The position numbers and the translations under genes are program-made. A stretch of DNA of 62,531 nt from assembly GCA_937138415.1 (NCBI GenBank), contig CAKZPA010000008.1, forward strand, positions 1 to 62,531, written 5' to 3'. Below are positions 1-62,531 of this stretch, piece after piece (positions within the stretch are counted from its first letter, which is position 1; each line of letters opens with the position of its first letter). The stretch comes from an uncultured Nitrospiraceae bacterium. Its GTDB lineage: Bacteria > Nitrospirota > Thermodesulfovibrionia > Thermodesulfovibrionales > SM23-35. Below the pieces are notes generated by a model. The model searched no databases and was not told where the DNA came from. It saw only the letters and a list, made by a program, of their open reading frames with translations.

Positions 1-65
1 TAGAGGAATGTGGCAAGGCCAACGATCACCGTCAGCGCTACTACCAGCAAAAAAGCTTTCTTCAT
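1..65 (-). CDS. N-terminus of an exported protein (partial)
   Basis: The window opens inside this gene; only the first 21 codons are present. They read MKKAFLLVVALTVIVGLAT and onward: two lysines followed by an unbroken hydrophobic stretch, which is a typical signal peptide or single membrane anchor. A perfect Shine-Dalgarno GGAGGTG (71-77) sits five bases before the ATG, so the start is secure. The mature protein lies outside the window and its function cannot be told. Confidence 0.7.
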   Translation of the reverse strand, partial: MKKAFLLVVALTVIVGLATFL

Positions 66-582
66 TGTTTCACCTCCATTCTGAATTTGTTCACTACCGA
101 TGTCTCCCTCACTTCACTCCACTGCGATCTCCCCACCAACCACCTCCTTCCCCCGCGCAAGATCGAGAAGAACAAGGCTCCTCGGCACCCCCCACCCGGA
201 CGCCGCATGAAGCATCACGCACAAAAAAAGAGGGACTGCTGCATCGAGAACATGGGTGCGGGCTGGGGGTCTGCACTGCGGGACTGTCCGGCCTCTTTCT
301 CACGCTCCTGCCATCCCTCCAGAGATATCCGGGTGCTTCATGCCACCCTTATGCAGAAAAAATATGAATAAAGATTATAGATGATGAATGTGTGATAGAC
401 AACGCGAATGTTATTAATAGCTCGCTGCAATGAAAATATAACGCTTCCCTACGGCGTTGTCAATAGGAATTTAGTTCTAAAATTTTAAAAATAAGGTACT
501 ATTAGCAATTAAAACTAAAGTATTAATCCTGAAATTCCGTGAGCGATCAGCATCGGTGTTCGTGCGCGCCTAACTTTTTTCG
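66..582. other. Intergenic stretch without a supported gene
   Basis: About 500 bases separate the truncated exported protein from the RelE-like ORF. The first 300 bases are GC-rich and open in several frames, but the translations are Pro/Arg/Ser-rich, have no ribosome-binding site and resemble no family. From about 360 to 560 the sequence becomes strongly AT-rich with short A/T runs, as promoter regions often are. No convincing promoter, terminator or RNA gene was identified. Confidence 0.5.
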
Positions 583-1077
583 CTATGTTCCGTTCGGCCT
601 CCGGCATAAGCCGCAGAATATTTTCCGTAAGATCTTGTCGTCAAGTTGCTCCAACAATTTCTCCTCATAGAGATCCGCCGCATCTTTTCCTTCCTCGCGA
701 GTGGAGGACGGTGCCTTCCCAACTTGGATACATTCATAGGGAGAAGTGCTCCAATCGTAGTCGAGATCTCTATTCCTATCGAGCCATCTCGAACACTCAT
801 CGTGCGTCCCGATGTAAAGGGCCGCGAATCGGTCTTCTCTTCTCAGGCAGATCATCCGATAGCCGTTTCCGAGGTCATATTTGATGCAATTCTTTATTCT
901 CATCTCTCCTTTACCGGTAAATCTGCCGAATTTAATGCCTTCCGAGCCCCCTCTCCGGACTATTTTCTCGAGGATCGCGCACGCTTTCCTCGCGGCCAAC
1001 GATGCCGGTCCGCCATGGCTCAGATATTCCTGAATCCGCTGATCGAATTCCTTATCTCGGTGTACCTTAAGAATCAC
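583..1077 (-). CDS. RelE/HigB-like conserved protein
   Basis: A 164-residue ORF starting at GTG. An in-frame stop 27 bases upstream excludes a much longer N-terminus. The centre (about residues 50-100) contains RIKNCIKYDLGNGYRM followed by a short strand and YIGTHDECSRWLDRNR. This pattern is typical of RelE/ParE-fold cytoplasmic proteins whose relatives are mRNA interferases or toxins of type II toxin-antitoxin pairs. No partner antitoxin gene is visible on either side, and there is no Shine-Dalgarno. The C-terminus beyond about residue 110 is charged and of unknown role. It could be a solitary toxin, a decayed gene, or a protein with another nucleic-acid role. The family assignment is from pattern recognition only. 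Confidence 0.5.
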   Translation of the reverse strand: MILKVHRDKEFDQRIQEYLSHGGPASLAARKACAILEKIVRRGGSEGIKFGRFTGKGEMRIKNCIKYDLGNGYRMICLRREDRFAALYIGTHDECSRWLDRNRDLDYDWSTSPYECIQVGKAPSSTREEGKDAADLYEEKLLEQLDDKILRKIFCGLCRRPNGT

Positions 1078-1390
1078 GACGGTGCAAGTTGGCTTGTGAT
1101 ATAGCTATGCTCAATGAATATAATGCAGAAATATAATAGTTCGGGTTCAGACTTTATTCAAGTGGACAGGGGTGCGAGAAATATGGTCGATGGCATATAG
1201 TTCTTATTCTCACGGATCACTTTTTTTTCAAGGGTATAGGTATTAACTTCTTGAACTATACTTCGGTCTTATCATATTATATAAGCGTTGAATCCGAAGC
1301 ACCCGCCGCCCATGAAGCGGGTGAATATTTGGTGTTTACTTTGTCGCCGACTGTATGATAACGCAGACAACCATAACGAGGAACAAGGGA
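1078..1390. promoter_or_regulatory. Divergent AT-rich region with hairpin upstream of LysR gene
   Basis: This 313-base region separates the RelE-like ORF from the LysR gene. It is AT-rich and contains one clear inverted repeat, CACCCGC (1300-1306) and GCGGGTG (1317-1323), with a ten-base loop, about 70 bases before the LysR start. It may be an operator or a 5' leader hairpin. No consensus promoter hexamers were assigned. Confidence 0.35.
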
Positions 1391-2284
1391 ATGGACATTC
1401 ACCAGATGGAGGTTTTTCTGTCCGTCTTCAAGCACAAAAGCTTTTCGAAAGCCAGCCAGGAGCTTCATCTCACCCAGCCGACGATCAGCGCGCACATCAA
1501 ATCTCTCGAGAACGAGTTCAACTGCAAGCTCTTCGACAGGCTCGGCAGATCGATCATTCCGACAGCGGAGGCGGAGGTTCTCGTTGACTATGCGACCGAA
1601 TTGCTTGAAACGATGAACGATGTCCGGGAAGCGATGAGCAAAGTCAAGAACAGCGTATCGGGGAAACTGATCATCGGGGCGAGCACGATCCCTGGGGTTT
1701 ATGTCATTCCCCGCCTGATGTCTGCATTTCAGGAGAAATACAAGGATGTTTCGTTCCAGATTCTCATCTCGGATTCTCTCGAGGTAGTAACACAGATCGA
1801 AAGATATAGAATGCTGCTCGGCGTCGTCGGAACGAAGGTCAGCAATGACCACGTGGTCTATGAACCGTTCATGGAAGACCGGCTCATCGCAATTTCGTCT
1901 CCGGAGTTTACGGCAAAGAATCGCATGACGCTGAAGGAGTTGACGAGCCTGCCTCTGATCCTGAGAGAGGAAGGCTCAGGGACGAGACGGGAAACCGAGG
2001 CGTTCTTGACGAAGCACGGCATCTCTCTTGAAACGGTCGAGATTGCCGGGATCTTCGGTTCGACGGATGCGGTGAAACAGGCCGTGAAAGCGGGCCTGGG
2101 AGTCTCTATTGTTTCGCAATACGCGGTGGTGGATGAGTTGAACCACCGGATTTTGAAAGAAATCCACCTTTCCGACGCGAACATCACGCGCGAATTTTAC
2201 ATCGTCACGCACCGGAGAAGATCGCTCCCTCGCCTCTACGCCGCATTTTTCGAACATCTCGCGAGCGAAGCGAAGAAGACATGA
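1391..2284 (+). CDS. LysR-family regulator, selenium-metabolism-associated type
   Basis: Cytoplasmic transcription regulator of 297 residues. The winged helix-turn-helix occupies roughly residues 1-60 (MDIHQMEVFLSVFKHKSF, then LTQPTISAHIKSLE), followed by a linker helix and a LysR substrate-binding domain (about 90-295). The start at 1391 is preferred over an in-frame ATG at 1355: it has GAGG upstream and gives the standard LysR length. Its N-terminus resembles the LysR subgroup described as selenium-metabolism-associated in anaerobes; that subgroup call is from memory and moderate. It faces the convergent activase/double-cubane reductase pair, ending 20 bases from it, so these genes are a possible target but not proven. 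The inducer is unknown. Confidence 0.85.
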   Translation: MDIHQMEVFLSVFKHKSFSKASQELHLTQPTISAHIKSLENEFNCKLFDRLGRSIIPTAEAEVLVDYATELLETMNDVREAMSKVKNSVSGKLIIGASTIPGVYVIPRLMSAFQEKYKDVSFQILISDSLEVVTQIERYRMLLGVVGTKVSNDHVVYEPFMEDRLIAISSPEFTAKNRMTLKELTSLPLILREEGSGTRRETEAFLTKHGISLETVEIAGIFGSTDAVKQAVKAGLGVSIVSQYAVVDELNHRILKEIHLSDANITREFYIVTHRRRSLPRLYAAFFEHLASEAKKT

Positions 2285-2303
2285 TCGCAGCGCACAGGGC
2301 GCT

Positions 2304-3053
2304 TCACCCCTCGCACTGCGCGTAGAGGGCCGCGCCGTATGCGGCGTGGATGAACGGATTCTCGGAGACATAGATTCTCTTCCGTAACCGCCCCTCGAAC
2401 ATCTGCCGCAAGCACGCATTCATCGCGCATCCGCCGACGAAGACGATCTCATCGAGCGAACCGACTCGCTGGATGAGAGGAATCACTTTCTGGACGATCG
2501 AATCGTGAATTGCACGCGCGATCATGCGGCGATCGGAGCCTTTCGAAATGAGACCGATGACCTCCGACTCGGCGAAAACCGTACAGAGACTGTTGATCTT
2601 TATACCGTTGGGTCCATCGCCGCAGGCAGCGCCGAATTCCCCGATATCGTACCCGAGGGCCTTCGCCATGATCTCGAGAAAACGGCCCGTGCCGGCCGCA
2701 CAGCGATCGTTCATCTCGAAGTTTTCGACGCGGCCGTCGGGATCGAGGCGTATCACTTTCGTATCCTGGCCGCCGATATCGATGATCGTGCGGCATCCCG
2801 GGAAGAGCGCTTTCACCCCTTTTGCGACGGCTTTTATTTCCGTGATGGTCCTGACGTCGGATTGAACTTCGAGAAGATGCCTTCCGTAGCCCGTAGCGAC
2901 GAGTTTTTCCGGCCTCTCCCGTTCCAGCAATCGTTGGCATGCCGAAAGGGGATCGTGCCCCGTTTCAACCTTTGCGAAGGAAATATTATCCGAACCGCGA
3001 ATGACTGCGTACTTGATGAAGCGAGAACCGATATCGATACCACCGCACGTCAT
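2304..3053 (-). CDS. HgdC/BadF-type ATP-dependent reductase activator
   Basis: Homodimeric [4Fe-4S] ATPase of the acetate/sugar kinase fold that drives one electron into a partner iron-sulfur reductase while hydrolysing ATP. The 249 residues show the nucleotide-binding strands GGIDIGSRFIKYAVI (about 4-18) and DIGGQDTKVI (about 92-101). The cluster ligands are expected at Cys118 (in NDRCAAGTGRFLE) and Cys157 (in NSLCTVF), with a C-terminal FVGGCAMNAC. The start codon overlaps the stop of the double-cubane reductase gene (ATGA), so the two are translationally coupled. Family members serve 2-hydroxyacyl-CoA dehydratases, benzoyl-CoA reductases or double-cubane proteins; the neighbour indicates the last. 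Confidence 0.9.
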   Translation of the reverse strand: MTCGGIDIGSRFIKYAVIRGSDNISFAKVETGHDPLSACQRLLERERPEKLVATGYGRHLLEVQSDVRTITEIKAVAKGVKALFPGCRTIIDIGGQDTKVIRLDPDGRVENFEMNDRCAAGTGRFLEIMAKALGYDIGEFGAACGDGPNGIKINSLCTVFAESEVIGLISKGSDRRMIARAIHDSIVQKVIPLIQRVGSLDEIVFVGGCAMNACLRQMFEGRLRKRIYVSENPFIHAAYGAALYAQCEG

Positions 3054-4345
3054 GCACGTCTCTTCTCCCGGATCATCTCGATGAACGCCTCGATTCGCGT
3101 CTTCAGTTGGCCGAAGTCCTCCATGCTGTAGTCGGTCTCGATCCGGAGGAAGGGGAGGGCGAGAGCGTCGGCCGTCTTCTTCGCCTTGAACGCTTCGATC
3201 ATATACGGGGTGCAGAACTGGAGCGCGTAGTGGATAATGCCGTCGGCGTTGAGCCTCTTCGAAAGATCCCTGATGTCATCCATGCGTTCCGCATTCGGGG
3301 TAAAGCAGGCACAGTGGATCGACATGTACCTCTCCGCGATTTTTTCGAAACCTTCTTCGACCGAAGCGAAACGCCCGTCGAGCAGTGCGCTGAAGTTCCT
3401 CTCTCCGACGCAGGATTCCTCTCCGACGACGACCGCTCCGCTCCCCTCGATGATGGCGTGGAGTTTCCAGTTGGGGATCGCCATCGGCGAGCCCGAGACG
3501 AGGATTCTTGGCATCCCCTTTTCGGCGACGCCGATGCCGCGCTCCGCCCGCTTCTCGAGTTCATCGCAGAGTTCGTTCACCTGTGCGGTGAAGCGGATCG
3601 GATCGTCGTAGAACGCCACCTGGTTGATGAGGAGCGCGTCGAGACCGGAAATGGGCGCGGGGTCATGCGACCGCACCGCAGACAGGCGCTGGAGCGCTTT
3701 TCTCTTCTCGTTCACGATCCGCGAGGCTTCCTTGAGTTTCTCGAGAGAAATGCCCTTTCCGCTCAGAGACTCCAGCTTCTCGGCGAGGCGCGCGACCTCG
3801 TTTTTCCACAGGACTCGACCATCGGGTCCTTTCATGTTCGGCACTTCCATAATGTACATCTTTCCTTTCGTGATCTCGTCGAAGATCTCGTACGCCTTCT
3901 TCTTGCCGTCGCACGTCGTCTCTCCGACGATGAGGTCCGCGGTCTGGACGTAGGGGCACAGGCCGGCAAGCTTGAATCCCATGAACGCCTTGATGAGCGC
4001 GCACGTGTTGCGCGGGATGAACTTCTCGGCTTCATCCGAACCGACCTCGGCACCGGCGCAGAGACCGATACTGATGCCGTCTATCGCGAGGATGAGCTCC
4101 TCCGGAACATATACGCAAAAGGTCCCGATGACCTTTCTCCCTTCCTTTTTCGCGGTGAGAAGTTCTTCTATCCTGAGGCCGTGCACTTCCGAGATGACGA
4201 AGTCGAAATACTTCATCCCTTCCGGCCTATTCTTCTGCGAGAGATAAATGTTCGTGTACGCATCAGTGAGCACGCCGAGAAGCCCGCTATGCGCGTCGAG
4301 ACGTATCTCCAGATCTTTCCACATCGCCGTATAGTCTTTCGCCAT
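3050..4345 (-). CDS. Double-cubane-cluster anaerobic reductase (HgdB-like)
   Basis: Member of the HgdB/HgdA superfamily, of the subgroup carrying a double-cubane [8Fe-9S] cluster. Characterised homologues reduce small molecules such as acetylene at the expense of ATP, using an HgdC-type activator. The 431 residues have conserved cysteines in LAGLCPYVQTADL, VGETTCDGKKKAYE, GEESCVGERN and SIHCACFTPN, as expected for cluster ligands. The start at 4345 is preferred because AAGGAGG (4354-4360) lies eight bases upstream; an ATG at 4351 is too close to it. The physiological substrate is unknown. The only adjacent partner is the activator; no acyl-CoA transferase or second dehydratase subunit is present, which argues against 2-hydroxyacyl-CoA dehydration. 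Confidence 0.88.
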   Translation of the reverse strand: MAKDYTAMWKDLEIRLDAHSGLLGVLTDAYTNIYLSQKNRPEGMKYFDFVISEVHGLRIEELLTAKKEGRKVIGTFCVYVPEELILAIDGISIGLCAGAEVGSDEAEKFIPRNTCALIKAFMGFKLAGLCPYVQTADLIVGETTCDGKKKAYEIFDEITKGKMYIMEVPNMKGPDGRVLWKNEVARLAEKLESLSGKGISLEKLKEASRIVNEKRKALQRLSAVRSHDPAPISGLDALLINQVAFYDDPIRFTAQVNELCDELEKRAERGIGVAEKGMPRILVSGSPMAIPNWKLHAIIEGSGAVVVGEESCVGERNFSALLDGRFASVEEGFEKIAERYMSIHCACFTPNAERMDDIRDLSKRLNADGIIHYALQFCTPYMIEAFKAKKTADALALPFLRIETDYSMEDFGQLKTRIEAFIEMIREKRRA

Positions 4346-4526
4346 GGACATTTCCTCCTTTTGGGGCTGACTCTAAAAATGGTAAGCGACCCGCCATACC
4401 AAAATCCAATCGTTAATAGAAATGATTCAGAAGAATGCCATAGGAATCGTCTATATTCCAATCGTCATGATCCCCACGTTCGTATCCGTGCCGAACTTTT
4501 CCGCCTCCCGGGGAGAGCACTTCGCG

Positions 4527-4532
4527 TATAAT
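4527..4532 (+). promoter_or_regulatory. -10 box very close to the HAD gene start
   Basis: A perfect TATAAT ends six bases before the ATG at 4539. No good -35 hexamer is seen at the right distance. If used, transcription would start at or within a base or two of the start codon, giving a leaderless mRNA. The gene has no Shine-Dalgarno. Confidence 0.5.
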
Positions 4533-4538
4533 ACTTCT

Positions 4539-5009
4539 ATGGTGTCAATCGACGTGCCGGGTTACGGTCAGTTCTCTCTCGAGCACTTCGTGACCGACTT
4601 TTCGGGCACCCTCTCCGAAGACGGCATACTGCTGAAGAATGTCGATGAAAAGCTGAACCTCCTCGCTGATACACTGCACATCCACGTCCTGAGCTCGGAT
4701 ACGTTCGGGAAGGCGAGGGAGCAATTGCAGGGGGTCCGCTGCACGCTCCACATTCTCGAGGGAGCTGATCACACGGCGCAAAAGGAACGGTACGTCGCCC
4801 AACTCGGGGCCGAGAGGGTCGTTGCCCTCGGGAACGGAAACAACGACGTCGCGATGTTGAGGGCCGCCGCCCTTGGAATCTGCGTGTGTCTCAAAGAAGG
4901 CTGCTCGGTCGAAGCGCTGACAGCGTCCCGGATACTCGTCGCTTCTCCTCTCGATGCGATCGACCTCTTGCTGTTTCCGAAGCGATTGATCGCCACGCTG
5001 AGACGGTGA
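4539..5009 (+). CDS. HAD-superfamily protein, soluble P-type-ATPase-like
   Basis: Small cytoplasmic protein of 156 residues resembling the catalytic P-domain of P-type ATPases (COG4087-like). Motif I is TDFSGTLSEDG with the presumed phospho-acceptor Asp20, followed by a Ser/Thr motif (LSSD, about 51-54), a lysine near 82, and motif IV GNGNNDVAML (about 98-107), which matches the GDGxND signature of P-type ATPases. There are no membrane segments, so it is not a transporter. Stand-alone homologues exist in methanogens and anaerobes without a settled function; phosphatase activity is likely. It stands between the double-cubane reductase pair (divergent) and hypC. There is no Shine-Dalgarno; a -10 box directly precedes the start. 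Confidence 0.75.
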   Translation: MVSIDVPGYGQFSLEHFVTDFSGTLSEDGILLKNVDEKLNLLADTLHIHVLSSDTFGKAREQLQGVRCTLHILEGADHTAQKERYVAQLGAERVVALGNGNNDVAMLRAAALGICVCLKEGCSVEALTASRILVASPLDAIDLLLFPKRLIATLRR

Positions 5010-5108
5010 ATTCTTTCCTTCTTAGCGCGTGTGCAGAACCGCGAGATCGCCGTGCTATACCATCGCACGTCGATTCATGAAGCATTCGGTCAAATCGGGC
5101 CTTTTGTT

Positions 5109-5136
5109 TTGGACAGCGACACAATTATGATATACT
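5109..5136 (+). promoter_or_regulatory. Sigma-70-type promoter of hypC
   Basis: TTGGAC (5109-5114), a 16-base spacer and TATACT (5131-5136) lie upstream of hypC. The predicted start of transcription near 5143 gives a leader of about 25 bases that holds the GGAGG ribosome-binding site. Confidence 0.5.
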
Positions 5137-5167
5137 TTACGTAATTCAATAAAGCGGAGGCGCGAGC

Positions 5168-5461
5168 ATGTGCTTGGGGATACCATCCAAAATAATCAGC
5201 ATCGAAGACTCCAGGGCGAAAATCGATGTGTACGGCGCCCAGCGAGAAGTGAGTTTGATGCTCCTCAATGAGGATGTCAACGTCGGTGATTACGTGATTG
5301 TCCACGCGGGATTTGCGATACAAAAACTCCAGGAAGATGTCGCGAAGGAGACCCTCGGGTATTTCGACCAATACCTGAAATCGTTGGCCGAAGAGGAGGG
5401 TTTGATCGACAAGCCGCTCAAGGAAAGAAAAAGGAAAACGAAAAAGAAGCAGACGAAGTAA
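5168..5461 (+). CDS. hypC: Hydrogenase maturation chaperone HypC/HupF
   Basis: Small chaperone that, with HypD, carries the Fe(CN)2CO group and delivers it to the immature NiFe-hydrogenase large subunit. The 97 residues begin with MCLGIPSKI, whose Cys2 is the essential metal-handling residue, followed by the small beta-barrel (to about residue 75, ending in GYFDQYL). A basic tail rich in Lys/Arg (about 83-97) is longer than in the E. coli protein. AGCGGAGG lies upstream. No hypA, B, D, E or F is adjacent; the likely client, the hydrogenase large subunit, lies about 39 kb downstream on the other strand. Confidence 0.92.
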   Translation: MCLGIPSKIISIEDSRAKIDVYGAQREVSLMLLNEDVNVGDYVIVHAGFAIQKLQEDVAKETLGYFDQYLKSLAEEEGLIDKPLKERKRKTKKKQTK

Positions 5462-5610
5462 ACGCGGGTTTTCATATTTCTTTCCCCAATCTTCTTGACG
5501 TTTCGATTCCCGTCATCCCGTCTCGCCGGTCGTCTTGTATCAGTTCTTTTTTTATGGTAATCTCCCATACGCCTTCGCGACCTTGATCGGCATGCGGGAG
5601 GAATGATCGA

Positions 5611-6162
5611 ATGGTGAAGAATGACCGGTGGATACGCGAGATGGCCCGGAAGGGCATGATCCGGCCTTTTCGGGAAGAGAGGATGAGAAAGGGCGTCATC
5701 TCGTACGGCGTGAGCTCTTACGGGTACGACATGCGAATCGCCGACGAATTCAAGATTTTCACTCCGGTCGGTGCGTCGGTGACCGATCCCAAGAATTTCG
5801 GCCAACATAGCGTCATCGATTTCCGCGGGAAGATATGTCTCATCCCCCCGCATTCTTTCGCGCTCGGGAGATCCGTGGAGTACTTCAGGATACCGAAAGA
5901 CGTGCTCGTCCTCTGCCTCGGAAAATCGACCTACGCCCGCTGCGGAATCGTCATCAACGTCACGCCGCTCGAGCCCGAATGGGAGGGTTACGTGACGATC
6001 TCCATTTCGAATACGGGGCCCCTGCCCGCGAGGATTTACGCGAAGGAGGGAATCGGGCAGCTCGTCTTCCTCGAGGCCTCAGAAGTGTGCGAGCGGTCGT
6101 ACGCAGACAAGCGTGGCAAATACCAGGCACAGAAGGCTATTACCCTCTCGAAGGTACAATGA
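5611..6162 (+). CDS. dcd: dCTP deaminase
   Basis: Deaminates dCTP to dUTP (or, in bifunctional relatives, on to dUMP), feeding dTMP synthesis in the cytoplasm. The 183 residues show the family core: [23 protein letters not shown], and [16 protein letters not shown] carrying the catalytic Glu, ending with [10 protein letters not shown]. The start at 5611 has GGGAGGAA close upstream. Its stop codon overlaps the pyrF start (ATGA), which makes a pyrimidine operon dcd-pyrF followed by trpE. Without biochemical data the mono- and bifunctional forms cannot be separated. Confidence 0.92.
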
Positions 6163-6887
6163 CGCCCGTTCCCGCTTCTGAACGATTGATCCTTGCCCTC
6201 GACATGGCAGACCACACTTATGCGTTAGAAACAGTTGAAAAATATAGTGATTATATATCTATTTTTAAAGTAGGGCTTGAGCTTTTTACCTCGAGCGGTC
6301 CAACCATCGTCGATGCAATTCATAAATATGGCAAAAAGGTATTTCTCGACCTCAAGTTCCACGATATACCGCACACCGTGATGCGAGCGGCGCTCGCGGC
6401 AACCCGCCTCGGGGTGCATATGTTCAACCTCCATGCATCGGGCGGGGTCGAGATGATGCAACGGTGCAGGGACGCGGTCGTAGAACTCTGCCTGAAGGAA
6501 AACAGGAATCGCCCGAAGATTCTCGCTGTAACCGTTCTCACGAGTCTTACCCGGGATACGCTCAGAGACGAACTCGGCATCCAGCACGGGCTCCGCACGC
6601 ACGTGCGTCACCTCGCCGCTCTCGCCATGAAGGCGGGGCTCGACGGTGTTGTCGCGTCGGCACGAGAGGCCGCGATTGTACGGGCGCACTGCGGCGGAGG
6701 ATTTCTTATCGTCACACCGGGTATCCGTCCGTCGTGGACGCCGCCGGACGATCAGAAGAGAACCGTTACGCCGAAGGAGGCGATTCGTGAAGGAGCTGAC
6801 TATCTCGTCGTCGGTCGCGCGATTCTCCAGCAGCCCGACCCGGTGAAAGCTCTCGACCTGATCCGCCTCGAGATTCTCTCTGCGTAA
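6159..6887 (+). CDS. pyrF: Orotidine 5'-phosphate decarboxylase
   Basis: Converts OMP to UMP, the last step of de novo UMP synthesis. The 242 residues form a TIM barrel beginning [10 protein letters not shown], with the catalytic [11 protein letters not shown] (Asp-Lys-Asp triad) near residues 57-67 and the phosphate-binding end VTPGIRP plus [11 protein letters not shown]. The start at 6159 was chosen because it overlaps the dcd stop and gives the normal family length; an upstream open frame to 5835 is antisense-like filler inside dcd. Translational coupling to dcd is likely. Confidence 0.95.
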
Positions 6888-6906
6888 TTACGGAATAAGC
6901 CCGCAG

Positions 6907-8415
6907 ATGGTTTATCCATCGAAAAAAGTCTTTCTGGATCTCGTCGGGAACGGCGCTATACCGCCACTTTGCGGTGAGATTCCCTTTTACCCGCCCCACG
7001 AAGTGTACGAGAGGCTCTCTGCCCGCAAGTGCTTTCTTTTCGAGAGCGTGAAGGGACCGGAAAAGATCGCTCGGTATTCCTTCATCGGATTCGATCCGTG
7101 CCTCACCGTAACGGTGCGGGACGGTATCGTTCTCGCAGAATCCCGAGAGCATGCGTTCACATCCAGTGAGCGACCGCTCGCCTTTCTCAAAAATGCCACG
7201 AAACGATATGTTCAGAAGCCCCTCGACATCCTCCCGCCGTTTCAGGGAGGGATTGCGGGGCTGCTGAGTTACGATTTCGTCCGTTACCTGGAAAAACTCC
7301 CGGTCGCGACCATCGACGATCTCAAATTGCCGGACGCTCATTTCTTCTTCATCGACAAGCTGATCGCGTTCGACCATTCGGAGAAAAAGTGCTGGATCAT
7401 TGCATGTCCGGGTGTTCGAGATATCGTGTGTCGCGTCGACGATAATTCCGCGCGCCCTGACTGGTCAGCTCTCTATGACGAAGCGGAACACAGCGTGCGC
7501 GAGACGGTGCTGCGAATTTCTCTCCCTCCTCGAGCGGCGACGAGATCGGGCACCTCACCGGAATTCGTCAACGCGGGGGCAAATGACAGAATCCTCGTGC
7601 GCCGTGACGTGTCAAAAGAGCATTACATCGCTATGGTCAGGCGGGCTAAAGAGTACATCGCAGCAGGAGACATCTTCCAGGCGAATCTCTCGCAACGGGT
7701 TTCGGCGGATATCGGCCCGCGCGACCCCTGGGATCTTTACAAGGTACTGCGATCGATCAACCCGTCCCCATTTGCTGCCTACGTCGACTTTGGGCACTAC
7801 CAACTCGTCAGTTCTTCGCCGGAACGTCTCGCGAGGATCAGGGAAGGCGTTATCGAAACGAGACCGATTGCCGGCACGAGACCCCGGGGGAAGAACAGCC
7901 GGGAGGATGCCCTCATGCGCAGGGAACTGCTCCTCAACGAAAAGGAGAGGGCGGAGCACATTATGCTCATCGATCTGGAGCGGAACGACATCGGGAAAAT
8001 CTCTTCGTACGGGACGGTCAGAGTGGATGAATTGATGATCACGGAGGACTATTCGCACGTCATCCACATCGTGTCGAACATTCTTGGGAAGCTTGCCACC
8101 GGAAAAGACTGCTTCGACGCGATTCGGGCGGTCTTTCCGGGTGGTACGATCACAGGCGTTCCGAAAATCAGGTGCATGGAGATCATCGACGAATTGGAAC
8201 CGTTCAGGCGCGGACCGTATACGGGCTCGATCGGCTACATCGGTTTTTCAGGCGCTATGGATCTCAACATCGTCATCCGGACATTCGTGATCGTCGGCGG
8301 TACCGCCTATATACAGGTTGGAGCGGGTATCGTCGCCGATTCGGATCCCGAGCGCGAATACGCCGAAACAGTGAACAAGGCCGAGGCACTGATGAAGACT
8401 TTGGAGAGGGTATAG
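6907..8415 (+). CDS. trpE: Anthranilate synthase component I (or PabB-like)
   Basis: Chorismate-utilising enzyme of 502 residues with the TrpE N-terminal domain (GPEKIARYSFIGFDP, about 51-65) and the chorismate-binding domain (about 230-500), including ETRPIAGTRPRG, DLERNDIGKIS, FPGGTITGVPK and GPYTGSIGYIGF. The PIAGT motif is characteristic of anthranilate synthase, while aminodeoxychorismate synthases usually have PIKGT, so TrpE is favoured; SGAMDLNIVIRT near the end is shared with some PabB proteins. It lies 19 bases after pyrF and has no glutaminase partner (trpG/pabA) here. It ends one base from the convergent mglA-like gene. Confidence 0.82.
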   Translation: MVYPSKKVFLDLVGNGAIPPLCGEIPFYPPHEVYERLSARKCFLFESVKGPEKIARYSFIGFDPCLTVTVRDGIVLAESREHAFTSSERPLAFLKNATKRYVQKPLDILPPFQGGIAGLLSYDFVRYLEKLPVATIDDLKLPDAHFFFIDKLIAFDHSEKKCWIIACPGVRDIVCRVDDNSARPDWSALYDEAEHSVRETVLRISLPPRAATRSGTSPEFVNAGANDRILVRRDVSKEHYIAMVRRAKEYIAAGDIFQANLSQRVSADIGPRDPWDLYKVLRSINPSPFAAYVDFGHYQLVSSSPERLARIREGVIETRPIAGTRPRGKNSREDALMRRELLLNEKERAEHIMLIDLERNDIGKISSYGTVRVDELMITEDYSHVIHIVSNILGKLATGKDCFDAIRAVFPGGTITGVPKIRCMEIIDELEPFRRGPYTGSIGYIGFSGAMDLNIVIRTFVIVGGTAYIQVGAGIVADSDPEREYAETVNKAEALMKTLERV

Positions 8416-8416
8416 G

Positions 8417-9445
8417 TCAGAGAAACGTAAACCAGCGCTTCTTTGTCTTTATGTTGTCGAACGCGATCGATATTTCCTTCAGCCGCGTGTGGAGTTCCTT
8501 CTGTTCCCTCCTGCTCTCCTTGATTTCCGTCTGAAGATTCTGCACGATGGTCTTCAGTTCCCGTAACGTGTGCGACAGATCCCTCACGTTCGTCGCGATC
8601 AGCTCGAGCGTCTCCTTCGACATCCGGTGCGCCTCGCTCGCCACAGCGTGACCTCTCGGCGGCATTTCCTCAGCGAGAATCGACTGACTGCGCGCGTCGG
8701 TCCGCAACGTATTCCGCGCGGGCTCCATACTCTCGACCGCAAGAGAGCTTTTCACCGAAGAGGAGGGAATGCCGACGGCGATCCGTTCGGCCTCGTGCTC
8801 TGCCGATGTCCCGAACGATGTTTCGCTTCCGTCGTCGGCCTTCTCGATCTTGATCTTGTGTTTTTCTGCAATCCCTCTCAGGACGAGACGATGAATCCGC
8901 TGGAATGTCTCCTGAACACCCGTCCCGTTAATAGCCACGGCCTCGGCGTACTCGTAACGCCCCTCGGGGTTCAGCTCTCTGTTCAGTTCCTCGACCGACG
9001 CGATATTCGCTAAATCCCGCTTGTTGAACTGCAGCATGATGGGGATCTCGTCCGGGTTGATATTGTTAGCGAGGAGGTTTTCGCGCATATTCGCGATGCT
9101 GTCGAGATTTTGCGCTCTCATTTCGTTCTGGGAATCGGCAACGAACACGACTGCGTCCGCGCCTTTGAGCACCAATTTCCTCGTCGCGTTGTACCTCACC
9201 TGCCCGGGGACCGTATAGAGCTGGAAACGTATCGAAAAATCGTTGATCCTTCCCAATTCCACAGGGAGGAAGTCAAAGAAGAGCGTGCGATCCGCTTCCG
9301 TTGCGAGCGAAATCAGCTTTCCGCGCTTCGAAGGCTCGAAGGCCGAGTGGAGATATTGCAGGTTGGTCGTCTTACCGCTCAGGCCCGGACCGTAGTAAAC
9401 GATCTTGATCGTGATCTCTTTCGATGCGTAGTTGAAGAGTGCCAC
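8417..9445 (-). CDS. MglA-like small GTPase with C-terminal coiled coil
   Basis: Ras-like cytoplasmic GTPase that in MglA relatives marks a cell pole and directs motility or secretion machinery. Of 342 residues the first 195 or so are the G domain: P-loop GPGLSGKTT, the MglA-type TVPGQVRYNATRK in place of the usual DxxG motif, and NKRDL for guanine recognition. The remainder is a linker and a predicted coiled coil (about 285-330) ending in KTKKRWFTFL, a non-standard extension. It starts with GTG four bases after the diguanylate cyclase gene, in one unit with secA. No MglB-type roadblock GAP gene is adjacent. Confidence 0.88.
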   Translation of the reverse strand: MALFNYASKEITIKIVYYGPGLSGKTTNLQYLHSAFEPSKRGKLISLATEADRTLFFDFLPVELGRINDFSIRFQLYTVPGQVRYNATRKLVLKGADAVVFVADSQNEMRAQNLDSIANMRENLLANNINPDEIPIMLQFNKRDLANIASVEELNRELNPEGRYEYAEAVAINGTGVQETFQRIHRLVLRGIAEKHKIKIEKADDGSETSFGTSAEHEAERIAVGIPSSSVKSSLAVESMEPARNTLRTDARSQSILAEEMPPRGHAVASEAHRMSKETLELIATNVRDLSHTLRELKTIVQNLQTEIKESRREQKELHTRLKEISIAFDNIKTKKRWFTFL

Positions 9446-9449
9446 GGAC

Positions 9450-10844
9450 TTATACTATAGCATACACCGCGTTTCGCGTCTGGTGCTTGACCCGATACAT
9501 CGCCTCATCCGCAATCTTGATGAGTTCTTCCTTCGAACGAGCGCTCTCGGGATACGACGCGACACCGAAACTCGCGGTCAGCTTGAACGAATATCCCTCC
9601 TTCCTCAAAAAAGTCGTCTGCTCGATCGATTTCCGCATCCGTTCCGCGATGAGCGCCGCCACGTTCGGCGTCGTCTGAGGCAAGACGATGACGAACTCGT
9701 CGCCGCCGTACCGTGCGACAATATCAACCGCCCGAAGACTCTTCAAGAGGAGCTGCCCCATCTCGACGAGCACTTTACTGCCGATCAGGTGTCCATATTC
9801 ATCATTGATTCGTTTGAAATGATCGATATCCATGAATATGAGAGAGACGGACGTCTTGTATCGCGTCGCACGCTGTATCTCGATGTCGATCGTTCTATTC
9901 AAGTAACGGCTGTTGAAGAGCTTGGTCAGGTCGTCCGTAAGGGCGAGTTCGGTCATTTTTTGGTGGAGGGAGGTTCTCTCGACGGCAACCGCCGTCAGAT
10001 CAACGAGGCGGAGGAGCAGGTCCAGGTCTTCTCTATTGAACGGTTCCCCCGTCGTCTTGTTGACGAATTCGAGCACGCCGAGAACCTGTTGCTGCACGAT
10101 CATGGGCACACAGAGCATCGATTTCGTCTGGAAGAGGACAGACTTGTCGATCTTCCCCGTGAAGCGTTCATCCTTCGAAACGTCGGGGACGACGACCGGA
10201 ATGCCTTCCCTCGCAACCCAGCCCGCAATGCCTTCACCGATCTTCAGCCTGACCTTCTGCACATTCTTTGCCTTGCGCGTATTCGTCCTCTCGAAGACGA
10301 GTTCCCCCGTCTCCTGGTCGACGAGAAAGACAGACCACGCCTCCGCCTTGATCATCGACTTCGCTCTCTCCATGATCCTGGCGAGCAGCGTGCCGAGTTC
10401 GAACGAAGAAGTGAGATCACGGCTCACTTCTTTGAAGAAAGACAGTTCCTTCTGGAGAGACTGCATCTCTCTCTTCAGTCTCGTGGCCTCGGTAAAGAGC
10501 GTGCGCTCTCGCAGAATCCTCTTTGCGAAATAGAGGAGCTCGTTCACCGGGGGTGAGTGGAGAGGGTAGGTCAGCACGTCCCTCAGCCACGGAGCGAATC
10601 CTCTGAAATTATACGTATCGGAGATGACGATTTTAGGGATGGCCTTCGCCAAGTGGAGAAACGTTCGAAACGCCGGCTCACCGCTCAACTTGCGGTCGGC
10701 GATGAGCAGATCGACGTTGTCATCGAGAATCCTGTTGACCTTCTCGAGGGAATCGTACGTGCTGACCGTGAATCCTATCGACGCGAAACCGTCTTCATAC
10801 TCGTTCTTAATCGCACTCCTGCCTATCAGGAATATCTTAGGCAT
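9450..10844 (-). CDS. Diguanylate cyclase: pseudo-receiver, GAF, GGDEF
   Basis: Synthesises cyclic di-GMP from two GTP. The 464 residues contain an N-terminal response-regulator-like domain (1-110), a coiled linker, a GAF sensor domain (about 145-290) and a GGDEF domain (about 305-460). The active site YGGDEF (380-384) is intact, and RAVD five residues before it is a product-inhibition I-site. The receiver lacks the acidic pair, and the usual Lys-Pro is replaced by Tyr-Pro, so it is probably not phosphorylated. It overlaps the secA stop by eight bases and is followed at four bases by the MglA-like GTPase, suggesting co-transcription from the secA promoter. Confidence 0.92.
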
Positions 10845-13506
10845 TCCGTCCGCAGCATTTCTTGTATTTGCGTCCGCTCCCGCACGGGCAGAGATCGTTT
10901 CTCCCCACTTTTTTCGCTCGCCTCACCGGTTGCGACGGCCCAGCGTCACCCCTGTTGTAGGAAATCGGCATCCGCGGGACGGGCTCTCTCCGCACCGCCT
11001 CTTTCGTCTGTATCTGCATTTTGAAGAGTCGCTTGACGATCTCGGTCGAGAGACGAGACGTCATGTCCGAAAACACGTCGAACGCTTCCTTTTTGTACTC
11101 GACCAACGGATCTTTCTGCCCGTATCCTCTGAGACCGATCCCCTCTTTGAGATGGTCCATGGCCAGCAGGTGATCCTTCCACTGTGCGTCGATCACCTGA
11201 AGCATGATCACTTTCTCGAGGTACCGCATGAGTTCGCTGCCAACCTGCGTTTCTTTCTGTTCATACGCAGTGCGGATGAGCGAAAGAAGCATCTCCCGGA
11301 ACACGTCGCGCCGATCCGGCGTCAAATCGGGCGAAAGAGACAACGTGCCGAAGAGGGCGTCTCTCAACCCCTTCATGTCCCACTCTTCCCAATGCTTGTC
11401 TTCCGGACAATAAATCTCCAGCAATTCGTCGACGACATTCTCGATCATGGAGAGGAGACGGTCTCTGAGGTGCGTGCCCTGGAGAATTTCTCTCCTGAAG
11501 GAGTACACCTCCGAACGCTGCTTGTTCATGACATCGTCGTACTCGAGCAAGTGTTTGCGAATTTCAAAGTTGTGCGCTTCCACACGCTTCTGTGCGTTCT
11601 CGATCGCTCTCGTCACCATTCTGTTCTCGATCGGGACATCTTCCTCCATCCCGAATTTATCCATCAGGCCCGATATTCTATCGGAGCCAAAAATCCTCAT
11701 CAGATCGTCCTCCAGGGACAAATAAAATCGCGACGAACCAGGGTCTCCTTGCCGACCTGATCGGCCGCGGAGCTGATTGTCGATTCTCCGCGCCTCGTGC
11801 CGCTCCGTCCCGAGTATGTGCAGACCCCCGACGGAGACGACCTCTTCCCGCTCCTTGGCGCAGATCTCCTTCGCCTTCGAGAGGGCACGCGCCCAATCAT
11901 CGTCGGTATAATCTTTCCGGTCGCGCAACAATTCGCGAGCCAGGCCTTCCGGATTTCCACCGAGGATGATGTCCGTGCCCCGCCCCGCCATATTTGTCGC
12001 GATCGTCACCGCAGCCTTTCTGCCGGCTTGCGCGATAATCTCGGCTTCCCTCTCGTGATACTTGGCGTTGAGCACCGCGTGGGGGATTCCCTTCTTCTTC
12101 AGAAGGTGACTCAGCACCTCCGATTTCTCGATGGAGATCGTCCCGACGAGAACCGGTTGGCCCTTTGAATGGAGTTCCTCGATCTCTCTGAGAACGGCGT
12201 TGAACTTGCCGCTCTCCGATTTGTAGACCACATCCGGATGGTCGATCCTGATCATGGGTTTGTTGGTCGGAATAACGATCACTTCGAGGTTATAGATTTT
12301 CGCGAATTCTTCCGCTTCGGTATCGGCGGTCCCGGTCATGCCCGCAAGTTTCTTGTACATCCTGAAGTAGTTTTGGAACGTGATCGTCGCGAGCGTCTGA
12401 TTTTCACTCTCGATCTTCACACCTTCCTTCGCCTCGACCGCCTGGTGAAGCCCGTCCGACCACCGCCGGCCGGGCATCAACCGCCCGGTAAATTCATCGA
12501 CGATGATGACCTCTCCGTCTTTGACGACGTAGTCCACATCTCTCTTATAGAGCGAATGGGCCTTCAACGCCTGGAGGACGTGATGGACGAGATCGATGTT
12601 CGCCGGATCGTAGAGATTTCCGAGCCCGAGCAGTTTTTCTACCTTGATGTTGCCTTCTTCCGTGAGAATCGCCGTCCGGGCCTTCTCGTCGATCGTGTAA
12701 TCCACGTTGGGAATCAGTCTGGGGATGATCTTGTCGATTTTGTAGTATTTATCGGTCGATTCTTCCGAGGGCCCCGATATGATGAGCGGCGTCCTCGCTT
12801 CATCGATCAGGATACTGTCAACCTCGTCGACGATCGCGTAATGCAGTTCCCTCTGACAGTAATCCGCGATATCGTATTTCATGTTGTCCCGAAGATAATC
12901 GAACCCGAACTCGTTATTCGTTCCGTACGTAATATCGGCAGCGTACGCTTCCTGCCTGGAGCACGGCCTCAGAAAGTTCAGACGCTTATCGGTCGATAGG
13001 TAAGACGGATCATAGAGAAAAGAAACGTCGTGCTGAATGACCCCCACGGAGAGACCGAGGAAGTGGTAAATCGGCCCCATCCACTGGGTATCCCTTTTCG
13101 CGAGATAGTCATTGACGGTGACGACGTGCACGCCGTAACCTTCGAGTGCGTTCAGGAAAACGGGTAGGGTAGCGACGAGCGTCTTCCCTTCGCCCGTCTT
13201 CATTTCGGCGATCTTCCCTTCGTGAAGGACGATTCCACCGAGTATCTGGACGTCGAAGTGCTTCATCTGGAGTTTCCGTCGCGCGACCTCGCGCACGACG
13301 GCAAACGCTTCCGGCAGGATGTCGTCGAGGGTTTCGCCGTCTTGGAGGCGTTTTCTGAATAGGTCCGTTTTTCCTTTTAGGTCCTCGTCCGAAGAGCCTG
13401 CAAGGGGAGCCTCGTAGTCATTGACCTTCTCGACTATGGGCCATAACCTCTTGAGTTCACGCTCATTTTTCGTTCCGAAGACTTTGCTCAGAATGGTCCC
13501 GATCAT
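10837..13506 (-). CDS. secA: Preprotein translocase ATPase SecA
   Basis: Motor of the Sec pathway, pushing unfolded preproteins through SecYEG at the inner membrane. At 889 residues it is of normal length. Visible parts are the Walker A region [16 protein letters not shown] (about 97-112), [15 protein letters not shown] with the DEAD-like box, the preprotein cross-linking domain, the second motor domain with [12 protein letters not shown], and the C-terminal zinc finger [15 protein letters not shown] for SecB or ribosome contact. There is no Shine-Dalgarno; a good promoter places the transcript start next to the ATG. It heads a unit with the diguanylate cyclase and the MglA-like GTPase. Confidence 0.97.
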
Positions 13507-13513
13507 TGGATAT

Positions 13514-13542
13514 ATAATAGATTACAGGTGCTAATATTGCAA
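13514..13542 (-). promoter_or_regulatory. secA promoter adjacent to the start codon
   Basis: On the minus strand TTGCAA (13537-13542), 17 bases, TATTAT (13514-13519), then seven bases to the secA ATG (13506). Transcription would begin at or beside the start codon. The same AT-rich patch holds a plus-strand TATAAT (13513-13518) that could serve miaB. Confidence 0.55.
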
Positions 13543-13629
13543 GGAAGTGAGGTCGATCACGTCGCCCCTACACGAGAATGGAGGACGTTGCACGGCGTTG
13601 AACCCACGTGGTTTCGTTGCGTGTCAAAC

Positions 13630-14922
13630 ATGCCAAAAGGTGTTTTCATAAGAACATTCGGTTGCCAGATGAATGTCCACGACTCGGAAAAGATGTACGG
13701 CGTACTTCGCCGAATCGGATATGGACGCGTCGAGAGCGTTCACTCGGCAGACCTCGTCATTTTCAATACGTGCAGTATCCGTCAAAAGGCAGAGCAGAAG
13801 TTTTATAGCGAACTGGGGAAATTGAAGTCGCTCAAGAAAAGGCGGCCAGACCTCAAGATCGCTGTTGCCGGCTGTGTCGCACAGCAGGACGGTCACGCTC
13901 TCTTCAAGAGAGCGCCTCACGTCGACTTCATCATCGGTCCCCAGAATATTCACGCTATCGCCCATCTTGAGGAGTGGCCGACGCCGTACGCCGTTCTCGA
14001 CGACAATCCCTCTCTGGCTCTCAACGATCTGCCGGCGGCGCGAAACGAGGAACTCAAGGCGTGGGTGACTATCATGTACGGGTGCGACAATTTCTGCAGC
14101 TATTGCGTCGTTCCTTATACGCGCGGGCGAGAGCGCTCGAGGCCGAGCGATAACATACTTCGCGAAGTCTCCCATTTGTCCGAGAATGGCTGCAGAGAGA
14201 TCACCCTCCTTGGACAAAACGTCAACTCCTATGCGAGCGACGTCGATTTCGCGGGTCTTCTGAGGAAAGTTCACGCTGTCTCCGGGATAAAGAGAATACG
14301 ATTTGTCACGTCGCATCCGAAAGATTTTTCGGAAGATCTCATGAGGACTATTGCAGATCTCCCCAAGGTCTGCGAACACGTGCACCTCCCCCTGCAATCC
14401 GGATCCGACGCGATTCTGAAAAGGATGAAGAGGCGGTATTCCCTTTCGGACTACAGAAAAAAAATAGACACACTGAGACGCTATATCCCTTCGATAGCAA
14501 TCACGTCCGATATTATGACGGGTTTCCCCGGTGAAACGGATAACGACCACATGAAAACGATTCAGGCGCTCAAAGATATCCGTTTTGACGGCATCTTTGC
14601 ATTCGCCTTTTCCGCGCGACCACAAACAGCGGCCGCTCGCTATCCAGAACACGTTTCTGACGATACGAAACTTGAGCGCCTAAAAGCAATATTGGAGACG
14701 CAAGATGAAATTACACTCGCGAAAAACAATGAACTCATAGGTTCAATCCAGGAGATTCTCGTCGAAGGCCCTGTTGATACGAAGGACGGCTGTCTCATGG
14801 GCAGAACGAGAACCAACAAGATCGTCACCATACAGTCCGATGGAGTCGAGCGGGGCCAGATCGTGGATGTGAAGATTGTCCACGCTCGAAAACACTCTCT
14901 CGAGGGAACTCTGACCTCGTGA
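13630..14922 (+). CDS. miaB: tRNA methylthiotransferase MiaB
   Basis: Radical-SAM enzyme that adds the 2-methylthio group to isopentenyl-A37 of tRNAs reading UNN codons. The 430 residues contain the N-terminal UPF0004 domain with the three auxiliary-cluster cysteines (TFGCQMN, NTCSIRQ, VAGCVAQQ), the radical-SAM motif CDNFCSYCVVPYTRGRE (CxxxCxxC) and a C-terminal TRAM domain. The start at 13630 matches the family (KGVFIRTFGCQMN). A GTG at 13528 in the same frame would add 34 residues without similarity; neither start has a good Shine-Dalgarno. It is followed by the related mtaB, whose start overlaps the stop. Confidence 0.95.
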   Translation: MPKGVFIRTFGCQMNVHDSEKMYGVLRRIGYGRVESVHSADLVIFNTCSIRQKAEQKFYSELGKLKSLKKRRPDLKIAVAGCVAQQDGHALFKRAPHVDFIIGPQNIHAIAHLEEWPTPYAVLDDNPSLALNDLPAARNEELKAWVTIMYGCDNFCSYCVVPYTRGRERSRPSDNILREVSHLSENGCREITLLGQNVNSYASDVDFAGLLRKVHAVSGIKRIRFVTSHPKDFSEDLMRTIADLPKVCEHVHLPLQSGSDAILKRMKRRYSLSDYRKKIDTLRRYIPSIAITSDIMTGFPGETDNDHMKTIQALKDIRFDGIFAFAFSARPQTAAARYPEHVSDDTKLERLKAILETQDEITLAKNNELIGSIQEILVEGPVDTKDGCLMGRTRTNKIVTIQSDGVERGQIVDVKIVHARKHSLEGTLTS

Positions 14923-16151
14923 TGACATTCTGCATACTCACGCTCGGGTGCAAAGTGAATCAATCGGAAAGCGATGCGATCGAAGGGCAACTTGTCCTTC
15001 GAGGGCACACCCCCGTTTCGCTCCCTGAGAAGCCCGATATTTGCATTGTCAACACATGCTCGGTTACAGCCAGAAGTGATCATCAGTCGCGACAGCTCGT
15101 GCGAAGGGCTTTGCGATCGAGTTCCAAGGTCATCGTCACTGGCTGCTTTGCAGAGCTTAGACCGCACGAGATCGAAAAAATCGACAGGGATATCCACATC
15201 GTTTCTAATATCGATAAATCACGTATCCTAAATATGTTAGAAGTCATACCATACTCTAATAGTTTATGTTATTCGACTAAGTCACGCCCTTATATAAAGA
15301 TTCAGGATGGCTGCAACTTTTCGTGCTCCTACTGTATTGTTCCAAAAGCGAGGGGTAAATCGCGCAGCATTCCGGAGGAAGACATCATTCAAAGGGTTTT
15401 CCAATTCGAGGACCTTTGCTACAACGAAGTTGTCCTGACGGGCATTCACTTGGGTTCCTATGGCAAAGATCTCGATTCTCGCGCATCACTTTCACGTCTC
15501 CTTGAAACTCTTCTCCAGAAAACGAAAATATCGAGGATACGGATTAGTTCCGTCGCTCCTAATGACATTGACGAACGGCTCATTGATTTGTTCAAGGAGA
15601 GCCGCATTTGCAATCATCTCCACATACCACTGCAAAGTGCTGACGACTCGCTCCTGAAGAGAATGAGCAGACCGTATACGCAATCCCTCTATCGTTCGAA
15701 AATGGAGAAGATTCTTCTCGCCAATCCTGCGGTTGCAATAGGGACCGATGTTATTGTGGGATTTCCTGGGGAAACGGATGCCAGCTTCTTGACGACAAAG
15801 AACTTTCTCGAGGAGATGCCATTTGCGTATCTCCATAACTTTCCTTTCTCATTGCGACCGGGAACTACTGCCGCCTCTCTGAACGACCACATTCCCGCAC
15901 CATTAAAGAAAAAGCGTCTCCAAGCGTTACAGCAACTACGTGACAGGAAAATGAAGTTGTTCACATCATCGCAGGTCGGTAAAACCCTTGATATTATCAT
16001 CGAAGAGGTCGACTCCGACGGTTATTCTGTTGGCACATCGTCCAATTACCTGAGGGTGCGGGTGCACTCTCATGATCATCATAAGAAATCGCTTATCTCT
16101 GTAAGAGTTACGGAAACCGACGGACAGACGCTTGTGGGAAAGGTAGTGTGA
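14919..16151 (+). CDS. mtaB: tRNA t6A37 methylthiotransferase MtaB
   Basis: Sister enzyme of MiaB that converts t6A37 to ms2t6A in tRNAs reading ANN codons. The 410 residues show the methylthiotransferase cysteines (TLGCKVNQSE, NTCSVTARS, VTGCFAE), the radical-SAM motif CNFSCSYCIVPKARGKSR and a C-terminal TRAM-like barrel. The ORF begins with GTG at 14919 overlapping the miaB stop; an ATG at 14922 directly follows and may be the real start. From about 15200 the coding sequence becomes more AT-rich than the upstream genes. Identity as MtaB rather than RimO rests on the LGCKVN signature. Confidence 0.9.
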   Translation: MMTFCILTLGCKVNQSESDAIEGQLVLRGHTPVSLPEKPDICIVNTCSVTARSDHQSRQLVRRALRSSSKVIVTGCFAELRPHEIEKIDRDIHIVSNIDKSRILNMLEVIPYSNSLCYSTKSRPYIKIQDGCNFSCSYCIVPKARGKSRSIPEEDIIQRVFQFEDLCYNEVVLTGIHLGSYGKDLDSRASLSRLLETLLQKTKISRIRISSVAPNDIDERLIDLFKESRICNHLHIPLQSADDSLLKRMSRPYTQSLYRSKMEKILLANPAVAIGTDVIVGFPGETDASFLTTKNFLEEMPFAYLHNFPFSLRPGTTAASLNDHIPAPLKKKRLQALQQLRDRKMKLFTSSQVGKTLDIIIEEVDSDGYSVGTSSNYLRVRVHSHDHHKKSLISVRVTETDGQTLVGKVV

Positions 16152-16189
16152 AATAGCTAACATATCGTTATTATTTATTTTTTTCCCTG

Positions 16190-16280
16190 TATAATTCCTG
16201 ACCACAGGCGCTTGGAAGGTGCACTGTTAGGGGAGAAAAAGCTTTTTGAACGGGATTAGTAACAGGTTACTAACAGAGCG
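16190..16280 (+). ncRNA. Possible small structured RNA or antisense RNA
   Basis: The convergent gap after mtaB holds a plus-strand promoter-like pair TTATTA (16168-16173), 16 bases, TATAAT (16190-16195). The sequence it would transcribe contains CTGTTAG (16224-16230) complementary to CTAACAG (16270-16276), enclosing a palindrome AAAAAGCTTTTT and a hairpin TTAGTAA-CAGG-TTACTAA (16257-16273). Downstream it runs antisense into the 3' end of the CCA-adding enzyme gene. No known RNA family is recognised and no poly-T terminator is seen, so this stays a candidate. Confidence 0.25.
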
Positions 16281-16315
16281 TGTGAAATTCAATGTGTCTG
16301 ATAATATATATTATG

Positions 16316-17536
16316 TTAATTGTTTGCGCGCGCACTCATCCCACGAATCAACTCCACTAATTCAGAGCGCGACCGTATCTCGCCGCCATACTCAGCTCTT
16401 TTCACAGCCCTTATCAATTCGCCAATTACGGGTCCTTTGCTAATCCCTGATAGGGCAATGATTTCGCGAGCGTCGGCGAGTCCCCTTTTCCATGTATGTA
16501 TAAGTTCCCGGAGATCTTCTTGAAGCTGATATTCGTTCCTCACGAGCAGAACATCAAGTGTCTCGTCGTGCCCGATAGATACGAAGGCCTCGAATAGCTC
16601 TTCCCTCGAGAGTTTTCGATCGGCTGTTGCCCCTTTTATAAACATAGATACCTTTCTTATGCGGTCAGATATCTTTCGGCTCGGCGATAGCGTAGGTATT
16701 CGCATATGACTTCTGCCGCCGAGGAGTAACTCGAGCGACAGGAGTCCCTTATACGTGAGATTCTGGGAAATGGTTACATGAAGTTTATCTTGAATATTCT
16801 TCCAGTTGTCACTATAAATGTAGGTCTCGAATGCATGCAGTGCTTTAATATCGTCGCGTAAGTTATTGACTGGTATATATAATACAACGCTGAGCAGACT
16901 ATCATCGAGTGCCATTTTTAGATAAGTCGCAGCCGTTCTCACATTTAACAAGTGAAAAAATTCTAAAGTGATTCTTTCAGGTGGCGATGAAACTATTAAT
17001 CCTTTCAACTGCTTAATTATTTCCCGCGTTTCGGTGAGAACATCCCCATCCATCTCAGCCGCAAAGCGGTATGCTCGAATCATTCTAACCGGATCATTGG
17101 CAAGATTTTCTGCCGAGATAGCCCGTATGACCTTATTCTCGATGTCAGACGTCCCACCGACACAATCTACGAGTCCTCGCACGGGAGACCACGCCAGTGC
17201 GTTCAGCGTGAAATCGCGAGACTTCAGGTTCTCTTCGAGAGAGGTGGTCAAATGCGTAAAATCGCAGGTAATACTGTCAGGCAAGACAAGTCGCAAAGTG
17301 TCTTTCTTGTGAAATGGAACGATCGATCCCCCGAGGTCGACCTGCAGGCTACGCACGAAGGTCATGATATCGCCGGTCGCGAGGAAATCCCTGTCCTTCG
17401 ATGGAATTCCCCGGAGTGTATCCCTCAAGTAACCGCCGACGAGATAGAGGGCTCTTCCCTCAGCCCTCGAGAAAATATGCGATACATATCTATCGCGCAG
17501 AATTGCCTCTCGTAATGCTTCCTCTCGTTCCACCAT
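16316..17536 (-). CDS. CCA-adding tRNA nucleotidyltransferase / poly(A) polymerase family
   Basis: Class II nucleotidyltransferase of 406 residues. The head domain has LVGGYLRDTLRG followed by KDRDF, giving the two metal-binding aspartates, then SRDFTLNALAW and the adjacent NDPVRMIRAYRFAAEM typical of tRNA-binding members. The C-terminal helical half is weakly conserved. The genome-encoded tRNA here already carries CCA, so a repair role or an A-adding or polyadenylating role are both possible. It is divergent from tRNA-Gly. There is no Shine-Dalgarno; an extended -10 box ends six bases before the ATG. Base composition is AT-rich compared with genes elsewhere in the window. Confidence 0.85.
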   Translation of the reverse strand: MVEREEALREAILRDRYVSHIFSRAEGRALYLVGGYLRDTLRGIPSKDRDFLATGDIMTFVRSLQVDLGGSIVPFHKKDTLRLVLPDSITCDFTHLTTSLEENLKSRDFTLNALAWSPVRGLVDCVGGTSDIENKVIRAISAENLANDPVRMIRAYRFAAEMDGDVLTETREIIKQLKGLIVSSPPERITLEFFHLLNVRTAATYLKMALDDSLLSVVLYIPVNNLRDDIKALHAFETYIYSDNWKNIQDKLHVTISQNLTYKGLLSLELLLGGRSHMRIPTLSPSRKISDRIRKVSMFIKGATADRKLSREELFEAFVSIGHDETLDVLLVRNEYQLQEDLRELIHTWKRGLADAREIIALSGISKGPVIGELIRAVKRAEYGGEIRSRSELVELIRGMSARANN

Positions 17537-17542
17537 AGGTAA

Positions 17543-17551
17543 ATCATAGCA
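17543..17551 (-). promoter_or_regulatory. Extended -10 promoter of the CCA-adding enzyme gene
   Basis: On the minus strand TGC-TATGAT (17543-17551) is an extended -10 element ending six bases before the ATG at 17536. No -35 is needed for this class. It predicts a leaderless or near-leaderless transcript. Confidence 0.5.
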
Positions 17552-17582
17552 CAGTTAAAATGAGATACCCGCCGATCATTTC

Positions 17583-17612
17583 TTGACTTTTTGTCATGGG
17601 CTGATTTATAAA
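17583..17612 (+). promoter_or_regulatory. Promoter of tRNA-Gly
   Basis: TTGACT (17583-17588), an 18-base spacer and TATAAA (17607-17612) lie ten bases before the mature 5' end of the tRNA, as expected for a directly transcribed tRNA gene. Confidence 0.55.
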
Positions 17613-17621
17613 ATGAGTGCT

Positions 17622-17696
17622 GCGGGCGTAACTCAGCGGTAGAGTGTCAGCTTCCCAAGCTGAAGGTCGCGGGTTCGAATCCCGTCGCCCGCTCCA
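17622..17696 (+). tRNA. tRNA-Gly, anticodon CCC
   Basis: A full cloverleaf can be folded by eye. The acceptor GCGGGCG (17622-17628) pairs with CGCCCGC (17686-17692); the anticodon stem TCAGC/GCTGA encloses the loop TTCCCAA, so the anticodon is CCC, reading GGG. The T arm has GGGTTCGAATCCC. The 3' CCA is encoded (17694-17696). It closely resembles glyU-type tRNAs. It stands alone, divergent from the CCA-adding enzyme gene. Confidence 0.96.
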
Positions 17697-17858
17697 GTGG
17701 CGTCGATATCGCTACTACGTTATCCAACACGATCCTTTATGGAACTGCTCGATCTGTCAATGATGATCGAAGAGAAATGGTTTTTAACGCTCTTTATATT
17801 CTGTTGAGGAAGAAGCACGAAGCCTGTTGTTTCCAGAAAGAAGAAATTGAAAAATGGA

Positions 17859-17999
17859 TCAAGAGAGCAGAGCGATTACAATCACGATGAAGGCGATGAT
17901 AAGAGCAACGAAGTCCTCTTGCCTTTCCTGTGCAAACATGCCACGCGAAAGGCTGTCTTCGATCTCCATTACCGCGTCATCTTTGTTTTTTCCTTCCAT
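17859..17999 (-). CDS. 46-residue single-span membrane peptide next to yeiH
   Basis: A short ORF that normal gene calling may miss. It starts 12 bases after the stop of the YeiH-type carrier gene, on the same strand, so the two are probably co-transcribed. The peptide has a charged N-terminal half (MEGKNKDDAVMEIEDSLSRG) with about equal acidic and basic residues, and a hydrophobic C-terminal helix FVALIIAFIVIVIALLS that would span the inner membrane once. The ribosome-binding site is weak (GAGA). No family is recognised. A small accessory subunit or stabiliser of the carrier is the simplest reading. Confidence 0.6.
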   Translation of the reverse strand: MEGKNKDDAVMEIEDSLSRGMFAQERQEDFVALIIAFIVIVIALLS

Positions 18000-18011
18000 G
18001 TCGATCTCGCG

Positions 18012-19112
18012 TTACGTGAAAAAGAAGTAACCTAACAAGAGAGAGACAACAATGAGGATAAAACAGGCTAATGAAAAAACCATGAACGGCCTGTATCCAC
18101 CGATGATCTTAAATACTCTCAAGTCTGTCAACAATCCGACACCCACGAAGCCGTTCAATGTAAGATACATCCACCACTTCTTTATTATGGTTAATTCACT
18201 TTTCGAAAAAGGGGAAAAGGTATTCCATATAGCCAACGCGAGAAACCCCAAAACGAAGAGAGGAAAATACTCAGCGATGATCTTGACATAGGGAAGTTGT
18301 GTCTTTTTTTCCATCCGCATTTCCGAGGCCATGACAAATCCCAATGCGACAACCAGAAAAGGCAAAAGACTGTTCCTCGCTAACTTGACCGCTGAGACGA
18401 CCTTTGTGGATACCTCGTTGGCCGGAGTATACATTGTGCCGACGGCAATCGATTGAGCCGTATTGTGAACCGATGTGGCAGCCCAGGCACCATAGACGGC
18501 ATCAGGAATATTGAAATAATAACCAACAATCGGATAGAACAGCAAGGCGATCACGCCGAAAATAAGGATGCACGAAATTACATAGATTGATTCTTCTGGT
18601 TTTGCCTTTACGACAGGTGCGGTCGCTATCACCGCTGAAACACCGCACACCCCATTCCCCATGCTCAACAAGTAGATGAATCGTTTTGAAATATTGAACT
18701 TTTTCCCCAAGAAAATGGTTGTGACAAAGACGAGAGCGATGCAGATTATTACCATGACAATGCCGCTAAAACCTATTGTCACAACTTCTTTGAAAGTCAG
18801 AGTTGCTCCCATGAGAATAATTCCTGGCTTTATCGTTGGACGTGCCCAATTGCTAATGCCAGGGAGGAGAAATGCGGGAAATTTTGGCCCCAAAAAATTC
18901 CGAATAATCATTCCCCCGAAGATTCCGATTATTACCCAGTTGATATGGTAAGAATACACAAGTTTGTAGGGAATACTTCCCTCGCCGAAACTTTTCAACC
19001 AGGATTCAAAATTCAAGGTAAGCCACGCTAAAATCACACAGAAAAGAAATCCGGGGGTGTTTCGCTTTATCGCATCAAAAAAATTCCGCATGCGTCTTTT
19101 CAATTGAACCAT
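18012..19112 (-). CDS. YeiH-family putative sulfate exporter
   Basis: Polytopic inner-membrane protein of 366 residues with about ten hydrophobic spans, belonging to the YeiH/UPF0324 putative sulfate exporter family. Family hallmarks are the conserved loops SMGNGVCGVSAVIATAPVV and AWAATSVHNTAQSIAVG. Transport of sulfate or a sulfonate is only a family-level suggestion. The gene is markedly AT-rich compared with most of the window, has its own near-consensus promoter, and is followed by a 46-residue membrane peptide. It stands beside a tRNA gene, a common integration spot, but no attachment-site repeat was found. Confidence 0.85.
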   Translation of the reverse strand: MVQLKRRMRNFFDAIKRNTPGFLFCVILAWLTLNFESWLKSFGEGSIPYKLVYSYHINWVIIGIFGGMIIRNFLGPKFPAFLLPGISNWARPTIKPGIILMGATLTFKEVVTIGFSGIVMVIICIALVFVTTIFLGKKFNISKRFIYLLSMGNGVCGVSAVIATAPVVKAKPEESIYVISCILIFGVIALLFYPIVGYYFNIPDAVYGAWAATSVHNTAQSIAVGTMYTPANEVSTKVVSAVKLARNSLLPFLVVALGFVMASEMRMEKKTQLPYVKIIAEYFPLFVLGFLALAIWNTFSPFSKSELTIIKKWWMYLTLNGFVGVGLLTDLRVFKIIGGYRPFMVFSLACFILIVVSLLLGYFFFT

Positions 19113-19133
19113 TGAGCCGTAACTTTCATACGC

Positions 19134-19162
19134 ATTGTAATGCGACCGGCTCTATTTGTCAA
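19134..19162 (-). promoter_or_regulatory. Near-consensus promoter of the yeiH-type gene
   Basis: On the minus strand TTGACA (19157-19162), exactly 17 bases, TACAAT (19134-19139). Predicted transcription start is near 19127, giving a leader of about 15 bases before the ATG at 19112. Confidence 0.7.
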
Positions 19163-19231
19163 GAATTCCTCATATTACCAGCCTACATAGGGATTTAATC
19201 CGACGACGCATTTCCTACGTGTCTACCTACA

Positions 19232-19816
19232 CTACGACTGCTCTCGCCGGGTATTACCCCCTTTTCTCCACACATGATAAATCCGCTGCACAACGGTCAC
19301 ATGCGTGAAAAACAGCATGATCCATAGGATGGGTACAACCCATCCCGTGAGCGTCGCAACGATAAGGAGGATAATCCTCTCCGGTCTCTCCAAAATACCG
19401 ACGTGGCACGAGAGGCCGATGCCTTCCGCTCGCGCCCTCGTGTAGCTTACCAGAAAAGCCCCGACGAGGGTCCCGAGGCTGAGGAATGCCCCCTCATGAC
19501 CTTCGCGGACGGCGAGGTACCAGGCGAGCCCGAGGAAGAGCGAGGCGTCCGCATATCTATCGAGAACGGAGTCGAGAAAAGCCCCGAAGGACGTGACTCG
19601 ACCGGTCGTTCTCGCGACGACGCCGTCGAGCATGTCGCATAGACCGCCCATGACGATCAGCACGCCGCCGAGTTGTAAATGATGTGGGATGATGAAAGCC
19701 GCAGATACTGTAAACAGAAAGCCGAGAACGGTGAGGGCATTCGGACTGAACGGAATTCTCTTCGCGATACGGCTCAGCGGCGCGTCATATCGGTGACCGA
19801 GTTTCGCACTCAGCAT
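19232..19816 (-). CDS. CDP-alcohol phosphatidyltransferase, probably inositol-phosphate type
   Basis: Integral membrane enzyme of 194 residues that transfers a phosphatidyl-like group from a CDP-activated lipid or alcohol to an acceptor alcohol. The signature D-G-x2-A-R-x8-G-x3-D-x3-D is present as DGVVARTTGRVTSFGAFLD and onward (about 65-90), and several hydrophobic spans follow. Its start codon abuts the stop of the inositol-1-phosphate synthase gene, so inositol 1-phosphate is the likely acceptor. Products could be phosphatidylinositol phosphate or a di-myo-inositol phosphate precursor; the sequence does not decide. Confidence 0.85.
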   Translation of the reverse strand: MLSAKLGHRYDAPLSRIAKRIPFSPNALTVLGFLFTVSAAFIIPHHLQLGGVLIVMGGLCDMLDGVVARTTGRVTSFGAFLDSVLDRYADASLFLGLAWYLAVREGHEGAFLSLGTLVGAFLVSYTRARAEGIGLSCHVGILERPERIILLIVATLTGWVVPILWIMLFFTHVTVVQRIYHVWRKGGNTRREQS

Positions 19817-20920
19817 CTACCTCTCGAGTTTTCCTTGAATGAAGGCTTCCACCATCGACCGGGCTTTGTCTTCCGGAAACTGCACCATCGGATGTTTCAT
19901 GAAGTAGGCCGAGGGCGAGATGAGGACCCCCCCTACCCCCCGATCGCGCGCAATCTTGCAGCAACGGATTGCATCGATGACGACGCCCGCGCTGTTCGGA
20001 GAGTCTTCGACTGAGAGCCTCATTTCAAGATGGATCGGAATGTTGCCGAACCCGCGCCCCTCCATTCTGAGAAAACAGATCTTATTATCTTTGAGCCATG
20101 GCACATAATCGGACGGGCCGATGTGAATATGCTCATCTCCGATCCGGGCCTGCATCTGCGATTGCACCGCTTCCGTCTTCGAAATCTTTTTCGACGCGAC
20201 CCTCTTATGGTTTAACATGTTGAGAAAGTCGGTATTCCCTCCAACGTTCAACTGGTACGTGTTGTCGATCTTCACGCCACGGTCTTCGAACAATCTCGTC
20301 AACACTCTATGGATGATCGTCGCCCCGATCTGACTCTTGATGTCATCACCGATAATGGGAATCCCTTTTCGCTCGAACCTCCGAGCCCATATCTTGTCGG
20401 ACGCAATAAAAACGGGAACGCAATTGATGAAGCTGACCCCCGATTTGAGGCAGGCGTCCGCGTAGTACGCCGTCGCCTTCTCCGATCCCACCGGAAGGTA
20501 ACTGATGAGCATATCCGCTTCCGTCTGCTTCAGGACCCTGGCGACATCGCACGGCCTCCTTCTCGCGATAACGAACCGCCGCTCCTCCGGATAATTCTTC
20601 ATGTGCGACGAAACGCCGTCCAGAACAGGCCCCATCATGACCCTCACGGGGATGGTCGGAAGTGCGTCAATAATCGTCTTCGTGCAATTCGGCAAGGCAA
20701 ACACCGCTTCACTCAGAGGCCGGTCGATTTTCCGCTCGTCGATATCGAATGCCGCGACGAATTCGATGTCATCCGGCCGGTAGCCGCCGAGCGAATAGTG
20801 CATCAACCCCAACGACTTCTCCGGATGATCCTTGCGGAGAGATCCGTAGTACGCCACTCCCTGAATCAGGGAGCTCGCACAATTGCCGACGCCGGCCACT
20901 GCAACCCTGATCTTCCCCAT
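19817..20920 (-). CDS. myo-Inositol-1-phosphate synthase
   Basis: NAD-dependent isomerase that converts glucose 6-phosphate to 1L-myo-inositol 1-phosphate. The 367 residues start with the Rossmann motif [16 protein letters not shown], and contain [10 protein letters not shown]-like active-site strands (SFINCVPVF), [17 protein letters not shown] and [12 protein letters not shown], which are hallmarks of the short prokaryotic INO1 family. It sits between a DNA-binding protein gene (gap two bases) and the CDP-alcohol transferase gene (no gap), forming a three-gene operon for an inositol lipid or compatible solute. Confidence 0.93.
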
Positions 20921-20922
20921 CG

Positions 20923-21333
20923 TTACCGTTTTCCTCTCTGCTCGGAGAGCAGCCTCACGAGATCTTCCAGCCTTATATTGAAGTCCTTGAGCAACGAATC
21001 GAGCGACTCTTCACAGTAATCGAGAAAACGTTTCCAGATCCGGCGCACCGTATCCTTATCGAGATCCGAGGCGAATGCTGCCTCTCTCAAACTCAACCCC
21101 TTCAGGCGATAAAGGATGACCTCGCGGATCTTCGACTCGCGCGTGTGGAGACCGAAAAAAGCGGAATTTCTCCGTTCGGAAAAACGGGACTGGCACGTCC
21201 TGCATTTGAGCAATCTCCTGCCCGTCTTCCCGTACGTGTCGACGATGAGAATATTGCCGAGACCCCTTATCCCGTGATCACTGCATGCTTTGTTCGGACA
21301 GAAAAAGAGATCGCTTTCCGCGGAATAGCGCAT
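20923..21333 (-). CDS. Zinc-ribbon and helix-turn-helix protein, IS1 InsA-like
   Basis: Predicted DNA-binding protein of 136 residues. The N-terminal ribbon has [10 protein letters not shown] and [12 protein letters not shown], giving two Cys pairs for zinc, as in the InsA protein of IS1-type elements. A helix-turn-helix follows ([26 protein letters not shown], about residues 75-100, quoted in part only as LSLREAAFA and DKDTVRRIW). No DDE catalytic ORF or terminal inverted repeats accompany it, so it is not an active transposase. It leads the inositol operon with two bases to the next gene, so a local regulator is plausible. Start at 21333 preferred; an in-frame ATG at 21384 lacks similarity. 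Confidence 0.7.
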
Positions 21334-21405
21334 GCAGAGGTTATACCAAAGGCTGTCGAGAATGTCAAGACAGATAATCAACAAAATAGGGACATGTCAG
21401 CGTGC

Positions 21406-22488
21406 CTACGTACTCGCTTTTATGCCCAGCTTTCTGTAAAGTAGCGGGAAGTCGACGTGTTCCGTTATGATCTGCACGCCACGTTCGACTTTCGCCGTGT
21501 CGCGCAACCGTAGCCGGACAGAAAGTTTTTCCAATTTCTTCGCGATGCTGTACGTATCTTCCCGCACGACGAGAATGGGTACCTTCTTTTGCTCGGCCAC
21601 GGACACGATGATCTCGCTCGGGTAGAGGTCGCCGGTCAGGATGAGGCAGACCGAACCGGACTCGATGGCCGACAACTGAATATCGGACCTGTCCCCTCCT
21701 ACGATAACCGCGTTGTTCCTCGTTTTCCTGAAATACTCCATTGCTCGATCGACCTGCATCGCGCCGATGAGGAAGTGTTCGACGAGATTCGAGAGACGAT
21801 CGTTGCAACAGAGGACCTTCCCGCCGAGCATTTCACTCAATTCTTCGACCGTGATCGATCCGACAACCGAGTCATGCGGAATGATACCGAGGATATCGAT
21901 GTTTTTTCTCCGGAGGAAAGGAATGGTATAGTCGTACGCACTCTGCTTCAGATCCGACGGCACTTTATTGAGGATCACGCCGAGGCATCGCTCCTTCAGA
22001 TCTTTCCTGGCCTGCAGAATATAGTCGACGACGTACTGACCTTCGTACTTCACGACGAGAACAACTTTCGCGCCGAGCCGCTTGATCACATCGAGCCCCT
22101 GCACCCCGAGAAAGCTGCCGGTATAAATGCTCCCATAGCCACCGATCAGCATGATGTCCTTTCCGCGCGACACCCGCTCGAACGATCTCACGACCTTTGC
22201 GATCAGACCCTTCATTTCCTTCTGATAGCTCCTCACTTCGAGTTCCTGCGTCAGGACGATGGGGCAGATGTCCTCAAGCGGGTCCTTAAGGTCGAGGGCT
22301 CGGTAGACACGCCACGCGTCGTTATCCGTCAGTAGATCGTTCACCCTCACGGGCAGGATACCGACCGGTTTCATGTACCCAAGACGGAAACCGTCCCGCC
22401 TGAACGCAGTTCCCAAACCGATCGTGAGGAGCGTTTTTCCCGTATACCCCCCCGTCGAACCCACGTATAGTGTGACCATTTCACTCAC
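21406..22488 (-). CDS. Phosphotransacetylase-like P-loop protein with DRTGG domain
   Basis: Cytoplasmic protein of 360 residues in the COG0857 family. The N-terminal half is a BioD-like P-loop domain (GSTGGYTGKTLLTIGLG, about 10-26, then MKPVGI) and the C-terminal part is a DRTGG domain (about 215-325; VGGDRSDIQLSAIESG). The Pta catalytic domain itself is absent. Such proteins are found next to ADP-forming acetyl-CoA synthetase and are thought to regulate acyl-CoA/acyl-phosphate metabolism; a direct activity is unproven. It overlaps the end of the synthetase gene by eight bases, so coupling is likely. Confidence 0.82.
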   Translation of the reverse strand: MSEMVTLYVGSTGGYTGKTLLTIGLGTAFRRDGFRLGYMKPVGILPVRVNDLLTDNDAWRVYRALDLKDPLEDICPIVLTQELEVRSYQKEMKGLIAKVVRSFERVSRGKDIMLIGGYGSIYTGSFLGVQGLDVIKRLGAKVVLVVKYEGQYVVDYILQARKDLKERCLGVILNKVPSDLKQSAYDYTIPFLRRKNIDILGIIPHDSVVGSITVEELSEMLGGKVLCCNDRLSNLVEHFLIGAMQVDRAMEYFRKTRNNAVIVGGDRSDIQLSAIESGSVCLILTGDLYPSEIIVSVAEQKKVPILVVREDTYSIAKKLEKLSVRLRLRDTAKVERGVQIITEHVDFPLLYRKLGIKAST

Positions 22489-24586
22489 CTCCTATCAGAA
22501 ATCGTGCATCGATCGCAATGACGCCATGCCCCCGATCCCTCACGATGAGCGGATTGATGTCGGCTTCAACGATGTTCGGGAAATCCGTCGCCATCTGTGA
22601 CAGCTTCAGGAGGGAGTGCTCGATGGCCTCGATATCGGCTTCGGGCTCTCCCCGGACTCCGCGCAAGAGGGGGAACGCCTTCGTCTCCCTGATCATTTCG
22701 TGGGCGTCCTCGGTGCTGAGGGGTGCGATCCGAAATGAGACGTCTTTGAGGACCTCGACGTAAACGCCTCCAAGCCCGAACATGATGAGATGCCCGAACT
22801 GGGGATCACTCGTGATTCCCATGATCACCTCTTTCCCCCTCGGAACCATTTCCTGTATCAACACTCCGACAATGTGCGCAGTGGGCATGATATTCCTGAC
22901 CCTCGTCGTGATATCGAAGAATGCACGTTCAATGTCTTTCTTGGTGTTCAGGTTCACCCTGACCCCTCCGATATCGCTCTTGTGCATGATCTGCGGCGAA
23001 ATAATTTTCATCACGACGGGGAACCCGATTCCTTTTGCCGCCGCAACCGCCTCGTCCGACGTTCTCGCAACCAGACTTTTCGGCTGCGCGAACCCGTACG
23101 CCCGGAGAACATCGTGCACCTCCAGATCGTTCAGTCGGTCGCGATTCTCCTTTTGCGCCTCCGCAAAAACCCGCTCCGCTTTTCTCCTGCAGTCCTCGAA
23201 CGTCTGCATACGCTTTGCGGGTTTGTGCCGCCACACGTGATACCGGTACATTGCATTGAGCGATGCGACCATTTCTTCGGGATAATCGTAGTTCGGGATG
23301 CCGTGCTTGAGGAGCGTCTTCGCACTCCCTTCGACACTCTTCTTCCCCATGAATGAGGTGAGCACCGGCCGGTCGAGCGCATTGGCGACCCTGATCACCG
23401 CCTGGGCAGTCGCCGCGACATCGACGACGGCAGTCGGCGTAAGGAGGACCATCACGCTGTTGATCCTCTCATCTTTCAGGACGGTCTGCAGCGTTCGTTC
23501 GTACCGATCGCTGCCCGCATCGCCGAGGATATCGATGGGATTATAGAAAGACGCCACCGGTGGCAAAAACGAGCGCAGTTCATCCACGTACTCCTTATGG
23601 AGCGGAATCAACTGGAGGTTCGATTTGTCGCACGCGTCAGCGGCGAGGATGCCGGGGCCGCCCGAATTGGTGATGATCGCCGCATTCGGACCGCGGGGGA
23701 CCGGCTGGTGAGCGAACGCGATCGCAAAATTGAAGAGCTCGTTGATCGTATGCGCTCTAATGACACCGCTCTGTTTGAAGGCAGCATCGAACGCTGCCTC
23801 TCGACCCGAGAGGGCACCGGTGTGAGATGACGCAGCCTTCGCTCCCGACGTCGTGATCCCCGACTTGAGAATGATCACCGGCTTCTTCTGCGACACGAGA
23901 CTCGCAACTTCCATGAACTTCCTTCCGTCAGCGACACCCTCTACGTACCCGAGGATCACTTTCGTATTATCGTCTTCGGCCAGGGCGAGCATGATATCGG
24001 TATCGGTGAGATCCGCCTTATTGCCCATGCTGATGAACTTGGAGAAACCGATTTCGTCCGGGAGCGCCCGGTCCAAAACCGCGAGACAGAGGGCGCCGGA
24101 TTGAGAGAAAAAACCGATGCCGCCCTGCACGGGCATGCCCGCAGCAAACGACGCATTGATCATCGCGTGCGTATCGATGATGCCGAGGCAGTTCGGTCCG
24201 ATAAATCGCACACCGGCCTGCTTCGCCCTTTTCACGAGTTCCTGTTCCAGGCGCGATCCCTCGAGGCCGCTCTCCTTGAACCCGGCCGTGATGATGACAG
24301 CCGCGTCGATTTTCCTTTCGCCGCACTGGTCGATCACGGCGAGGACGTGTTTTGGCGGCACGACGATGATCGCCAAGTCGATGTCGTGGGGTACGCTTGA
24401 GAGAGAGGGATATGCTTTCTTCCCGAGAATCTCCGATGCCTCGGAATTGATGGGAAAGACGGCTCCCGCATAGCCATACCGTGTGATGTTCTTCAGGATA
24501 TCGTGACCGACTTTTCCCGGACTCCGGGACGCGCCGACGACCGCAATGGACCGCGGACGAAAAAAATGGTCGAGCATCTGTCTCAC
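22481..24586 (-). CDS. Acetate-CoA ligase (ADP-forming), fused alpha and beta
   Basis: Interconverts acetyl-CoA, ADP and phosphate with acetate, CoA and ATP, conserving energy when run toward acetate. The 701 residues fuse a CoA-binding domain (about 1-130), a succinyl-CoA-ligase-like domain (about 140-450) and an ATP-grasp domain (about 480-700). The phospho-histidine lies in ASSHTGALSG and the glutamate-bearing ATP-grasp motifs appear near GGVRVNL and FGLGGVYVE. Substrate range may include other acyl-CoAs. Together with its DRTGG neighbour and pyruvate phosphate dikinase it fits fermentative or acetate-linked energy metabolism. Confidence 0.92.
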   Translation of the reverse strand: MRQMLDHFFRPRSIAVVGASRSPGKVGHDILKNITRYGYAGAVFPINSEASEILGKKAYPSLSSVPHDIDLAIIVVPPKHVLAVIDQCGERKIDAAVIITAGFKESGLEGSRLEQELVKRAKQAGVRFIGPNCLGIIDTHAMINASFAAGMPVQGGIGFFSQSGALCLAVLDRALPDEIGFSKFISMGNKADLTDTDIMLALAEDDNTKVILGYVEGVADGRKFMEVASLVSQKKPVIILKSGITTSGAKAASSHTGALSGREAAFDAAFKQSGVIRAHTINELFNFAIAFAHQPVPRGPNAAIITNSGGPGILAADACDKSNLQLIPLHKEYVDELRSFLPPVASFYNPIDILGDAGSDRYERTLQTVLKDERINSVMVLLTPTAVVDVAATAQAVIRVANALDRPVLTSFMGKKSVEGSAKTLLKHGIPNYDYPEEMVASLNAMYRYHVWRHKPAKRMQTFEDCRRKAERVFAEAQKENRDRLNDLEVHDVLRAYGFAQPKSLVARTSDEAVAAAKGIGFPVVMKIISPQIMHKSDIGGVRVNLNTKKDIERAFFDITTRVRNIMPTAHIVGVLIQEMVPRGKEVIMGITSDPQFGHLIMFGLGGVYVEVLKDVSFRIAPLSTEDAHEMIRETKAFPLLRGVRGEPEADIEAIEHSLLKLSQMATDFPNIVEADINPLIVRDRGHGVIAIDARFLIGGE

Positions 24587-24633
24587 CTCACTGAGATGCG
24601 CAGAGAACTGACGTTAGCCGCCGAGGAAAGATG

Positions 24634-24801
24634 TCAGGATTTCTTGCTCGTCTTGGTAAAGAATGCCGTCAATTTCTTCGTCACATTGTCGCCACGGCAG
24701 TGTTCGCACGACACCTTGGGATTCGCTTCGAACTCCTTCAGGGACAGGAAAACCACGAAATCCTTTCCGCAGGTATTACAATGGTATTCGTATGCCGGCA
24801 T
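24634..24801 (-). CDS. FmdB-type zinc-ribbon peptide
   Basis: A 55-residue ORF starting MPAYEYHCNTCGKDFVVFL. It has two CxxC knuckles, CNTC (about 8-11) and CEHC (about 32-35), in the FmdB/regulatory zinc-ribbon arrangement, and a Lys-rich tail. An excellent Shine-Dalgarno AGGAGG lies five bases before the ATG, which together with the family match makes this a real gene despite its size. It lies between the M16 protease and acetate-CoA ligase genes on the same strand. Function in the cell is unknown; FmdB-like ribbons have been linked to amide-metabolism regulation and ribosome-associated roles without firm proof. Confidence 0.88.
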   Translation of the reverse strand: MPAYEYHCNTCGKDFVVFLSLKEFEANPKVSCEHCRGDNVTKKLTAFFTKTSKKS

Positions 24802-24870
24802 ACATACCTCCTCACAACGAACTCATGAAGGTTATAGCATAAAAGATCGGCCTAACTCAAGGGTCCGAGG

Positions 24871-26121
24871 CTATCGAGTGAGAACGCCCGCCACGCTCGG
24901 CTCATCCACCGGGCCGTATACCGTAAGGGCCAGCATGTCCGGTCGTATGATTGCGTCGGCGAGTTCTCTCACCTGATTCACCGATATGGCGTCGATCTCC
25001 TCGATGATCTCTCTCGGCGAATAGTATCGGCCATGATAGATTTCCTGCCGCGCGATGTTATTCATGCGACTGCTCGTCGATTCGAGTCCAAGGATGATAT
25101 TGCCCTTGAGTTGGTTTTTTGCCCGCTGGAGCTCCCCCTCGCTGATGGAGTCCTTCAGGTGCTCCGTCTCCCTGAGGATCAGGTCTATCACTTCCCGGAC
25201 CCGTTTACGGCTGACGCCCGCATAGACACCCCATAAACCGGTATCCGAGTAAGAGGCGATGAACGAGTAGATTGCGTATGCCAATCCTCTCTTTTCCCGG
25301 ATCTCCTGGAAAAGGCGCGAACTCACGCCCGCGCCGAGTATCGTATTGAGCGTGAAAAGGCAGTACCGTTGTCTGCTCGCCTGCGGTATCCCCCTGTATC
25401 CCATGCAGATATGCGCCTCGGCGAGCTCTTTGCTGAAGACGCGCACCGTACTCTGGTATGCCGGCGGATCGCCGCGCTCCGGCTCCGAGCCCCTCCTCAG
25501 GCTACCGAGATTCTTGTCGAGGAGCGCGAGGAGTCGGGTATGGTCGAAGTTCCCCGCACATGATATCACGATGTCTTTCGTCCCGTAATACTTCCTGATA
25601 TGCGCGAGCAGATCATCGCGCGTGAAGGTTCGGATCGTCTCTCTCCGGCCGAGGACAGGTTGTCCGATGCCGTACTGACCCCAAATGGTCTGGTTGAAGA
25701 GGTCGTGAACGTAATCGTCCGGGGTGTCCTCGACCATCTTGATCTCCTCCTTGATGATCTTCTTCTCCTTTTCGATATCCTCGTCGGGGAAGATCGAATT
25801 CATGAAAATATCGGAGAGCAGATCGAGCCCGTCGTCGAGAAACTCGTCGAGAACTTTCACGTAGAATGTCGTCGTTTCACGCGATGTAAAGGCATTCAAC
25901 TCGGCGCCGAGCGAATCGGTCTCGTACGCAATATCTTTCGCGGTGCGCCTCTTCGTGCCCTTGAAGAACATGTGTTCGAGAAAGTGAGAGATGCCGTTCA
26001 GGGCGGGAGGCTCATGCCGCGAGCCGACTTTCACCCATATTCCCACGACAACGGAGCGCACATTCTTGATCGATTCCATGACGACGGGGACGCTGTTCGC
26101 GAGATATTCTTTTCTGAACAT
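24871..26121 (-). CDS. M16-family zinc metallopeptidase
   Basis: Pitrilysin/mitochondrial-processing-peptidase-like protease of 416 residues. The inverted zinc motif HFLEHMFFKGT (HxxEH, about 46-56) is followed by a downstream Glu ligand region about 75 residues later (KEEIKMVEDTPDD), and the second half is the non-catalytic M16 repeat. No signal peptide is seen, so it is probably cytoplasmic. Such genes often lie after rpsO-pnp in bacteria, as here, but a terminator separates it from pnp, so it may have its own transcript. Confidence 0.93.
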   Translation of the reverse strand: MFRKEYLANSVPVVMESIKNVRSVVVGIWVKVGSRHEPPALNGISHFLEHMFFKGTKRRTAKDIAYETDSLGAELNAFTSRETTTFYVKVLDEFLDDGLDLLSDIFMNSIFPDEDIEKEKKIIKEEIKMVEDTPDDYVHDLFNQTIWGQYGIGQPVLGRRETIRTFTRDDLLAHIRKYYGTKDIVISCAGNFDHTRLLALLDKNLGSLRRGSEPERGDPPAYQSTVRVFSKELAEAHICMGYRGIPQASRQRYCLFTLNTILGAGVSSRLFQEIREKRGLAYAIYSFIASYSDTGLWGVYAGVSRKRVREVIDLILRETEHLKDSISEGELQRAKNQLKGNIILGLESTSSRMNNIARQEIYHGRYYSPREIIEEIDAISVNQVRELADAIIRPDMLALTVYGPVDEPSVAGVLTR

Positions 26122-26150
26122 GCGCTCCTTACGTAGCGACCGCCACTCCT

Positions 26151-26183
26151 AAAAAAAATGGGGATATAGAGACGATATCCCCA
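26151..26183 (-). terminator. Rho-independent terminator after pnp
   Basis: Read on the minus strand, TGGGGATAT (26175-26183) and ATATCCCCA (26159-26167) form a perfect nine-pair stem with a seven-base loop, followed by eight T (26151-26158). It ends the rpsO-pnp transcript before the M16 gene. Confidence 0.92.
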
Positions 26184-26205
26184 TGCCCATCCATGTGCGC
26201 AGATG

Positions 26206-28302
26206 TTACTTCTCTTTCGATACTTTCCTCTCCCGCATCGCCTCTTTTCTCGACAGACGTATCCTGCCCATCTTGTCGATCTCGATCACCTTGACGAGCA
26301 CCTCGTCGCCCTCTTTGATCTCGTCCGTGACCTTTGCGATCCTCCGATCCGATATCTGCGAAATGTGGAGGAGACCCTCGGTCCCCGGGAGGATCTCCAC
26401 GAATGCGCCGAAATCCACGATGCGCTTGACCTTCCCCAAATAGATTTTCCCGTACTCCGCCTCGGCGATGATGCTATTGATAATCTCGATTGCTTTCCTG
26501 GCCGACTCGCCGTCCGGTGACGCGATATTGATGAGTCCGCTGTCTTCGATGTCTATCTTCACGCCGGTCTGCTCCACGATGCCGCGAATAACTTTCCCTC
26601 CGGTGCCGATTACGTCGCGGATCTTCTCCTGCTTGATCTGCATGGTGTATATCCTCGGCGCGTAGGGCGCAAGATTTTCACGAGGCGCCGGGATGGTTTC
26701 GTTCATCTTCTCGAGGATGTGAAGCCTTCCCTGACGTGCCTGCTCGATCGCCTTCTCCATGATGGCGCGGGAAATGCCGCTTATCTTCGTATCGAGCTGG
26801 AATGCGGTGATCCCTTTTGCCGTCCCCGTCACTTTAAAATCCATGTCCCCGAGATGGTCCTCCAATCCGAGAATGTCGGTCAGGATAACAACCTGATCCC
26901 CCTCCTTAATGAGCCCCATCGCGATCCCCGCAACGTGAGATCTGACCGGCACGCCGGCATCCATGAGGGCGAGGGAACCGCCACAGACCGTTGCCATGGA
27001 TGAGGAACCGTTCGATTCCAGGATATCCGAAACGATACGGATCGTGTACGGGAATTCGGTCTTCGGAGGAATGACCGCCTTCAACGCCCTCTCGGCGAGC
27101 ATGCCGTGCCCGATCTCGCGTCTCCCGGGCGAGCGCAACGGTTTCACCTCGCCGACGCTGAACGGCGGAAAATTGTAGTGGAGCATGAACGTTTTGTACG
27201 ATTCCCCTTCGAGAGCGTCAATCTTCTGTTCGTCATCGGATGTGCCGAGCGTCACGACCGCAAGGCACTGAGTCTCCCCTCGAATGAAGAGGGCCGAACC
27301 GTGCGTCCTCGGAAGAATACCGACTTCCGCGCTAATGGTCCTTATGTCCTCGGCAGTCCTCCCGTCTGCCCGCCTGTTTTCTTTGATGATCATCCCCCGC
27401 ACGAGGTCCTTCTCTATTTCCTGGAACACGTGGACGATCTCCCTCGTCCGCTCCTGATCCGTCGTGTTGAGCTGCTCGAGCAACTCCTTCAGAACGTCGT
27501 CGAGGGCATTCTGCCGTCTCAACTTGTCGGAGATCGTCAGTGCGCCCTCCATTTTCTCCAACGCCAGTGTCTTGATCGTCGCGCGCAGTTCCTCGTCGAC
27601 GACGGGTACCGAAAATGCCCTCTTTTCCTTCCCCGCAATGTCGCGAAGCTCCCTCTGCACCCGGCAGATTCTCTTTATTTCCCCATGCGCGACATCGAGC
27701 GCTTCGAGGAGATCGCGCTCGGAAATCTCCTGCGCTTCACCCTCGACCATCATGACCGCTTCTTCCGTCCCTGCAACCACAAGGTTCAGGTCGCACTCTT
27801 CGACTTCTCTCAGGTCAGGGTTGATGACGAACGAGTCGGAAATCCGACCGATCCGCACAGCCCCAACGGGAGCCTGGAAAGGGATATCGGATATCATGAG
27901 TGCGCTCGACATGCTGATGATGCCGAGGATGTCGGCGATATTCTCATCCCCATAGGACAGGACGTTGACGATACACTGCGTCTCGCAGTAGAACCCCTTC
28001 TCGAAGAGCGGCCTGAGGGGGCGGTCGATGAGGCGGGACGTCAGTACTTCCTTCTCGGACGGGCGGCCTTCCCTCTTGAAGAAGCCGCCTGGGATTTTGC
28101 CCGCTGCATACGCCTTCTCCTGGTAATCGACCGTGAGCGGGAAAAAATCGAGTCCTTCCTTCGGATTTTTGTCTGCGACCGCGGTGGCAAGCACAACGGT
28201 GTCACCATACTGCGCGAGCACGGCTCCGTCAGCCTGCCGTGCGAGTTTGCCAGTTTCCAGGGTGAGGTTCTTTCCGCGAACCTCGATCTCGACTCTCTTC
28301 AT
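26206..28302 (-). CDS. pnp: Polyribonucleotide nucleotidyltransferase
   Basis: 3'-5' phosphorolytic exoribonuclease of the RNA degradosome. The 698 residues comprise two RNase PH domains (about 10-220 and 310-530) joined by a helical linker, then KH (about 550-610) and S1 RNA-binding domains (about 615-690). Visible signatures include GGFFKREGRPSEKE, the second-core catalytic DIxGLEDHLGDMDFKV-like stretch and the KH motif IRDVIGTGGKVIRGI. Its start overlaps the rpsO stop by one base. Classic rpsO-pnp autoregulated operon; it ends at a strong terminator. Confidence 0.97.
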   Translation of the reverse strand: MKRVEIEVRGKNLTLETGKLARQADGAVLAQYGDTVVLATAVADKNPKEGLDFFPLTVDYQEKAYAAGKIPGGFFKREGRPSEKEVLTSRLIDRPLRPLFEKGFYCETQCIVNVLSYGDENIADILGIISMSSALMISDIPFQAPVGAVRIGRISDSFVINPDLREVEECDLNLVVAGTEEAVMMVEGEAQEISERDLLEALDVAHGEIKRICRVQRELRDIAGKEKRAFSVPVVDEELRATIKTLALEKMEGALTISDKLRRQNALDDVLKELLEQLNTTDQERTREIVHVFQEIEKDLVRGMIIKENRRADGRTAEDIRTISAEVGILPRTHGSALFIRGETQCLAVVTLGTSDDEQKIDALEGESYKTFMLHYNFPPFSVGEVKPLRSPGRREIGHGMLAERALKAVIPPKTEFPYTIRIVSDILESNGSSSMATVCGGSLALMDAGVPVRSHVAGIAMGLIKEGDQVVILTDILGLEDHLGDMDFKVTGTAKGITAFQLDTKISGISRAIMEKAIEQARQGRLHILEKMNETIPAPRENLAPYAPRIYTMQIKQEKIRDVIGTGGKVIRGIVEQTGVKIDIEDSGLINIASPDGESARKAIEIINSIIAEAEYGKIYLGKVKRIVDFGAFVEILPGTEGLLHISQISDRRIAKVTDEIKEGDEVLVKVIEIDKMGRIRLSRKEAMRERKVSKEK

Positions 28303-28571
28303 TACTTGCGAATCTCTAACCGCTCGATGACTTTTTCGTATCGGCTTCTGTCGGACTTTTTGAGATAGTCGAGTAGCTTTCTCCTCTGGCTGACGAGTTT
28401 GAGAAGACCTCTCCTCGAATGGTGATCCTTCTTGTGCAGTTTGAAATGCTCGGTGAGGTAATTGATCCTCGTGCTGAGCAGTGCGATCTGTACCTCCGGA
28501 GAACCTGTATCGGTATCGTGAATCTGGTACGCGCTAATAATATTCAGTTTTTCTGCTTTGTCGATTGACAT
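28302..28571 (-). CDS. rpsO: 30S ribosomal protein S15
   Basis: Primary 16S rRNA-binding protein of the small-subunit platform, 89 residues, full length. It contains [20 protein letters not shown] and [20 protein letters not shown], which match the universally conserved S15 helices. It lies directly upstream of pnp as in most bacteria, with a recognisable promoter about 20 bases before the start. Confidence 0.98.
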
Positions 28572-28588
28572 CGATCCACCGCCTTTCC

Positions 28589-28617
28589 TCTATAGTGCAA
28601 TAGTTAGACTACCACAA
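28589..28617 (-). promoter_or_regulatory. Promoter of rpsO-pnp
   Basis: On the minus strand TTGTGG (28612-28617), 17 bases, TATAGA (28589-28594), then about 17 bases to the rpsO ATG. The leader contains the purine-rich AAAGGCGG. Confidence 0.5.
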
Positions 28618-28728
28618 CATCTCGCGACCTGTAAAGAAATCTCCCCCGCCACACACGGCGCACGCACCCCGCGCTTGTATGCCTCCCCGCCATCCCTCAG
28701 GGAGCCGAAGAACAACGCGTGTTCGCCC

Positions 28729-31398
28729 TCAGACGGTCGACTTCGCGAGGTCTTTCTTCGTTTTCTCCTTGAGCGCCGCCTGCGCCGCGGCCAATCTGGC
28801 AATCGGGACGCGGTACGGCGAACAGCTCACGTAATCGAGCCCTATTTTATGGCAGAATTCGACGGACTTCGGATCGCCGCCATGTTCGCCACAGATACCC
28901 ATCTTCAGGTTCCGCTTGACGTTCCTCCCCTTGTCGACCGCGATCCGCATGAGGACGCCTATCCCTTCCTGATCGAGCGTGATAAAGGGATCGTTATCCA
29001 GAATCGCTTTTTCGACATAGTACGGGAGAAATCGTCCGGCATCGTCGCGCGACAGACCGAACGCAGTCTGCGTGAGGTCGTTCGTGCCGAAGGAATAGAA
29101 ATCGGCCTGCGTCGCAATTTCGTCCGACGTAATCGCAGCCCGCGGGAGCTCGATCATCGTCCCGACAGTGTAGGGAACTTTCGTGCCGTACGCCTTCTGA
29201 ACCTCGTCAGCGACCTTCACGGTCAACTCGCGCATCATCTTCAGCTCATTGACGTGCCCGACGAGTGGGATCATGATTTCGGGAATGACCTTGATCTTTT
29301 GTTTCGAAAGTTCACACGCGGCTTCCATAATCGCCCTGACCTGCATCTCGTAGATCTCGGGATACGTAATGCCCAGCCTGCACCCCCTGTGACCGAGCAT
29401 TGGGTTGAACTCCTGCAGCACTCTATTCCGTGCTTTCAACTTCTCAACCGGAACCTCCATCGCCGTCGCGAGAGACCGGAGCTCATCATCGGAATGGGGG
29501 AGAAACTCGTGGAGCGGCGGATCGAGAAGGCGGATCGTCACCGGAAGACCCTTCATCACCCGGAATATTTCGATAAAATCGCCCTTCTGCATCGGGAGCA
29601 GCTTCGCGAGCGCCTTCTTCCTCCCTTCCGTGTCGTCGGCGAGGATCATCTCGCGCATCGCACTGATTCGCTCAGGGGCAAAAAACATGTGCTCGGTTCT
29701 GCACAGTCCGATTCCCTCGGCACCGAATTCGCGCGCGACGCGGGCATCGTGCGCCGTATCGGCGTTCGTCCGCACGCCGAGTTTCCGGTACTCGTCGACC
29801 CATTTCATGAATGTGCCAAAATCGCCGGTCAACTCAGGGGTCACGAGGGGCACTTGACCGAGCATGACCTCGCCGGTCGTTCCGTTGAGGGTGATGTACT
29901 CCCACTCCCGCACCACTGTATCGTTTACCGTGAAGTATTTCTGCACCTCGTTGATGCTGATCGCCCCGCACCCGGCGACACAGCATTTGCCCATCCCTCG
30001 CGCGACAACCGCTGCGTGGGACGTCATGCCGCCCCGTGCCGTGAGAATGCCCTGTGCTGCATTCATTCCCCCGATATCTTCCGGCGACGTTTCGGCCCGC
30101 ACGAGAATAACCTTCTCGCCGCGTTCCGCGGCCTTCTCCGCATCTTCAGCCGTAAAGACAACTTTCCCGACCGCCGCACCCGGCGACGCGGGGAGTCCCT
30201 TCGCGAGCACGGTCACCTTGGCCTTCGGGTCGATCATCGGATGGAGGAGCTGATCGAGCTGCTGGGGGTCGATGCGCAGTATCGCGGTCGTCTTGTCGAT
30301 GAGCCTCTCCTTGACCATATCGATTGCGATCTTCAGAGCTGCCGCGGCCGTCCTCTTCCCGACCCTCGTCTGGAGCATGTAGAGCTTGCCTTCCTGCACG
30401 GTGAATTCTATGTCGAGCATATCCTTGTAGTGCCGCTCGAGTTTCTTGTAAATCCGATCGAGTTCGGCGTAGGCCTTCGGGAGCCGTTTCTTGAGCTCCT
30501 CGATCTTGAGAGGGGTTCTGATACCGGCCACGACGTCTTCGCCCTGCGCATTGATGAGGCACTCCGCAAAAAACCGCTTCTCTCCTGTCGACGGGTCGCG
30601 CGTAAAGCCGACGCCCGTGCCCGATGTTTCGCCCAGGTTACCGAAGACCATCGCCTGTATGTTGCACGCTGTGCCGAGCGTATCTGGGATGTCGTTCAGT
30701 TTTCTGTACTTGACGGCCCTTTCGCCGAACCACGAACCGAAGACTGCGTTGATCGCCTTCTTCAGTTGCTCCAAAGGATCCGACGGGAAGTCCTCCCCCG
30801 TATTCTTCTTGTAAATGTGTTTATACTCCTCGACGAGCTGTTTCAGATCCTCCGCGCTCAATTCCGTATCCAGGCGAACGCCCCTCTTCTCCTTCATTTC
30901 TTCGAGAACCTTCTCGAATTTTGCCCTTTCCACGCCCATGACGATGCTCCCGAACATCGTGATGAGCCGACGGTAGGCATCATAGACGAATCGCTCGTTG
31001 CCGGTCTTTCTGATCAGCGCGATCATGGTTGCCTCGTTCAGTCCGAGATTGAGAACGGTGTCCATCATCCCGGGCATCGAAAACTTCGCACCCGACCGCA
31101 CGGAAACGAGCAGGGGATTGACGGGATCGCCAAATTTCATCCCCATTGCTTTCTCGACTTTTTTGAGATTTTCGAGAACCTCCTCCCACAGACCGGGAGG
31201 ATATTTCTTTCCCGCCTTGAAATATTCATTGCACGCTTCCGTCGTGATCGTAAATCCTGCGGGAACGGGTATCTTGAGGTTCGTCATCTCCGCCAATCCA
31301 GCACCTTTCCCGCCGAGAAGGTCTTTCATGTCTCCTCTTCCGTCAGCCCTCCCGTTTCCGAAGAAATAGACATACTTCTTCCGAGCCTTCTTTGCCAT
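28729..31398 (-). CDS. ppdK: Pyruvate, phosphate dikinase
   Basis: Interconverts pyruvate, ATP and Pi with phosphoenolpyruvate, AMP and PPi, for gluconeogenesis from acetyl-CoA-derived pyruvate or for PPi-linked glycolysis. The 889 residues have the ATP-grasp N-terminal domain (FGNGRADGRGDMKDLLGGKG region), the swivelling phospho-histidine domain GGMTSHAAVVARGMGK (about 455-470) and the C-terminal PEP/pyruvate TIM barrel with CGEHGGDP. The start at 31398 (MAKKARKKYVYFFG) has GGGAGG seven bases upstream and matches the family; an in-frame ATG at 31482 is not supported. Confidence 0.96.
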   Translation of the reverse strand: MAKKARKKYVYFFGNGRADGRGDMKDLLGGKGAGLAEMTNLKIPVPAGFTITTEACNEYFKAGKKYPPGLWEEVLENLKKVEKAMGMKFGDPVNPLLVSVRSGAKFSMPGMMDTVLNLGLNEATMIALIRKTGNERFVYDAYRRLITMFGSIVMGVERAKFEKVLEEMKEKRGVRLDTELSAEDLKQLVEEYKHIYKKNTGEDFPSDPLEQLKKAINAVFGSWFGERAVKYRKLNDIPDTLGTACNIQAMVFGNLGETSGTGVGFTRDPSTGEKRFFAECLINAQGEDVVAGIRTPLKIEELKKRLPKAYAELDRIYKKLERHYKDMLDIEFTVQEGKLYMLQTRVGKRTAAAALKIAIDMVKERLIDKTTAILRIDPQQLDQLLHPMIDPKAKVTVLAKGLPASPGAAVGKVVFTAEDAEKAAERGEKVILVRAETSPEDIGGMNAAQGILTARGGMTSHAAVVARGMGKCCVAGCGAISINEVQKYFTVNDTVVREWEYITLNGTTGEVMLGQVPLVTPELTGDFGTFMKWVDEYRKLGVRTNADTAHDARVAREFGAEGIGLCRTEHMFFAPERISAMREMILADDTEGRKKALAKLLPMQKGDFIEIFRVMKGLPVTIRLLDPPLHEFLPHSDDELRSLATAMEVPVEKLKARNRVLQEFNPMLGHRGCRLGITYPEIYEMQVRAIMEAACELSKQKIKVIPEIMIPLVGHVNELKMMRELTVKVADEVQKAYGTKVPYTVGTMIELPRAAITSDEIATQADFYSFGTNDLTQTAFGLSRDDAGRFLPYYVEKAILDNDPFITLDQEGIGVLMRIAVDKGRNVKRNLKMGICGEHGGDPKSVEFCHKIGLDYVSCSPYRVPIARLAAAQAALKEKTKKDLAKSTV

Positions 31399-31431
31399 GA
31401 CGATAGCCTCCCAATCGTAAATTTGCCTATT

Positions 31432-31460
31432 AGGATACCTCACGAACCCAATAAATTCAA
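31432..31460 (-). promoter_or_regulatory. Possible promoter of ppdK
   Basis: On the minus strand TTGAAT (31455-31460), 17 bases, TATCCT (31432-31437). It lies 33 bases before the ppdK ATG in the region shared with the divergent redoxin genes. Confidence 0.4.
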
Positions 31461-31585
31461 TGCGATTACGCTCTTTTCCCACCGCTCACAATCGCGGAAG
31501 TTACCCGTTTCCTCCCTGGGTTGCTTGACAGAAACGGCGACGCGAAGAGAGAATAGTGTCGTGCGATCATCGAAAGGAGAATATC

Positions 31586-32170
31586 ATGAATGAGGGAACG
31601 AAAATCCTCATCGCCGCTGTCCTCGCGGTTTTCATTGGGATACGTGCCGGCGGAAGTGGGAACGCCTCGGAGAAGACGCCGTTAAAGGGAGAACGTTTCC
31701 CGGATATCCGTCTCGCTGTGCCCGAGAAAGAGGCAGAGAAGTCCTATCTCGGTCTCTCCGGGAAAGGAACCTTCGCCCTCTCGGACGTCAAGGCCGACGT
31801 TCTGATCATCGAAATATTCAGTATGTACTGTCCCTATTGCCAGAAAGAGGCGCCTCTCGTGAACCAGCTCTTCGAAACGATCGGCAAAGCCGAAGACGTG
31901 AAGAACCGGATAAAGGTGATCGGCATCGGAGCGGGCAATACCCCGTTCGAGGTCGATGTTTTCAGAACCCAGTATGCGGTCCCTTTTCCCCTTTTTGACG
32001 ATCAATCTTACGACGTGTACAAGAGAATCGGCGAGGTACGGACGCCTTATTTTTTCGTTCTGAAACTGCATCCCGATCGATCCAATACGATCGTGTATTC
32101 GAAGGTGGGCACCATCGGCGACCCTGCCCAATTCCTCGCCTTCGTTCGTGACGAGGCTGGCCTGAAATGA
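31586..32170 (+). CDS. Secreted TlpA-like thioredoxin-fold protein (CPYC)
   Basis: Exported redox protein of 194 residues. A signal peptide or anchor occupies about residues 1-25. The thioredoxin fold follows, with the active site FSMYCPYCQKEAP (CPYC), the cis-proline strand TPYFFVL and no haem-binding site. It is the first of three tandem thioredoxin-fold genes and resembles the third one in sequence and spacing of motifs, suggesting duplication. Start at 31586 chosen because AAAGGAGA lies just upstream. A thiol-disulfide reductant or electron donor for the peroxiredoxin encoded next is an inference from position. Confidence 0.82.
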   Translation: MNEGTKILIAAVLAVFIGIRAGGSGNASEKTPLKGERFPDIRLAVPEKEAEKSYLGLSGKGTFALSDVKADVLIIEIFSMYCPYCQKEAPLVNQLFETIGKAEDVKNRIKVIGIGAGNTPFEVDVFRTQYAVPFPLFDDQSYDVYKRIGEVRTPYFFVLKLHPDRSNTIVYSKVGTIGDPAQFLAFVRDEAGLK

Positions 32171-32181
32171 GGAGGGAATCC

Positions 32182-32778
32182 ATGGAACGACTCGAACGTA
32201 TGGTTTTTTTCATCATGCTTTCTCTTTTCGCTCTTGCATCCGTCGCGTCCGCCGCATCGGAACAGTTCAAGGGATTGATTTACGATCCGGGGAAACTGAG
32301 GCCCATCGATAGCAGGACTCATCTGAAAGTCGGCATGAAGGCCCCCGATTTCAGTCTGCCCTCCCTTTCAGGGGAACGCGTCACCTTGAGTCAGTTTCGC
32401 GGAAAGAAGAATGTGGTTCTGACGTTTGTGCCCGCGGCCTGGACCCCTGTGTGTTCAGACCAGTGGCCCGGTTACAATATCGCGAAGAGCATCTTCGAGA
32501 AACACAACGCCCTACTTCTCGGGATCACGGTCGACAACATCCCGACGCTCTTCGCATGGACCCGGGAAATGGGCGGCCTCTGGTTTCCCGTGCTCTCGGA
32601 CTTTCAGCCGCATGGCGCGGTGTCAAAGAAGTACGGCGTCCTCCGGTCGAACGGAACCTCCGAGAGAGCGCTCTTCGTCATCGACAAGAAAGGCGTTATC
32701 CGTTACATGGACGTCCACGACATCAACAAGAGGCCTCCCTTCGACGCACTCGTGAGAGAGCTTGAGAAGCTCGAATAG
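32182..32778 (+). CDS. Secreted AhpC/TSA-family peroxiredoxin
   Basis: Peroxidase of 198 residues with an N-terminal signal peptide (about 1-25, ending near ASA). The peroxidatic cysteine lies in FVPAAWTPVCSDQWPGY (PxxxTxxC pattern). No clear resolving cysteine is seen downstream, so it may act as a 1-Cys enzyme or use the neighbouring thioredoxin-fold proteins. GAGGAGGGAATCC precedes the ATG at 32182. It overlaps the third gene by 17 bases. It would remove peroxides in the periplasm of an anaerobe. Confidence 0.88.
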   Translation: MERLERMVFFIMLSLFALASVASAASEQFKGLIYDPGKLRPIDSRTHLKVGMKAPDFSLPSLSGERVTLSQFRGKKNVVLTFVPAAWTPVCSDQWPGYNIAKSIFEKHNALLLGITVDNIPTLFAWTREMGGLWFPVLSDFQPHGAVSKKYGVLRSNGTSERALFVIDKKGVIRYMDVHDINKRPPFDALVRELEKLE

Positions 32779-33337
32779 GATCGTCTTTCACCTTTCTCTC
32801 CTCGCGCTCTACTGCGCGGTCTTCCCATTCGCCGGGCGCGATGCTGCCGCTCAACCGTTATCGAAGGGAGCTCCCTTCCCGAATGTCGTGTTCACCGCTT
32901 CGGGATCGGATGACCTCATGGAATACCTCGGCGCGCGCGGGAAGAAGACGGTCCGCCTCGACGACATGCGCGGCTCTCTTTTTATCGTGGAAGTATTCAG
33001 CGCGTATTGCGTCAGTTGCCCGAAGAATGTCCCGGTCCTGAACGCCGTCTACGCCTCCGTCGAAAAGGATCCTCTCCTGAGAGGACGAGTGAAGGTGTTC
33101 GCGATCGCAATCGGCAACACGGCGGAGGAGGCGAAACGGTATGTGGCTGCCCATAGTCTCCTGTTTCCGGTATTCACCGACTACGATTTCACGATTCACG
33201 ACAAGCTGGGTCGGCCGCGCGTTCCCTTCACACTCTATGTGAAAAAGACGTCGAAGAAAAAGACGGTCGTCGGCGTGCACCAGGGAGTACTCGATTCTGC
33301 GGATTTCGTCTTGAAGAATGTGCGCTCGTCGCTATGA
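32762..33337 (+). CDS. Secreted thioredoxin-fold protein (CVSC)
   Basis: Exported protein of 191 residues starting with TTG inside the end of the peroxiredoxin gene; GAGAGAG is a modest ribosome-binding site. It has a signal peptide (about 1-30), then a thioredoxin fold with EVFSAYCVSCPKNVPVLN (CVSC) and VPFTLYV as the cis-proline strand. It is clearly related to the first gene of the trio (FS-YC--C then KV-I-IGNT). The unusual Val-Ser inside the active site suggests a redox potential different from CPYC. No characterised function is known. Confidence 0.8.
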   Translation: MRSSNRIVFHLSLLALYCAVFPFAGRDAAAQPLSKGAPFPNVVFTASGSDDLMEYLGARGKKTVRLDDMRGSLFIVEVFSAYCVSCPKNVPVLNAVYASVEKDPLLRGRVKVFAIAIGNTAEEAKRYVAAHSLLFPVFTDYDFTIHDKLGRPRVPFTLYVKKTSKKKTVVGVHQGVLDSADFVLKNVRSSL

Positions 33338-33385
33338 TGCAAAAAGCGCGCTACGGGAATGAAGTGTGGATGCGCACGATCTGGG

Positions 33386-34699
33386 CTAAACGCCTATGTT
33401 CAGCACGGGTATCCCGAGCCGTTGCCGCCTGTTCTCGCCTTTGAAAAGATCCTCTGTCCGTGCAGGGATATCGCCCCTCTCGCCTTCGTGCTGGGCCTGT
33501 CTTTTCGTCGGCAGGCTGGCCGCGTGATGGACCATGTATTTGCCGAACTTTTCCGACAAGGTATCGATCGCTCGGTAAATCCGGGACATTTTGTCGATCT
33601 TCGCATGATCATCGAACAGTGTGTACTGGGTTTCTCTCTCCGGGACCAGTCCCGCCAAGACGACCCCTGTCTGGCGGTACGAGGAGCGGGGTTCATAGAG
33701 ATACTGGAACCCTTCCCGAAGCGCTCTGAACAGATCCGCCGGATACGACGTGGGCCTGCTCAGTGTGATCTCGACACCCGTATTCCTGAATTCCTGCGTT
33801 CTGAGAAAAACGATGAGCCGTGTCGCGGCGATGTGGTAACGCCGTGCCTTGATGCAGGCGTTCTCGAGGTTTTTCGCGAGTTGGGCGAAGACGAATGTCG
33901 CGTCACGGGAAGGAGGAGTGAATGTCTTCGCTTTGCTGATCGATTGGTAGCTGGTTTTCGCATCCGTCACGACAGGATAGACAGACCGCCCGTTCAGCTC
34001 GTGCCAGATTTCCCGATACGGTTTCGAGAGATGAGACGCGATGAAGCGTTCATCCTTCCTGGCGAACTGGAGGGCGGTCGCGACACCGAATTTTCTCAGG
34101 AATGCGGCGGTATTCGGTCCGATACCCCATATCTTGTCGACAGGGAGATCCTGGAGATACCGGTGGATATCTCTCCCGGGAATCACGGTAAGCCCGCGCG
34201 GCTTCGCGTGTCTCGACCCTATTTTTGCGAGGACTTTCGTGATGCTTAGGCCGATGGATACGGTGAGCCCCAACTCGGACTCGACCGTTTCCTGTATCGT
34301 GCGCGCGATCGTTTCATAAGACCCGTGGAAGTGCCTCCGCAAGCCGGTCAGATCGACGAATGCCTCATCGATCGAGTATTCCTCTACGTCGGGGGAGAAC
34401 CGTCTGAGAATCCCGAACATCCGGAGGGAGAAAAGACTGTACGTCTCGTAATCGGAGGGGAGCACGATGATCTCCGGGCATACTCTCCTCACTTCGTAGA
34501 GGCTCATTCCGCGTTTCACCCCCCTCGCCTTTGCCTCGTAGCTTGCCGCTGCAACGATGCCCCTCTCTTTGCCGGTCACGACCGGTTTGCCGCGGAGTTC
34601 GGGATGGAGTGCCTGTTCGCAGGACGCAAAGAAGGCATCCGCATCGAGGTGGAGAACCGCTCTCGGCCATGAGTGGATCATGATCGACTGATTGTCCAT
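33386..34699 (-). CDS. Y-family DNA polymerase, DinB/UmuC-like
   Basis: Error-prone translesion polymerase of 437 residues. Catalytic acidic residues appear in HLDADAFFASCEQ (about 13-25) and EEYSIDEAFVDLTG (about 105-118), followed by the helix-hairpin-helix region (VDKIWGIGPNTAAFLRKFG) and the little finger. Near the C-terminus QYTLF fits the QxxLF pentapeptide that docks on the beta clamp. The gene follows lexA by 20 bases, so it is very probably SOS-induced from the lexA promoter. The start at 34699 is best by length; an ATG at 34681 is possible, and neither has a clear Shine-Dalgarno. Confidence 0.92.
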   Translation of the reverse strand: MDNQSIMIHSWPRAVLHLDADAFFASCEQALHPELRGKPVVTGKERGIVAAASYEAKARGVKRGMSLYEVRRVCPEIIVLPSDYETYSLFSLRMFGILRRFSPDVEEYSIDEAFVDLTGLRRHFHGSYETIARTIQETVESELGLTVSIGLSITKVLAKIGSRHAKPRGLTVIPGRDIHRYLQDLPVDKIWGIGPNTAAFLRKFGVATALQFARKDERFIASHLSKPYREIWHELNGRSVYPVVTDAKTSYQSISKAKTFTPPSRDATFVFAQLAKNLENACIKARRYHIAATRLIVFLRTQEFRNTGVEITLSRPTSYPADLFRALREGFQYLYEPRSSYRQTGVVLAGLVPERETQYTLFDDHAKIDKMSRIYRAIDTLSEKFGKYMVHHAASLPTKRQAQHEGERGDIPARTEDLFKGENRRQRLGIPVLNIGV

Positions 34700-34719
34700 T
34701 GCGCCAATGAAAGACGTCT

Positions 34720-35313
34720 CTAACGGTATTTCCTCACGACCGCGGTCACGACGCCGGCGATCGTGAGTTCTTTTTTGGGCCTGATCGGCTGGTATCTGGA
34801 ATTCGCCGGAACGAGCACCACACCCTCGCCCCGTTTTTTGATGTACTTCATCGTCCATTCCCCGTCGACTTCGGCAATGACAATATCCCCGTTTTTCGGC
34901 TCCACGCCCCTCTCGACGAGCACCATATCCCCGGGCAATATGCCGGCCTCCGACATCGAATCTCCCGATACCTTCAGCAAGAACGTCGCATCCGGATTAT
35001 TGATGAGGAGGTCGTCGAGGGATAATGTATCGACAAGCTCCTCTTCGGCAGGGCTCGGGAATCCGGCTTCGACCGTCCCGAGCAGCTTCACCGGTGCCGC
35101 TATGGACGAGGCGATGAGTCTCCCTTTCTCGTCCCTCTCGAGAACTTTCATCCTTTCGAGTCTGTTGACGAGCTTGTACACCGCGTTCTTCGACCGCATG
35201 CCGGTCATCTCCGCAATCTCCGAAAAGCTCGGCATTCTGCCTTTCCGATGGTAGAAGGCCGCTATCGTCCGGATCCTCTCTCTCAACGCATCGCTTTTTT
35301 CGGAAACAGGCAT
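34720..35313 (-). CDS. lexA: SOS-response repressor LexA
   Basis: Transcription repressor cleaved on RecA activation. The 197 residues have an N-terminal winged helix (FSEIAEMTGMRSKNAVYKLV) and an S24 peptidase domain with cleavage site Ala83-Gly84 (TVEAGFPSP), catalytic Ser119 (VSGDSMSEAGI) and Lys156 (EWTMKYI). It heads a unit with the DinB-like polymerase. A perfect palindrome sits inside its own promoter, so autoregulation is likely. There is no Shine-Dalgarno, and the -10 box ends five bases before the ATG, implying a leaderless message. Confidence 0.95.
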   Translation of the reverse strand: MPVSEKSDALRERIRTIAAFYHRKGRMPSFSEIAEMTGMRSKNAVYKLVNRLERMKVLERDEKGRLIASSIAAPVKLLGTVEAGFPSPAEEELVDTLSLDDLLINNPDATFLLKVSGDSMSEAGILPGDMVLVERGVEPKNGDIVIAEVDGEWTMKYIKKRGEGVVLVPANSRYQPIRPKKELTIAGVVTAVVRKYR

Positions 35314-35318
35314 GACTC

Positions 35319-35348
35319 ATTATAGAGTGAACGAACGTTCACTGTCAA
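35319..35348 (-). promoter_or_regulatory. Consensus promoter of lexA
   Basis: On the minus strand TTGACA (35343-35348), 18 bases, TATAAT (35319-35324): both hexamers match consensus perfectly. Only five bases separate the -10 box from the ATG at 35313. Confidence 0.85.
35326..35343 (-). promoter_or_regulatory. LexA operator (GAAC-N4-GTTC palindrome)
   Basis: AGTGAACG-AA-CGTTCACT is a perfect inverted repeat with eight-base arms. It contains GAAC-N4-GTTC, the core of the Gram-positive type LexA box, and fills the spacer between the -35 and -10 hexamers, so bound LexA would occlude RNA polymerase. Assignment as the LexA site is inference from position and core sequence. Confidence 0.82.
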
Positions 35349-35546
35349 GAGGGTGGGAAAGAAAGCACTTCGATGCAACAGATTGTATGGCACCGTATGG
35401 TATCATGGTACTCTGGAGAAGCAGGGCCGGGAGATTCGACCGGAACGATCGGCCTCCGAGAAAGGACAATCGGCTCCATCGCGACCGCTCATGGATAGTC
35501 GGCATTCCCGTATTTTGGCAGGCACGTTCTCGACCGGAGATCGCCC

Positions 35547-36749
35547 ATGATCGTCATAGAAACGTTCAAAGGGAAATCCGTCACGGAGCACCGCGTCGAG
35601 ATCGTCGAGCGAAAAGGGACCGGGCATCCGGACTTCATGTGCGACTCTATGATGGAGGCTATCTCGGTCGCTCTGTCGAAGGAATACAGAGACCGCTTCG
35701 GGACTATCCTCCACCACAACATCGATAAGGGGTTGCTCGCCGCCGGGCGTGTCGAAAAAACGTTCGGCGGCGGGAGAGTGATACAGCCGATGGAATTCAT
35801 CATCGGGGACAGGGCAACCTTCGCGGCAGCCGGCAGAGAGGTGCCGGTCGTCGACATAGCGATTCATGCCGCGAAGGAGTGGGTGAAGAACCACCTCCGA
35901 TTCGTCGATCCCGACCGGCACATCACATACCGTACCGTCCTTTCGCCCGGTTCCGAAGAGCTCACCGATATCTTTTCGCGGCCCGGCACGGTGCGGGGCG
36001 CAAATGATACGTCCGCGGCTGTCGGGTACTACCCGCTCAGTCCGACGGAGCAGGCGGTCTTGTCGGTCGAGCGGCACCTCAACTCGAAAGAGTTCAAAGA
36101 GCGGCACCCCGAGACAGGCGAAGACGTGAAAGTCATGGGGATGAGGAGCGGGAGGAAACTGTCCCTGACGGTCGCGATGCCGCTGCTCGCTTCCTTCCTC
36201 GAGTCCGAAGACGATTATTTCGAGAAGAAGGAGAAGATCGAAGCGGAGATCGCGAGAGTGTGCGGGACATTTCGTGCATTCGATCGGATCGACGTCTTCC
36301 TGAATACGCTCGACGTGCGCGGGAGGGGATTCGGAGGCGTCTATGCGAGCCTTCTCGGGACCTCCGCTGAAGACGCCGATTCCGGGCAGGTCGGTCGGGG
36401 CAATCGGGTGAACGGCCTCATTTCGATGAACAGGCCCATGGGGACCGAAGCCGCAGCCGGGAAAAACCCTGTCAGCCACGTCGGGAAAATTTACAACGTG
36501 CTGTCACACAAGATCGCGCGCGAGATCTACGAAACGATCGAGGGAATAAAGGAAGTCTACGTCATTCTTTTGAGCCAGATCGGCACGCCCATCGACCTCC
36601 CGCAGATGGCGACGGCGCAGGTGCTCCTCGAGAAAGGGCGAAAGATCGGCGACGTCGCCAAGATCGCGGAAGATGTGTTTGAGAAGGAACTGTCCGGCAT
36701 AGCCGCTTTCTGTCATGCGCTGAGCAGGGGTGAATACCCCGTTTGCTGA
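35547..36749 (+). CDS. S-adenosylmethionine synthetase, archaeal type
   Basis: Makes S-adenosylmethionine from methionine and ATP. The 400 residues match the archaeal MAT family (COG1812) rather than the common bacterial MetK: ERKGTGHPDFMCDSMMEAIS, HHNIDKGLLAAGRVEKTFGGG and GRGNRVNGLISMNRPMGTEA. GGAG precedes the ATG. Divergent from lexA. An MTA/SAH deaminase gene lies close downstream on the other strand, giving a local SAM synthesis and recycling theme. Archaeal-type MAT is known in scattered bacteria, and transfer from archaea is a plausible origin. Confidence 0.93.
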   Translation: MIVIETFKGKSVTEHRVEIVERKGTGHPDFMCDSMMEAISVALSKEYRDRFGTILHHNIDKGLLAAGRVEKTFGGGRVIQPMEFIIGDRATFAAAGREVPVVDIAIHAAKEWVKNHLRFVDPDRHITYRTVLSPGSEELTDIFSRPGTVRGANDTSAAVGYYPLSPTEQAVLSVERHLNSKEFKERHPETGEDVKVMGMRSGRKLSLTVAMPLLASFLESEDDYFEKKEKIEAEIARVCGTFRAFDRIDVFLNTLDVRGRGFGGVYASLLGTSAEDADSGQVGRGNRVNGLISMNRPMGTEAAAGKNPVSHVGKIYNVLSHKIAREIYETIEGIKEVYVILLSQIGTPIDLPQMATAQVLLEKGRKIGDVAKIAEDVFEKELSGIAAFCHALSRGEYPVC

Positions 36750-36777
36750 TCAGGTCACCAGCATCCTCGAAGAGCAG

Positions 36778-36807
36778 TTGTCAGGCTTCACGGCACTTTC
36801 TTATACT
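36778..36807 (+). promoter_or_regulatory. Promoter of recR close to the start codon
   Basis: TTGTCA (36778-36783), 18 bases, TATACT (36802-36807), then nine bases to the recR ATG at 36817. A transcript would start within about three bases of the ATG, and no Shine-Dalgarno is present. Confidence 0.55.
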
Positions 36808-36816
36808 AAAGTACGC

Positions 36817-37410
36817 ATGGATCAGGGAATCATCGAGAATCTCATCACGCAGCTGACGAAGCTGCCCGGAATAGGGAGAAAAACCGCTCAGCGGCTTGCC
36901 TTTTTCATCCTGTCGATGCCGGATGCGGATGCGCGTGGTCTTGCCGGTGCAATATGCGATGTGAAGGACCGGGCACACTTCTGCAGGGAATGCTTCAACA
37001 TTACCGATGGCGATATCTGCGCGATCTGCTCGAATACTGCACGGGACAGAAGCGTACTCTGCGTGGTCGAAGAACCGAGCAACATTCTCGTGATCGAGCG
37101 ATCGCGGGCATTTCACGGTCTCTATCACGTCCTGCTCGGTGCACTGTCGCCGATCGACGGATTCACTCCCGACAAGCTGAAACTGAACGAACTCGTGCAG
37201 CGCGTGAGAGCGCATTCGATACGGGAAATCATCATCGCGACGAACCCCAATACGAAGGGCGAGATGACCGCACAGTATATCCGCGAGCTGCTCAAGCCGT
37301 TTGCAGTGAAAGTGACGCGCCTCGCCTACGGTCTCCCGATGGGCGGAGACATCGAGTTCGCAGATGAAGTCACCCTCGGGAAGGCATTGGAAGGCAGGAG
37401 AGAGATGTAG
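36817..37410 (+). CDS. recR: Recombination mediator RecR
   Basis: DNA-binding ring protein that with RecO/RecF loads RecA onto gapped DNA. The 197 residues have the N-terminal helix-hairpin-helix (LTKLPGIGRKTAQRLAFF), the four-cysteine zinc finger CRECFNITDGDICAIC (about 54-69) and a Toprim domain (VVEEPSNILVIE, ATNPNTKGEMTA). The ATG at 36817 gives the standard length; an in-frame ATG at 36730 overlaps the end of metK and is not conserved. The usual dnaX/ybaB neighbours are absent. Confidence 0.94.
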   Translation: MDQGIIENLITQLTKLPGIGRKTAQRLAFFILSMPDADARGLAGAICDVKDRAHFCRECFNITDGDICAICSNTARDRSVLCVVEEPSNILVIERSRAFHGLYHVLLGALSPIDGFTPDKLKLNELVQRVRAHSIREIIIATNPNTKGEMTAQYIRELLKPFAVKVTRLAYGLPMGGDIEFADEVTLGKALEGRREM

Positions 37411-37423
37411 TGCGACGTGCGCC

Positions 37424-38740
37424 TCAGTGGGGCTGTATTTTCTGCCGCCACCCGCTCGCCTTGCGGAGAATCTCCTCTTCGTCGACCGAGAGGAGTCGCC
37501 TGTCCCGCATGAGGAGCTTCCCGTTTACCATCACCATATCGACGTCGGACGCCGCGACGGCATAGACGAGGTGGGAATAGATATTGTAGAGAGGCGAAAG
37601 GTGGGGCTTGTGAAGATCGATCGCGATCAAATCCGCCCGTTTCCCCCCCTCGATGCTCCCGATCATACTCCCGAGGCCGAGAACCTCAGCCGCCCATCGT
37701 GTTGCCATCAGTAAAGCCGTCTTCGCATCCAGCGCCGTCGGATCGTTCGAGAGCGCTTTGTGGACTTTCGCCGTCGTCGACATCTCACTGAAGATATTGA
37801 GGTCATTGTTGCTCGCGGCGCCATCCGTTCCGAACGAGACCTTCACCCCTGCGGATAGCATCGAAACGACGGGTGCGAATCCCGATGCGAGCTTCAGATT
37901 GCTCTCCATGCAATGAGAAACGCCCACCCGGTGTTTTGCGAGGAGTTCTATTTCATGGTCGTTCAGCCAGATACAGTGGGCGGCGAGCACGGATTCATCG
38001 AGAAAGCCAAGATCAGCGAGATACTCGACCGGCCTCTTGTGGTGCCGGGCCATCACTTCGCCGACCTCCCACTGTGTCTCCGAGAGGTGGATGTGGAGGT
38101 TCACCTGCAGTATCTCCGCGAGCGTTTTCGCTTTCTTCAGCGTGTCCGTTCCGCACGTGTAGAGCGCGTGGGGGGCGATACAGGGGACGATGAGTTCATC
38201 GTCGCGCCAATTCCGAACGAACTGTTTCGCGTTCTCGAGATACTGATCGGCCGATTGCGCGGAAACGGACGGGAAATCGAGGATGCCGCTCCCGAGAACC
38301 GCCCTCATGCCGACGCGCTTCGTCGCTTCGCCCGCGGCGTCCTCGAAAAAGTACATATCGTTGTACGTCGTGATACCGCCCTTCGCCATCTCGATGCATG
38401 CCAGTTCGACGGCGTCTCCGACAAACGACGGGCTCAGCCAGGTGTTTTCCGCAGGCCATATGTGCTTGTGGAGCCACTCGTTCAGCGGGAGGTCATCGGC
38501 GATTCCACGAAAGTAGACCATCGCCGCATGCGTATGCGTGTTGATGAGCCCCGGCAGAATCGCTTTCCCTTTGCCCGGCAGAACTTCGCGCGCGGCGTAT
38601 CGTTCCGACATAATCTGTGCGGGTCCAACGTCGGCAATCGTATCACCTTGCACGACGACGGCGCCGTTTTCGATGACGCTCAATGATGCGTCCATCGTGA
38701 GCACGTAGTCGCCACCTATGATGTAATCCGCAGGTATCAT
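37424..38740 (-). CDS. mtaD: 5-Methylthioadenosine/S-adenosylhomocysteine deaminase
   Basis: Zinc amidohydrolase of the ATZ/TRZ family, 438 residues, that deaminates SAH, MTA or adenosine to the inosine forms in SAM-product recycling. Metal ligands are visible in LINTHTHAAMVYFRG (HxH), in HIHLSET and AAHCIWL, and in FGTDGAASNNDLNIFSEM. The start at 38740 (MIPADYIIGGDYVLTMD) matches the family; upstream in-frame ATG at 38857 adds unsupported residues. Substrate preference among SAH, MTA and 5'-deoxyadenosine cannot be read from sequence. Confidence 0.9.
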   Translation of the reverse strand: MIPADYIIGGDYVLTMDASLSVIENGAVVVQGDTIADVGPAQIMSERYAAREVLPGKGKAILPGLINTHTHAAMVYFRGIADDLPLNEWLHKHIWPAENTWLSPSFVGDAVELACIEMAKGGITTYNDMYFFEDAAGEATKRVGMRAVLGSGILDFPSVSAQSADQYLENAKQFVRNWRDDELIVPCIAPHALYTCGTDTLKKAKTLAEILQVNLHIHLSETQWEVGEVMARHHKRPVEYLADLGFLDESVLAAHCIWLNDHEIELLAKHRVGVSHCMESNLKLASGFAPVVSMLSAGVKVSFGTDGAASNNDLNIFSEMSTTAKVHKALSNDPTALDAKTALLMATRWAAEVLGLGSMIGSIEGGKRADLIAIDLHKPHLSPLYNIYSHLVYAVAASDVDMVMVNGKLLMRDRRLLSVDEEEILRKASGWRQKIQPH

Positions 38741-38906
38741 ACGACGAGGCCGTTCAACGATGACAGGGCGCGAGAGATTGTTCCCGGATGTCCCCGCAGG
38801 CGGTACCATGCGTTCCGGTCGGAATACACCGGCAAGCGCGAGGGCTCGCGGGTGCATGGTGCACTTTTCTGTGACGCCGCCCTTCGACGAAACGCATCCT
38901 TTTCCC

Positions 38907-39926
38907 CTACGCCAATTCGATCAGTTTCTCTGCAATCTGTACCGCGTTCAGCGCGGCGCCTTTTCTCAAATTGTCGGCAACAATCCACATGTTGATCCCG
39001 TTTTCGATCGTGTCGTCTTCACGAATCCGACCCACGTAGGTCTCATCCGTGCCCGCGACGTCGATCGGGATCGGATAGATTTTTTTCTCCGGCGCGTCGT
39101 AGACGATCACGCCCGGAGCGGTAGACAGTAATGCCCTCACCTCTCGGGCCGACAGTTTCTTCTCCGTCTCGATATTCAGACTCTCGGAGTGGCATCGAAA
39201 TACCGGCACCCGCACCGTCGTCGCCGTTACCCGTATCGACGGGTCTCCCATGATCTTCTTCGTTTCGTTCACCATCTTCATCTCTTCCTTCGTGTAGCCG
39301 TTTTCGAGAAACACGTCGATATGGGGGAGGACATTGAACGCGATCTGGTACGGGTACACCGCGCACGTGATCTCCCTGAAGTTCAGCAGATCCGTCGTCT
39401 GTTGCAAAAGCTCGTCCATGGCTTTCTGCCCCGTGCCGGAGACAGACTGAAACGTCGTTACCACGACTCTCTTCACCCGCGCGACATCGTGGATCGGTTT
39501 CAGAACGACGACCATCTGAATCGTGGAGCAGTTCGGATTCGCGATAATCCCCTTGTGCCATTTCAAGTCGTGCGGGTTCACTTCGGGGACAATGAGCGGA
39601 ACGTCCGGATCCATTCTCCATTGGCTTGAGTTATCGATGACGACGCAGCCGGAACGAACGGCGAGCGGGGCCCAGATCCTCGACCGCTCCGCGCCGGCGG
39701 AAAAGAGCGCGATGTCGATGCCCTCGAATGATGTTTCGTTGAGCGTTTCGACCGGTACCATCGTGTCGCGGAACTCGATCTGCTTCCCCTCCGATCGCTC
39801 CGACGCGAAAAGCCTCAGTCTCTCGACCGGAAACGATCTCGTTTCCAGTGTCTTGACCATCTCGTTCCCGACTGCTCCCGTTGCACCGACGACCGCCGTT
39901 ACGTATCGTTCCTTCTTCTTGAGCAT
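38907..39926 (-). CDS. asd: Aspartate-semialdehyde dehydrogenase
   Basis: Reduces aspartyl phosphate to aspartate semialdehyde for Lys, Met, Thr and diaminopimelate synthesis. The 339 residues begin with the NADP-binding VVGATGAVGNEMVKTLE; the catalytic cysteine lies in IIANPNCSTIQMVV (about 130-143) and the substrate-binding histidine region in VPVFRCHSESLN. A Shine-Dalgarno GGGAGG precedes the ATG. A perfect palindrome lies 17 bases before the start. No lysine riboswitch or asparto-kinase gene is adjacent. Confidence 0.95.
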   Translation of the reverse strand: MLKKKERYVTAVVGATGAVGNEMVKTLETRSFPVERLRLFASERSEGKQIEFRDTMVPVETLNETSFEGIDIALFSAGAERSRIWAPLAVRSGCVVIDNSSQWRMDPDVPLIVPEVNPHDLKWHKGIIANPNCSTIQMVVVLKPIHDVARVKRVVVTTFQSVSGTGQKAMDELLQQTTDLLNFREITCAVYPYQIAFNVLPHIDVFLENGYTKEEMKMVNETKKIMGDPSIRVTATTVRVPVFRCHSESLNIETEKKLSAREVRALLSTAPGVIVYDAPEKKIYPIPIDVAGTDETYVGRIREDDTIENGINMWIVADNLRKGAALNAVQIAEKLIELA

Positions 39927-39942
39927 TGTCGAATATCCTCCC

Positions 39943-39961
39943 TCGAAGGATAATCCTTCGA
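39943..39961. promoter_or_regulatory. Perfect palindrome upstream of asd
   Basis: TCGAAGGAT-A-ATCCTTCGA, nine-base arms around one base, lies 17-35 bases before the asd ATG. It has no T-run, so it is more likely an operator than a terminator; a 5' leader hairpin is the alternative. The binding protein is unknown. Confidence 0.5.
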
Positions 39962-40395
39962 ATCAGCAACGAGTCATTATCGTTGCCGCAAAATATTTCG
40001 AAATATGGCTGGGTGCCGAAGAAACACCATGACGACACCCTATAACGTTACCCCGTGCCTGATCTCACGATGAAGCTCACGGTGGTCAACGGGAGACCGC
40101 CCGTCATCACAACGAGGCATGCCCTGAAATCGTCCTGTCGATCATGGTGTTTATGAGGCATCCAGCCATATCTGTTTTCTTGTTTTGGACACGTACGAGT
40201 TATTATAAACACTGCCTTCGAAAAAACAATAGCGGCGACAGCCGCACCACGTCCGAAGCCTCGTTGTCAGAGCATTTGGCGCCTTCTTTTAGGCAACGAT
40301 ACCTCGATCGATCCGGAACCCCCAACGCTTCGGGTGAAGCGCGAACGTGCCGAAGCCCGTTGCGGAAACAGCGCGGGCAATCACCCGCGCCCGCG
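39962..40395. other. Intergenic region between asd and ftsY
   Basis: About 430 bases with no supported gene between divergent asd and ftsY. A minus-strand open frame at 40203-40418 has no ribosome-binding site or recognisable family. A GC-rich hairpin GCGCGGG-CAATCA-CCCGCGC lies at about 40371-40390 just before the ftsY promoter. The first part is likely promoter DNA for asd. Confidence 0.4.
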
Positions 40396-40424
40396 TTGCG
40401 AATTCCCGCCGAAGACATTACAAT
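40396..40424 (+). promoter_or_regulatory. Promoter of ftsY
   Basis: TTGCGA (40396-40401), 17 bases, TACAAT (40419-40424). The predicted start near 40431 gives a leader of about 22 bases containing GAGGAGG. Confidence 0.6.
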
Positions 40425-40452
40425 TACTCACTATACTTTTCGAGGAGGAACG

Positions 40453-41358
40453 ATGGGATTCTTTGATCGCCTGAAAGAGGGCCTTGCGAAGACGAAGAGA
40501 GGACTCGTCGACAAGGTCGAAGCGCTCTTCACGGGGAGAAAGCTCGACGAGGCGACACTCGAGGAACTCGAAGAAATTCTCGTCCTTTCGGATGTCGGCG
40601 CGGGTGCGGCATCCGACATCATCGCCTCGCTCCGCGAGAGGACAAAGAAGGGCGAAGGGAGGGACGGCGATAGCGCTCGGGAGCTGTTGAAGCAGGAAAT
40701 GACGGAACTCCTCGGCCACAGCGAGCCGCTCGCGGTCGGCAGCGAGAGACCGTTCGTGATCCTCGCGGTGGGAGTGAACGGTGTCGGCAAGACGACCACA
40801 ATCGGGAAACTCGCGAGTCGGTTCCGCGCCCAGGGACTGTCGGTTCTCCTCGCCGCGGGAGACACGTTCCGCGCAGCCGGCATAGAGCAGCTCGAGATCT
40901 GGGCTCAGCGGGCGGGCACTCAACTCGTCAAGCATCAGAAAGGAGCTGATCCCGCTGCCGTCGCGTATGATGCGATCCTCGCGGCCCGAAGCAGGAATAT
41001 CGACGTCGTGATCATCGATACCGCCGGACGGCTCCACACGAAGACCAATCTCATGGATGAACTGAAGAAAGTAAAACGGTCGATCGAGAAAGCCCTGCCG
41101 GGGGCACCGCACGAGACCCTCCTCGTCGTCGATGCGACGACGGGGCAGAATGCCCTGAGACAGGCCGAACTGTTTCACGAAGCGATCGGGATCACGGGTA
41201 TTGCCCTCACGAAACTCGACGGGACGGCCAAAGGCGGGATTATTTTCGCCATCCGAAAGGCTCTCGGCATCCCCGTCCGTCTCATCGGCATCGGCGAGGG
41301 GATAGAGGACCTCAGGGATTTTGAACCGAAGGAGTTTGTGGAAGCACTCTTTTCATGA
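40453..41358 (+). CDS. ftsY: Signal-recognition-particle receptor FtsY
   Basis: SRP GTPase that receives ribosome-nascent-chain complexes at the inner membrane. The 301 residues have the N domain (1-95) and the G domain with VGVNGVGKTTTIGKLA (P-loop), DTFRAAGIEQLEIW, IIDTAGRLHTKTNLM and LTKLDGTAKGG. The acidic A domain of E. coli FtsY is absent, as in many bacteria. GAGGAGG precedes the ATG. Its last 47 bases overlap the convergent PBP1A gene. Confidence 0.96.
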   Translation: MGFFDRLKEGLAKTKRGLVDKVEALFTGRKLDEATLEELEEILVLSDVGAGAASDIIASLRERTKKGEGRDGDSARELLKQEMTELLGHSEPLAVGSERPFVILAVGVNGVGKTTTIGKLASRFRAQGLSVLLAAGDTFRAAGIEQLEIWAQRAGTQLVKHQKGADPAAVAYDAILAARSRNIDVVIIDTAGRLHTKTNLMDELKKVKRSIEKALPGAPHETLLVVDATTGQNALRQAELFHEAIGITGIALTKLDGTAKGGIIFAIRKALGIPVRLIGIGEGIEDLRDFEPKEFVEALFS

Positions 41359-43141
41359 AATCGATCCATATGGGAAGGGCTGCGCGGGCTCCCGTTTCCC
41401 CAGCCCCGATCGGCGTGTGATCGTCTCTCCCCACCCATACGCCCACGACCAGACGATCGTCGAAACCGATGAACCACGCGTCCGTATAATCATTCGTCGT
41501 TCCCGTTTTGCCGAAGACCGGTCTGCCGATTTCCCTTGCCCGGACTGCCGTTCCCTCCTCCACGACGGCTCTGAGGAGGGTCCTCATCTCGCGGACATCA
41601 TCTTCCGAGAGGACGCGCTCCGCAATCGGAAAGGTTTCGCTGATCACGACGCCGTCACGGTTCAAAATTTTTTCGTGGAGGCGGACCGTCGGCCTCCGAC
41701 CCGATGCGAATGCAGCGTACGCGGAGACTATATCGATGAGGGTCACATCGGCGGATCCGATCGAGATGGTCAAGTACGGCTGCAACTGGCTCCGTATCCC
41801 CAATCGCTTCGCGACCGAAATAATGTCATCCACCCCGATGTCCGCCGCGAGCCGGACCGTCGCGCAGTTGAGTGATTTCGCAAGGGCCGTCCTGAGCGTA
41901 ACGGTCCCATAATATTTGCCGTCGTAATTTCGCGGAATCCATTTTTCTCCGGGCTTGCTTCCCGCGAACGCCACGGGAGAGTCATAGACGACATCCGCGG
42001 CGGTCATCCCCGTCTCGATCGCCGCCATGAAAACGAACGGCTTGAATGCCGATCCGGGTTGCCGGAGGGCCTGCGTCGCCCTGTTGAATTGATTGTTCCA
42101 GAAGTCGGAACCGCCTACCATCGCCTTCACGTCTCCCGTGCGAAAATCCAGCGCGATAAGTGCCGCTTCGACCCCCGATCCCGTCCGTTTCTCGATGGCG
42201 GACAATCCGCTCCGTACCGCGTCCTCCGCCGCCCCTTGCACGCTCGAGTCGATCGTGGCGTAGACTCGGTAGCCATCCGTGTAAATAGCGTTGCCGTAGA
42301 GTTCTTCGAGCTGCTGCCTCAGCGTTTCTATGAAGTACGGTGCGTCGTATTTTCTGAAGTGCGGACGTTCAGGCAGCGGCGTTCGCAACGCCTCCTCGTA
42401 CTGCGACGGCGTGATAAAACCGTAATCGAGCATCTGCCGCAGTGCGGAATCCCTCCGCGCCTTCGCCTTTTGAGGATTCTTGAAGGGCGAATACTTCGAC
42501 GGTGCCTTTGGCATCGACGCGAGGAGCGCCGCATCGGCAACGGTCAATTCCCGGGCCGTTTTCCCAAAGTAGGTCTGTGCCGCGGCCTCTATACCGTACG
42601 CTCTCGTCCCGAAATAGGCCTGGTTGAGGTACATGCCCAGGATCTCGTCCTTCGTGTATCGCCGTTCTATCAGAATCGACAGCGCGGCTTCCCTCACTTT
42701 TCTCCTGACGCTCTTGTCAGGAGTCAGAAACAGCATCCTGGCGAGCTGCTGCGTGATCGTACTTCCGCCTTCGACGACACTCCCCGCCCGAATATCTCGC
42801 CAAAGGGCGCGCGCGATGCCGATGAAGTCGATGCCGGGATGCCAGTAAAACCGCACGTCCTCGACCGCGATGAACGCTTTCTTGACGTGATCGGGAATCA
42901 GGTGGTGGGGAAGGAATGTTCTCCTTTCAACGTAGAGTTCGGCGAGGACGTTCCCGTCGGACGAATACACCCGTGACGCCTCAAGGGGAGCATAGTTTTC
43001 GAGCATCGCTACGCTCGGCAGGCCGGAGAACGTCGAGAAGAGAAAACCACCCGCCGTGCCGACGACGATCGCGCAGACGAAGACGATGACGAGACGCCAG
43101 CTCGCTCCCGCATCGCGGATTCGTTTCCACACAGAATGCAT
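41312..43141 (-). CDS. Bifunctional penicillin-binding protein, PBP1A family
   Basis: Membrane-anchored peptidoglycan synthase of 609 residues with one N-terminal transmembrane helix (about 17-38), a glycosyltransferase domain (about 60-230; EDVRFYWHPGIDFIGIARA, GGSTITQQLARML) and a transpeptidase domain (about 290-590) with active-site SAFK (PGSAFKPF), SLN-type motif SLNCATV and KTGT (FGKTGTTNDYTD). A TATAAT lies five bases before the ATG, with no Shine-Dalgarno. The 3' end overlaps ftsY by 47 bases. Confidence 0.94.
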   Translation of the reverse strand: MHSVWKRIRDAGASWRLVIVFVCAIVVGTAGGFLFSTFSGLPSVAMLENYAPLEASRVYSSDGNVLAELYVERRTFLPHHLIPDHVKKAFIAVEDVRFYWHPGIDFIGIARALWRDIRAGSVVEGGSTITQQLARMLFLTPDKSVRRKVREAALSILIERRYTKDEILGMYLNQAYFGTRAYGIEAAAQTYFGKTARELTVADAALLASMPKAPSKYSPFKNPQKAKARRDSALRQMLDYGFITPSQYEEALRTPLPERPHFRKYDAPYFIETLRQQLEELYGNAIYTDGYRVYATIDSSVQGAAEDAVRSGLSAIEKRTGSGVEAALIALDFRTGDVKAMVGGSDFWNNQFNRATQALRQPGSAFKPFVFMAAIETGMTAADVVYDSPVAFAGSKPGEKWIPRNYDGKYYGTVTLRTALAKSLNCATVRLAADIGVDDIISVAKRLGIRSQLQPYLTISIGSADVTLIDIVSAYAAFASGRRPTVRLHEKILNRDGVVISETFPIAERVLSEDDVREMRTLLRAVVEEGTAVRAREIGRPVFGKTGTTNDYTDAWFIGFDDRLVVGVWVGRDDHTPIGAGETGARAALPIWIDFMKRVLPQTPSVQNP

Positions 43142-43146
43142 CTTTT

Positions 43147-43152
43147 ATTATA
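43147..43152 (-). promoter_or_regulatory. -10 box beside the PBP1A start
   Basis: On the minus strand a perfect TATAAT ends five bases before the ATG at 43141. A good -35 hexamer is not evident at 15-18 bases. It predicts a leaderless transcript if used. Confidence 0.45.
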
Positions 43153-43290
43153 AAATACACAGTACGTCACCACGTCGAAAAATCATTTTTTGTTCGAACC
43201 CGCATATCGGGGGATGCGACTGCGCTTCTCCGCTTTTGAAAACGCGCGGACAGGGAACCCTATACCATATCGCTCAGGGAGGAGGCCACC

Positions 43291-43638
43291 ATGGAAGATA
43301 CCGTGAGAATCGTCGCGCAATCCATCGCTGTCGCGGCAGAGGCGCTCGCAGTGGCATTCATTTCTTTCGGCATGCTCGGCGCGCTCGCCATCGCCCTCAG
43401 AGGGGCCTTCTCGCGCGGACACGGGTATGCCGTGATGCGTCGTTGCAGGATCTATCTCGGGCACTATCTTTCCATTGCCCTCGAGTTCCTCATCGGCGCG
43501 GATATCCTGATGACCGCGATTGCACCGTCTTGGGAGGACATCGGCAAACTGGCGGCGATCGTCGGCGTTCGAACAGTCCTCAATTTCTTCCTCTCGAGGG
43601 AGCTGAGAGAAATGGAATCATTCCCTGACCGGGCGTGA
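43291..43638 (+). CDS. DUF1622 membrane protein
   Basis: Small integral membrane protein of 115 residues with three hydrophobic segments (about 10-35, 53-75 and 82-100), matching the DUF1622 family (GHYLSIALEFLIGADILMT is its typical stretch). Function is unknown. GGGAGGAGG precedes the ATG. It is divergent from the PBP1A gene and followed by 175 bases without a gene. Confidence 0.8.
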   Translation: MEDTVRIVAQSIAVAAEALAVAFISFGMLGALAIALRGAFSRGHGYAVMRRCRIYLGHYLSIALEFLIGADILMTAIAPSWEDIGKLAAIVGVRTVLNFFLSRELREMESFPDRA

Positions 43639-43813
43639 TTCGTCCGTCAGCTGTGCAGCTTCCTTTTCCATCGCGCGCCCGGGACGGGAACGACGTTCCT
43701 GCACAAGGTCCGGACACGACGCTTCCGCAGGACGTATCCTGCGAACGATGGGCGCTTACAGAACGGCAAGAACCGACGGGATACCTATTCGAACATCATT
43801 ATCTCGCAGAACG

Positions 43814-44296
43814 TTACGGCGTCTCTATCTCCCTAAGGACCAATTCGATGATGCGGGGAATTTTCTCTTTGATTTCGGGCGACAGTTCCATCCCCATATC
43901 GAGGGATTTCGGTTCGACGCCGATCACGACCGTGCGGGGAGTTTCGCCGATCAGGCCCGATAAGTCGATGACTTCGAGGATGCCGATCTGGTGAACGGAG
44001 GTCTTGAAGCCGGTGGGGCAGCTCCTCACATCGTCGATTTGGAAGCGGTAGAGTGAACCGGGCTCGCCACCGCCCTTCACCGCATCGACCACAACCAACC
44101 GATCCGCCTCGAGGATTACATTGAGGAGACGGAACCCGTCGGTTCCTCCTTCGACGACAGACACGTTCTCCGGCAGCCGCATTCGCGCGAGCTCGTTCGC
44201 GACGTGGACCCCGACGCCCTCGTCCGAAAGGAGAACGTTGCCGACGCCGAGGATGACTATCTTTTCGCCAGACGGGGTACGCTCGTTTTGGACCAT
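43814..44296 (-). CDS. Hydrogenase maturation protease (HyaD/HycI family)
   Basis: Nickel-checking endopeptidase that trims the C-terminal tail of the NiFe large subunit after metal insertion. The 160 residues show ILGVGNVLLSDEGVGVHV with the metal-binding Glu/Asp, VVDAVKGG and a conserved His in TSVHQIGI. It lies 97 bases after the large-subunit gene, with a terminator-like hairpin between, so its expression may be lower or partly independent. The client tail is expected after the final CxxCxxH of the neighbouring large subunit. Confidence 0.92.
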   Translation of the reverse strand: MVQNERTPSGEKIVILGVGNVLLSDEGVGVHVANELARMRLPENVSVVEGGTDGFRLLNVILEADRLVVVDAVKGGGEPGSLYRFQIDDVRSCPTGFKTSVHQIGILEVIDLSGLIGETPRTVVIGVEPKSLDMGMELSPEIKEKIPRIIELVLREIETP

Positions 44297-44317
44297 CTGT
44301 TCTCTTTGGAATCGGCT

Positions 44318-44360
44318 AAAAAATGTCCCTCATCCCCCGCTGTTCGGAAGAGATGAGGGA
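44318..44360 (-). terminator. Terminator-like hairpin between large subunit and protease genes
   Basis: On the minus strand TCCCTCATC (44352-44360) pairs with GATGAGGGA (44326-44334) over a 17-base loop, followed after two bases by TTTTTT (44318-44323). It may attenuate transcription into the maturation protease gene. Confidence 0.7.
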
Positions 44361-44392
44361 TTGAGAGTGCTCAACGCTTCGTTTCGTATCGC

Positions 44393-45955
44393 TTATTCGA
44401 TAATGAACTTCCTCAACTCATTCGTTTGCGGATCGATGATGTGGATAGCGCAGGCAAGGCACGGGTCGAAGGAACGGATGATCCGGACGACGTTGATAGG
44501 ATTGTTCGGATCAGGCACGGGAGCGCCGATCAGGGACTCCTCGTACTGGCCGCGCGCGCCGTTTTCGCACCGCGGGGACGCATTCCACGTGGACGGAACG
44601 ACCGCCTGATAGTTCTCTATCTTCTTGTCCTTGATTTTGATCCAATGACCGAGGGCACCGCGCGGCGGCTCGAAGTAACCGGCGCCCATGCCGCTCGCCG
44701 GCGGATCCCAGTGTTCTGTATCGTGGATCTTGAATCCCGGTTTCGTCATCGCGCTCTGCAGCTCATCCAGCCAGTGATAGCACGCATCGACGACGATCTT
44801 CGTCTCGATCGCGCGCGCCGCATGGCGTGCAACCGCCCCGGGTTTTGCGCCCTTCGCCACGAGCCCGAGGAGATCCTTGTTCCTCGCAACGATCATCCGG
44901 GCGAGCGGTCCCACTTCCATCGGCTTCCCGTCGTAACGCGGCGCCTTCACGAACGAGTACGCATTCTTCTTGTCGAGGTTGAATATCTGCTCCCCATTGT
45001 ACGGGTGCACCGGCTTGTTGTCCTTGTACCATGCGAACTTCACCGACTCGACGATCTTGTTCGTATCGACCGGGTCGACCTTGATGTTCGCGGGGTCGAG
45101 CCCGACGACAACACCAGCGGGAAAGACCAGTTCTTTCCCGTCAGGATCTTTTTCGAACGCTCCGTACGACAAGTAGTTGTAGTGCCCGCCACCGAGCCCC
45201 ATCTTCGCGAGCGGCCAGAGCGGGCCGGTGCCGAAAGCGAGCACATCGGGTATGTAGACCTCTTCGATGAATTTCGCCTGCTCATCGAGCATCGTCCGAA
45301 ACCGCGCAACCTGATTGAGGTCGGGATACGACGTGACCCCGCCGACCACGATGTTCTGGTAGTGCGGGGTCCTCCCGCCCCAGATCGCGCCCATGTTCCT
45401 CGCCTTCGCGTGCATTTTGAGGGCCTTCAAGTAATTCCTGACGGCGTGAATGACGATGTCCGGATCCTTCACGCTGAATTCATCCGGCGCGTAGCGCGGC
45501 GTGAGAGGATACGTATCCTTTGCCTTCACGAGACTGATGATCTTGTCCCTCACCGCGAGAAGTTCTTTATCGTTCCCCTTGTAGTCGGCGACCGCCATGA
45601 TGTCGATGTAGTCGAGGGCCGACAGTTGGTAAAAGTGGAGCACGTGGTCGTAAATATACTCAGCGCCCATGATGAGGTTTCTGATGAGCGTGCCCCCCCA
45701 CGGCACCCTGGCCCCGAACGCCGCATCGAGAGCCCGCGCGGAAGCCATCTGGTGAACGCTGTAGCACACGCCGCAGAAACGGCTCGTCACATACGATGCG
45801 TCGCGCGGGTCTTTCCCGATGAGGAGCGCCTCGAATCCGCGCGCCATCGTGCCGCTGCTCCAGGCGTCCTTGACTTTGCCATCCTCTATTTCCACCTCGA
45901 TGCTGAGGTGTCCTTCGATTCTCGTAACAGGATCGACCTTTATCTTCTTGCCCAT
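44393..45955 (-). CDS. NiFe hydrogenase large subunit (group 1-like)
   Basis: Catalytic subunit of a periplasmic uptake hydrogenase, oxidising H2 at the NiFe site. The 520 residues carry the L1 motif RFCGVCYSVH (about 59-68) and the L2 motif DPCLACAIH near the C-terminus, giving four nickel-binding cysteines. A tail of 15 residues after the final His (IIDPQTNELRKFIIE) is the expected cleavable extension. GAAGGAGGTGAAG precedes the ATG, 19 bases after the small-subunit gene. No cytochrome b or haem subunit is encoded here, so the electron acceptor is probably a soluble periplasmic cytochrome; that is inference. Confidence 0.96.
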   Translation of the reverse strand: MGKKIKVDPVTRIEGHLSIEVEIEDGKVKDAWSSGTMARGFEALLIGKDPRDASYVTSRFCGVCYSVHQMASARALDAAFGARVPWGGTLIRNLIMGAEYIYDHVLHFYQLSALDYIDIMAVADYKGNDKELLAVRDKIISLVKAKDTYPLTPRYAPDEFSVKDPDIVIHAVRNYLKALKMHAKARNMGAIWGGRTPHYQNIVVGGVTSYPDLNQVARFRTMLDEQAKFIEEVYIPDVLAFGTGPLWPLAKMGLGGGHYNYLSYGAFEKDPDGKELVFPAGVVVGLDPANIKVDPVDTNKIVESVKFAWYKDNKPVHPYNGEQIFNLDKKNAYSFVKAPRYDGKPMEVGPLARMIVARNKDLLGLVAKGAKPGAVARHAARAIETKIVVDACYHWLDELQSAMTKPGFKIHDTEHWDPPASGMGAGYFEPPRGALGHWIKIKDKKIENYQAVVPSTWNASPRCENGARGQYEESLIGAPVPDPNNPINVVRIIRSFDPCLACAIHIIDPQTNELRKFIIE

Positions 45956-45974
45956 ACGTCTTCACCTCCTTCTC

Positions 45975-46976
45975 TCATGAATTCTTCTTCGTGAACATTC
46001 CGGCGTCTCTGAGGGCCACAATCCTCTTTGACGTTTCGCTCTCCGCAGTATAGAGAGGCGTCATTTCCGAATAAAAGCCGGGTTCCGCGCATCCCATGCA
46101 CACGCCGCCGCAGTCGATGCAGAAACTGATCCCGTCATTCCAGCGCCGCACCGCGCAGTCCGAATTGGTGACGGGTCCCTTGCACCCCTTCATCAGCATG
46201 CACCAGTCTTTCTGCGCCGGATCGTTCCAGTCCATGAGGAATCTCCCGGCATCGAAGTGACCGCGACGCCTGCAGTTATCGTGGATGACTTCGCGGTAGT
46301 ACATGACCGGCCTTCCGATCTTGTCGAGTTCGGGAGCCTTGCCGTTCGCGAGGAAATAGAGGATCGTCCCTGCAAGGTGATCGGGATGAACGGGACACGT
46401 GGGAAGGTTGATGACCGCCTTTCCGGGGAGCGCTTTGTTGAGACCGATCCCTTTGCTCGGCGTCGCCGCCGGTATCCCGCCGTACGTCGCGCAGGCGCCC
46501 ACAGCGATAATCGCCGCCGCATTCGCCGTGGCTTCTTCGAGTATCTTCTTGAAAGGCCGCCCGCCGATCATGCAGAACCGATCATCGGCCGACGGAACCG
46601 ATCCCTCGACAACGAGCACATACCCTCCGGCCTTTACCGCCTCTTCAAAAGCCTCCTCCGCGGTATGCCCTGCCGCCGCCATTGCTGTCTCGTGATACCT
46701 GAGTGAGATTTTGTCGAGGATGATGGAAGACACCGGCGGATTCAGGAGACCGAGAAAAGCGATCGTGCATCCGGCACAATCCTGGCCCTCGAGCCATATG
46801 ACCGGCGGCTTCTGGGATGCCGTCTCCATGGCGTGGGCAAGGCTCGTCATGAATTTGCTCTTCGATATACCGAAGAGCGCAGCAGTCGCCGCACAATACT
46901 TCAGGAACGCACGTCTGTTTATCCCGTGCGCCTCGACCATCTGCAGAAGATTGCGTTCAGCTCTCTTCTCCTTCAT
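45975..46976 (-). CDS. NiFe hydrogenase small subunit with Tat signal
   Basis: Electron-transfer subunit with three iron-sulfur clusters. The 333 residues start with a twin-arginine signal (INRRAFLKYCAATAALFG, about 19-36), so the folded heterodimer is exported by Tat. Cluster ligands appear in DCAGCTIAFLG, GACATYGG, PTCPVHPDH, DNCRRRGHFDAG, CMLMKGCKGP and CIDCGGVCMGCAEPGF. There is no C-terminal membrane anchor, unlike HyaA/HupS proteins, suggesting a soluble periplasmic enzyme as in Desulfovibrio. AAGGAGGTGAAGT precedes the ATG. A short Cys-rich ORF ends on its start codon. Confidence 0.96.
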   Translation of the reverse strand: MKEKRAERNLLQMVEAHGINRRAFLKYCAATAALFGISKSKFMTSLAHAMETASQKPPVIWLEGQDCAGCTIAFLGLLNPPVSSIILDKISLRYHETAMAAAGHTAEEAFEEAVKAGGYVLVVEGSVPSADDRFCMIGGRPFKKILEEATANAAAIIAVGACATYGGIPAATPSKGIGLNKALPGKAVINLPTCPVHPDHLAGTILYFLANGKAPELDKIGRPVMYYREVIHDNCRRRGHFDAGRFLMDWNDPAQKDWCMLMKGCKGPVTNSDCAVRRWNDGISFCIDCGGVCMGCAEPGFYSEMTPLYTAESETSKRIVALRDAGMFTKKNS

Positions 46977-47068
46977 ACTTCACCTCCTTGATTTTCATGA
47001 CATTTGCATCTGTTACCTATAACGCAACGCAAGGCGTTTACACCTCCTTTCCATGACTCGCCGCTCAT
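46973..47068 (-). CDS. Possible 31-residue leader peptide of the hydrogenase operon
   Basis: A short ORF whose TGA overlaps the hydrogenase small-subunit ATG (ATGA). It would encode MSGESWKGGVNALRCVIGN followed by RCKCHENQGGEV, with three cysteines and one histidine close together. A strong Shine-Dalgarno-like AAAGGAGGTG (47041-47050) lies inside it, exactly 60 bases from the one used by the small subunit, and could serve a shorter form starting at TTG 47032. A TATAAG (47080-47085) lies 11 bases before the ATG. Coupled translation or metal-sensing leader is speculation; chance is possible. Confidence 0.3.
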   Translation of the reverse strand: MSGESWKGGVNALRCVIGNRCKCHENQGGEV

Positions 47069-47125
47069 AGCCGAACGACCTTATACTGATTAGTCTAGTC
47101 CTTCCTTTAAATATTGTAAAGAAAT

Positions 47126-47950
47126 TTATCCCAGCGTTCGCCGCAACGCACGACGCATAGCGTCAATGTCCGGCTTTCTCCCTGTCCACAGCTCGAATGC
47201 GAGAGCCCCCTGCCACAGCAACATGCCGTCACCGGCGAGCGCCACACATCCTCTCTTTCTGGCCTCACGCAGGAGTTTCGTTTTCTTATAGACGAGGTCA
47301 TAGACAACCTGCCCCTTCTCGAGCAGATCGGCATCGACCGGCAGCGGATCAGCGTCATACAGACCGAGCGGCGTCGCCTGAATGATAAGATAATACCGGC
47401 CAAGATCCTTCGCATCACGGGACACCGAAACGGTTCCGCCGATCTTCCGTAAATCCTCCGCGAGACGCTCGACCCTCTCCATCGTCCGCCCGTAGAGGAC
47501 GAGGGACCTGGCTTTCTGGACCACATAGTACCCGACCGCCCGTGCCGCGCCTCCGGCTCCCACCATGAACACGTCCTTCCCATCAAGATCGATCGCCTGC
47601 TCGGCGAGGGATTGCATGAACCCACGACCGTCGGTATTGTACCCCGTCAGCCTTCCCCCGTCGTTCACCACCGTATTGACCGCACCGACGAAGGCGGCTT
47701 CCGCGTCGATGGTATCGAGGTGCGCCATCACCCGCTCTTTATGGGGAATCGTAATGTTGACGCCTCTCAGGTTGAGCGCACGAATCGCCTCTACCGCGCT
47801 AGAGAGCGCATCCGGATGAACGGCAAAGGGCACGTAGCAGTAATCCAGAGCGAGCGCCTTGAACGCTGCGTTCTGCATCGGCGGCGAAACGGAATGCCCC
47901 ACCGGCCACCCGAAAATGCCGGTAACCCTCGTTGTTCCGGTTATCCTCAT
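47126..47950 (-). CDS. aroE: Shikimate dehydrogenase
   Basis: NADPH-dependent reduction of 3-dehydroshikimate to shikimate in aromatic amino-acid synthesis. The 274 residues begin with GIFGWPVGHSVSPPMQNAAF, contain the catalytic Lys in NITIPHKERV (about 64-73), the cofactor loop VGAGGAARAVGYYV and the C-terminal DGMLLWQGALAFELWTG. It is the last gene of a tight unit rlpA-kinase-HAD-aroE, seven bases after the HAD gene. trpE elsewhere in the window uses chorismate from the same pathway. Confidence 0.95.
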   Translation of the reverse strand: MRITGTTRVTGIFGWPVGHSVSPPMQNAAFKALALDYCYVPFAVHPDALSSAVEAIRALNLRGVNITIPHKERVMAHLDTIDAEAAFVGAVNTVVNDGGRLTGYNTDGRGFMQSLAEQAIDLDGKDVFMVGAGGAARAVGYYVVQKARSLVLYGRTMERVERLAEDLRKIGGTVSVSRDAKDLGRYYLIIQATPLGLYDADPLPVDADLLEKGQVVYDLVYKKTKLLREARKRGCVALAGDGMLLWQGALAFELWTGRKPDIDAMRRALRRTLG

Positions 47951-47957
47951 ATCCCCA

Positions 47958-48695
47958 TCACGATGACAGTTCCGAAAGAACTCCCTTCAACTCTCTGAAC
48001 GAGAAAAAACAGCGATCCGGCACGTACCCGTTGTACTCCCTGCGCTCGGCATTGAAGAGGAGAAACTTCATCCCCACCCTCTTCGCGCCGCTCAGATCCT
48101 TGCACGGATTATCTCCCACGTACACGCAGTCTTCCGGCGAGACGCCCAACTGATCCGTCGCGATCCTGAACAGCCGCGGATCCGGCTTCTTAAAGCCAAA
48201 CCGCGAGGAGAGCACCCGCACCGCGAAGAACTGGTCGAGACCGAGGATGGACATCTCCGGCTCCGCGAAGAGCCATTGCGCATCCGAGATAATCCCGGTC
48301 TTCCACCGAGCGCTTACCTCCACGAGCGCGTCGTAGACACCGTCGAAAACGCGAAACTGTCTCATCGTGAGCGTCCGAAAGAGCGTCGCGACATCGATCA
48401 CGACGCTCTTCGCGCTCCGCTTCTTGCCGTACCTGTTCATGATCGTGAAAAAAACCTTGTAAACGTCCACCTCCGGGTGCACCTCTTTACTCTCGTTCAG
48501 GTGCTGGCGGACTCCTTCGAAGAAGGCCTTCCTCATCTCCTCGGGGGCGATGCTCACCGCATGGTAGGCAAGGTACCGCGAGAGCACTTCGTACACGGAG
48601 GCATCGTATTCGTCCGTCCTGATATCGATGAGCGTTCCGTACAAGTCGAAGAGAATCGCCTTCACCGCGGAAGCCTCAGCCCCCATTTCAAACAT
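47958..48695 (-). CDS. HAD-superfamily hydrolase
   Basis: Cytoplasmic phosphatase-like protein of 245 residues. Motif I is ILFDLYGTLIDI (nucleophile Asp, then Tyr in the second position instead of Asp, as in dehalogenase-like and some phosphatase members), motif II GIISDAQW, motif III with a Lys in FGFKKPDPRLF and motif IV VYVGDNPCKDLSGA. The helical cap lies after motif I. GAGG seven bases before the ATG at 48695 supports this start, which overlaps the upstream kinase gene by 34 bases. Substrate unknown; coupling to the kinase suggests a shared small-molecule substrate. Confidence 0.88.
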   Translation of the reverse strand: MFEMGAEASAVKAILFDLYGTLIDIRTDEYDASVYEVLSRYLAYHAVSIAPEEMRKAFFEGVRQHLNESKEVHPEVDVYKVFFTIMNRYGKKRSAKSVVIDVATLFRTLTMRQFRVFDGVYDALVEVSARWKTGIISDAQWLFAEPEMSILGLDQFFAVRVLSSRFGFKKPDPRLFRIATDQLGVSPEDCVYVGDNPCKDLSGAKRVGMKFLLFNAERREYNGYVPDRCFFSFRELKGVLSELSS

Positions 48696-49666
48696 TCTTT
48701 GGCCTCATGGACGAGGCGTTGTCGGTAGTGCCAATCGAGATAGGAATTTCTCGCGATCCGCAATTCCGTGAGCGCCATATAGAACGGATTCCGCAACGTC
48801 AGTTCCCTGAAGGTCGTCTTGAAATCGTCGAAATGTCGCGAGTACCTCTTGAGAAAAAATTCGATGAACGGTTCGGAGGCGTACGGGTTGCCCGTCCTCC
48901 AAAGGAATGCGTGCTTTATCTCCCCACACACCATGCTGACGTCGAACGCGGGATCGGCCGTCTTCAAACGTTCGAGATCTATCGCGACGACATCTCCGTC
49001 GTCGGTGAAGAGGAAGTTCGTGGGCGTCGCGTCGCCATGGACCGTGACATTTGGGGCCCGGTCGAGAATGCCAGCGCAAAACCATTTCTCCATGATTCTC
49101 ATGAAGAATTTCCGTTCGCCATCGGAGAGGACCCTCTGCCTCCACAGTTTGTCCACGACCCTCAGGAAATACATGGCGACCGGCTCGAGATTCGGTCTCT
49201 CACCGGTCGCCGTCTTTTGGTGAAGCATGAAGAAAAAGAACGCGAGTCTCCCCAGCTTTTCCTTGAGCGCGTCAGAACGGCCTTCGTAGGCGGCCCTCCT
49301 GAGGTAGTGGTCGAGATCTTTGCCGTGGACATATTCCTCGACGACCGCCAACCCTATCCGTTCGGACTTATCGAAGGGTTTCACGACGTAACACGGCGAC
49401 GAATCGAACCCGTACGTTCTCACGATCCGAAGATTGTCGTATTCACCCTTCATCCTGTTGATTCGGTCCTCGCAGGAATCGTGGAGGTCGTAAAATTTGC
49501 CGATAATGGCAAGTTTCGTTCTCTCCTCCGTGTATTTGTACACCGAACGGGAGGATGTGCTCGTCACATGAAAACGCGGATCCTTCACGTCCGGACACAC
49601 GTGCGCGCTGATGATCTCGTAGAGAGGATCGCGGGCTTCCAGACGACCGAGGTATCGTCCGCTCAC
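48662..49666 (-). CDS. Aminoglycoside-phosphotransferase-family kinase
   Basis: Small-molecule kinase fold of 334 residues. The catalytic loop VHGDATPTNFLF (HGDxxxxN) and the metal-binding AIDLERLKTADPAFD are intact, and the N-terminal lobe has VVEEYVHGKDLDHYL in the hinge. It starts with GTG. Despite the family name, resistance is unlikely to be its task; substrates of this family include sugars, choline, homoserine and unknown metabolites. It is coupled by overlap to a HAD phosphatase gene and follows rlpA by 24 bases, suggesting a role in cell-envelope or sugar metabolism, which is inference. Confidence 0.85.
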   Translation of the reverse strand: MSGRYLGRLEARDPLYEIISAHVCPDVKDPRFHVTSTSSRSVYKYTEERTKLAIIGKFYDLHDSCEDRINRMKGEYDNLRIVRTYGFDSSPCYVVKPFDKSERIGLAVVEEYVHGKDLDHYLRRAAYEGRSDALKEKLGRLAFFFFMLHQKTATGERPNLEPVAMYFLRVVDKLWRQRVLSDGERKFFMRIMEKWFCAGILDRAPNVTVHGDATPTNFLFTDDGDVVAIDLERLKTADPAFDVSMVCGEIKHAFLWRTGNPYASEPFIEFFLKRYSRHFDDFKTTFRELTLRNPFYMALTELRIARNSYLDWHYRQRLVHEAKECLKWGLRLPR

Positions 49667-49690
49667 GGGAGAGACCTCTGCGTGGTGCGA

Positions 49691-50383
49691 TCAAATGTTT
49701 TCATCGTGCCGAACGATGAGCGCAGGGTATCCTTCCGCCCTCAGTGTGTCCGCCAGTGCCGCCGCTTGAGTCCGATCCGCAAACCGTCCGACCCGAACAC
49801 GATAGTACGTGACGCCACCGTGATCGATCTCGTGAATGCGGATACCGTCGTACCGCGCCGAGAGGGATTCCCTCAGACGTTCCGCGTTCGTCCGGTCCCT
49901 GAAGGAGCCGACCTGGACCGTCAACGTGCTTCCCCGCGAGGGATACCCAACCCTTCGCGCGAATGCGGCGTCACTGCCCGCGTACTCGATGAAGACCGGG
50001 GCAGTGCCGGGATGCACGATCCCCAGTTCGCGCGCCGCGGCATACGAGAGGTCGATATCCCGCCCCGGGACGAACGGACCACGATCGTTCACGAGGCAAT
50101 AGACCGAACGACCGCTCGAGGCGTGCGTGACCTTCACCGTGCTTCCCAGCGGATACTCGCGATGGGCACACGTATAGCCATACATGTCGAACGGTTCCCC
50201 CGACGACGTGGGTTTGCCATGGAACTCGGAACCGTACCACGAGGCGATGGCCGTCTGCGCTTCAGGTTGGCGGGAGAACGAAGCGCACGAAGGGAGCGGC
50301 ATGAAGAAACAGCCGAGGAGAACGGCGAAGATCACGCGCACGGCGGTGTTTCGACCGGCGACGGAGAAGGCATTTCTTTTCAT
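49691..50383 (-). CDS. rlpA: RlpA-family lipoprotein with SPOR domain
   Basis: Septal-ring peptidoglycan protein, lytic transglycosylase in Pseudomonas. The 230 residues have a signal peptide with a lipobox-like LPSC (Cys33), a double-psi beta-barrel domain (about 45-130; SWYGSEFHGKPTSSGEPFDM and DRGPFVPGRDIDLSYAAA with the catalytic Asp) and a C-terminal SPOR domain (about 150-226) that binds denuded glycan at the septum. AGGAGGG precedes the ATG. It follows hslU by 42 bases and leads into the kinase-HAD-aroE genes. Confidence 0.92.
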   Translation of the reverse strand: MKRNAFSVAGRNTAVRVIFAVLLGCFFMPLPSCASFSRQPEAQTAIASWYGSEFHGKPTSSGEPFDMYGYTCAHREYPLGSTVKVTHASSGRSVYCLVNDRGPFVPGRDIDLSYAAARELGIVHPGTAPVFIEYAGSDAAFARRVGYPSRGSTLTVQVGSFRDRTNAERLRESLSARYDGIRIHEIDHGGVTYYRVRVGRFADRTQAAALADTLRAEGYPALIVRHDENI

Positions 50384-50425
50384 AACGGATACCCTCCTCG
50401 CGAGAGATGACGGTGTGACCGTTAC

Positions 50426-51743
<1,318 letters not shown>

Positions 51744-51766
<23 letters not shown>

Positions 51767-52292
51767 GGAGCTCCTCTATAATCAGGTTGTCGTTCGTGTA
51801 GATGCAGATGTCGGATGCGATCTTCATCGCTTTTTCGACGATCTCCCGCGCGGAAAGATCGGTATTCTCGATCAACGCCCGCGCGGCAGCCTGAGCGAAA
51901 GCACCGCCCGAGCCGATCGCTGAGACACCGTCCTCCGGTTCGATCACGTCGCCGGTCCCCGAGAGAATGAACGTGTGCTCCTTGTCTGCAATGATGAGGA
52001 GAGCTTCGAGCCTCCTCAAAATTTTGTCGGTTCGCCAGTCCTTCGCGAGCTCGACCGAGGCTCTCGTGATGTTGCCCCGGTACGCCTCGAGTTTCCCCTC
52101 AAACTTTTCGAACAGGGTCAACGCATCGGCTGTCGCGCCGGAAAAACCGGCGAGGACTTTTTCGCCGTACATCTTCCGTATTTTCCGTGCGTTCCTCTTC
52201 AAAATGGTCGTGCCGAGCGTCACCTGTCCGTCACCGCCTATGGCGACATCGTGTCCACGCCGCACGCACAAAATGGTCGTCCCTCGCACCAT
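51744..52292 (-). CDS. hslV: HslV, peptidase subunit of HslUV protease
   Basis: N-terminal-nucleophile protease forming double hexamers. The 182 residues begin [20 protein letters not shown]; the propeptide MVRG would be removed to expose the catalytic Thr. It also has [21 protein letters not shown] and [23 protein letters not shown] precedes the ATG. It is separated from xerC by about 296 bases instead of the tight xerC-hslV spacing common elsewhere. Confidence 0.97.
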
Positions 52293-52588
52293 GATCGCTC
52301 CTTCACCCCGGCATTTTACGGAAATCTGTAGATCGATTACGCATCCTATTATAAATCAAAGAAATCTCTCCGTGCGAAATAAGAGAACCGCTCGGCTGAA
52401 TACTTCATGAGCACACTGCATGGACGGAATGATTCCGCGGCAACCCTCCTCTTGATGACAGGCGGAATCCACTTACGCTCAAATCCACATCGCGAAGACA
52501 TGCGTCGATTACTCTTATACGCTGTCGCCCTGCTGTTTCCCCGGCATTCAGCCAGATTGTGAGACAGTGCGGACCGCAGCGATGGAAC
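52293..52588. promoter_or_regulatory. Gap between xerC and hslV with an hslVU promoter element
   Basis: About 296 bases without a supported ORF. On the minus strand a TATAAT (52348-52353) preceded by AT-rich sequence lies 55 bases before hslV and is a likely -10 box; the -35 is uncertain (TTCGCA at 52373-52378 with a 19-base spacer). The rest shows nothing recognisable. Confidence 0.4.
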
Positions 52589-53464
52589 TCAATTCTTTTT
52601 CGCGAAAGGATGTGCCTTATCGTACACGTCCATGAGGTGCGCGACGTCCAGGTGCGTATATTTCTGCGTCGTGGACAGTGAAGAATGGCCGAGCAGCTCC
52701 TGGATCACTCTCAGGTCGGCGCCGCCCTGGAGCAAATGGCTGGCGAACGAATGTCTCAGCGTATGCGGGCCGATGCGACCGTGCAGAGCGATCGCCCGTG
52801 CGTACTTGACGACAACCCTCCGAACCCCCCGGTCGGTCAACCGGTTGCCTGCCCGGTTCAGGAAAAGGGCCTTCTCTCTGCTCTTCTTCAGCATTCGCTC
52901 CACGAGATAGGCTTTCAGCGCATCCATCGCCTTCGTACCGACCGGCACAATCCGCTCCTTTTTCCCCTTCCCGCGAATTTTGACGAGAGATTCCCTGAAA
53001 TTCACGTCCTCGGTATCGATACCCGATACTTCGCTCACCCGCAGGCCGCTCGCGTAGAGCAGCTCGAGGATCGCACGGTCACGCGCAGGAAGGAATCCGA
53101 TCCCCTGTGGCCTTTCGACAAGCGAAAACGCATCGTCGACCGTGAGAAACCTGGGAAGCGGCTTCGGCGTCTTGGGATTCGCAATGAGCTTCGCGGGATT
53201 CGATGTCAGGTACCCCTCGCGCTGGAGAAATCGAAAGAACGAACGCGCCGTCGAAAGTCGGCGGCTTACCGTCGTCTTCTGCAATCCTCTTTGAATCTGA
53301 CCGGCGACAAAACCCCGAATATCGATGATATCGAGGGAGCTGATGTCGCCACCCACCGACTTCGCAAATTCCTCGAGATCTCTTCGATACGCACGCAGCG
53401 TATGCGGTGAAACGCCTTTCTCGAGATCGAGGTAACGGAGGAATGCGGCGATCTGCTCTTTCAT
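52589..53464 (-). CDS. xerC: Tyrosine recombinase XerC
   Basis: Site-specific recombinase resolving chromosome dimers at dif. The 291 residues have the N-terminal SAM-like DNA-binding domain (about 1-85) and the catalytic domain with Arg in ASGLRVSEVSG, Lys in KIRGKGKKERIVP, His-x-x-Arg in HTLRHSFASHLLQGG, His in LGHSSLSTT and the nucleophile Tyr in QKYTH. Position next to hslVU supports xerC over xerD or a phage integrase. It lies 87 bases after fabD. Confidence 0.93.
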   Translation of the reverse strand: MKEQIAAFLRYLDLEKGVSPHTLRAYRRDLEEFAKSVGGDISSLDIIDIRGFVAGQIQRGLQKTTVSRRLSTARSFFRFLQREGYLTSNPAKLIANPKTPKPLPRFLTVDDAFSLVERPQGIGFLPARDRAILELLYASGLRVSEVSGIDTEDVNFRESLVKIRGKGKKERIVPVGTKAMDALKAYLVERMLKKSREKALFLNRAGNRLTDRGVRRVVVKYARAIALHGRIGPHTLRHSFASHLLQGGADLRVIQELLGHSSLSTTQKYTHLDVAHLMDVYDKAHPFAKKN

Positions 53465-53551
53465 GGGATGCGTTCCATCTCTCTTCGGACCATAGTCAGA
53501 GCACTTCTCCTCGCGGCTGCCAACCGGTCGCCACGAGACCTACTTTCCAGG

Positions 53552-54487
53552 TCAGTCGCTACCGCGAAGATCGGCCTCTACCCGTTCGATGCCATCGATC
53601 GTATCCGTAGAGTAGACGATTGCTTTCGCATCGATTCTCTTCATCAAACCGGCAAGTACCTTTCCCGGACCGACCTCAACGAACACAGTGAATCCGGCAT
53701 CCATGATCGCTCTCATCGAATCCTCCCAGAGGACCGGATGGTTCAGCTGCCGGACGAGGGACTCTTTTATGTCCCCCTTTCCTGAGATGAACCGCGCATC
53801 GGCATTGTTCACGAGAGGAACCGAGGGATCGCGGAATGGCATACCGTTGAGCACATCGGCCAGTCTCCGCGCAGCGTCATTCATGAGGCGGCAATGCGAG
53901 GGTACGCTCACGGCGAGGGGGACCGCCCTCTTGGCACCTTCAGCCTTGCACCGTTCGATCGCCTCCATCACCGCTTTTCTTTCGCCAGCGATCACGATCT
54001 GCCCCGGACAGTTATAATTCGCCGGAGCGACGTATCCCGATCGGACGCCCGCGCAAATGGTCGCCGTCGTTTCCCTCCCGAGCCCGATAATGGCCGCCAT
54101 GATCCCCTCCCCTTCGGGGACGGCTTCCTGCATCAATAAACCCCTCTTCTCCGCAATCGTGACGGCGTAAGCGAGGGTGAGCGCTTCTGCGGCGACCAGC
54201 GCCGAATATTCGCCGAGACTGTGACCGGCAACGACCGCGGGACGAATCCCCATTTCCCTGAGAACCCTGTGGACTGCTATGCTCGTCGTGAGAATGCAGG
54301 GTTGTGTCCGGTGCGTGCGGTTCAGCTCTTCCGCAGGTCCCGAAAAAGAGAGATGCGCGACGTCGTATCCAAGCGCAGCGGATGCTTCGGCGAACGTTTC
54401 CCGTGCAACGGGGAAACGTTCGAAGATTTCCTTTCCCATGCCAACGTACTGAGATCCCTGGCCGGGAAACACGAAGGCAAGCTTCAC
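53552..54487 (-). CDS. fabD: Malonyl-CoA:ACP transacylase FabD
   Basis: Transfers malonyl groups to acyl carrier protein for fatty-acid elongation. The 311 residues start at GTG 54487, which overlaps the etfA stop (GTGA) and has AGAGGAA upstream. Signatures are FVFPGQGSQYVGMG, the active-site serine in VVAGHSLGEYSALVAA (about 88-103) and the catalytic His in VSVPSHCRLM. No other fab genes are adjacent; coupling to an electron-transfer flavoprotein is unusual. Confidence 0.95.
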   Translation of the reverse strand: MKLAFVFPGQGSQYVGMGKEIFERFPVARETFAEASAALGYDVAHLSFSGPAEELNRTHRTQPCILTTSIAVHRVLREMGIRPAVVAGHSLGEYSALVAAEALTLAYAVTIAEKRGLLMQEAVPEGEGIMAAIIGLGRETTATICAGVRSGYVAPANYNCPGQIVIAGERKAVMEAIERCKAEGAKRAVPLAVSVPSHCRLMNDAARRLADVLNGMPFRDPSVPLVNNADARFISGKGDIKESLVRQLNHPVLWEDSMRAIMDAGFTVFVEVGPGKVLAGLMKRIDAKAIVYSTDTIDGIERVEADLRGSD

Positions 54488-55683
54488 TGGGCGATTCCTC
54501 TGTGCTCCTTGATCTTTCTTATGAGCAGCGGGACGATCTCGTAGAGGTCGCCGACGAGACCGTACGTTGCGACGTTGAATATGGGTGCGTCCGGATTCTT
54601 GTTGATGGCGATGATGACATCCGACGACTGCATTCCGACGAGATGCTGCACTGCGCCCGATATCCCGCAGGCAATGTATATTTTTGGACAGACTGTCTTT
54701 CCCGTCTGACCGACCTGGTGACGGTACGGAATCCACCCCGCGTCGACGGCCGCCCTCGAGGAACCGACCGCCCCGCCGAGGAGCCCCGCGAGTTCCTGAA
54801 GCAGCGCGAAGCCTTTCGGGTCCCCGAGGCCTCTCCCGCCGGAGACAATGATCTCCGCTTCCTGAAGGTTCACCATGCACTCGGACACTTCTTTCACGGA
54901 CTGGAGGACCTTCGTCCTCGGCTGAATACCATCGGCCGATACGGCGACGATCTCTCCCCTTCTCCCCTCGTCGTACGCACCGCGCTTCATCACCCGTGGT
55001 CTCACTGTCGCCATTTGGGGCCTATGGCGCGGGCAGAGGATCGTCGCCATGATGTTCCCTCCGAACGCAGGCCTGATCTGGAGAAGATTGCCCGTTTCCG
55101 CATCAATCGCAAGGGACGTGCAGTCCGCGGTCAACCCCGTGCGCAGCCGCGCAGCCACTCTCGGGAAAAAAGAACGTCCGATCGGCGTCGCGCCCGCGAG
55201 GAGGATTTCCGGGCGGTGCTCCTTCACGAGCGAAGAGAGGAGATGAACGTACGGCTCGTCGTGAAAGTGCTCGAAGACTGGATGCGCAGCGTGGAACACA
55301 CGATCCGCGCCCCACTTGATCAGCTCTTCCGCCTCCTTCTCGGAGGCACCAAAGAGAAGGGCCGACAAGCTCGTCGCCAGATCATCCGCCAGTTTCCTTC
55401 CGATGCCGAGAAGTTCAAACGCAACGGAAGCCACCTTGCCTTCCCTCTGTTCCGCAAAAATCCATACCCCCTTGTACCGACGCACGTCATGAGCCGCTTC
55501 CTCCGCTCCGCCCTCTATCTCGATGATTGCTCCCTCGGGGCAAACGCTGACGCAGGCCACGCAGGCCTGGCAGTATTCGTTGATATGCGCTTTGCCCTCT
55601 CGCATGACGAGCGCATCGAAAGGGCACGAGGAGAGGCACTCCTCGCATCCCTTGCATCTTTCCGAATCGACAACTACAGGCAT
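54484..55683 (-). CDS. etfA: EtfA with N-terminal two-[4Fe-4S] ferredoxin domain
   Basis: Alpha subunit of an electron-transfer flavoprotein, 399 residues. The N-terminus carries two ferredoxin motifs, CKGCEECLSSCP and CQACVACVSVCP (within residues 1-55), as in Etfs of acetogens that serve electron-bifurcating dehydrogenases. The flavin-binding C-terminal domain has ETAL-type signatures SGGRGLGDPKGF, GSSRAAVDAGWIP, QVGQTGKTVCPKIYIACG and INKNPDAPIF. Start at 55683 (MPVVVDSERCKGC) overlaps the etfB end by ten bases. No acyl-CoA dehydrogenase or FAD/FeS dehydrogenase partner is in the window. Confidence 0.93.
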   Translation of the reverse strand: MPVVVDSERCKGCEECLSSCPFDALVMREGKAHINEYCQACVACVSVCPEGAIIEIEGGAEEAAHDVRRYKGVWIFAEQREGKVASVAFELLGIGRKLADDLATSLSALLFGASEKEAEELIKWGADRVFHAAHPVFEHFHDEPYVHLLSSLVKEHRPEILLAGATPIGRSFFPRVAARLRTGLTADCTSLAIDAETGNLLQIRPAFGGNIMATILCPRHRPQMATVRPRVMKRGAYDEGRRGEIVAVSADGIQPRTKVLQSVKEVSECMVNLQEAEIIVSGGRGLGDPKGFALLQELAGLLGGAVGSSRAAVDAGWIPYRHQVGQTGKTVCPKIYIACGISGAVQHLVGMQSSDVIIAINKNPDAPIFNVATYGLVGDLYEIVPLLIRKIKEHRGIAQ

Positions 55684-56456
55684 TCTATCCTCCGGAGTTC
55701 CCCGAGGAGTGCGAGCACCTGTTCCTCGGGTGACCCCTCGAGCATTTTTCGACCCGGTCGTGCCTCGGGGGTAAAGATGTTCTTCACCTGCGTAGGGGAT
55801 CCCTTCAACCCGACATCGCGCTCGTCTGCGGAGATGTCCGCCATTCCCCATTTCTTGATGACCGCTTTCTTTGCCGCCATTTTCCCCCTCAGGGACGGCA
55901 ACCGCGGTTCGTTCAATTCTTTCACGACGGTCAATAATGCGGGCAGGGACGATTCCACGACGTCGTATCCGTCCTCCATCAGCCTCTGGACTCGTATGGA
56001 CGTCGCGGTGATCTCCTCGATGCGCCGCACGTAAGAGACGTGCGGGATGTCGAGGAACTCGGCCGTCTCCGGCCCCACCTGTGCGGTGTCGCCGTCGATG
56101 GCCTGCTTGCCGCACAGAATAAGATCGGCTCCTATCTTGCGGATGGCCTTCGCGAGAGTGAACGATGTGGCCCACGTATCCGAGCCGGCAAATGCTCTGT
56201 CAGAGAGGAGGATGGCATCATCCGCCCCCATGGAAAGTGCTTCCCTGAGTGCGGACTCCGCCTGTGGAGGACCCATCGTGATGACGATGACGGTCCCCCC
56301 GATCCGCTCTTTCACCTGGAGACCGGCCTCGATTGCGTGCATATCGAACGGGTTGATAATGCTCGGCACGCCTTCCCGAACGAGCGTTCCGGTCTCGGGA
56401 TTGATTCTCACCTCTGCCGTATCCGGCACCTGCTTGATACAGACGACGATCGTCAT
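55674..56456 (-). CDS. etfB: EtfB, electron-transfer flavoprotein beta subunit
   Basis: Beta subunit (260 residues) binding AMP or, in bifurcating Etfs, a second FAD. It begins MTIVVCIKQVPDTAEVRINP, contains NPFDMHAIEAGLQVKE and the family signature VESSLPALLTVVKELNEPRLPS. GGGAAAGAG precedes the ATG. Coupled to the ferredoxin-domain etfA, it likely passes electrons between NADH or acyl-CoA and ferredoxin or quinone; direction and partner cannot be read from the sequence. Confidence 0.94.
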   Translation of the reverse strand: MTIVVCIKQVPDTAEVRINPETGTLVREGVPSIINPFDMHAIEAGLQVKERIGGTVIVITMGPPQAESALREALSMGADDAILLSDRAFAGSDTWATSFTLAKAIRKIGADLILCGKQAIDGDTAQVGPETAEFLDIPHVSYVRRIEEITATSIRVQRLMEDGYDVVESSLPALLTVVKELNEPRLPSLRGKMAAKKAVIKKWGMADISADERDVGLKGSPTQVKNIFTPEARPGRKMLEGSPEEQVLALLGELRRIECL

Positions 56457-56627
56457 GCTGCTCTTTCCCTTCGCGAAGAGAAGTGTACTCCTTCACGAGT
56501 GCTCACGCACCCGCACCGGCAAATCGGAATGGTATTATACGACGGTCATTTTTATGAAGTAAAGGACACCTCAGGAAAACAGAGACAGGATGACGATGCA
56601 GGGACCTACGCGAAAAAGAGCGGATGA

Positions 56628-57347
56628 TCAGTGGAGCCGGACGCGAAAACGATAATCGAGAAAATTGAAGATGACTCCGTCGGGCACAATCTCTTCCAGC
56701 TTCAAACCCGAAGCCTCCTGCTGCCCTTCCTTGAGTGTCACGCCGTTCATCCTCACCATTCGGCCATCCGGCTCATCGGCGTAAATGAACACAGAAATAG
56801 ACAGATCGGGCAATCTCTGGCGCACTTCGGCCGGCAATTCGTGCAACAGGTAAAGCCTGTTCCTATCGGGCGGCGGTATTGTCTCACTCCCTTCCGCCGC
56901 CGTCGCCGACTCGGTCGGCCCATTGCTCGTTCCGCGGAGCGGACGTGACGCCGTCTGTTGCATCGCTCCCTTCCCTTCCCGGAGCGATCGTCGCGGATCT
57001 TCATCGATCGTTCGAGGAGATTCCCCTTCCGAAGTCTTTTCGGTCGCGCGGAGGTCCCTTTCCCCGGTTTTCTCCCCTGTATCCTGCACCGATTGCAGCG
57101 CCGGGGCTTGGGCATCTGCCCGGATCACCCCGCTCTGTGGCGCCGACCTTGTGAGCGCGTACCACGCCCCCACCGATAGCCCCGCAATGAGCGCGCAAAG
57201 GACGAATGCGATCACGCCCCTGGCTGTTGGGGAAAATCGTTTTTCCTTCGGCAGGAGGACGGATTCCTGCACCGTGAGGGGGTCGGGAATTGTCGCCCTC
57301 TCCCGTTCCCTCTGCGATTTTTTCAATGCGTCGAGAATGTACGACAT
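56628..57347 (-). CDS. GspB-like general secretion protein
   Basis: Inner-membrane protein of 239 residues. The cytoplasmic N-terminus MSYILDALKKSQRERER is the hallmark of GspB/ExeB/PulB-type proteins; one transmembrane helix (about 43-65) follows, then a long low-complexity periplasmic linker rich in Thr, Glu and Arg, and the conserved GspB domain (about 165-239, LYLLHELPAEVRQRLPD onward). With GspA it helps place the type II secretion secretin in peptidoglycan. It lies six bases after gspA, coupled; the rest of the secretion system is not in the window. Confidence 0.85.
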   Translation of the reverse strand: MSYILDALKKSQRERERATIPDPLTVQESVLLPKEKRFSPTARGVIAFVLCALIAGLSVGAWYALTRSAPQSGVIRADAQAPALQSVQDTGEKTGERDLRATEKTSEGESPRTIDEDPRRSLREGKGAMQQTASRPLRGTSNGPTESATAAEGSETIPPPDRNRLYLLHELPAEVRQRLPDLSISVFIYADEPDGRMVRMNGVTLKEGQQEASGLKLEEIVPDGVIFNFLDYRFRVRLH

Positions 57348-57353
57348 AGATGG

Positions 57354-58955
57354 TTATCCCCCTCGCCGACTGAGCCGGGGATCTTTACCGCCGGCCATGT
57401 TCATGAGAGTGATAATCGTCAGTGGGCCGGCGATGCCATCCGGCTTCAGACCGGCTCTCATCTGGAATGTCCTGACACGGGCGACGAGCCCATCATCGAA
57501 CATATCCGGATCGGACACCGTCTCTCTCGCCCCATCGACGCGCGACAACTGATCGCGAAGCCAGCGCACATCCGGTCCGCGGGCGCCCGCGGAGAGGGGA
57601 CCACGATACTGCTCCGGTGCTCTCCAGAGGAGAGTGGCCTCCCCCTTCCACTTCTTTTCGATCTCCGAAAGCGGCACGTTCCGAATCTCCCGACCGACAA
57701 CGAGAACCGCCCGTTCGCCGCTCGTCTCCCTGAGAAAGGCATGGAATTCCACCCCGCCTTCCTCCCGCAGGGTTATCACCGCGGGTCTGTCGAGGAAGCG
57801 CACGGCGGCGACGTCGCCGGTCACCGACAAGCAACGCGCGCCGTCGCTCCGCGGAGCGGAGCACGCGTCATCCGGATCATCGTTCGTGTAGGGGATTCCC
57901 CATTCCGCGAAGAGGGCACGATACGCGAGTTCCTTGCTCCGACCGACCGCCTCGCCCGTCGGCCAACTCAGCGTATCAGACGTTTCCAAAGGACGATCCG
58001 GCATCCGTGCCTCAATCGTGTTTTGCCGTAAAGGAATGGGCGCCTGATTCTGCCGGTACAGGAGGGCGCCCGTAACGAGAACGCCGACGGAAACGAACAG
58101 GATGACGCCAGTCGCCCACCGCACTCGCGGACGTGGGGATGCGCCTCCTTGCCCGAGCACTTCACGAGCGGCCCTCATGAGCGTTTTCCTGTCGACGACC
58201 GCCTTCCCTTCGGCGTACGCACCGAGCAGGGCACGATCACAGATGACGTTGATCAGGCGCGGGATACCACCGCTCGCGCGATGCAGGGGAGCAGTCAACG
58301 ATTGGGGGAAAAGGGGCTTTGTCGCCCCGGCGGTAAAAAGGCGGTGATTGACGTACAGGGCGACATCCTTTTTCGAGAGAGGTCCCATATGGTAGCGCGC
58401 CGTTATGCGTTGCGAGAGCTGAACCATGTCCGGCCGCGACAGTATGTCTCTCAGCTCCGGCTGCCCGATCATGACGATCTGGAGGAGTTTCTGCTCGTTC
58501 GTTTCCAGATTGGTGAGAAGACGAATCTGCTCGAGCACATCGGGCTTCAGATGCTGTGCTTCGTCGATGATGAGGACCGTCTTCCTCCCTCTCGCGTACG
58601 CATCGAGGAGAAACGCGTTGATCGCATCGACAAACATCTTGATACTTGCGCACCCGTACGGGTACGGTATGTGCAGTTCATCGCAGACCGTCGCGAGGAG
58701 CTCCTCGACCGTCACTTTGGGATTGATGATGAAAGCCACGTTGACCGACTCCGGAATCTGTTCGAGGAGGCAACGGCAGATCGTCGTTTTGCCGGTGCCC
58801 ACCTCGCCCGTGAGGAGCACGAATCCTCCGTCCGTGTTGATGCCGTAGAGGAGGTGGGCGAGCGCTTCCCGATGCTGCTCGCTCATAAACAGATACCGCG
58901 GGTCGGGGGCGATGGAGAACGGCGGTTCCTTCAGACCAAAGTGCTCTAAATACAT
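57354..58955 (-). CDS. GspA/ExeA-like AAA ATPase with peptidoglycan-binding domain
   Basis: Membrane ATPase of 533 residues. The cytoplasmic AAA domain (about 1-270) has FGLKEPPFSIAPDPRYLFMS, Walker A GEVGTGKTTICR and Walker B LIIDEAQHL; a transmembrane helix follows (about 283-303), then a periplasmic region containing a C39-like segment and a C-terminal peptidoglycan-binding domain ending in LKPDGIAGPLTIITLMNM. Paired with gspB immediately downstream. The pair remodels cell wall for secretin assembly. GGGAG precedes the ATG closely. Confidence 0.9.
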   Translation of the reverse strand: MYLEHFGLKEPPFSIAPDPRYLFMSEQHREALAHLLYGINTDGGFVLLTGEVGTGKTTICRCLLEQIPESVNVAFIINPKVTVEELLATVCDELHIPYPYGCASIKMFVDAINAFLLDAYARGRKTVLIIDEAQHLKPDVLEQIRLLTNLETNEQKLLQIVMIGQPELRDILSRPDMVQLSQRITARYHMGPLSKKDVALYVNHRLFTAGATKPLFPQSLTAPLHRASGGIPRLINVICDRALLGAYAEGKAVVDRKTLMRAAREVLGQGGASPRPRVRWATGVILFVSVGVLVTGALLYRQNQAPIPLRQNTIEARMPDRPLETSDTLSWPTGEAVGRSKELAYRALFAEWGIPYTNDDPDDACSAPRSDGARCLSVTGDVAAVRFLDRPAVITLREEGGVEFHAFLRETSGERAVLVVGREIRNVPLSEIEKKWKGEATLLWRAPEQYRGPLSAGARGPDVRWLRDQLSRVDGARETVSDPDMFDDGLVARVRTFQMRAGLKPDGIAGPLTIITLMNMAGGKDPRLSRRGG

Positions 58956-58967
58956 CCGGCTCCCGAC

Positions 58968-59384
58968 CTAAAAGTGTGGGATGGCACCCGCGGAAAGAAC
59001 GTGGAGATGGACCTTTTCATCCGGTTTCGCCGCGTTGAAGATGCGCTCGGCGAGATCGCGCCACTCAGCGCTGTCCGTCGCCACAAGGACGAGCCGAAAC
59101 CTGTTCAGTCCGGCGCTATCCCTCTCTTTTCTCCCTGCAGCGATACTTCCCGTGATCGTCCGCTCCAACGACTCCATATCGTCTGGCTGAACGATGTAAA
59201 TGAGAAGTCGCCGCCCGATCGTCACGCGGTATCGGAGTGGGATACCCTGAGCGTGCGTCTGCGCTTCGCACTCAATGTGCCGGAACACTTCTTCCGGACA
59301 ACCGCACCCCAATGTGCCCTGCACGAACGACTTGATCTTCCCCGCATCCATCGTGAGATTCATATTATCACGGAGCATCTCCAT
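58968..59384 (-). CDS. Conserved hypothetical with CGCP motif
   Basis: Cytoplasmic protein of up to 138 residues without a recognised family. The most distinctive stretch is VQGTLGCGCPEEVFRHIEC (about 21-39), a CxCP motif followed by a third cysteine, which suggests metal or iron-sulfur binding; the centre is beta-rich (YRVTIGRRLLIYIV) and the second half resembles a small alpha/beta fold (RFRLVLVATDSAEWRDLAERIF). The ATG at 59384 and one at 59378 are both possible; GGAG stands between them. It precedes gspA by 12 bases, so co-expression is likely. Confidence 0.7.
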   Translation of the reverse strand: MEMLRDNMNLTMDAGKIKSFVQGTLGCGCPEEVFRHIECEAQTHAQGIPLRYRVTIGRRLLIYIVQPDDMESLERTITGSIAAGRKERDSAGLNRFRLVLVATDSAEWRDLAERIFNAAKPDEKVHLHVLSAGAIPHF

Positions 59385-59417
59385 TTACAATATGCGCCGC
59401 CTTCCGCGGAGGGATGT

Positions 59418-59446
59418 TTGAAGCGTGCCCGCTCTTCCGCTATAAT
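59418..59446 (+). promoter_or_regulatory. Promoter of rpe beside its start codon
   Basis: TTGAAG (59418-59423), exactly 17 bases, TATAAT (59441-59446), then eight bases to the ATG at 59455. The transcript would begin within two bases of that ATG; no Shine-Dalgarno exists. Confidence 0.65.
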
Positions 59447-59454
59447 TGATGGCG

Positions 59455-60099
59455 ATGAGAATCATCCCTGCGATCCTCGCCGAGAGAGAGAACGATTTCT
59501 TCTTCCTCATGCGTCAGGCCGAGACGTTTACGGACTACGTGCAGATCGATATCATGGACGGTTTTTTCGTCCCTTCCCGTAGCTTTCCGGTCACCGCGCT
59601 CCGGAGGCTCACAACCCCTCTCTCTTTCGAACTGCACCTCATGGTGAAACACCCCTCCGCCTTCATGGTTCAGGTCGATCACCCACGCCTGAAATCGGTC
59701 ATCTACCACGTCGAAGCCGATGTGGAACATCTCGACTTCATCGGGCAGGTGAAGAATCGCGGGGCAAAAGCCGGCCTCGCCGTCAAACCCGAGACGCGAA
59801 TCAACGATTTCGCTCCGCTCGTCGCGCACGTCGATACCATCCTCTTCATGACGGTCGATCCCGGCTATTACGGCAGCCCGTTCAAACCGGACGTCGTCGA
59901 GAAAATCAGTGACGCGCGCAGGCGATTCCTAAACGTTGAGATCGGCGTCGATGGCGGCGTTTCGCTCGACAACATCCATGTCTTCGTCGATGCGCATGTG
60001 GACTATGCATGCGTGGGAAGTCGCATCTTTTCCGGCAACAATCCCGGAGACAATTACAGGGAATTCCTGAGGCGAACGAGGGAAATCGAGAGTCCGTGA
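59455..60099 (+). CDS. rpe: Ribulose-phosphate 3-epimerase-like protein
   Basis: TIM-barrel epimerase interconverting ribulose 5-phosphate and xylulose 5-phosphate. The 214 residues start MRIIPAILAE; the metal and catalytic residues appear in DIMDGFFVPS, ELHLMVKHP, MTVDPGYYGSPF and EIGVDGGVSLDN. It is somewhat divergent from classical Rpe. The ATG at 59455 gives the standard N-terminus and lies next to a strong promoter; ATG 59449 or TTG 59446 would add two or three residues. It is followed by transketolase, forming a non-oxidative pentose-phosphate pair. Confidence 0.88.
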   Translation: MRIIPAILAERENDFFFLMRQAETFTDYVQIDIMDGFFVPSRSFPVTALRRLTTPLSFELHLMVKHPSAFMVQVDHPRLKSVIYHVEADVEHLDFIGQVKNRGAKAGLAVKPETRINDFAPLVAHVDTILFMTVDPGYYGSPFKPDVVEKISDARRRFLNVEIGVDGGVSLDNIHVFVDAHVDYACVGSRIFSGNNPGDNYREFLRRTREIESP

Positions 60100-60145
60100 C
60101 GATCGTGCATCCTTCGACGCTGAAAAGGAGAAAGGACTCCGCAGG

Positions 60146-62005
60146 ATGAAACAGGTCGAGAAACTGGAACAGATTGCCAGGTTGATTCGTTACTACATTC
60201 TGACCGCGACGGCGGAAGCAGGTTCGGGTCACCCTTCATCGTCTCTCTCCGCCGTCGATCTGATGACCGCCCTCTTCTTCGGCGGGTTTTTCAGGTTCGA
60301 TCCCGAGCAGCCGGAACACCCGAACAATGACAGGGTCATCTTCTCCAAGGGACACGCTTCTCCGCTCTTCTATGCGCTCTGGACCGTCGCGGGTCAGGTA
60401 TCCGAACGAGAGCTCATGACCATGAGGAAGTTCGGAAGCCCTTTCGAGGGGCATCCGACCGTCTCTTTTCCTTTCACCGAAGCCGCCACCGGATCCCTTG
60501 GACAGGGGTTGTCGATCGGGGTGGGGATGGCGCTCAATGCCAAATACATCGATAACCTTCCTTACCGGACATTCGTCCTCCTTGGCGACAGCGAGATGGC
60601 GGAGGGATCCCAGTGGGAAGCGATACAGATTGCCGCGCACTATCGACTTGACAACTTGATCGGCATCATCGATGTCAACAGACTCGGGCAGACAGGCGAA
60701 ACGATGTACGGTCACCGTCTCGATGCGTACAGGAAGCGTGTCGCCGCGTTCGGCTGGAAAACGATCGTCATCGACGGCCATGCCTTCGATCAGATTCTCC
60801 CCGCATATCGGAAGGCCGTGCGGATGAAAAACCACCCCGTTATGATCATCGCGAAGACGATAAAAGGGAAAGGATTTCCGTTCCTCGAAGACAGGACCGG
60901 TTGGCACGGCAAAGCCCCGAAGAGAGAAGAGGCCGACCTCGCTCTCCGGGCGTTCGGGAGCGTCGATACGTCGATCAGAGAGCGACTTCAGCAGCCCGAA
61001 GACAGGAAACCATCGATAACGACGCCGACGGAACGTCCGGAGGTGTTCTACCCCCCCGATAAGCCCGTCGCGACGCGCAGGGCGTACGGCAATGCCCTCG
61101 CGAGAATCTTCCCTTCTTTCCCCGATATGGTCGTCCTCGACGCCGAGGTAAGCAATTCGACCTTTTCTGAAATCTTCAGGGACCGCTATCCTGAGCGTTT
61201 CTTCGAGATGTTCGTGGCCGAGCAGAACATGGTCGGCACCGCGCTCGGACTCTCCCGCCGGGGGAAACTGCCGTTCGTGTCGAGCTTTGCCGCCTTCCTC
61301 ACGAGGGCGTTCGATCAGATCAGAATGAGTCAATACTCGGGCGCGAATATCAAATTCTGCGGCTCGCACGCCGGCGTCTCGATCGGCGAGGACGGGCCAT
61401 CGCAGATGGGGCTCGAAGACATCGCCATGTTCAGAGCGATCCTCGGCAGCGTCGTCCTCTACCCGTCCGATGCCGTCGCTACGGAAAAACTCGTCGAGGA
61501 AGCCGCACGCCACCGGGGGCTGGTATACATCCGCACGACGAGAGCCGATACCCCGATCCTCTACCGCAGTCACGATGTTTTTGCCATCGGCGGCTCGCGC
61601 GTTCTCAGGGCAAGCGATCGTGACCGCGTCACCGTCATCGCGGCAGGCATCACCCTCCACGAGGCGCTCGCAGCGTACGAAGAACTCATCACCACCGGCA
61701 TCCCCGTCCGCGTGATCGATCTCTACAGCATCAAACCGCTCGATGAAGAGACGCTCCGAAGAGCCGCGCGGGAGACGGGAGCGCTCCTCACCGTCGAGGA
61801 TCACTATGCGGAAGGTGGCCTCGGGGAAGCGGTGAAGGGCTTCCTCTGCACGTCTTGCGTTCCAATCCATTCCCTCGCGGTGAAGAAAATGCCGAAGAGC
61901 GGAAAGCCGCACGAGCTCTTGAACTATGAGGAGATCTCGAGGAACGCAATCGTAAGCAAAGTGAGGGAAATCGCGGGGACGTCCGAAAGAGGGAGAGAGT
62001 CGTGA
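60146..62005 (+). CDS. tkt: Transketolase
   Basis: Thiamine-diphosphate enzyme moving two-carbon units between sugar phosphates. The 619 residues are full length: the diphosphate-binding domain has ILTATAEAGSGHPSSSLSAV, SKGHASPLFYALW, GSLGQGLSIGVGMAL and GDSEMAEGSQWEA; the pyrimidine domain (about 310-470) has EQNMVGTALGLS and the catalytic Glu region; the C-terminal domain has VRVIDLYSIKPLDEETL and HYAEGGLGEAVKG. It follows rpe by 46 bases and its stop overlaps the next start. Confidence 0.95.
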   Translation: MKQVEKLEQIARLIRYYILTATAEAGSGHPSSSLSAVDLMTALFFGGFFRFDPEQPEHPNNDRVIFSKGHASPLFYALWTVAGQVSERELMTMRKFGSPFEGHPTVSFPFTEAATGSLGQGLSIGVGMALNAKYIDNLPYRTFVLLGDSEMAEGSQWEAIQIAAHYRLDNLIGIIDVNRLGQTGETMYGHRLDAYRKRVAAFGWKTIVIDGHAFDQILPAYRKAVRMKNHPVMIIAKTIKGKGFPFLEDRTGWHGKAPKREEADLALRAFGSVDTSIRERLQQPEDRKPSITTPTERPEVFYPPDKPVATRRAYGNALARIFPSFPDMVVLDAEVSNSTFSEIFRDRYPERFFEMFVAEQNMVGTALGLSRRGKLPFVSSFAAFLTRAFDQIRMSQYSGANIKFCGSHAGVSIGEDGPSQMGLEDIAMFRAILGSVVLYPSDAVATEKLVEEAARHRGLVYIRTTRADTPILYRSHDVFAIGGSRVLRASDRDRVTVIAAGITLHEALAAYEELITTGIPVRVIDLYSIKPLDEETLRRAARETGALLTVEDHYAEGGLGEAVKGFLCTSCVPIHSLAVKKMPKSGKPHELLNYEEISRNAIVSKVREIAGTSERGRES

Positions 62006-62442
62006 TTGACAATGAAACGATGCGGGAGATCATCGCTTCGCTCAAATATGCGCACGGTTTTTTCAACAGCCTCCTTTTTCTGCTCTTTCTCGCCCAGGGA
62101 TGGCACGGTCTGCAACTGAGAAAGAGGAGGTTGAGCGGCGGCCATCCCGAAGTGCGGCACGTCAAAAGACATCGAGCGCTCGGACCGTTTCTCGTGATCT
62201 TGATCATCGCCGGTTTTGCTGGAGGTATCAGCTCCGTGTATCTCATGTGGGAGGAGGTCGTTCTGTACCCGCTCCACTTCCTGAACGGGCTCGCGATCGC
62301 GGGATTGACAGTGGCGACGTATCTCGTCTCCCGGAAGATCCGCGCGCGGGAATCACGCTGGCGAGCGGTTCACGCTTCCATCGGGCTGGCGATTCTCCTG
62401 CTCTACGCGGGGCAAATCTATCTTGGACTGACCATGCTGTAG
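62002..62442 (+). CDS. DUF4079-like four-helix membrane protein
   Basis: Integral membrane protein of 146 residues starting with GTG that overlaps the transketolase stop (GTGA). It has four hydrophobic helices (about 15-35, 62-85, 90-110 and 120-143) and several conserved-looking histidines (KYAHGFFNS, HVKRHRALGP, YPLHFLNG, RAVHASIG), a pattern seen in small cytochrome b-like DUF4079 proteins, where paired histidines might bind haem. Haem binding is inference. Function unknown. Confidence 0.75.
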   Translation: MIDNETMREIIASLKYAHGFFNSLLFLLFLAQGWHGLQLRKRRLSGGHPEVRHVKRHRALGPFLVILIIAGFAGGISSVYLMWEEVVLYPLHFLNGLAIAGLTVATYLVSRKIRARESRWRAVHASIGLAILLLYAGQIYLGLTML

Positions 62443-62471
62443 GACGGGCAGACGCTGCTTCTCACTGCTTC

Positions 62472-62531
62472 TCACTTCTTCTCGATCCTGATGTTCCGTG
62501 CCCCCCTCGCCTTCCGGAGAACCGTCGCATC
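62472..62531 (-). CDS. C-terminal tail of a minus-strand gene (partial)
   Basis: From the window edge an open frame reads DATVLRKARGARNIRIEKK and stops with TGA at 62472-62474. The length is too short to name a family. It is listed because the frame is open to the edge, ends just beyond the convergent DUF4079 gene, and has the charged end typical of real proteins. Confidence 0.35.
   Translation of the reverse strand, partial: DATVLRKARGARNIRIEKK

Follow-up and report, generated by a model that had tools for sequence, protein, structure and literature searches.

A transposon-descended zinc-ribbon protein that appears to be a private switch for inositol-lipid genes in one bacterial group

What does a small protein resembling part of a transposase do at the head of an inositol operon, and does it regulate the genes behind it? 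The question is raised by a gene in a 62,531-nt stretch of bacterial DNA (the whole of this stretch is called the window here), which the first-pass annotation had described as InsA-like and possibly domesticated as a regulator of inositol lipid or di-inositol phosphate synthesis.

ZnR and its operon

The open reading frame, its minus-strand orientation and its coordinates were all right, and the gene (ZnR) is real. It heads an operon, as had been proposed, with a gap of two bases between ZnR and INO1, and with INO1 and PIPS abutting without a gap:

20923 to 21333, minus strand: ZnR, a 136-aa zinc-ribbon plus helix-turn-helix protein
19817 to 20920, minus strand: INO1, myo-inositol-1-phosphate synthase (PF01658, E 3e-37)
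19232 to 19816, minus strand: PIPS, a CDP-alcohol transferase nearest to phosphatidyl-/archaetidyl-inositol phosphate synthases (PF01066, E 3e-17)

The stop codon of ZnR ends at 20923; an alternative frame with a TTG start reaches 21384, and the conserved start is the ATG at 21333. The zinc-ribbon cysteines are arranged in two pairs (C12-x4-C17 ... C44-x2-C47), and all four are present in 33 of the 34 aligned ZnR proteins, the remaining one being truncated at a contig end. An AlphaFold model of moderate confidence (pLDDT 67.7, 5 sequences) places strands before helices 66-77, 82-88 and 93-109, the helix-turn-helix occupying about residues 66-109. No significant fold match was found in the PDB (best E 0.15, with HTH-like pieces among the first rows), and the PDB sequence search gave no convincing match (best E 0.056).

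Resemblance to InsA was weak in profile searches (NCBIfam IS1, 12.8 bits, E 0.085; Pfam HTH_28, E 4e-5 and 23.9 bits, just below the gathering score of 25) and clearer by tblastn against plasmids, in which nine records were matched at 29-37% identity. Five of these plasmid proteins were scanned, and in four a DDE_Tnp_IS1 match lies behind the ZnR-like part (three at or above the gathering score, one just under; tblastn E 8e-10 to 4e-5). The best tblastn match (E 7e-13) is a 144-aa protein of Deinococcus peraridilitoris without DDE_Tnp_IS1. The likeness to the IS1 family is confined to the N-terminal, DNA-binding half of the transposases.

The locus itself lacks a catalytic frame and element ends, as had been noted at first sight: ZnR has no DDE match, INO1 follows 2 bp on, and no terminal inverted repeats were found, the only inverted repeat flanking ZnR within 20400-22000 being a 12-nt pair (1311 nt apart) that looks like chance. 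Further copies between inverted repeats, which the first-pass annotation had named as evidence against its reading, are absent from this genome, in which ZnR is single (the sole other match has E 0.075). At the thresholds used, each of 35 genomes gave a single match, so the gene does not qualify as mobile; it adjoins INO1 or PIPS in 34 of the 35 (the exception is a fragment) and no whole copy was seen elsewhere. No relatives were found on phages by tblastn, nor in IMG/VR by a close-relative scan.

ZnR is under purifying selection. The dN/dS values (ratios of YN00 values, obtained for 6 of 8 pairs) are about 0.03, 0.10, 0.14, 0.16, 0.06 and 0.10, with dS > 1 in the last pair. Distances between ZnR proteins, which are noisy because ZnR is short, follow those of INO1 (r 0.71, 32 loci; r 0.56 for the 20 loci inside the window's family) and PIPS (r 0.79, 32 loci), and in each of the three comparisons none of 5000 permutations gave as high a value. 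Single copy number, the missing catalytic half, low dN/dS, distances tracking those of INO1 and PIPS, and a retained gene order together make domestication of ZnR from the DNA-binding half of a transposase well supported.

For the product of the operon, the first-pass annotation had left two options, of which inositol lipid is preferred to di-inositol phosphate because PIPS is nearer to the lipid-forming phosphatidylinositol phosphate synthases than to di-inositol-phosphate phosphate synthases. The 194-aa protein scores 169.3 bits with the archaetidylinositol phosphate synthase model (cut-off 180) and 150.2 with that of phosphatidylinositol phosphate synthase (cut-off 170), matches only positions 250-419 of the model of the Thermococcales di-inositol-phosphate phosphate synthase, and is too short for the cytidylyltransferase half fused in that enzyme. 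INO1 scores 448 bits against TIGR03450, below the cut-off of 638.

Immediately upstream of ZnR (window 21406-24586, minus strand), two genes encode an AAA_26/DRTGG protein and a protein resembling acyl-CoA synthetases, with CoA-binding, Succ_CoA_lig and ATP-grasp domains. In the window's family, 17 of 20 loci have the DRTGG gene in front of ZnR. At its gathering threshold, Rfam matched the window only at a tRNA gene (17622-17693, plus strand).

Distribution, linkage and loss among relatives

Among 101 genomes (the source genome and 100 relatives; ZnR threshold E <= 0.001), INO1 was identified in 85 and ZnR in 28, all of which have INO1; within the window's family, ZnR occurs in every one of the 20 genomes. 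Since 57 of the 85 INO1-bearing genomes lack ZnR, it is dispensable to the operon. Order-wide, ZnR was found in 31 of 176 genomes, one of these copies (G157) being a broken fragment with stops, and four more, 45-51% identical and belonging to other orders of the class, came from 295 genomes sampled across the phylum. This gives 34 whole copies and one fragment, one per genome.

The three-gene order is conserved, as the first-pass annotation had asked to be checked. INO1 follows ZnR on the same strand in 32 of the 35 loci, with 362-1133 bp from the start of the ZnR match to its own start, and PIPS follows in 33, which makes PIPS the most constant partner. Where INO1 is not downstream, the locus is either the G157 fragment or one of two (G027, G034) in which ZnR directly precedes PIPS and INO1 is on a different contig; PIPS was missed once at a contig end and once at the G157 fragment, for which the available 418 bp hold neither gene. 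The G157 fragment follows a DRTGG gene, an arrangement also seen in family f1, and may stem from contamination (5% in the G157 genome). In G027 and G034 the unlinked INO1 (L091, L092) has a second, more distant PIPS-like gene downstream (31 and 38% identity to the PIPS of the window).

An Hsp20 gene lies between ZnR and INO1 in 6 of the 35 ZnR loci and directly upstream of INO1 in 10 of the 31 ZnR-less loci examined (from the 57 such genomes). The loci with this Hsp20-INO1 arrangement, with or without ZnR, are L067, L076, L086, L087, L089 and L156, and L094, L097, L099, L100, L102, L103, L105, L106, L108 and L112. This small heat-shock gene beside INO1 points to a possible link of inositol lipid synthesis to heat or envelope stress.

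Relatives that have the operon and lack ZnR had been named beforehand as evidence against the first-pass reading. Such relatives are common (the 57 genomes above), yet in family f2 the absence is visibly secondary. In G087 (L101) the element described below, the promoter and the first and last ZnR codons remain and, judged by eye, the middle is missing; in G043 (L095), and less clearly in G052 (L093), only scraps of the ZnR 3' end are left between tRNA-Pro(GGG) and INO1, the interval in which G155 (L161) of the same family carries an intact ZnR. Family f2 therefore once had ZnR, and no fewer than two distinct deletions removed it. In other families a core promoter like that of ZnR stands without the gene.

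A 17-bp element at the ZnR promoter

The first-pass annotation had suggested a search for a binding motif upstream of 21333, and a conserved candidate operator was found at ZnR promoters. In the window, the promoter region comprises:

21378 to 21394, minus strand: 17-bp element TGTCCCTATTTTGTTGA, candidate ZnR operator (consensus TGTCCCCAYTTNATTGA)
21363 to 21368, minus strand: -35 box TTGACA
21340 to 21345, minus strand: -10 box TATAAC, after a 17-nt spacer and 6 nt before the ATG

The ZnR mRNA is accordingly predicted to be leaderless or nearly so. This promoter escaped a promoter scan that requires T as the final base of the -10 box.

The element stands upstream of the -35 box in all 34 ZnR loci with upstream sequence (including the G157 fragment and leaving out G006, in which the contig begins within ZnR). 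From the element to TTGAC[AT] there are 7-10 nt in 33 of the 34; in G034 the element is about 12 bp closer. In the alignment, which was anchored on the GTCCC core and from which no locus was dropped for want of that core, the element columns hold 0.6-2.3 bits and the 20 columns upstream at most 0.42 bits (background), while the downstream flank is AT-rich as far as the -35 box. The element is an asymmetric, single site; its T at position 7 in the window is unique among the 34 loci.

As a control, 33 INO1 loci not led by ZnR were used (31 in genomes lacking ZnR, plus the INO1 loci of G027 and G034 that are not linked to ZnR). A core promoter (TTGAC[AT], 15-19 nt, TATA[AT]) was present within 700 bp upstream of INO1 in 23 of these (one or two may belong to other genes), compared to 1 of 33 in reversed sequence. 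Just upstream of these 23 promoters the element was found once, in the deletion relic G087, with 16 of 17 positions; the next best locus (L118) has 12 of 17. The element and the ZnR gene are absent together. In L107, L109, L113, L114, L116, L117 and L118 a ZnR-like core promoter without the element lies 70-84 bp upstream of INO1.

Matches elsewhere in the genomes were sought with two patterns. The strict 17-bp pattern, run on 57 genomes (28 with ZnR, 29 without), hit the ZnR promoter in 23 of the 28 and other places three times in the ZnR-bearing and three times in the ZnR-less genomes, with six hits of the reversed control over all 57. A composite of element and -35 box, run on 68 genomes (34 with ZnR, G006 being left out, and 34 without), found 32 of the 34 ZnR promoters, with 16 matches at other places in the genomes with ZnR and 14 in those without (reversed control, 52 and 42). 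In both scans G094 yielded one additional match sharing the same 32 bases as its own site, which looks like a contig-end duplicate. There is one element site per genome, at ZnR's own promoter. A wide ZnR regulon was considered and rejected, as matches elsewhere do not rise above the level of ZnR-less genomes and reversed controls.

Proposed regulation and its alternatives

The conserved, private element at its own promoter supports the earlier suggestion that ZnR may regulate the inositol operon. We think it probable, by a clear but not a wide measure, that the domesticated InsA-like protein binds the 17-bp element and autoregulates the inositol-lipid operon. ZnR would then be the zinc-ribbon and HTH half of an IS1-family transposase, which the host has retained to regulate transcription at a single target; it would bind the asymmetric TGTCCCCAYTTNATTGA 7-10 nt upstream of its own -35 box and set the output of the ZnR-(Hsp20)-INO1-PIPS operon, which makes inositol phosphate and transfers it to lipid. 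ZnR as the reader of the element, autoregulation as the effect, and the sign of this effect are what we infer from the genomic pattern.

It is unlikely that an unlinked regulator (e.g., a stress regulator) reads the element and that ZnR does something else. Conservation of a site does not by itself identify the protein that binds it, and Hsp20 accompanies INO1 with and without ZnR (6 of 35 and 10 of 31 loci); however, loci without ZnR also lack the element (the one exception among the 23 like promoters is the ZnR relic), it occurs in none of the ZnR-less Hsp20-INO1 loci that have such a promoter, and the lack of above-background sites elsewhere would be odd for a shared regulator.

ZnR might instead act in trans as a nucleoid-associated or global factor on many genes, its place in the operon being incidental. 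Its basic zinc-ribbon/HTH character and transposase ancestry would fit, but the background-level matches away from ZnR, in comparison with ZnR-less genomes and the reversed control, and the failure to find any whole copy apart from PIPS or INO1 make this improbable. Zinc ribbons are able to bind RNA or protein, and the -10 box is only 6 nt from the ATG, which would suit a post-transcriptional regulator that binds its own near-leaderless mRNA or its partners INO1 and PIPS; this is just as improbable, as transcription from the promoter would not include the conserved island, which is upstream of it. That ZnR is a functionless transposase fragment hitch-hiking in the operon, as its patchy occurrence in the order (31 of 176) and the deletion scars in family f2 might suggest, can hardly be reconciled with dN/dS of about 0.03-0.16, four cysteines kept in 33 of 34 proteins, presence throughout the 20 genomes of the window's family and a conserved promoter element.

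If ZnR is the reader of the element, the direction of its effect is nearly balanced, with a slight lean to InsA-like autorepression over activation. The lean to repression comes from the near-consensus core promoter, which is of the same kind in relatives without ZnR and suggests that ZnR would modulate rather than enable transcription; activation is argued for by the location of the element upstream of the -35 box at nearly fixed spacing, which is also where the sites of IpsA (see below) are found at the genes that it activates.

The closest known parallel may be InsA of IS1, which with the IS1 promoter forms an autorepression system in the available text of PMC12428005. Both proteins combine a zinc finger and HTH without DDE, and ZnR shares homology with the N-terminal half of transposases of the IS1 type; action at the promoter of its own operon, as described for InsA there, would be shared by ZnR. 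Unlike IS1, the ZnR locus has no inverted repeats that we could find, no insB and no sign of mobility; it is followed by inositol-lipid genes, and the site is a single asymmetric element dissimilar to the ends of the related plasmid elements examined. It is doubtful that the element is a relic of an ancestral transposon end, the whole IS1-type InsA circuit (repressor, promoter and bound end) having been captured in an ancestor of this class of Nitrospirota and since retained to switch phosphatidylinositol-type lipid synthesis from one site; the ends of the related plasmid IS1-type elements (GGGGTAGTTAGGTGAGATTATC-like) do not resemble the 17-bp element.

In function, ZnR would be comparable to IpsA of Corynebacteriales, which, according to the available text of PMC3899939, regulates ino1 and inositol-lipid synthesis, with sites upstream of -35 at activated genes (the position of the ZnR element) and overlapping -35 or -10 at repressed ones. 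As described there, IpsA differs in being an unrelated, LacI-type protein with a palindromic site, several targets and myo-inositol as effector. Inositol-phosphate synthase and PIP synthase also share one cluster in Bacteroides thetaiotaomicron (BT_1522-1526), for which the available text of PMC9246714 mentions no ZnR and lists further genes, one of them for the transfer of inositol to ceramide.

A full-text literature search gave, in the titles and abstract openings among the matches listed, no description of a ZnR-like protein or of the 17-bp element, and IpsA was the only dedicated regulator of a bacterial inositol-phosphate synthase among those matches. If the proposed reading is true, ZnR would be a second, unrelated regulator of INO1, built from the DNA-binding half of a transposase. 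Its predicted operator is precise, so protein and site are directly testable, and the natural ZnR deletions in family f2 are ready-made comparisons.
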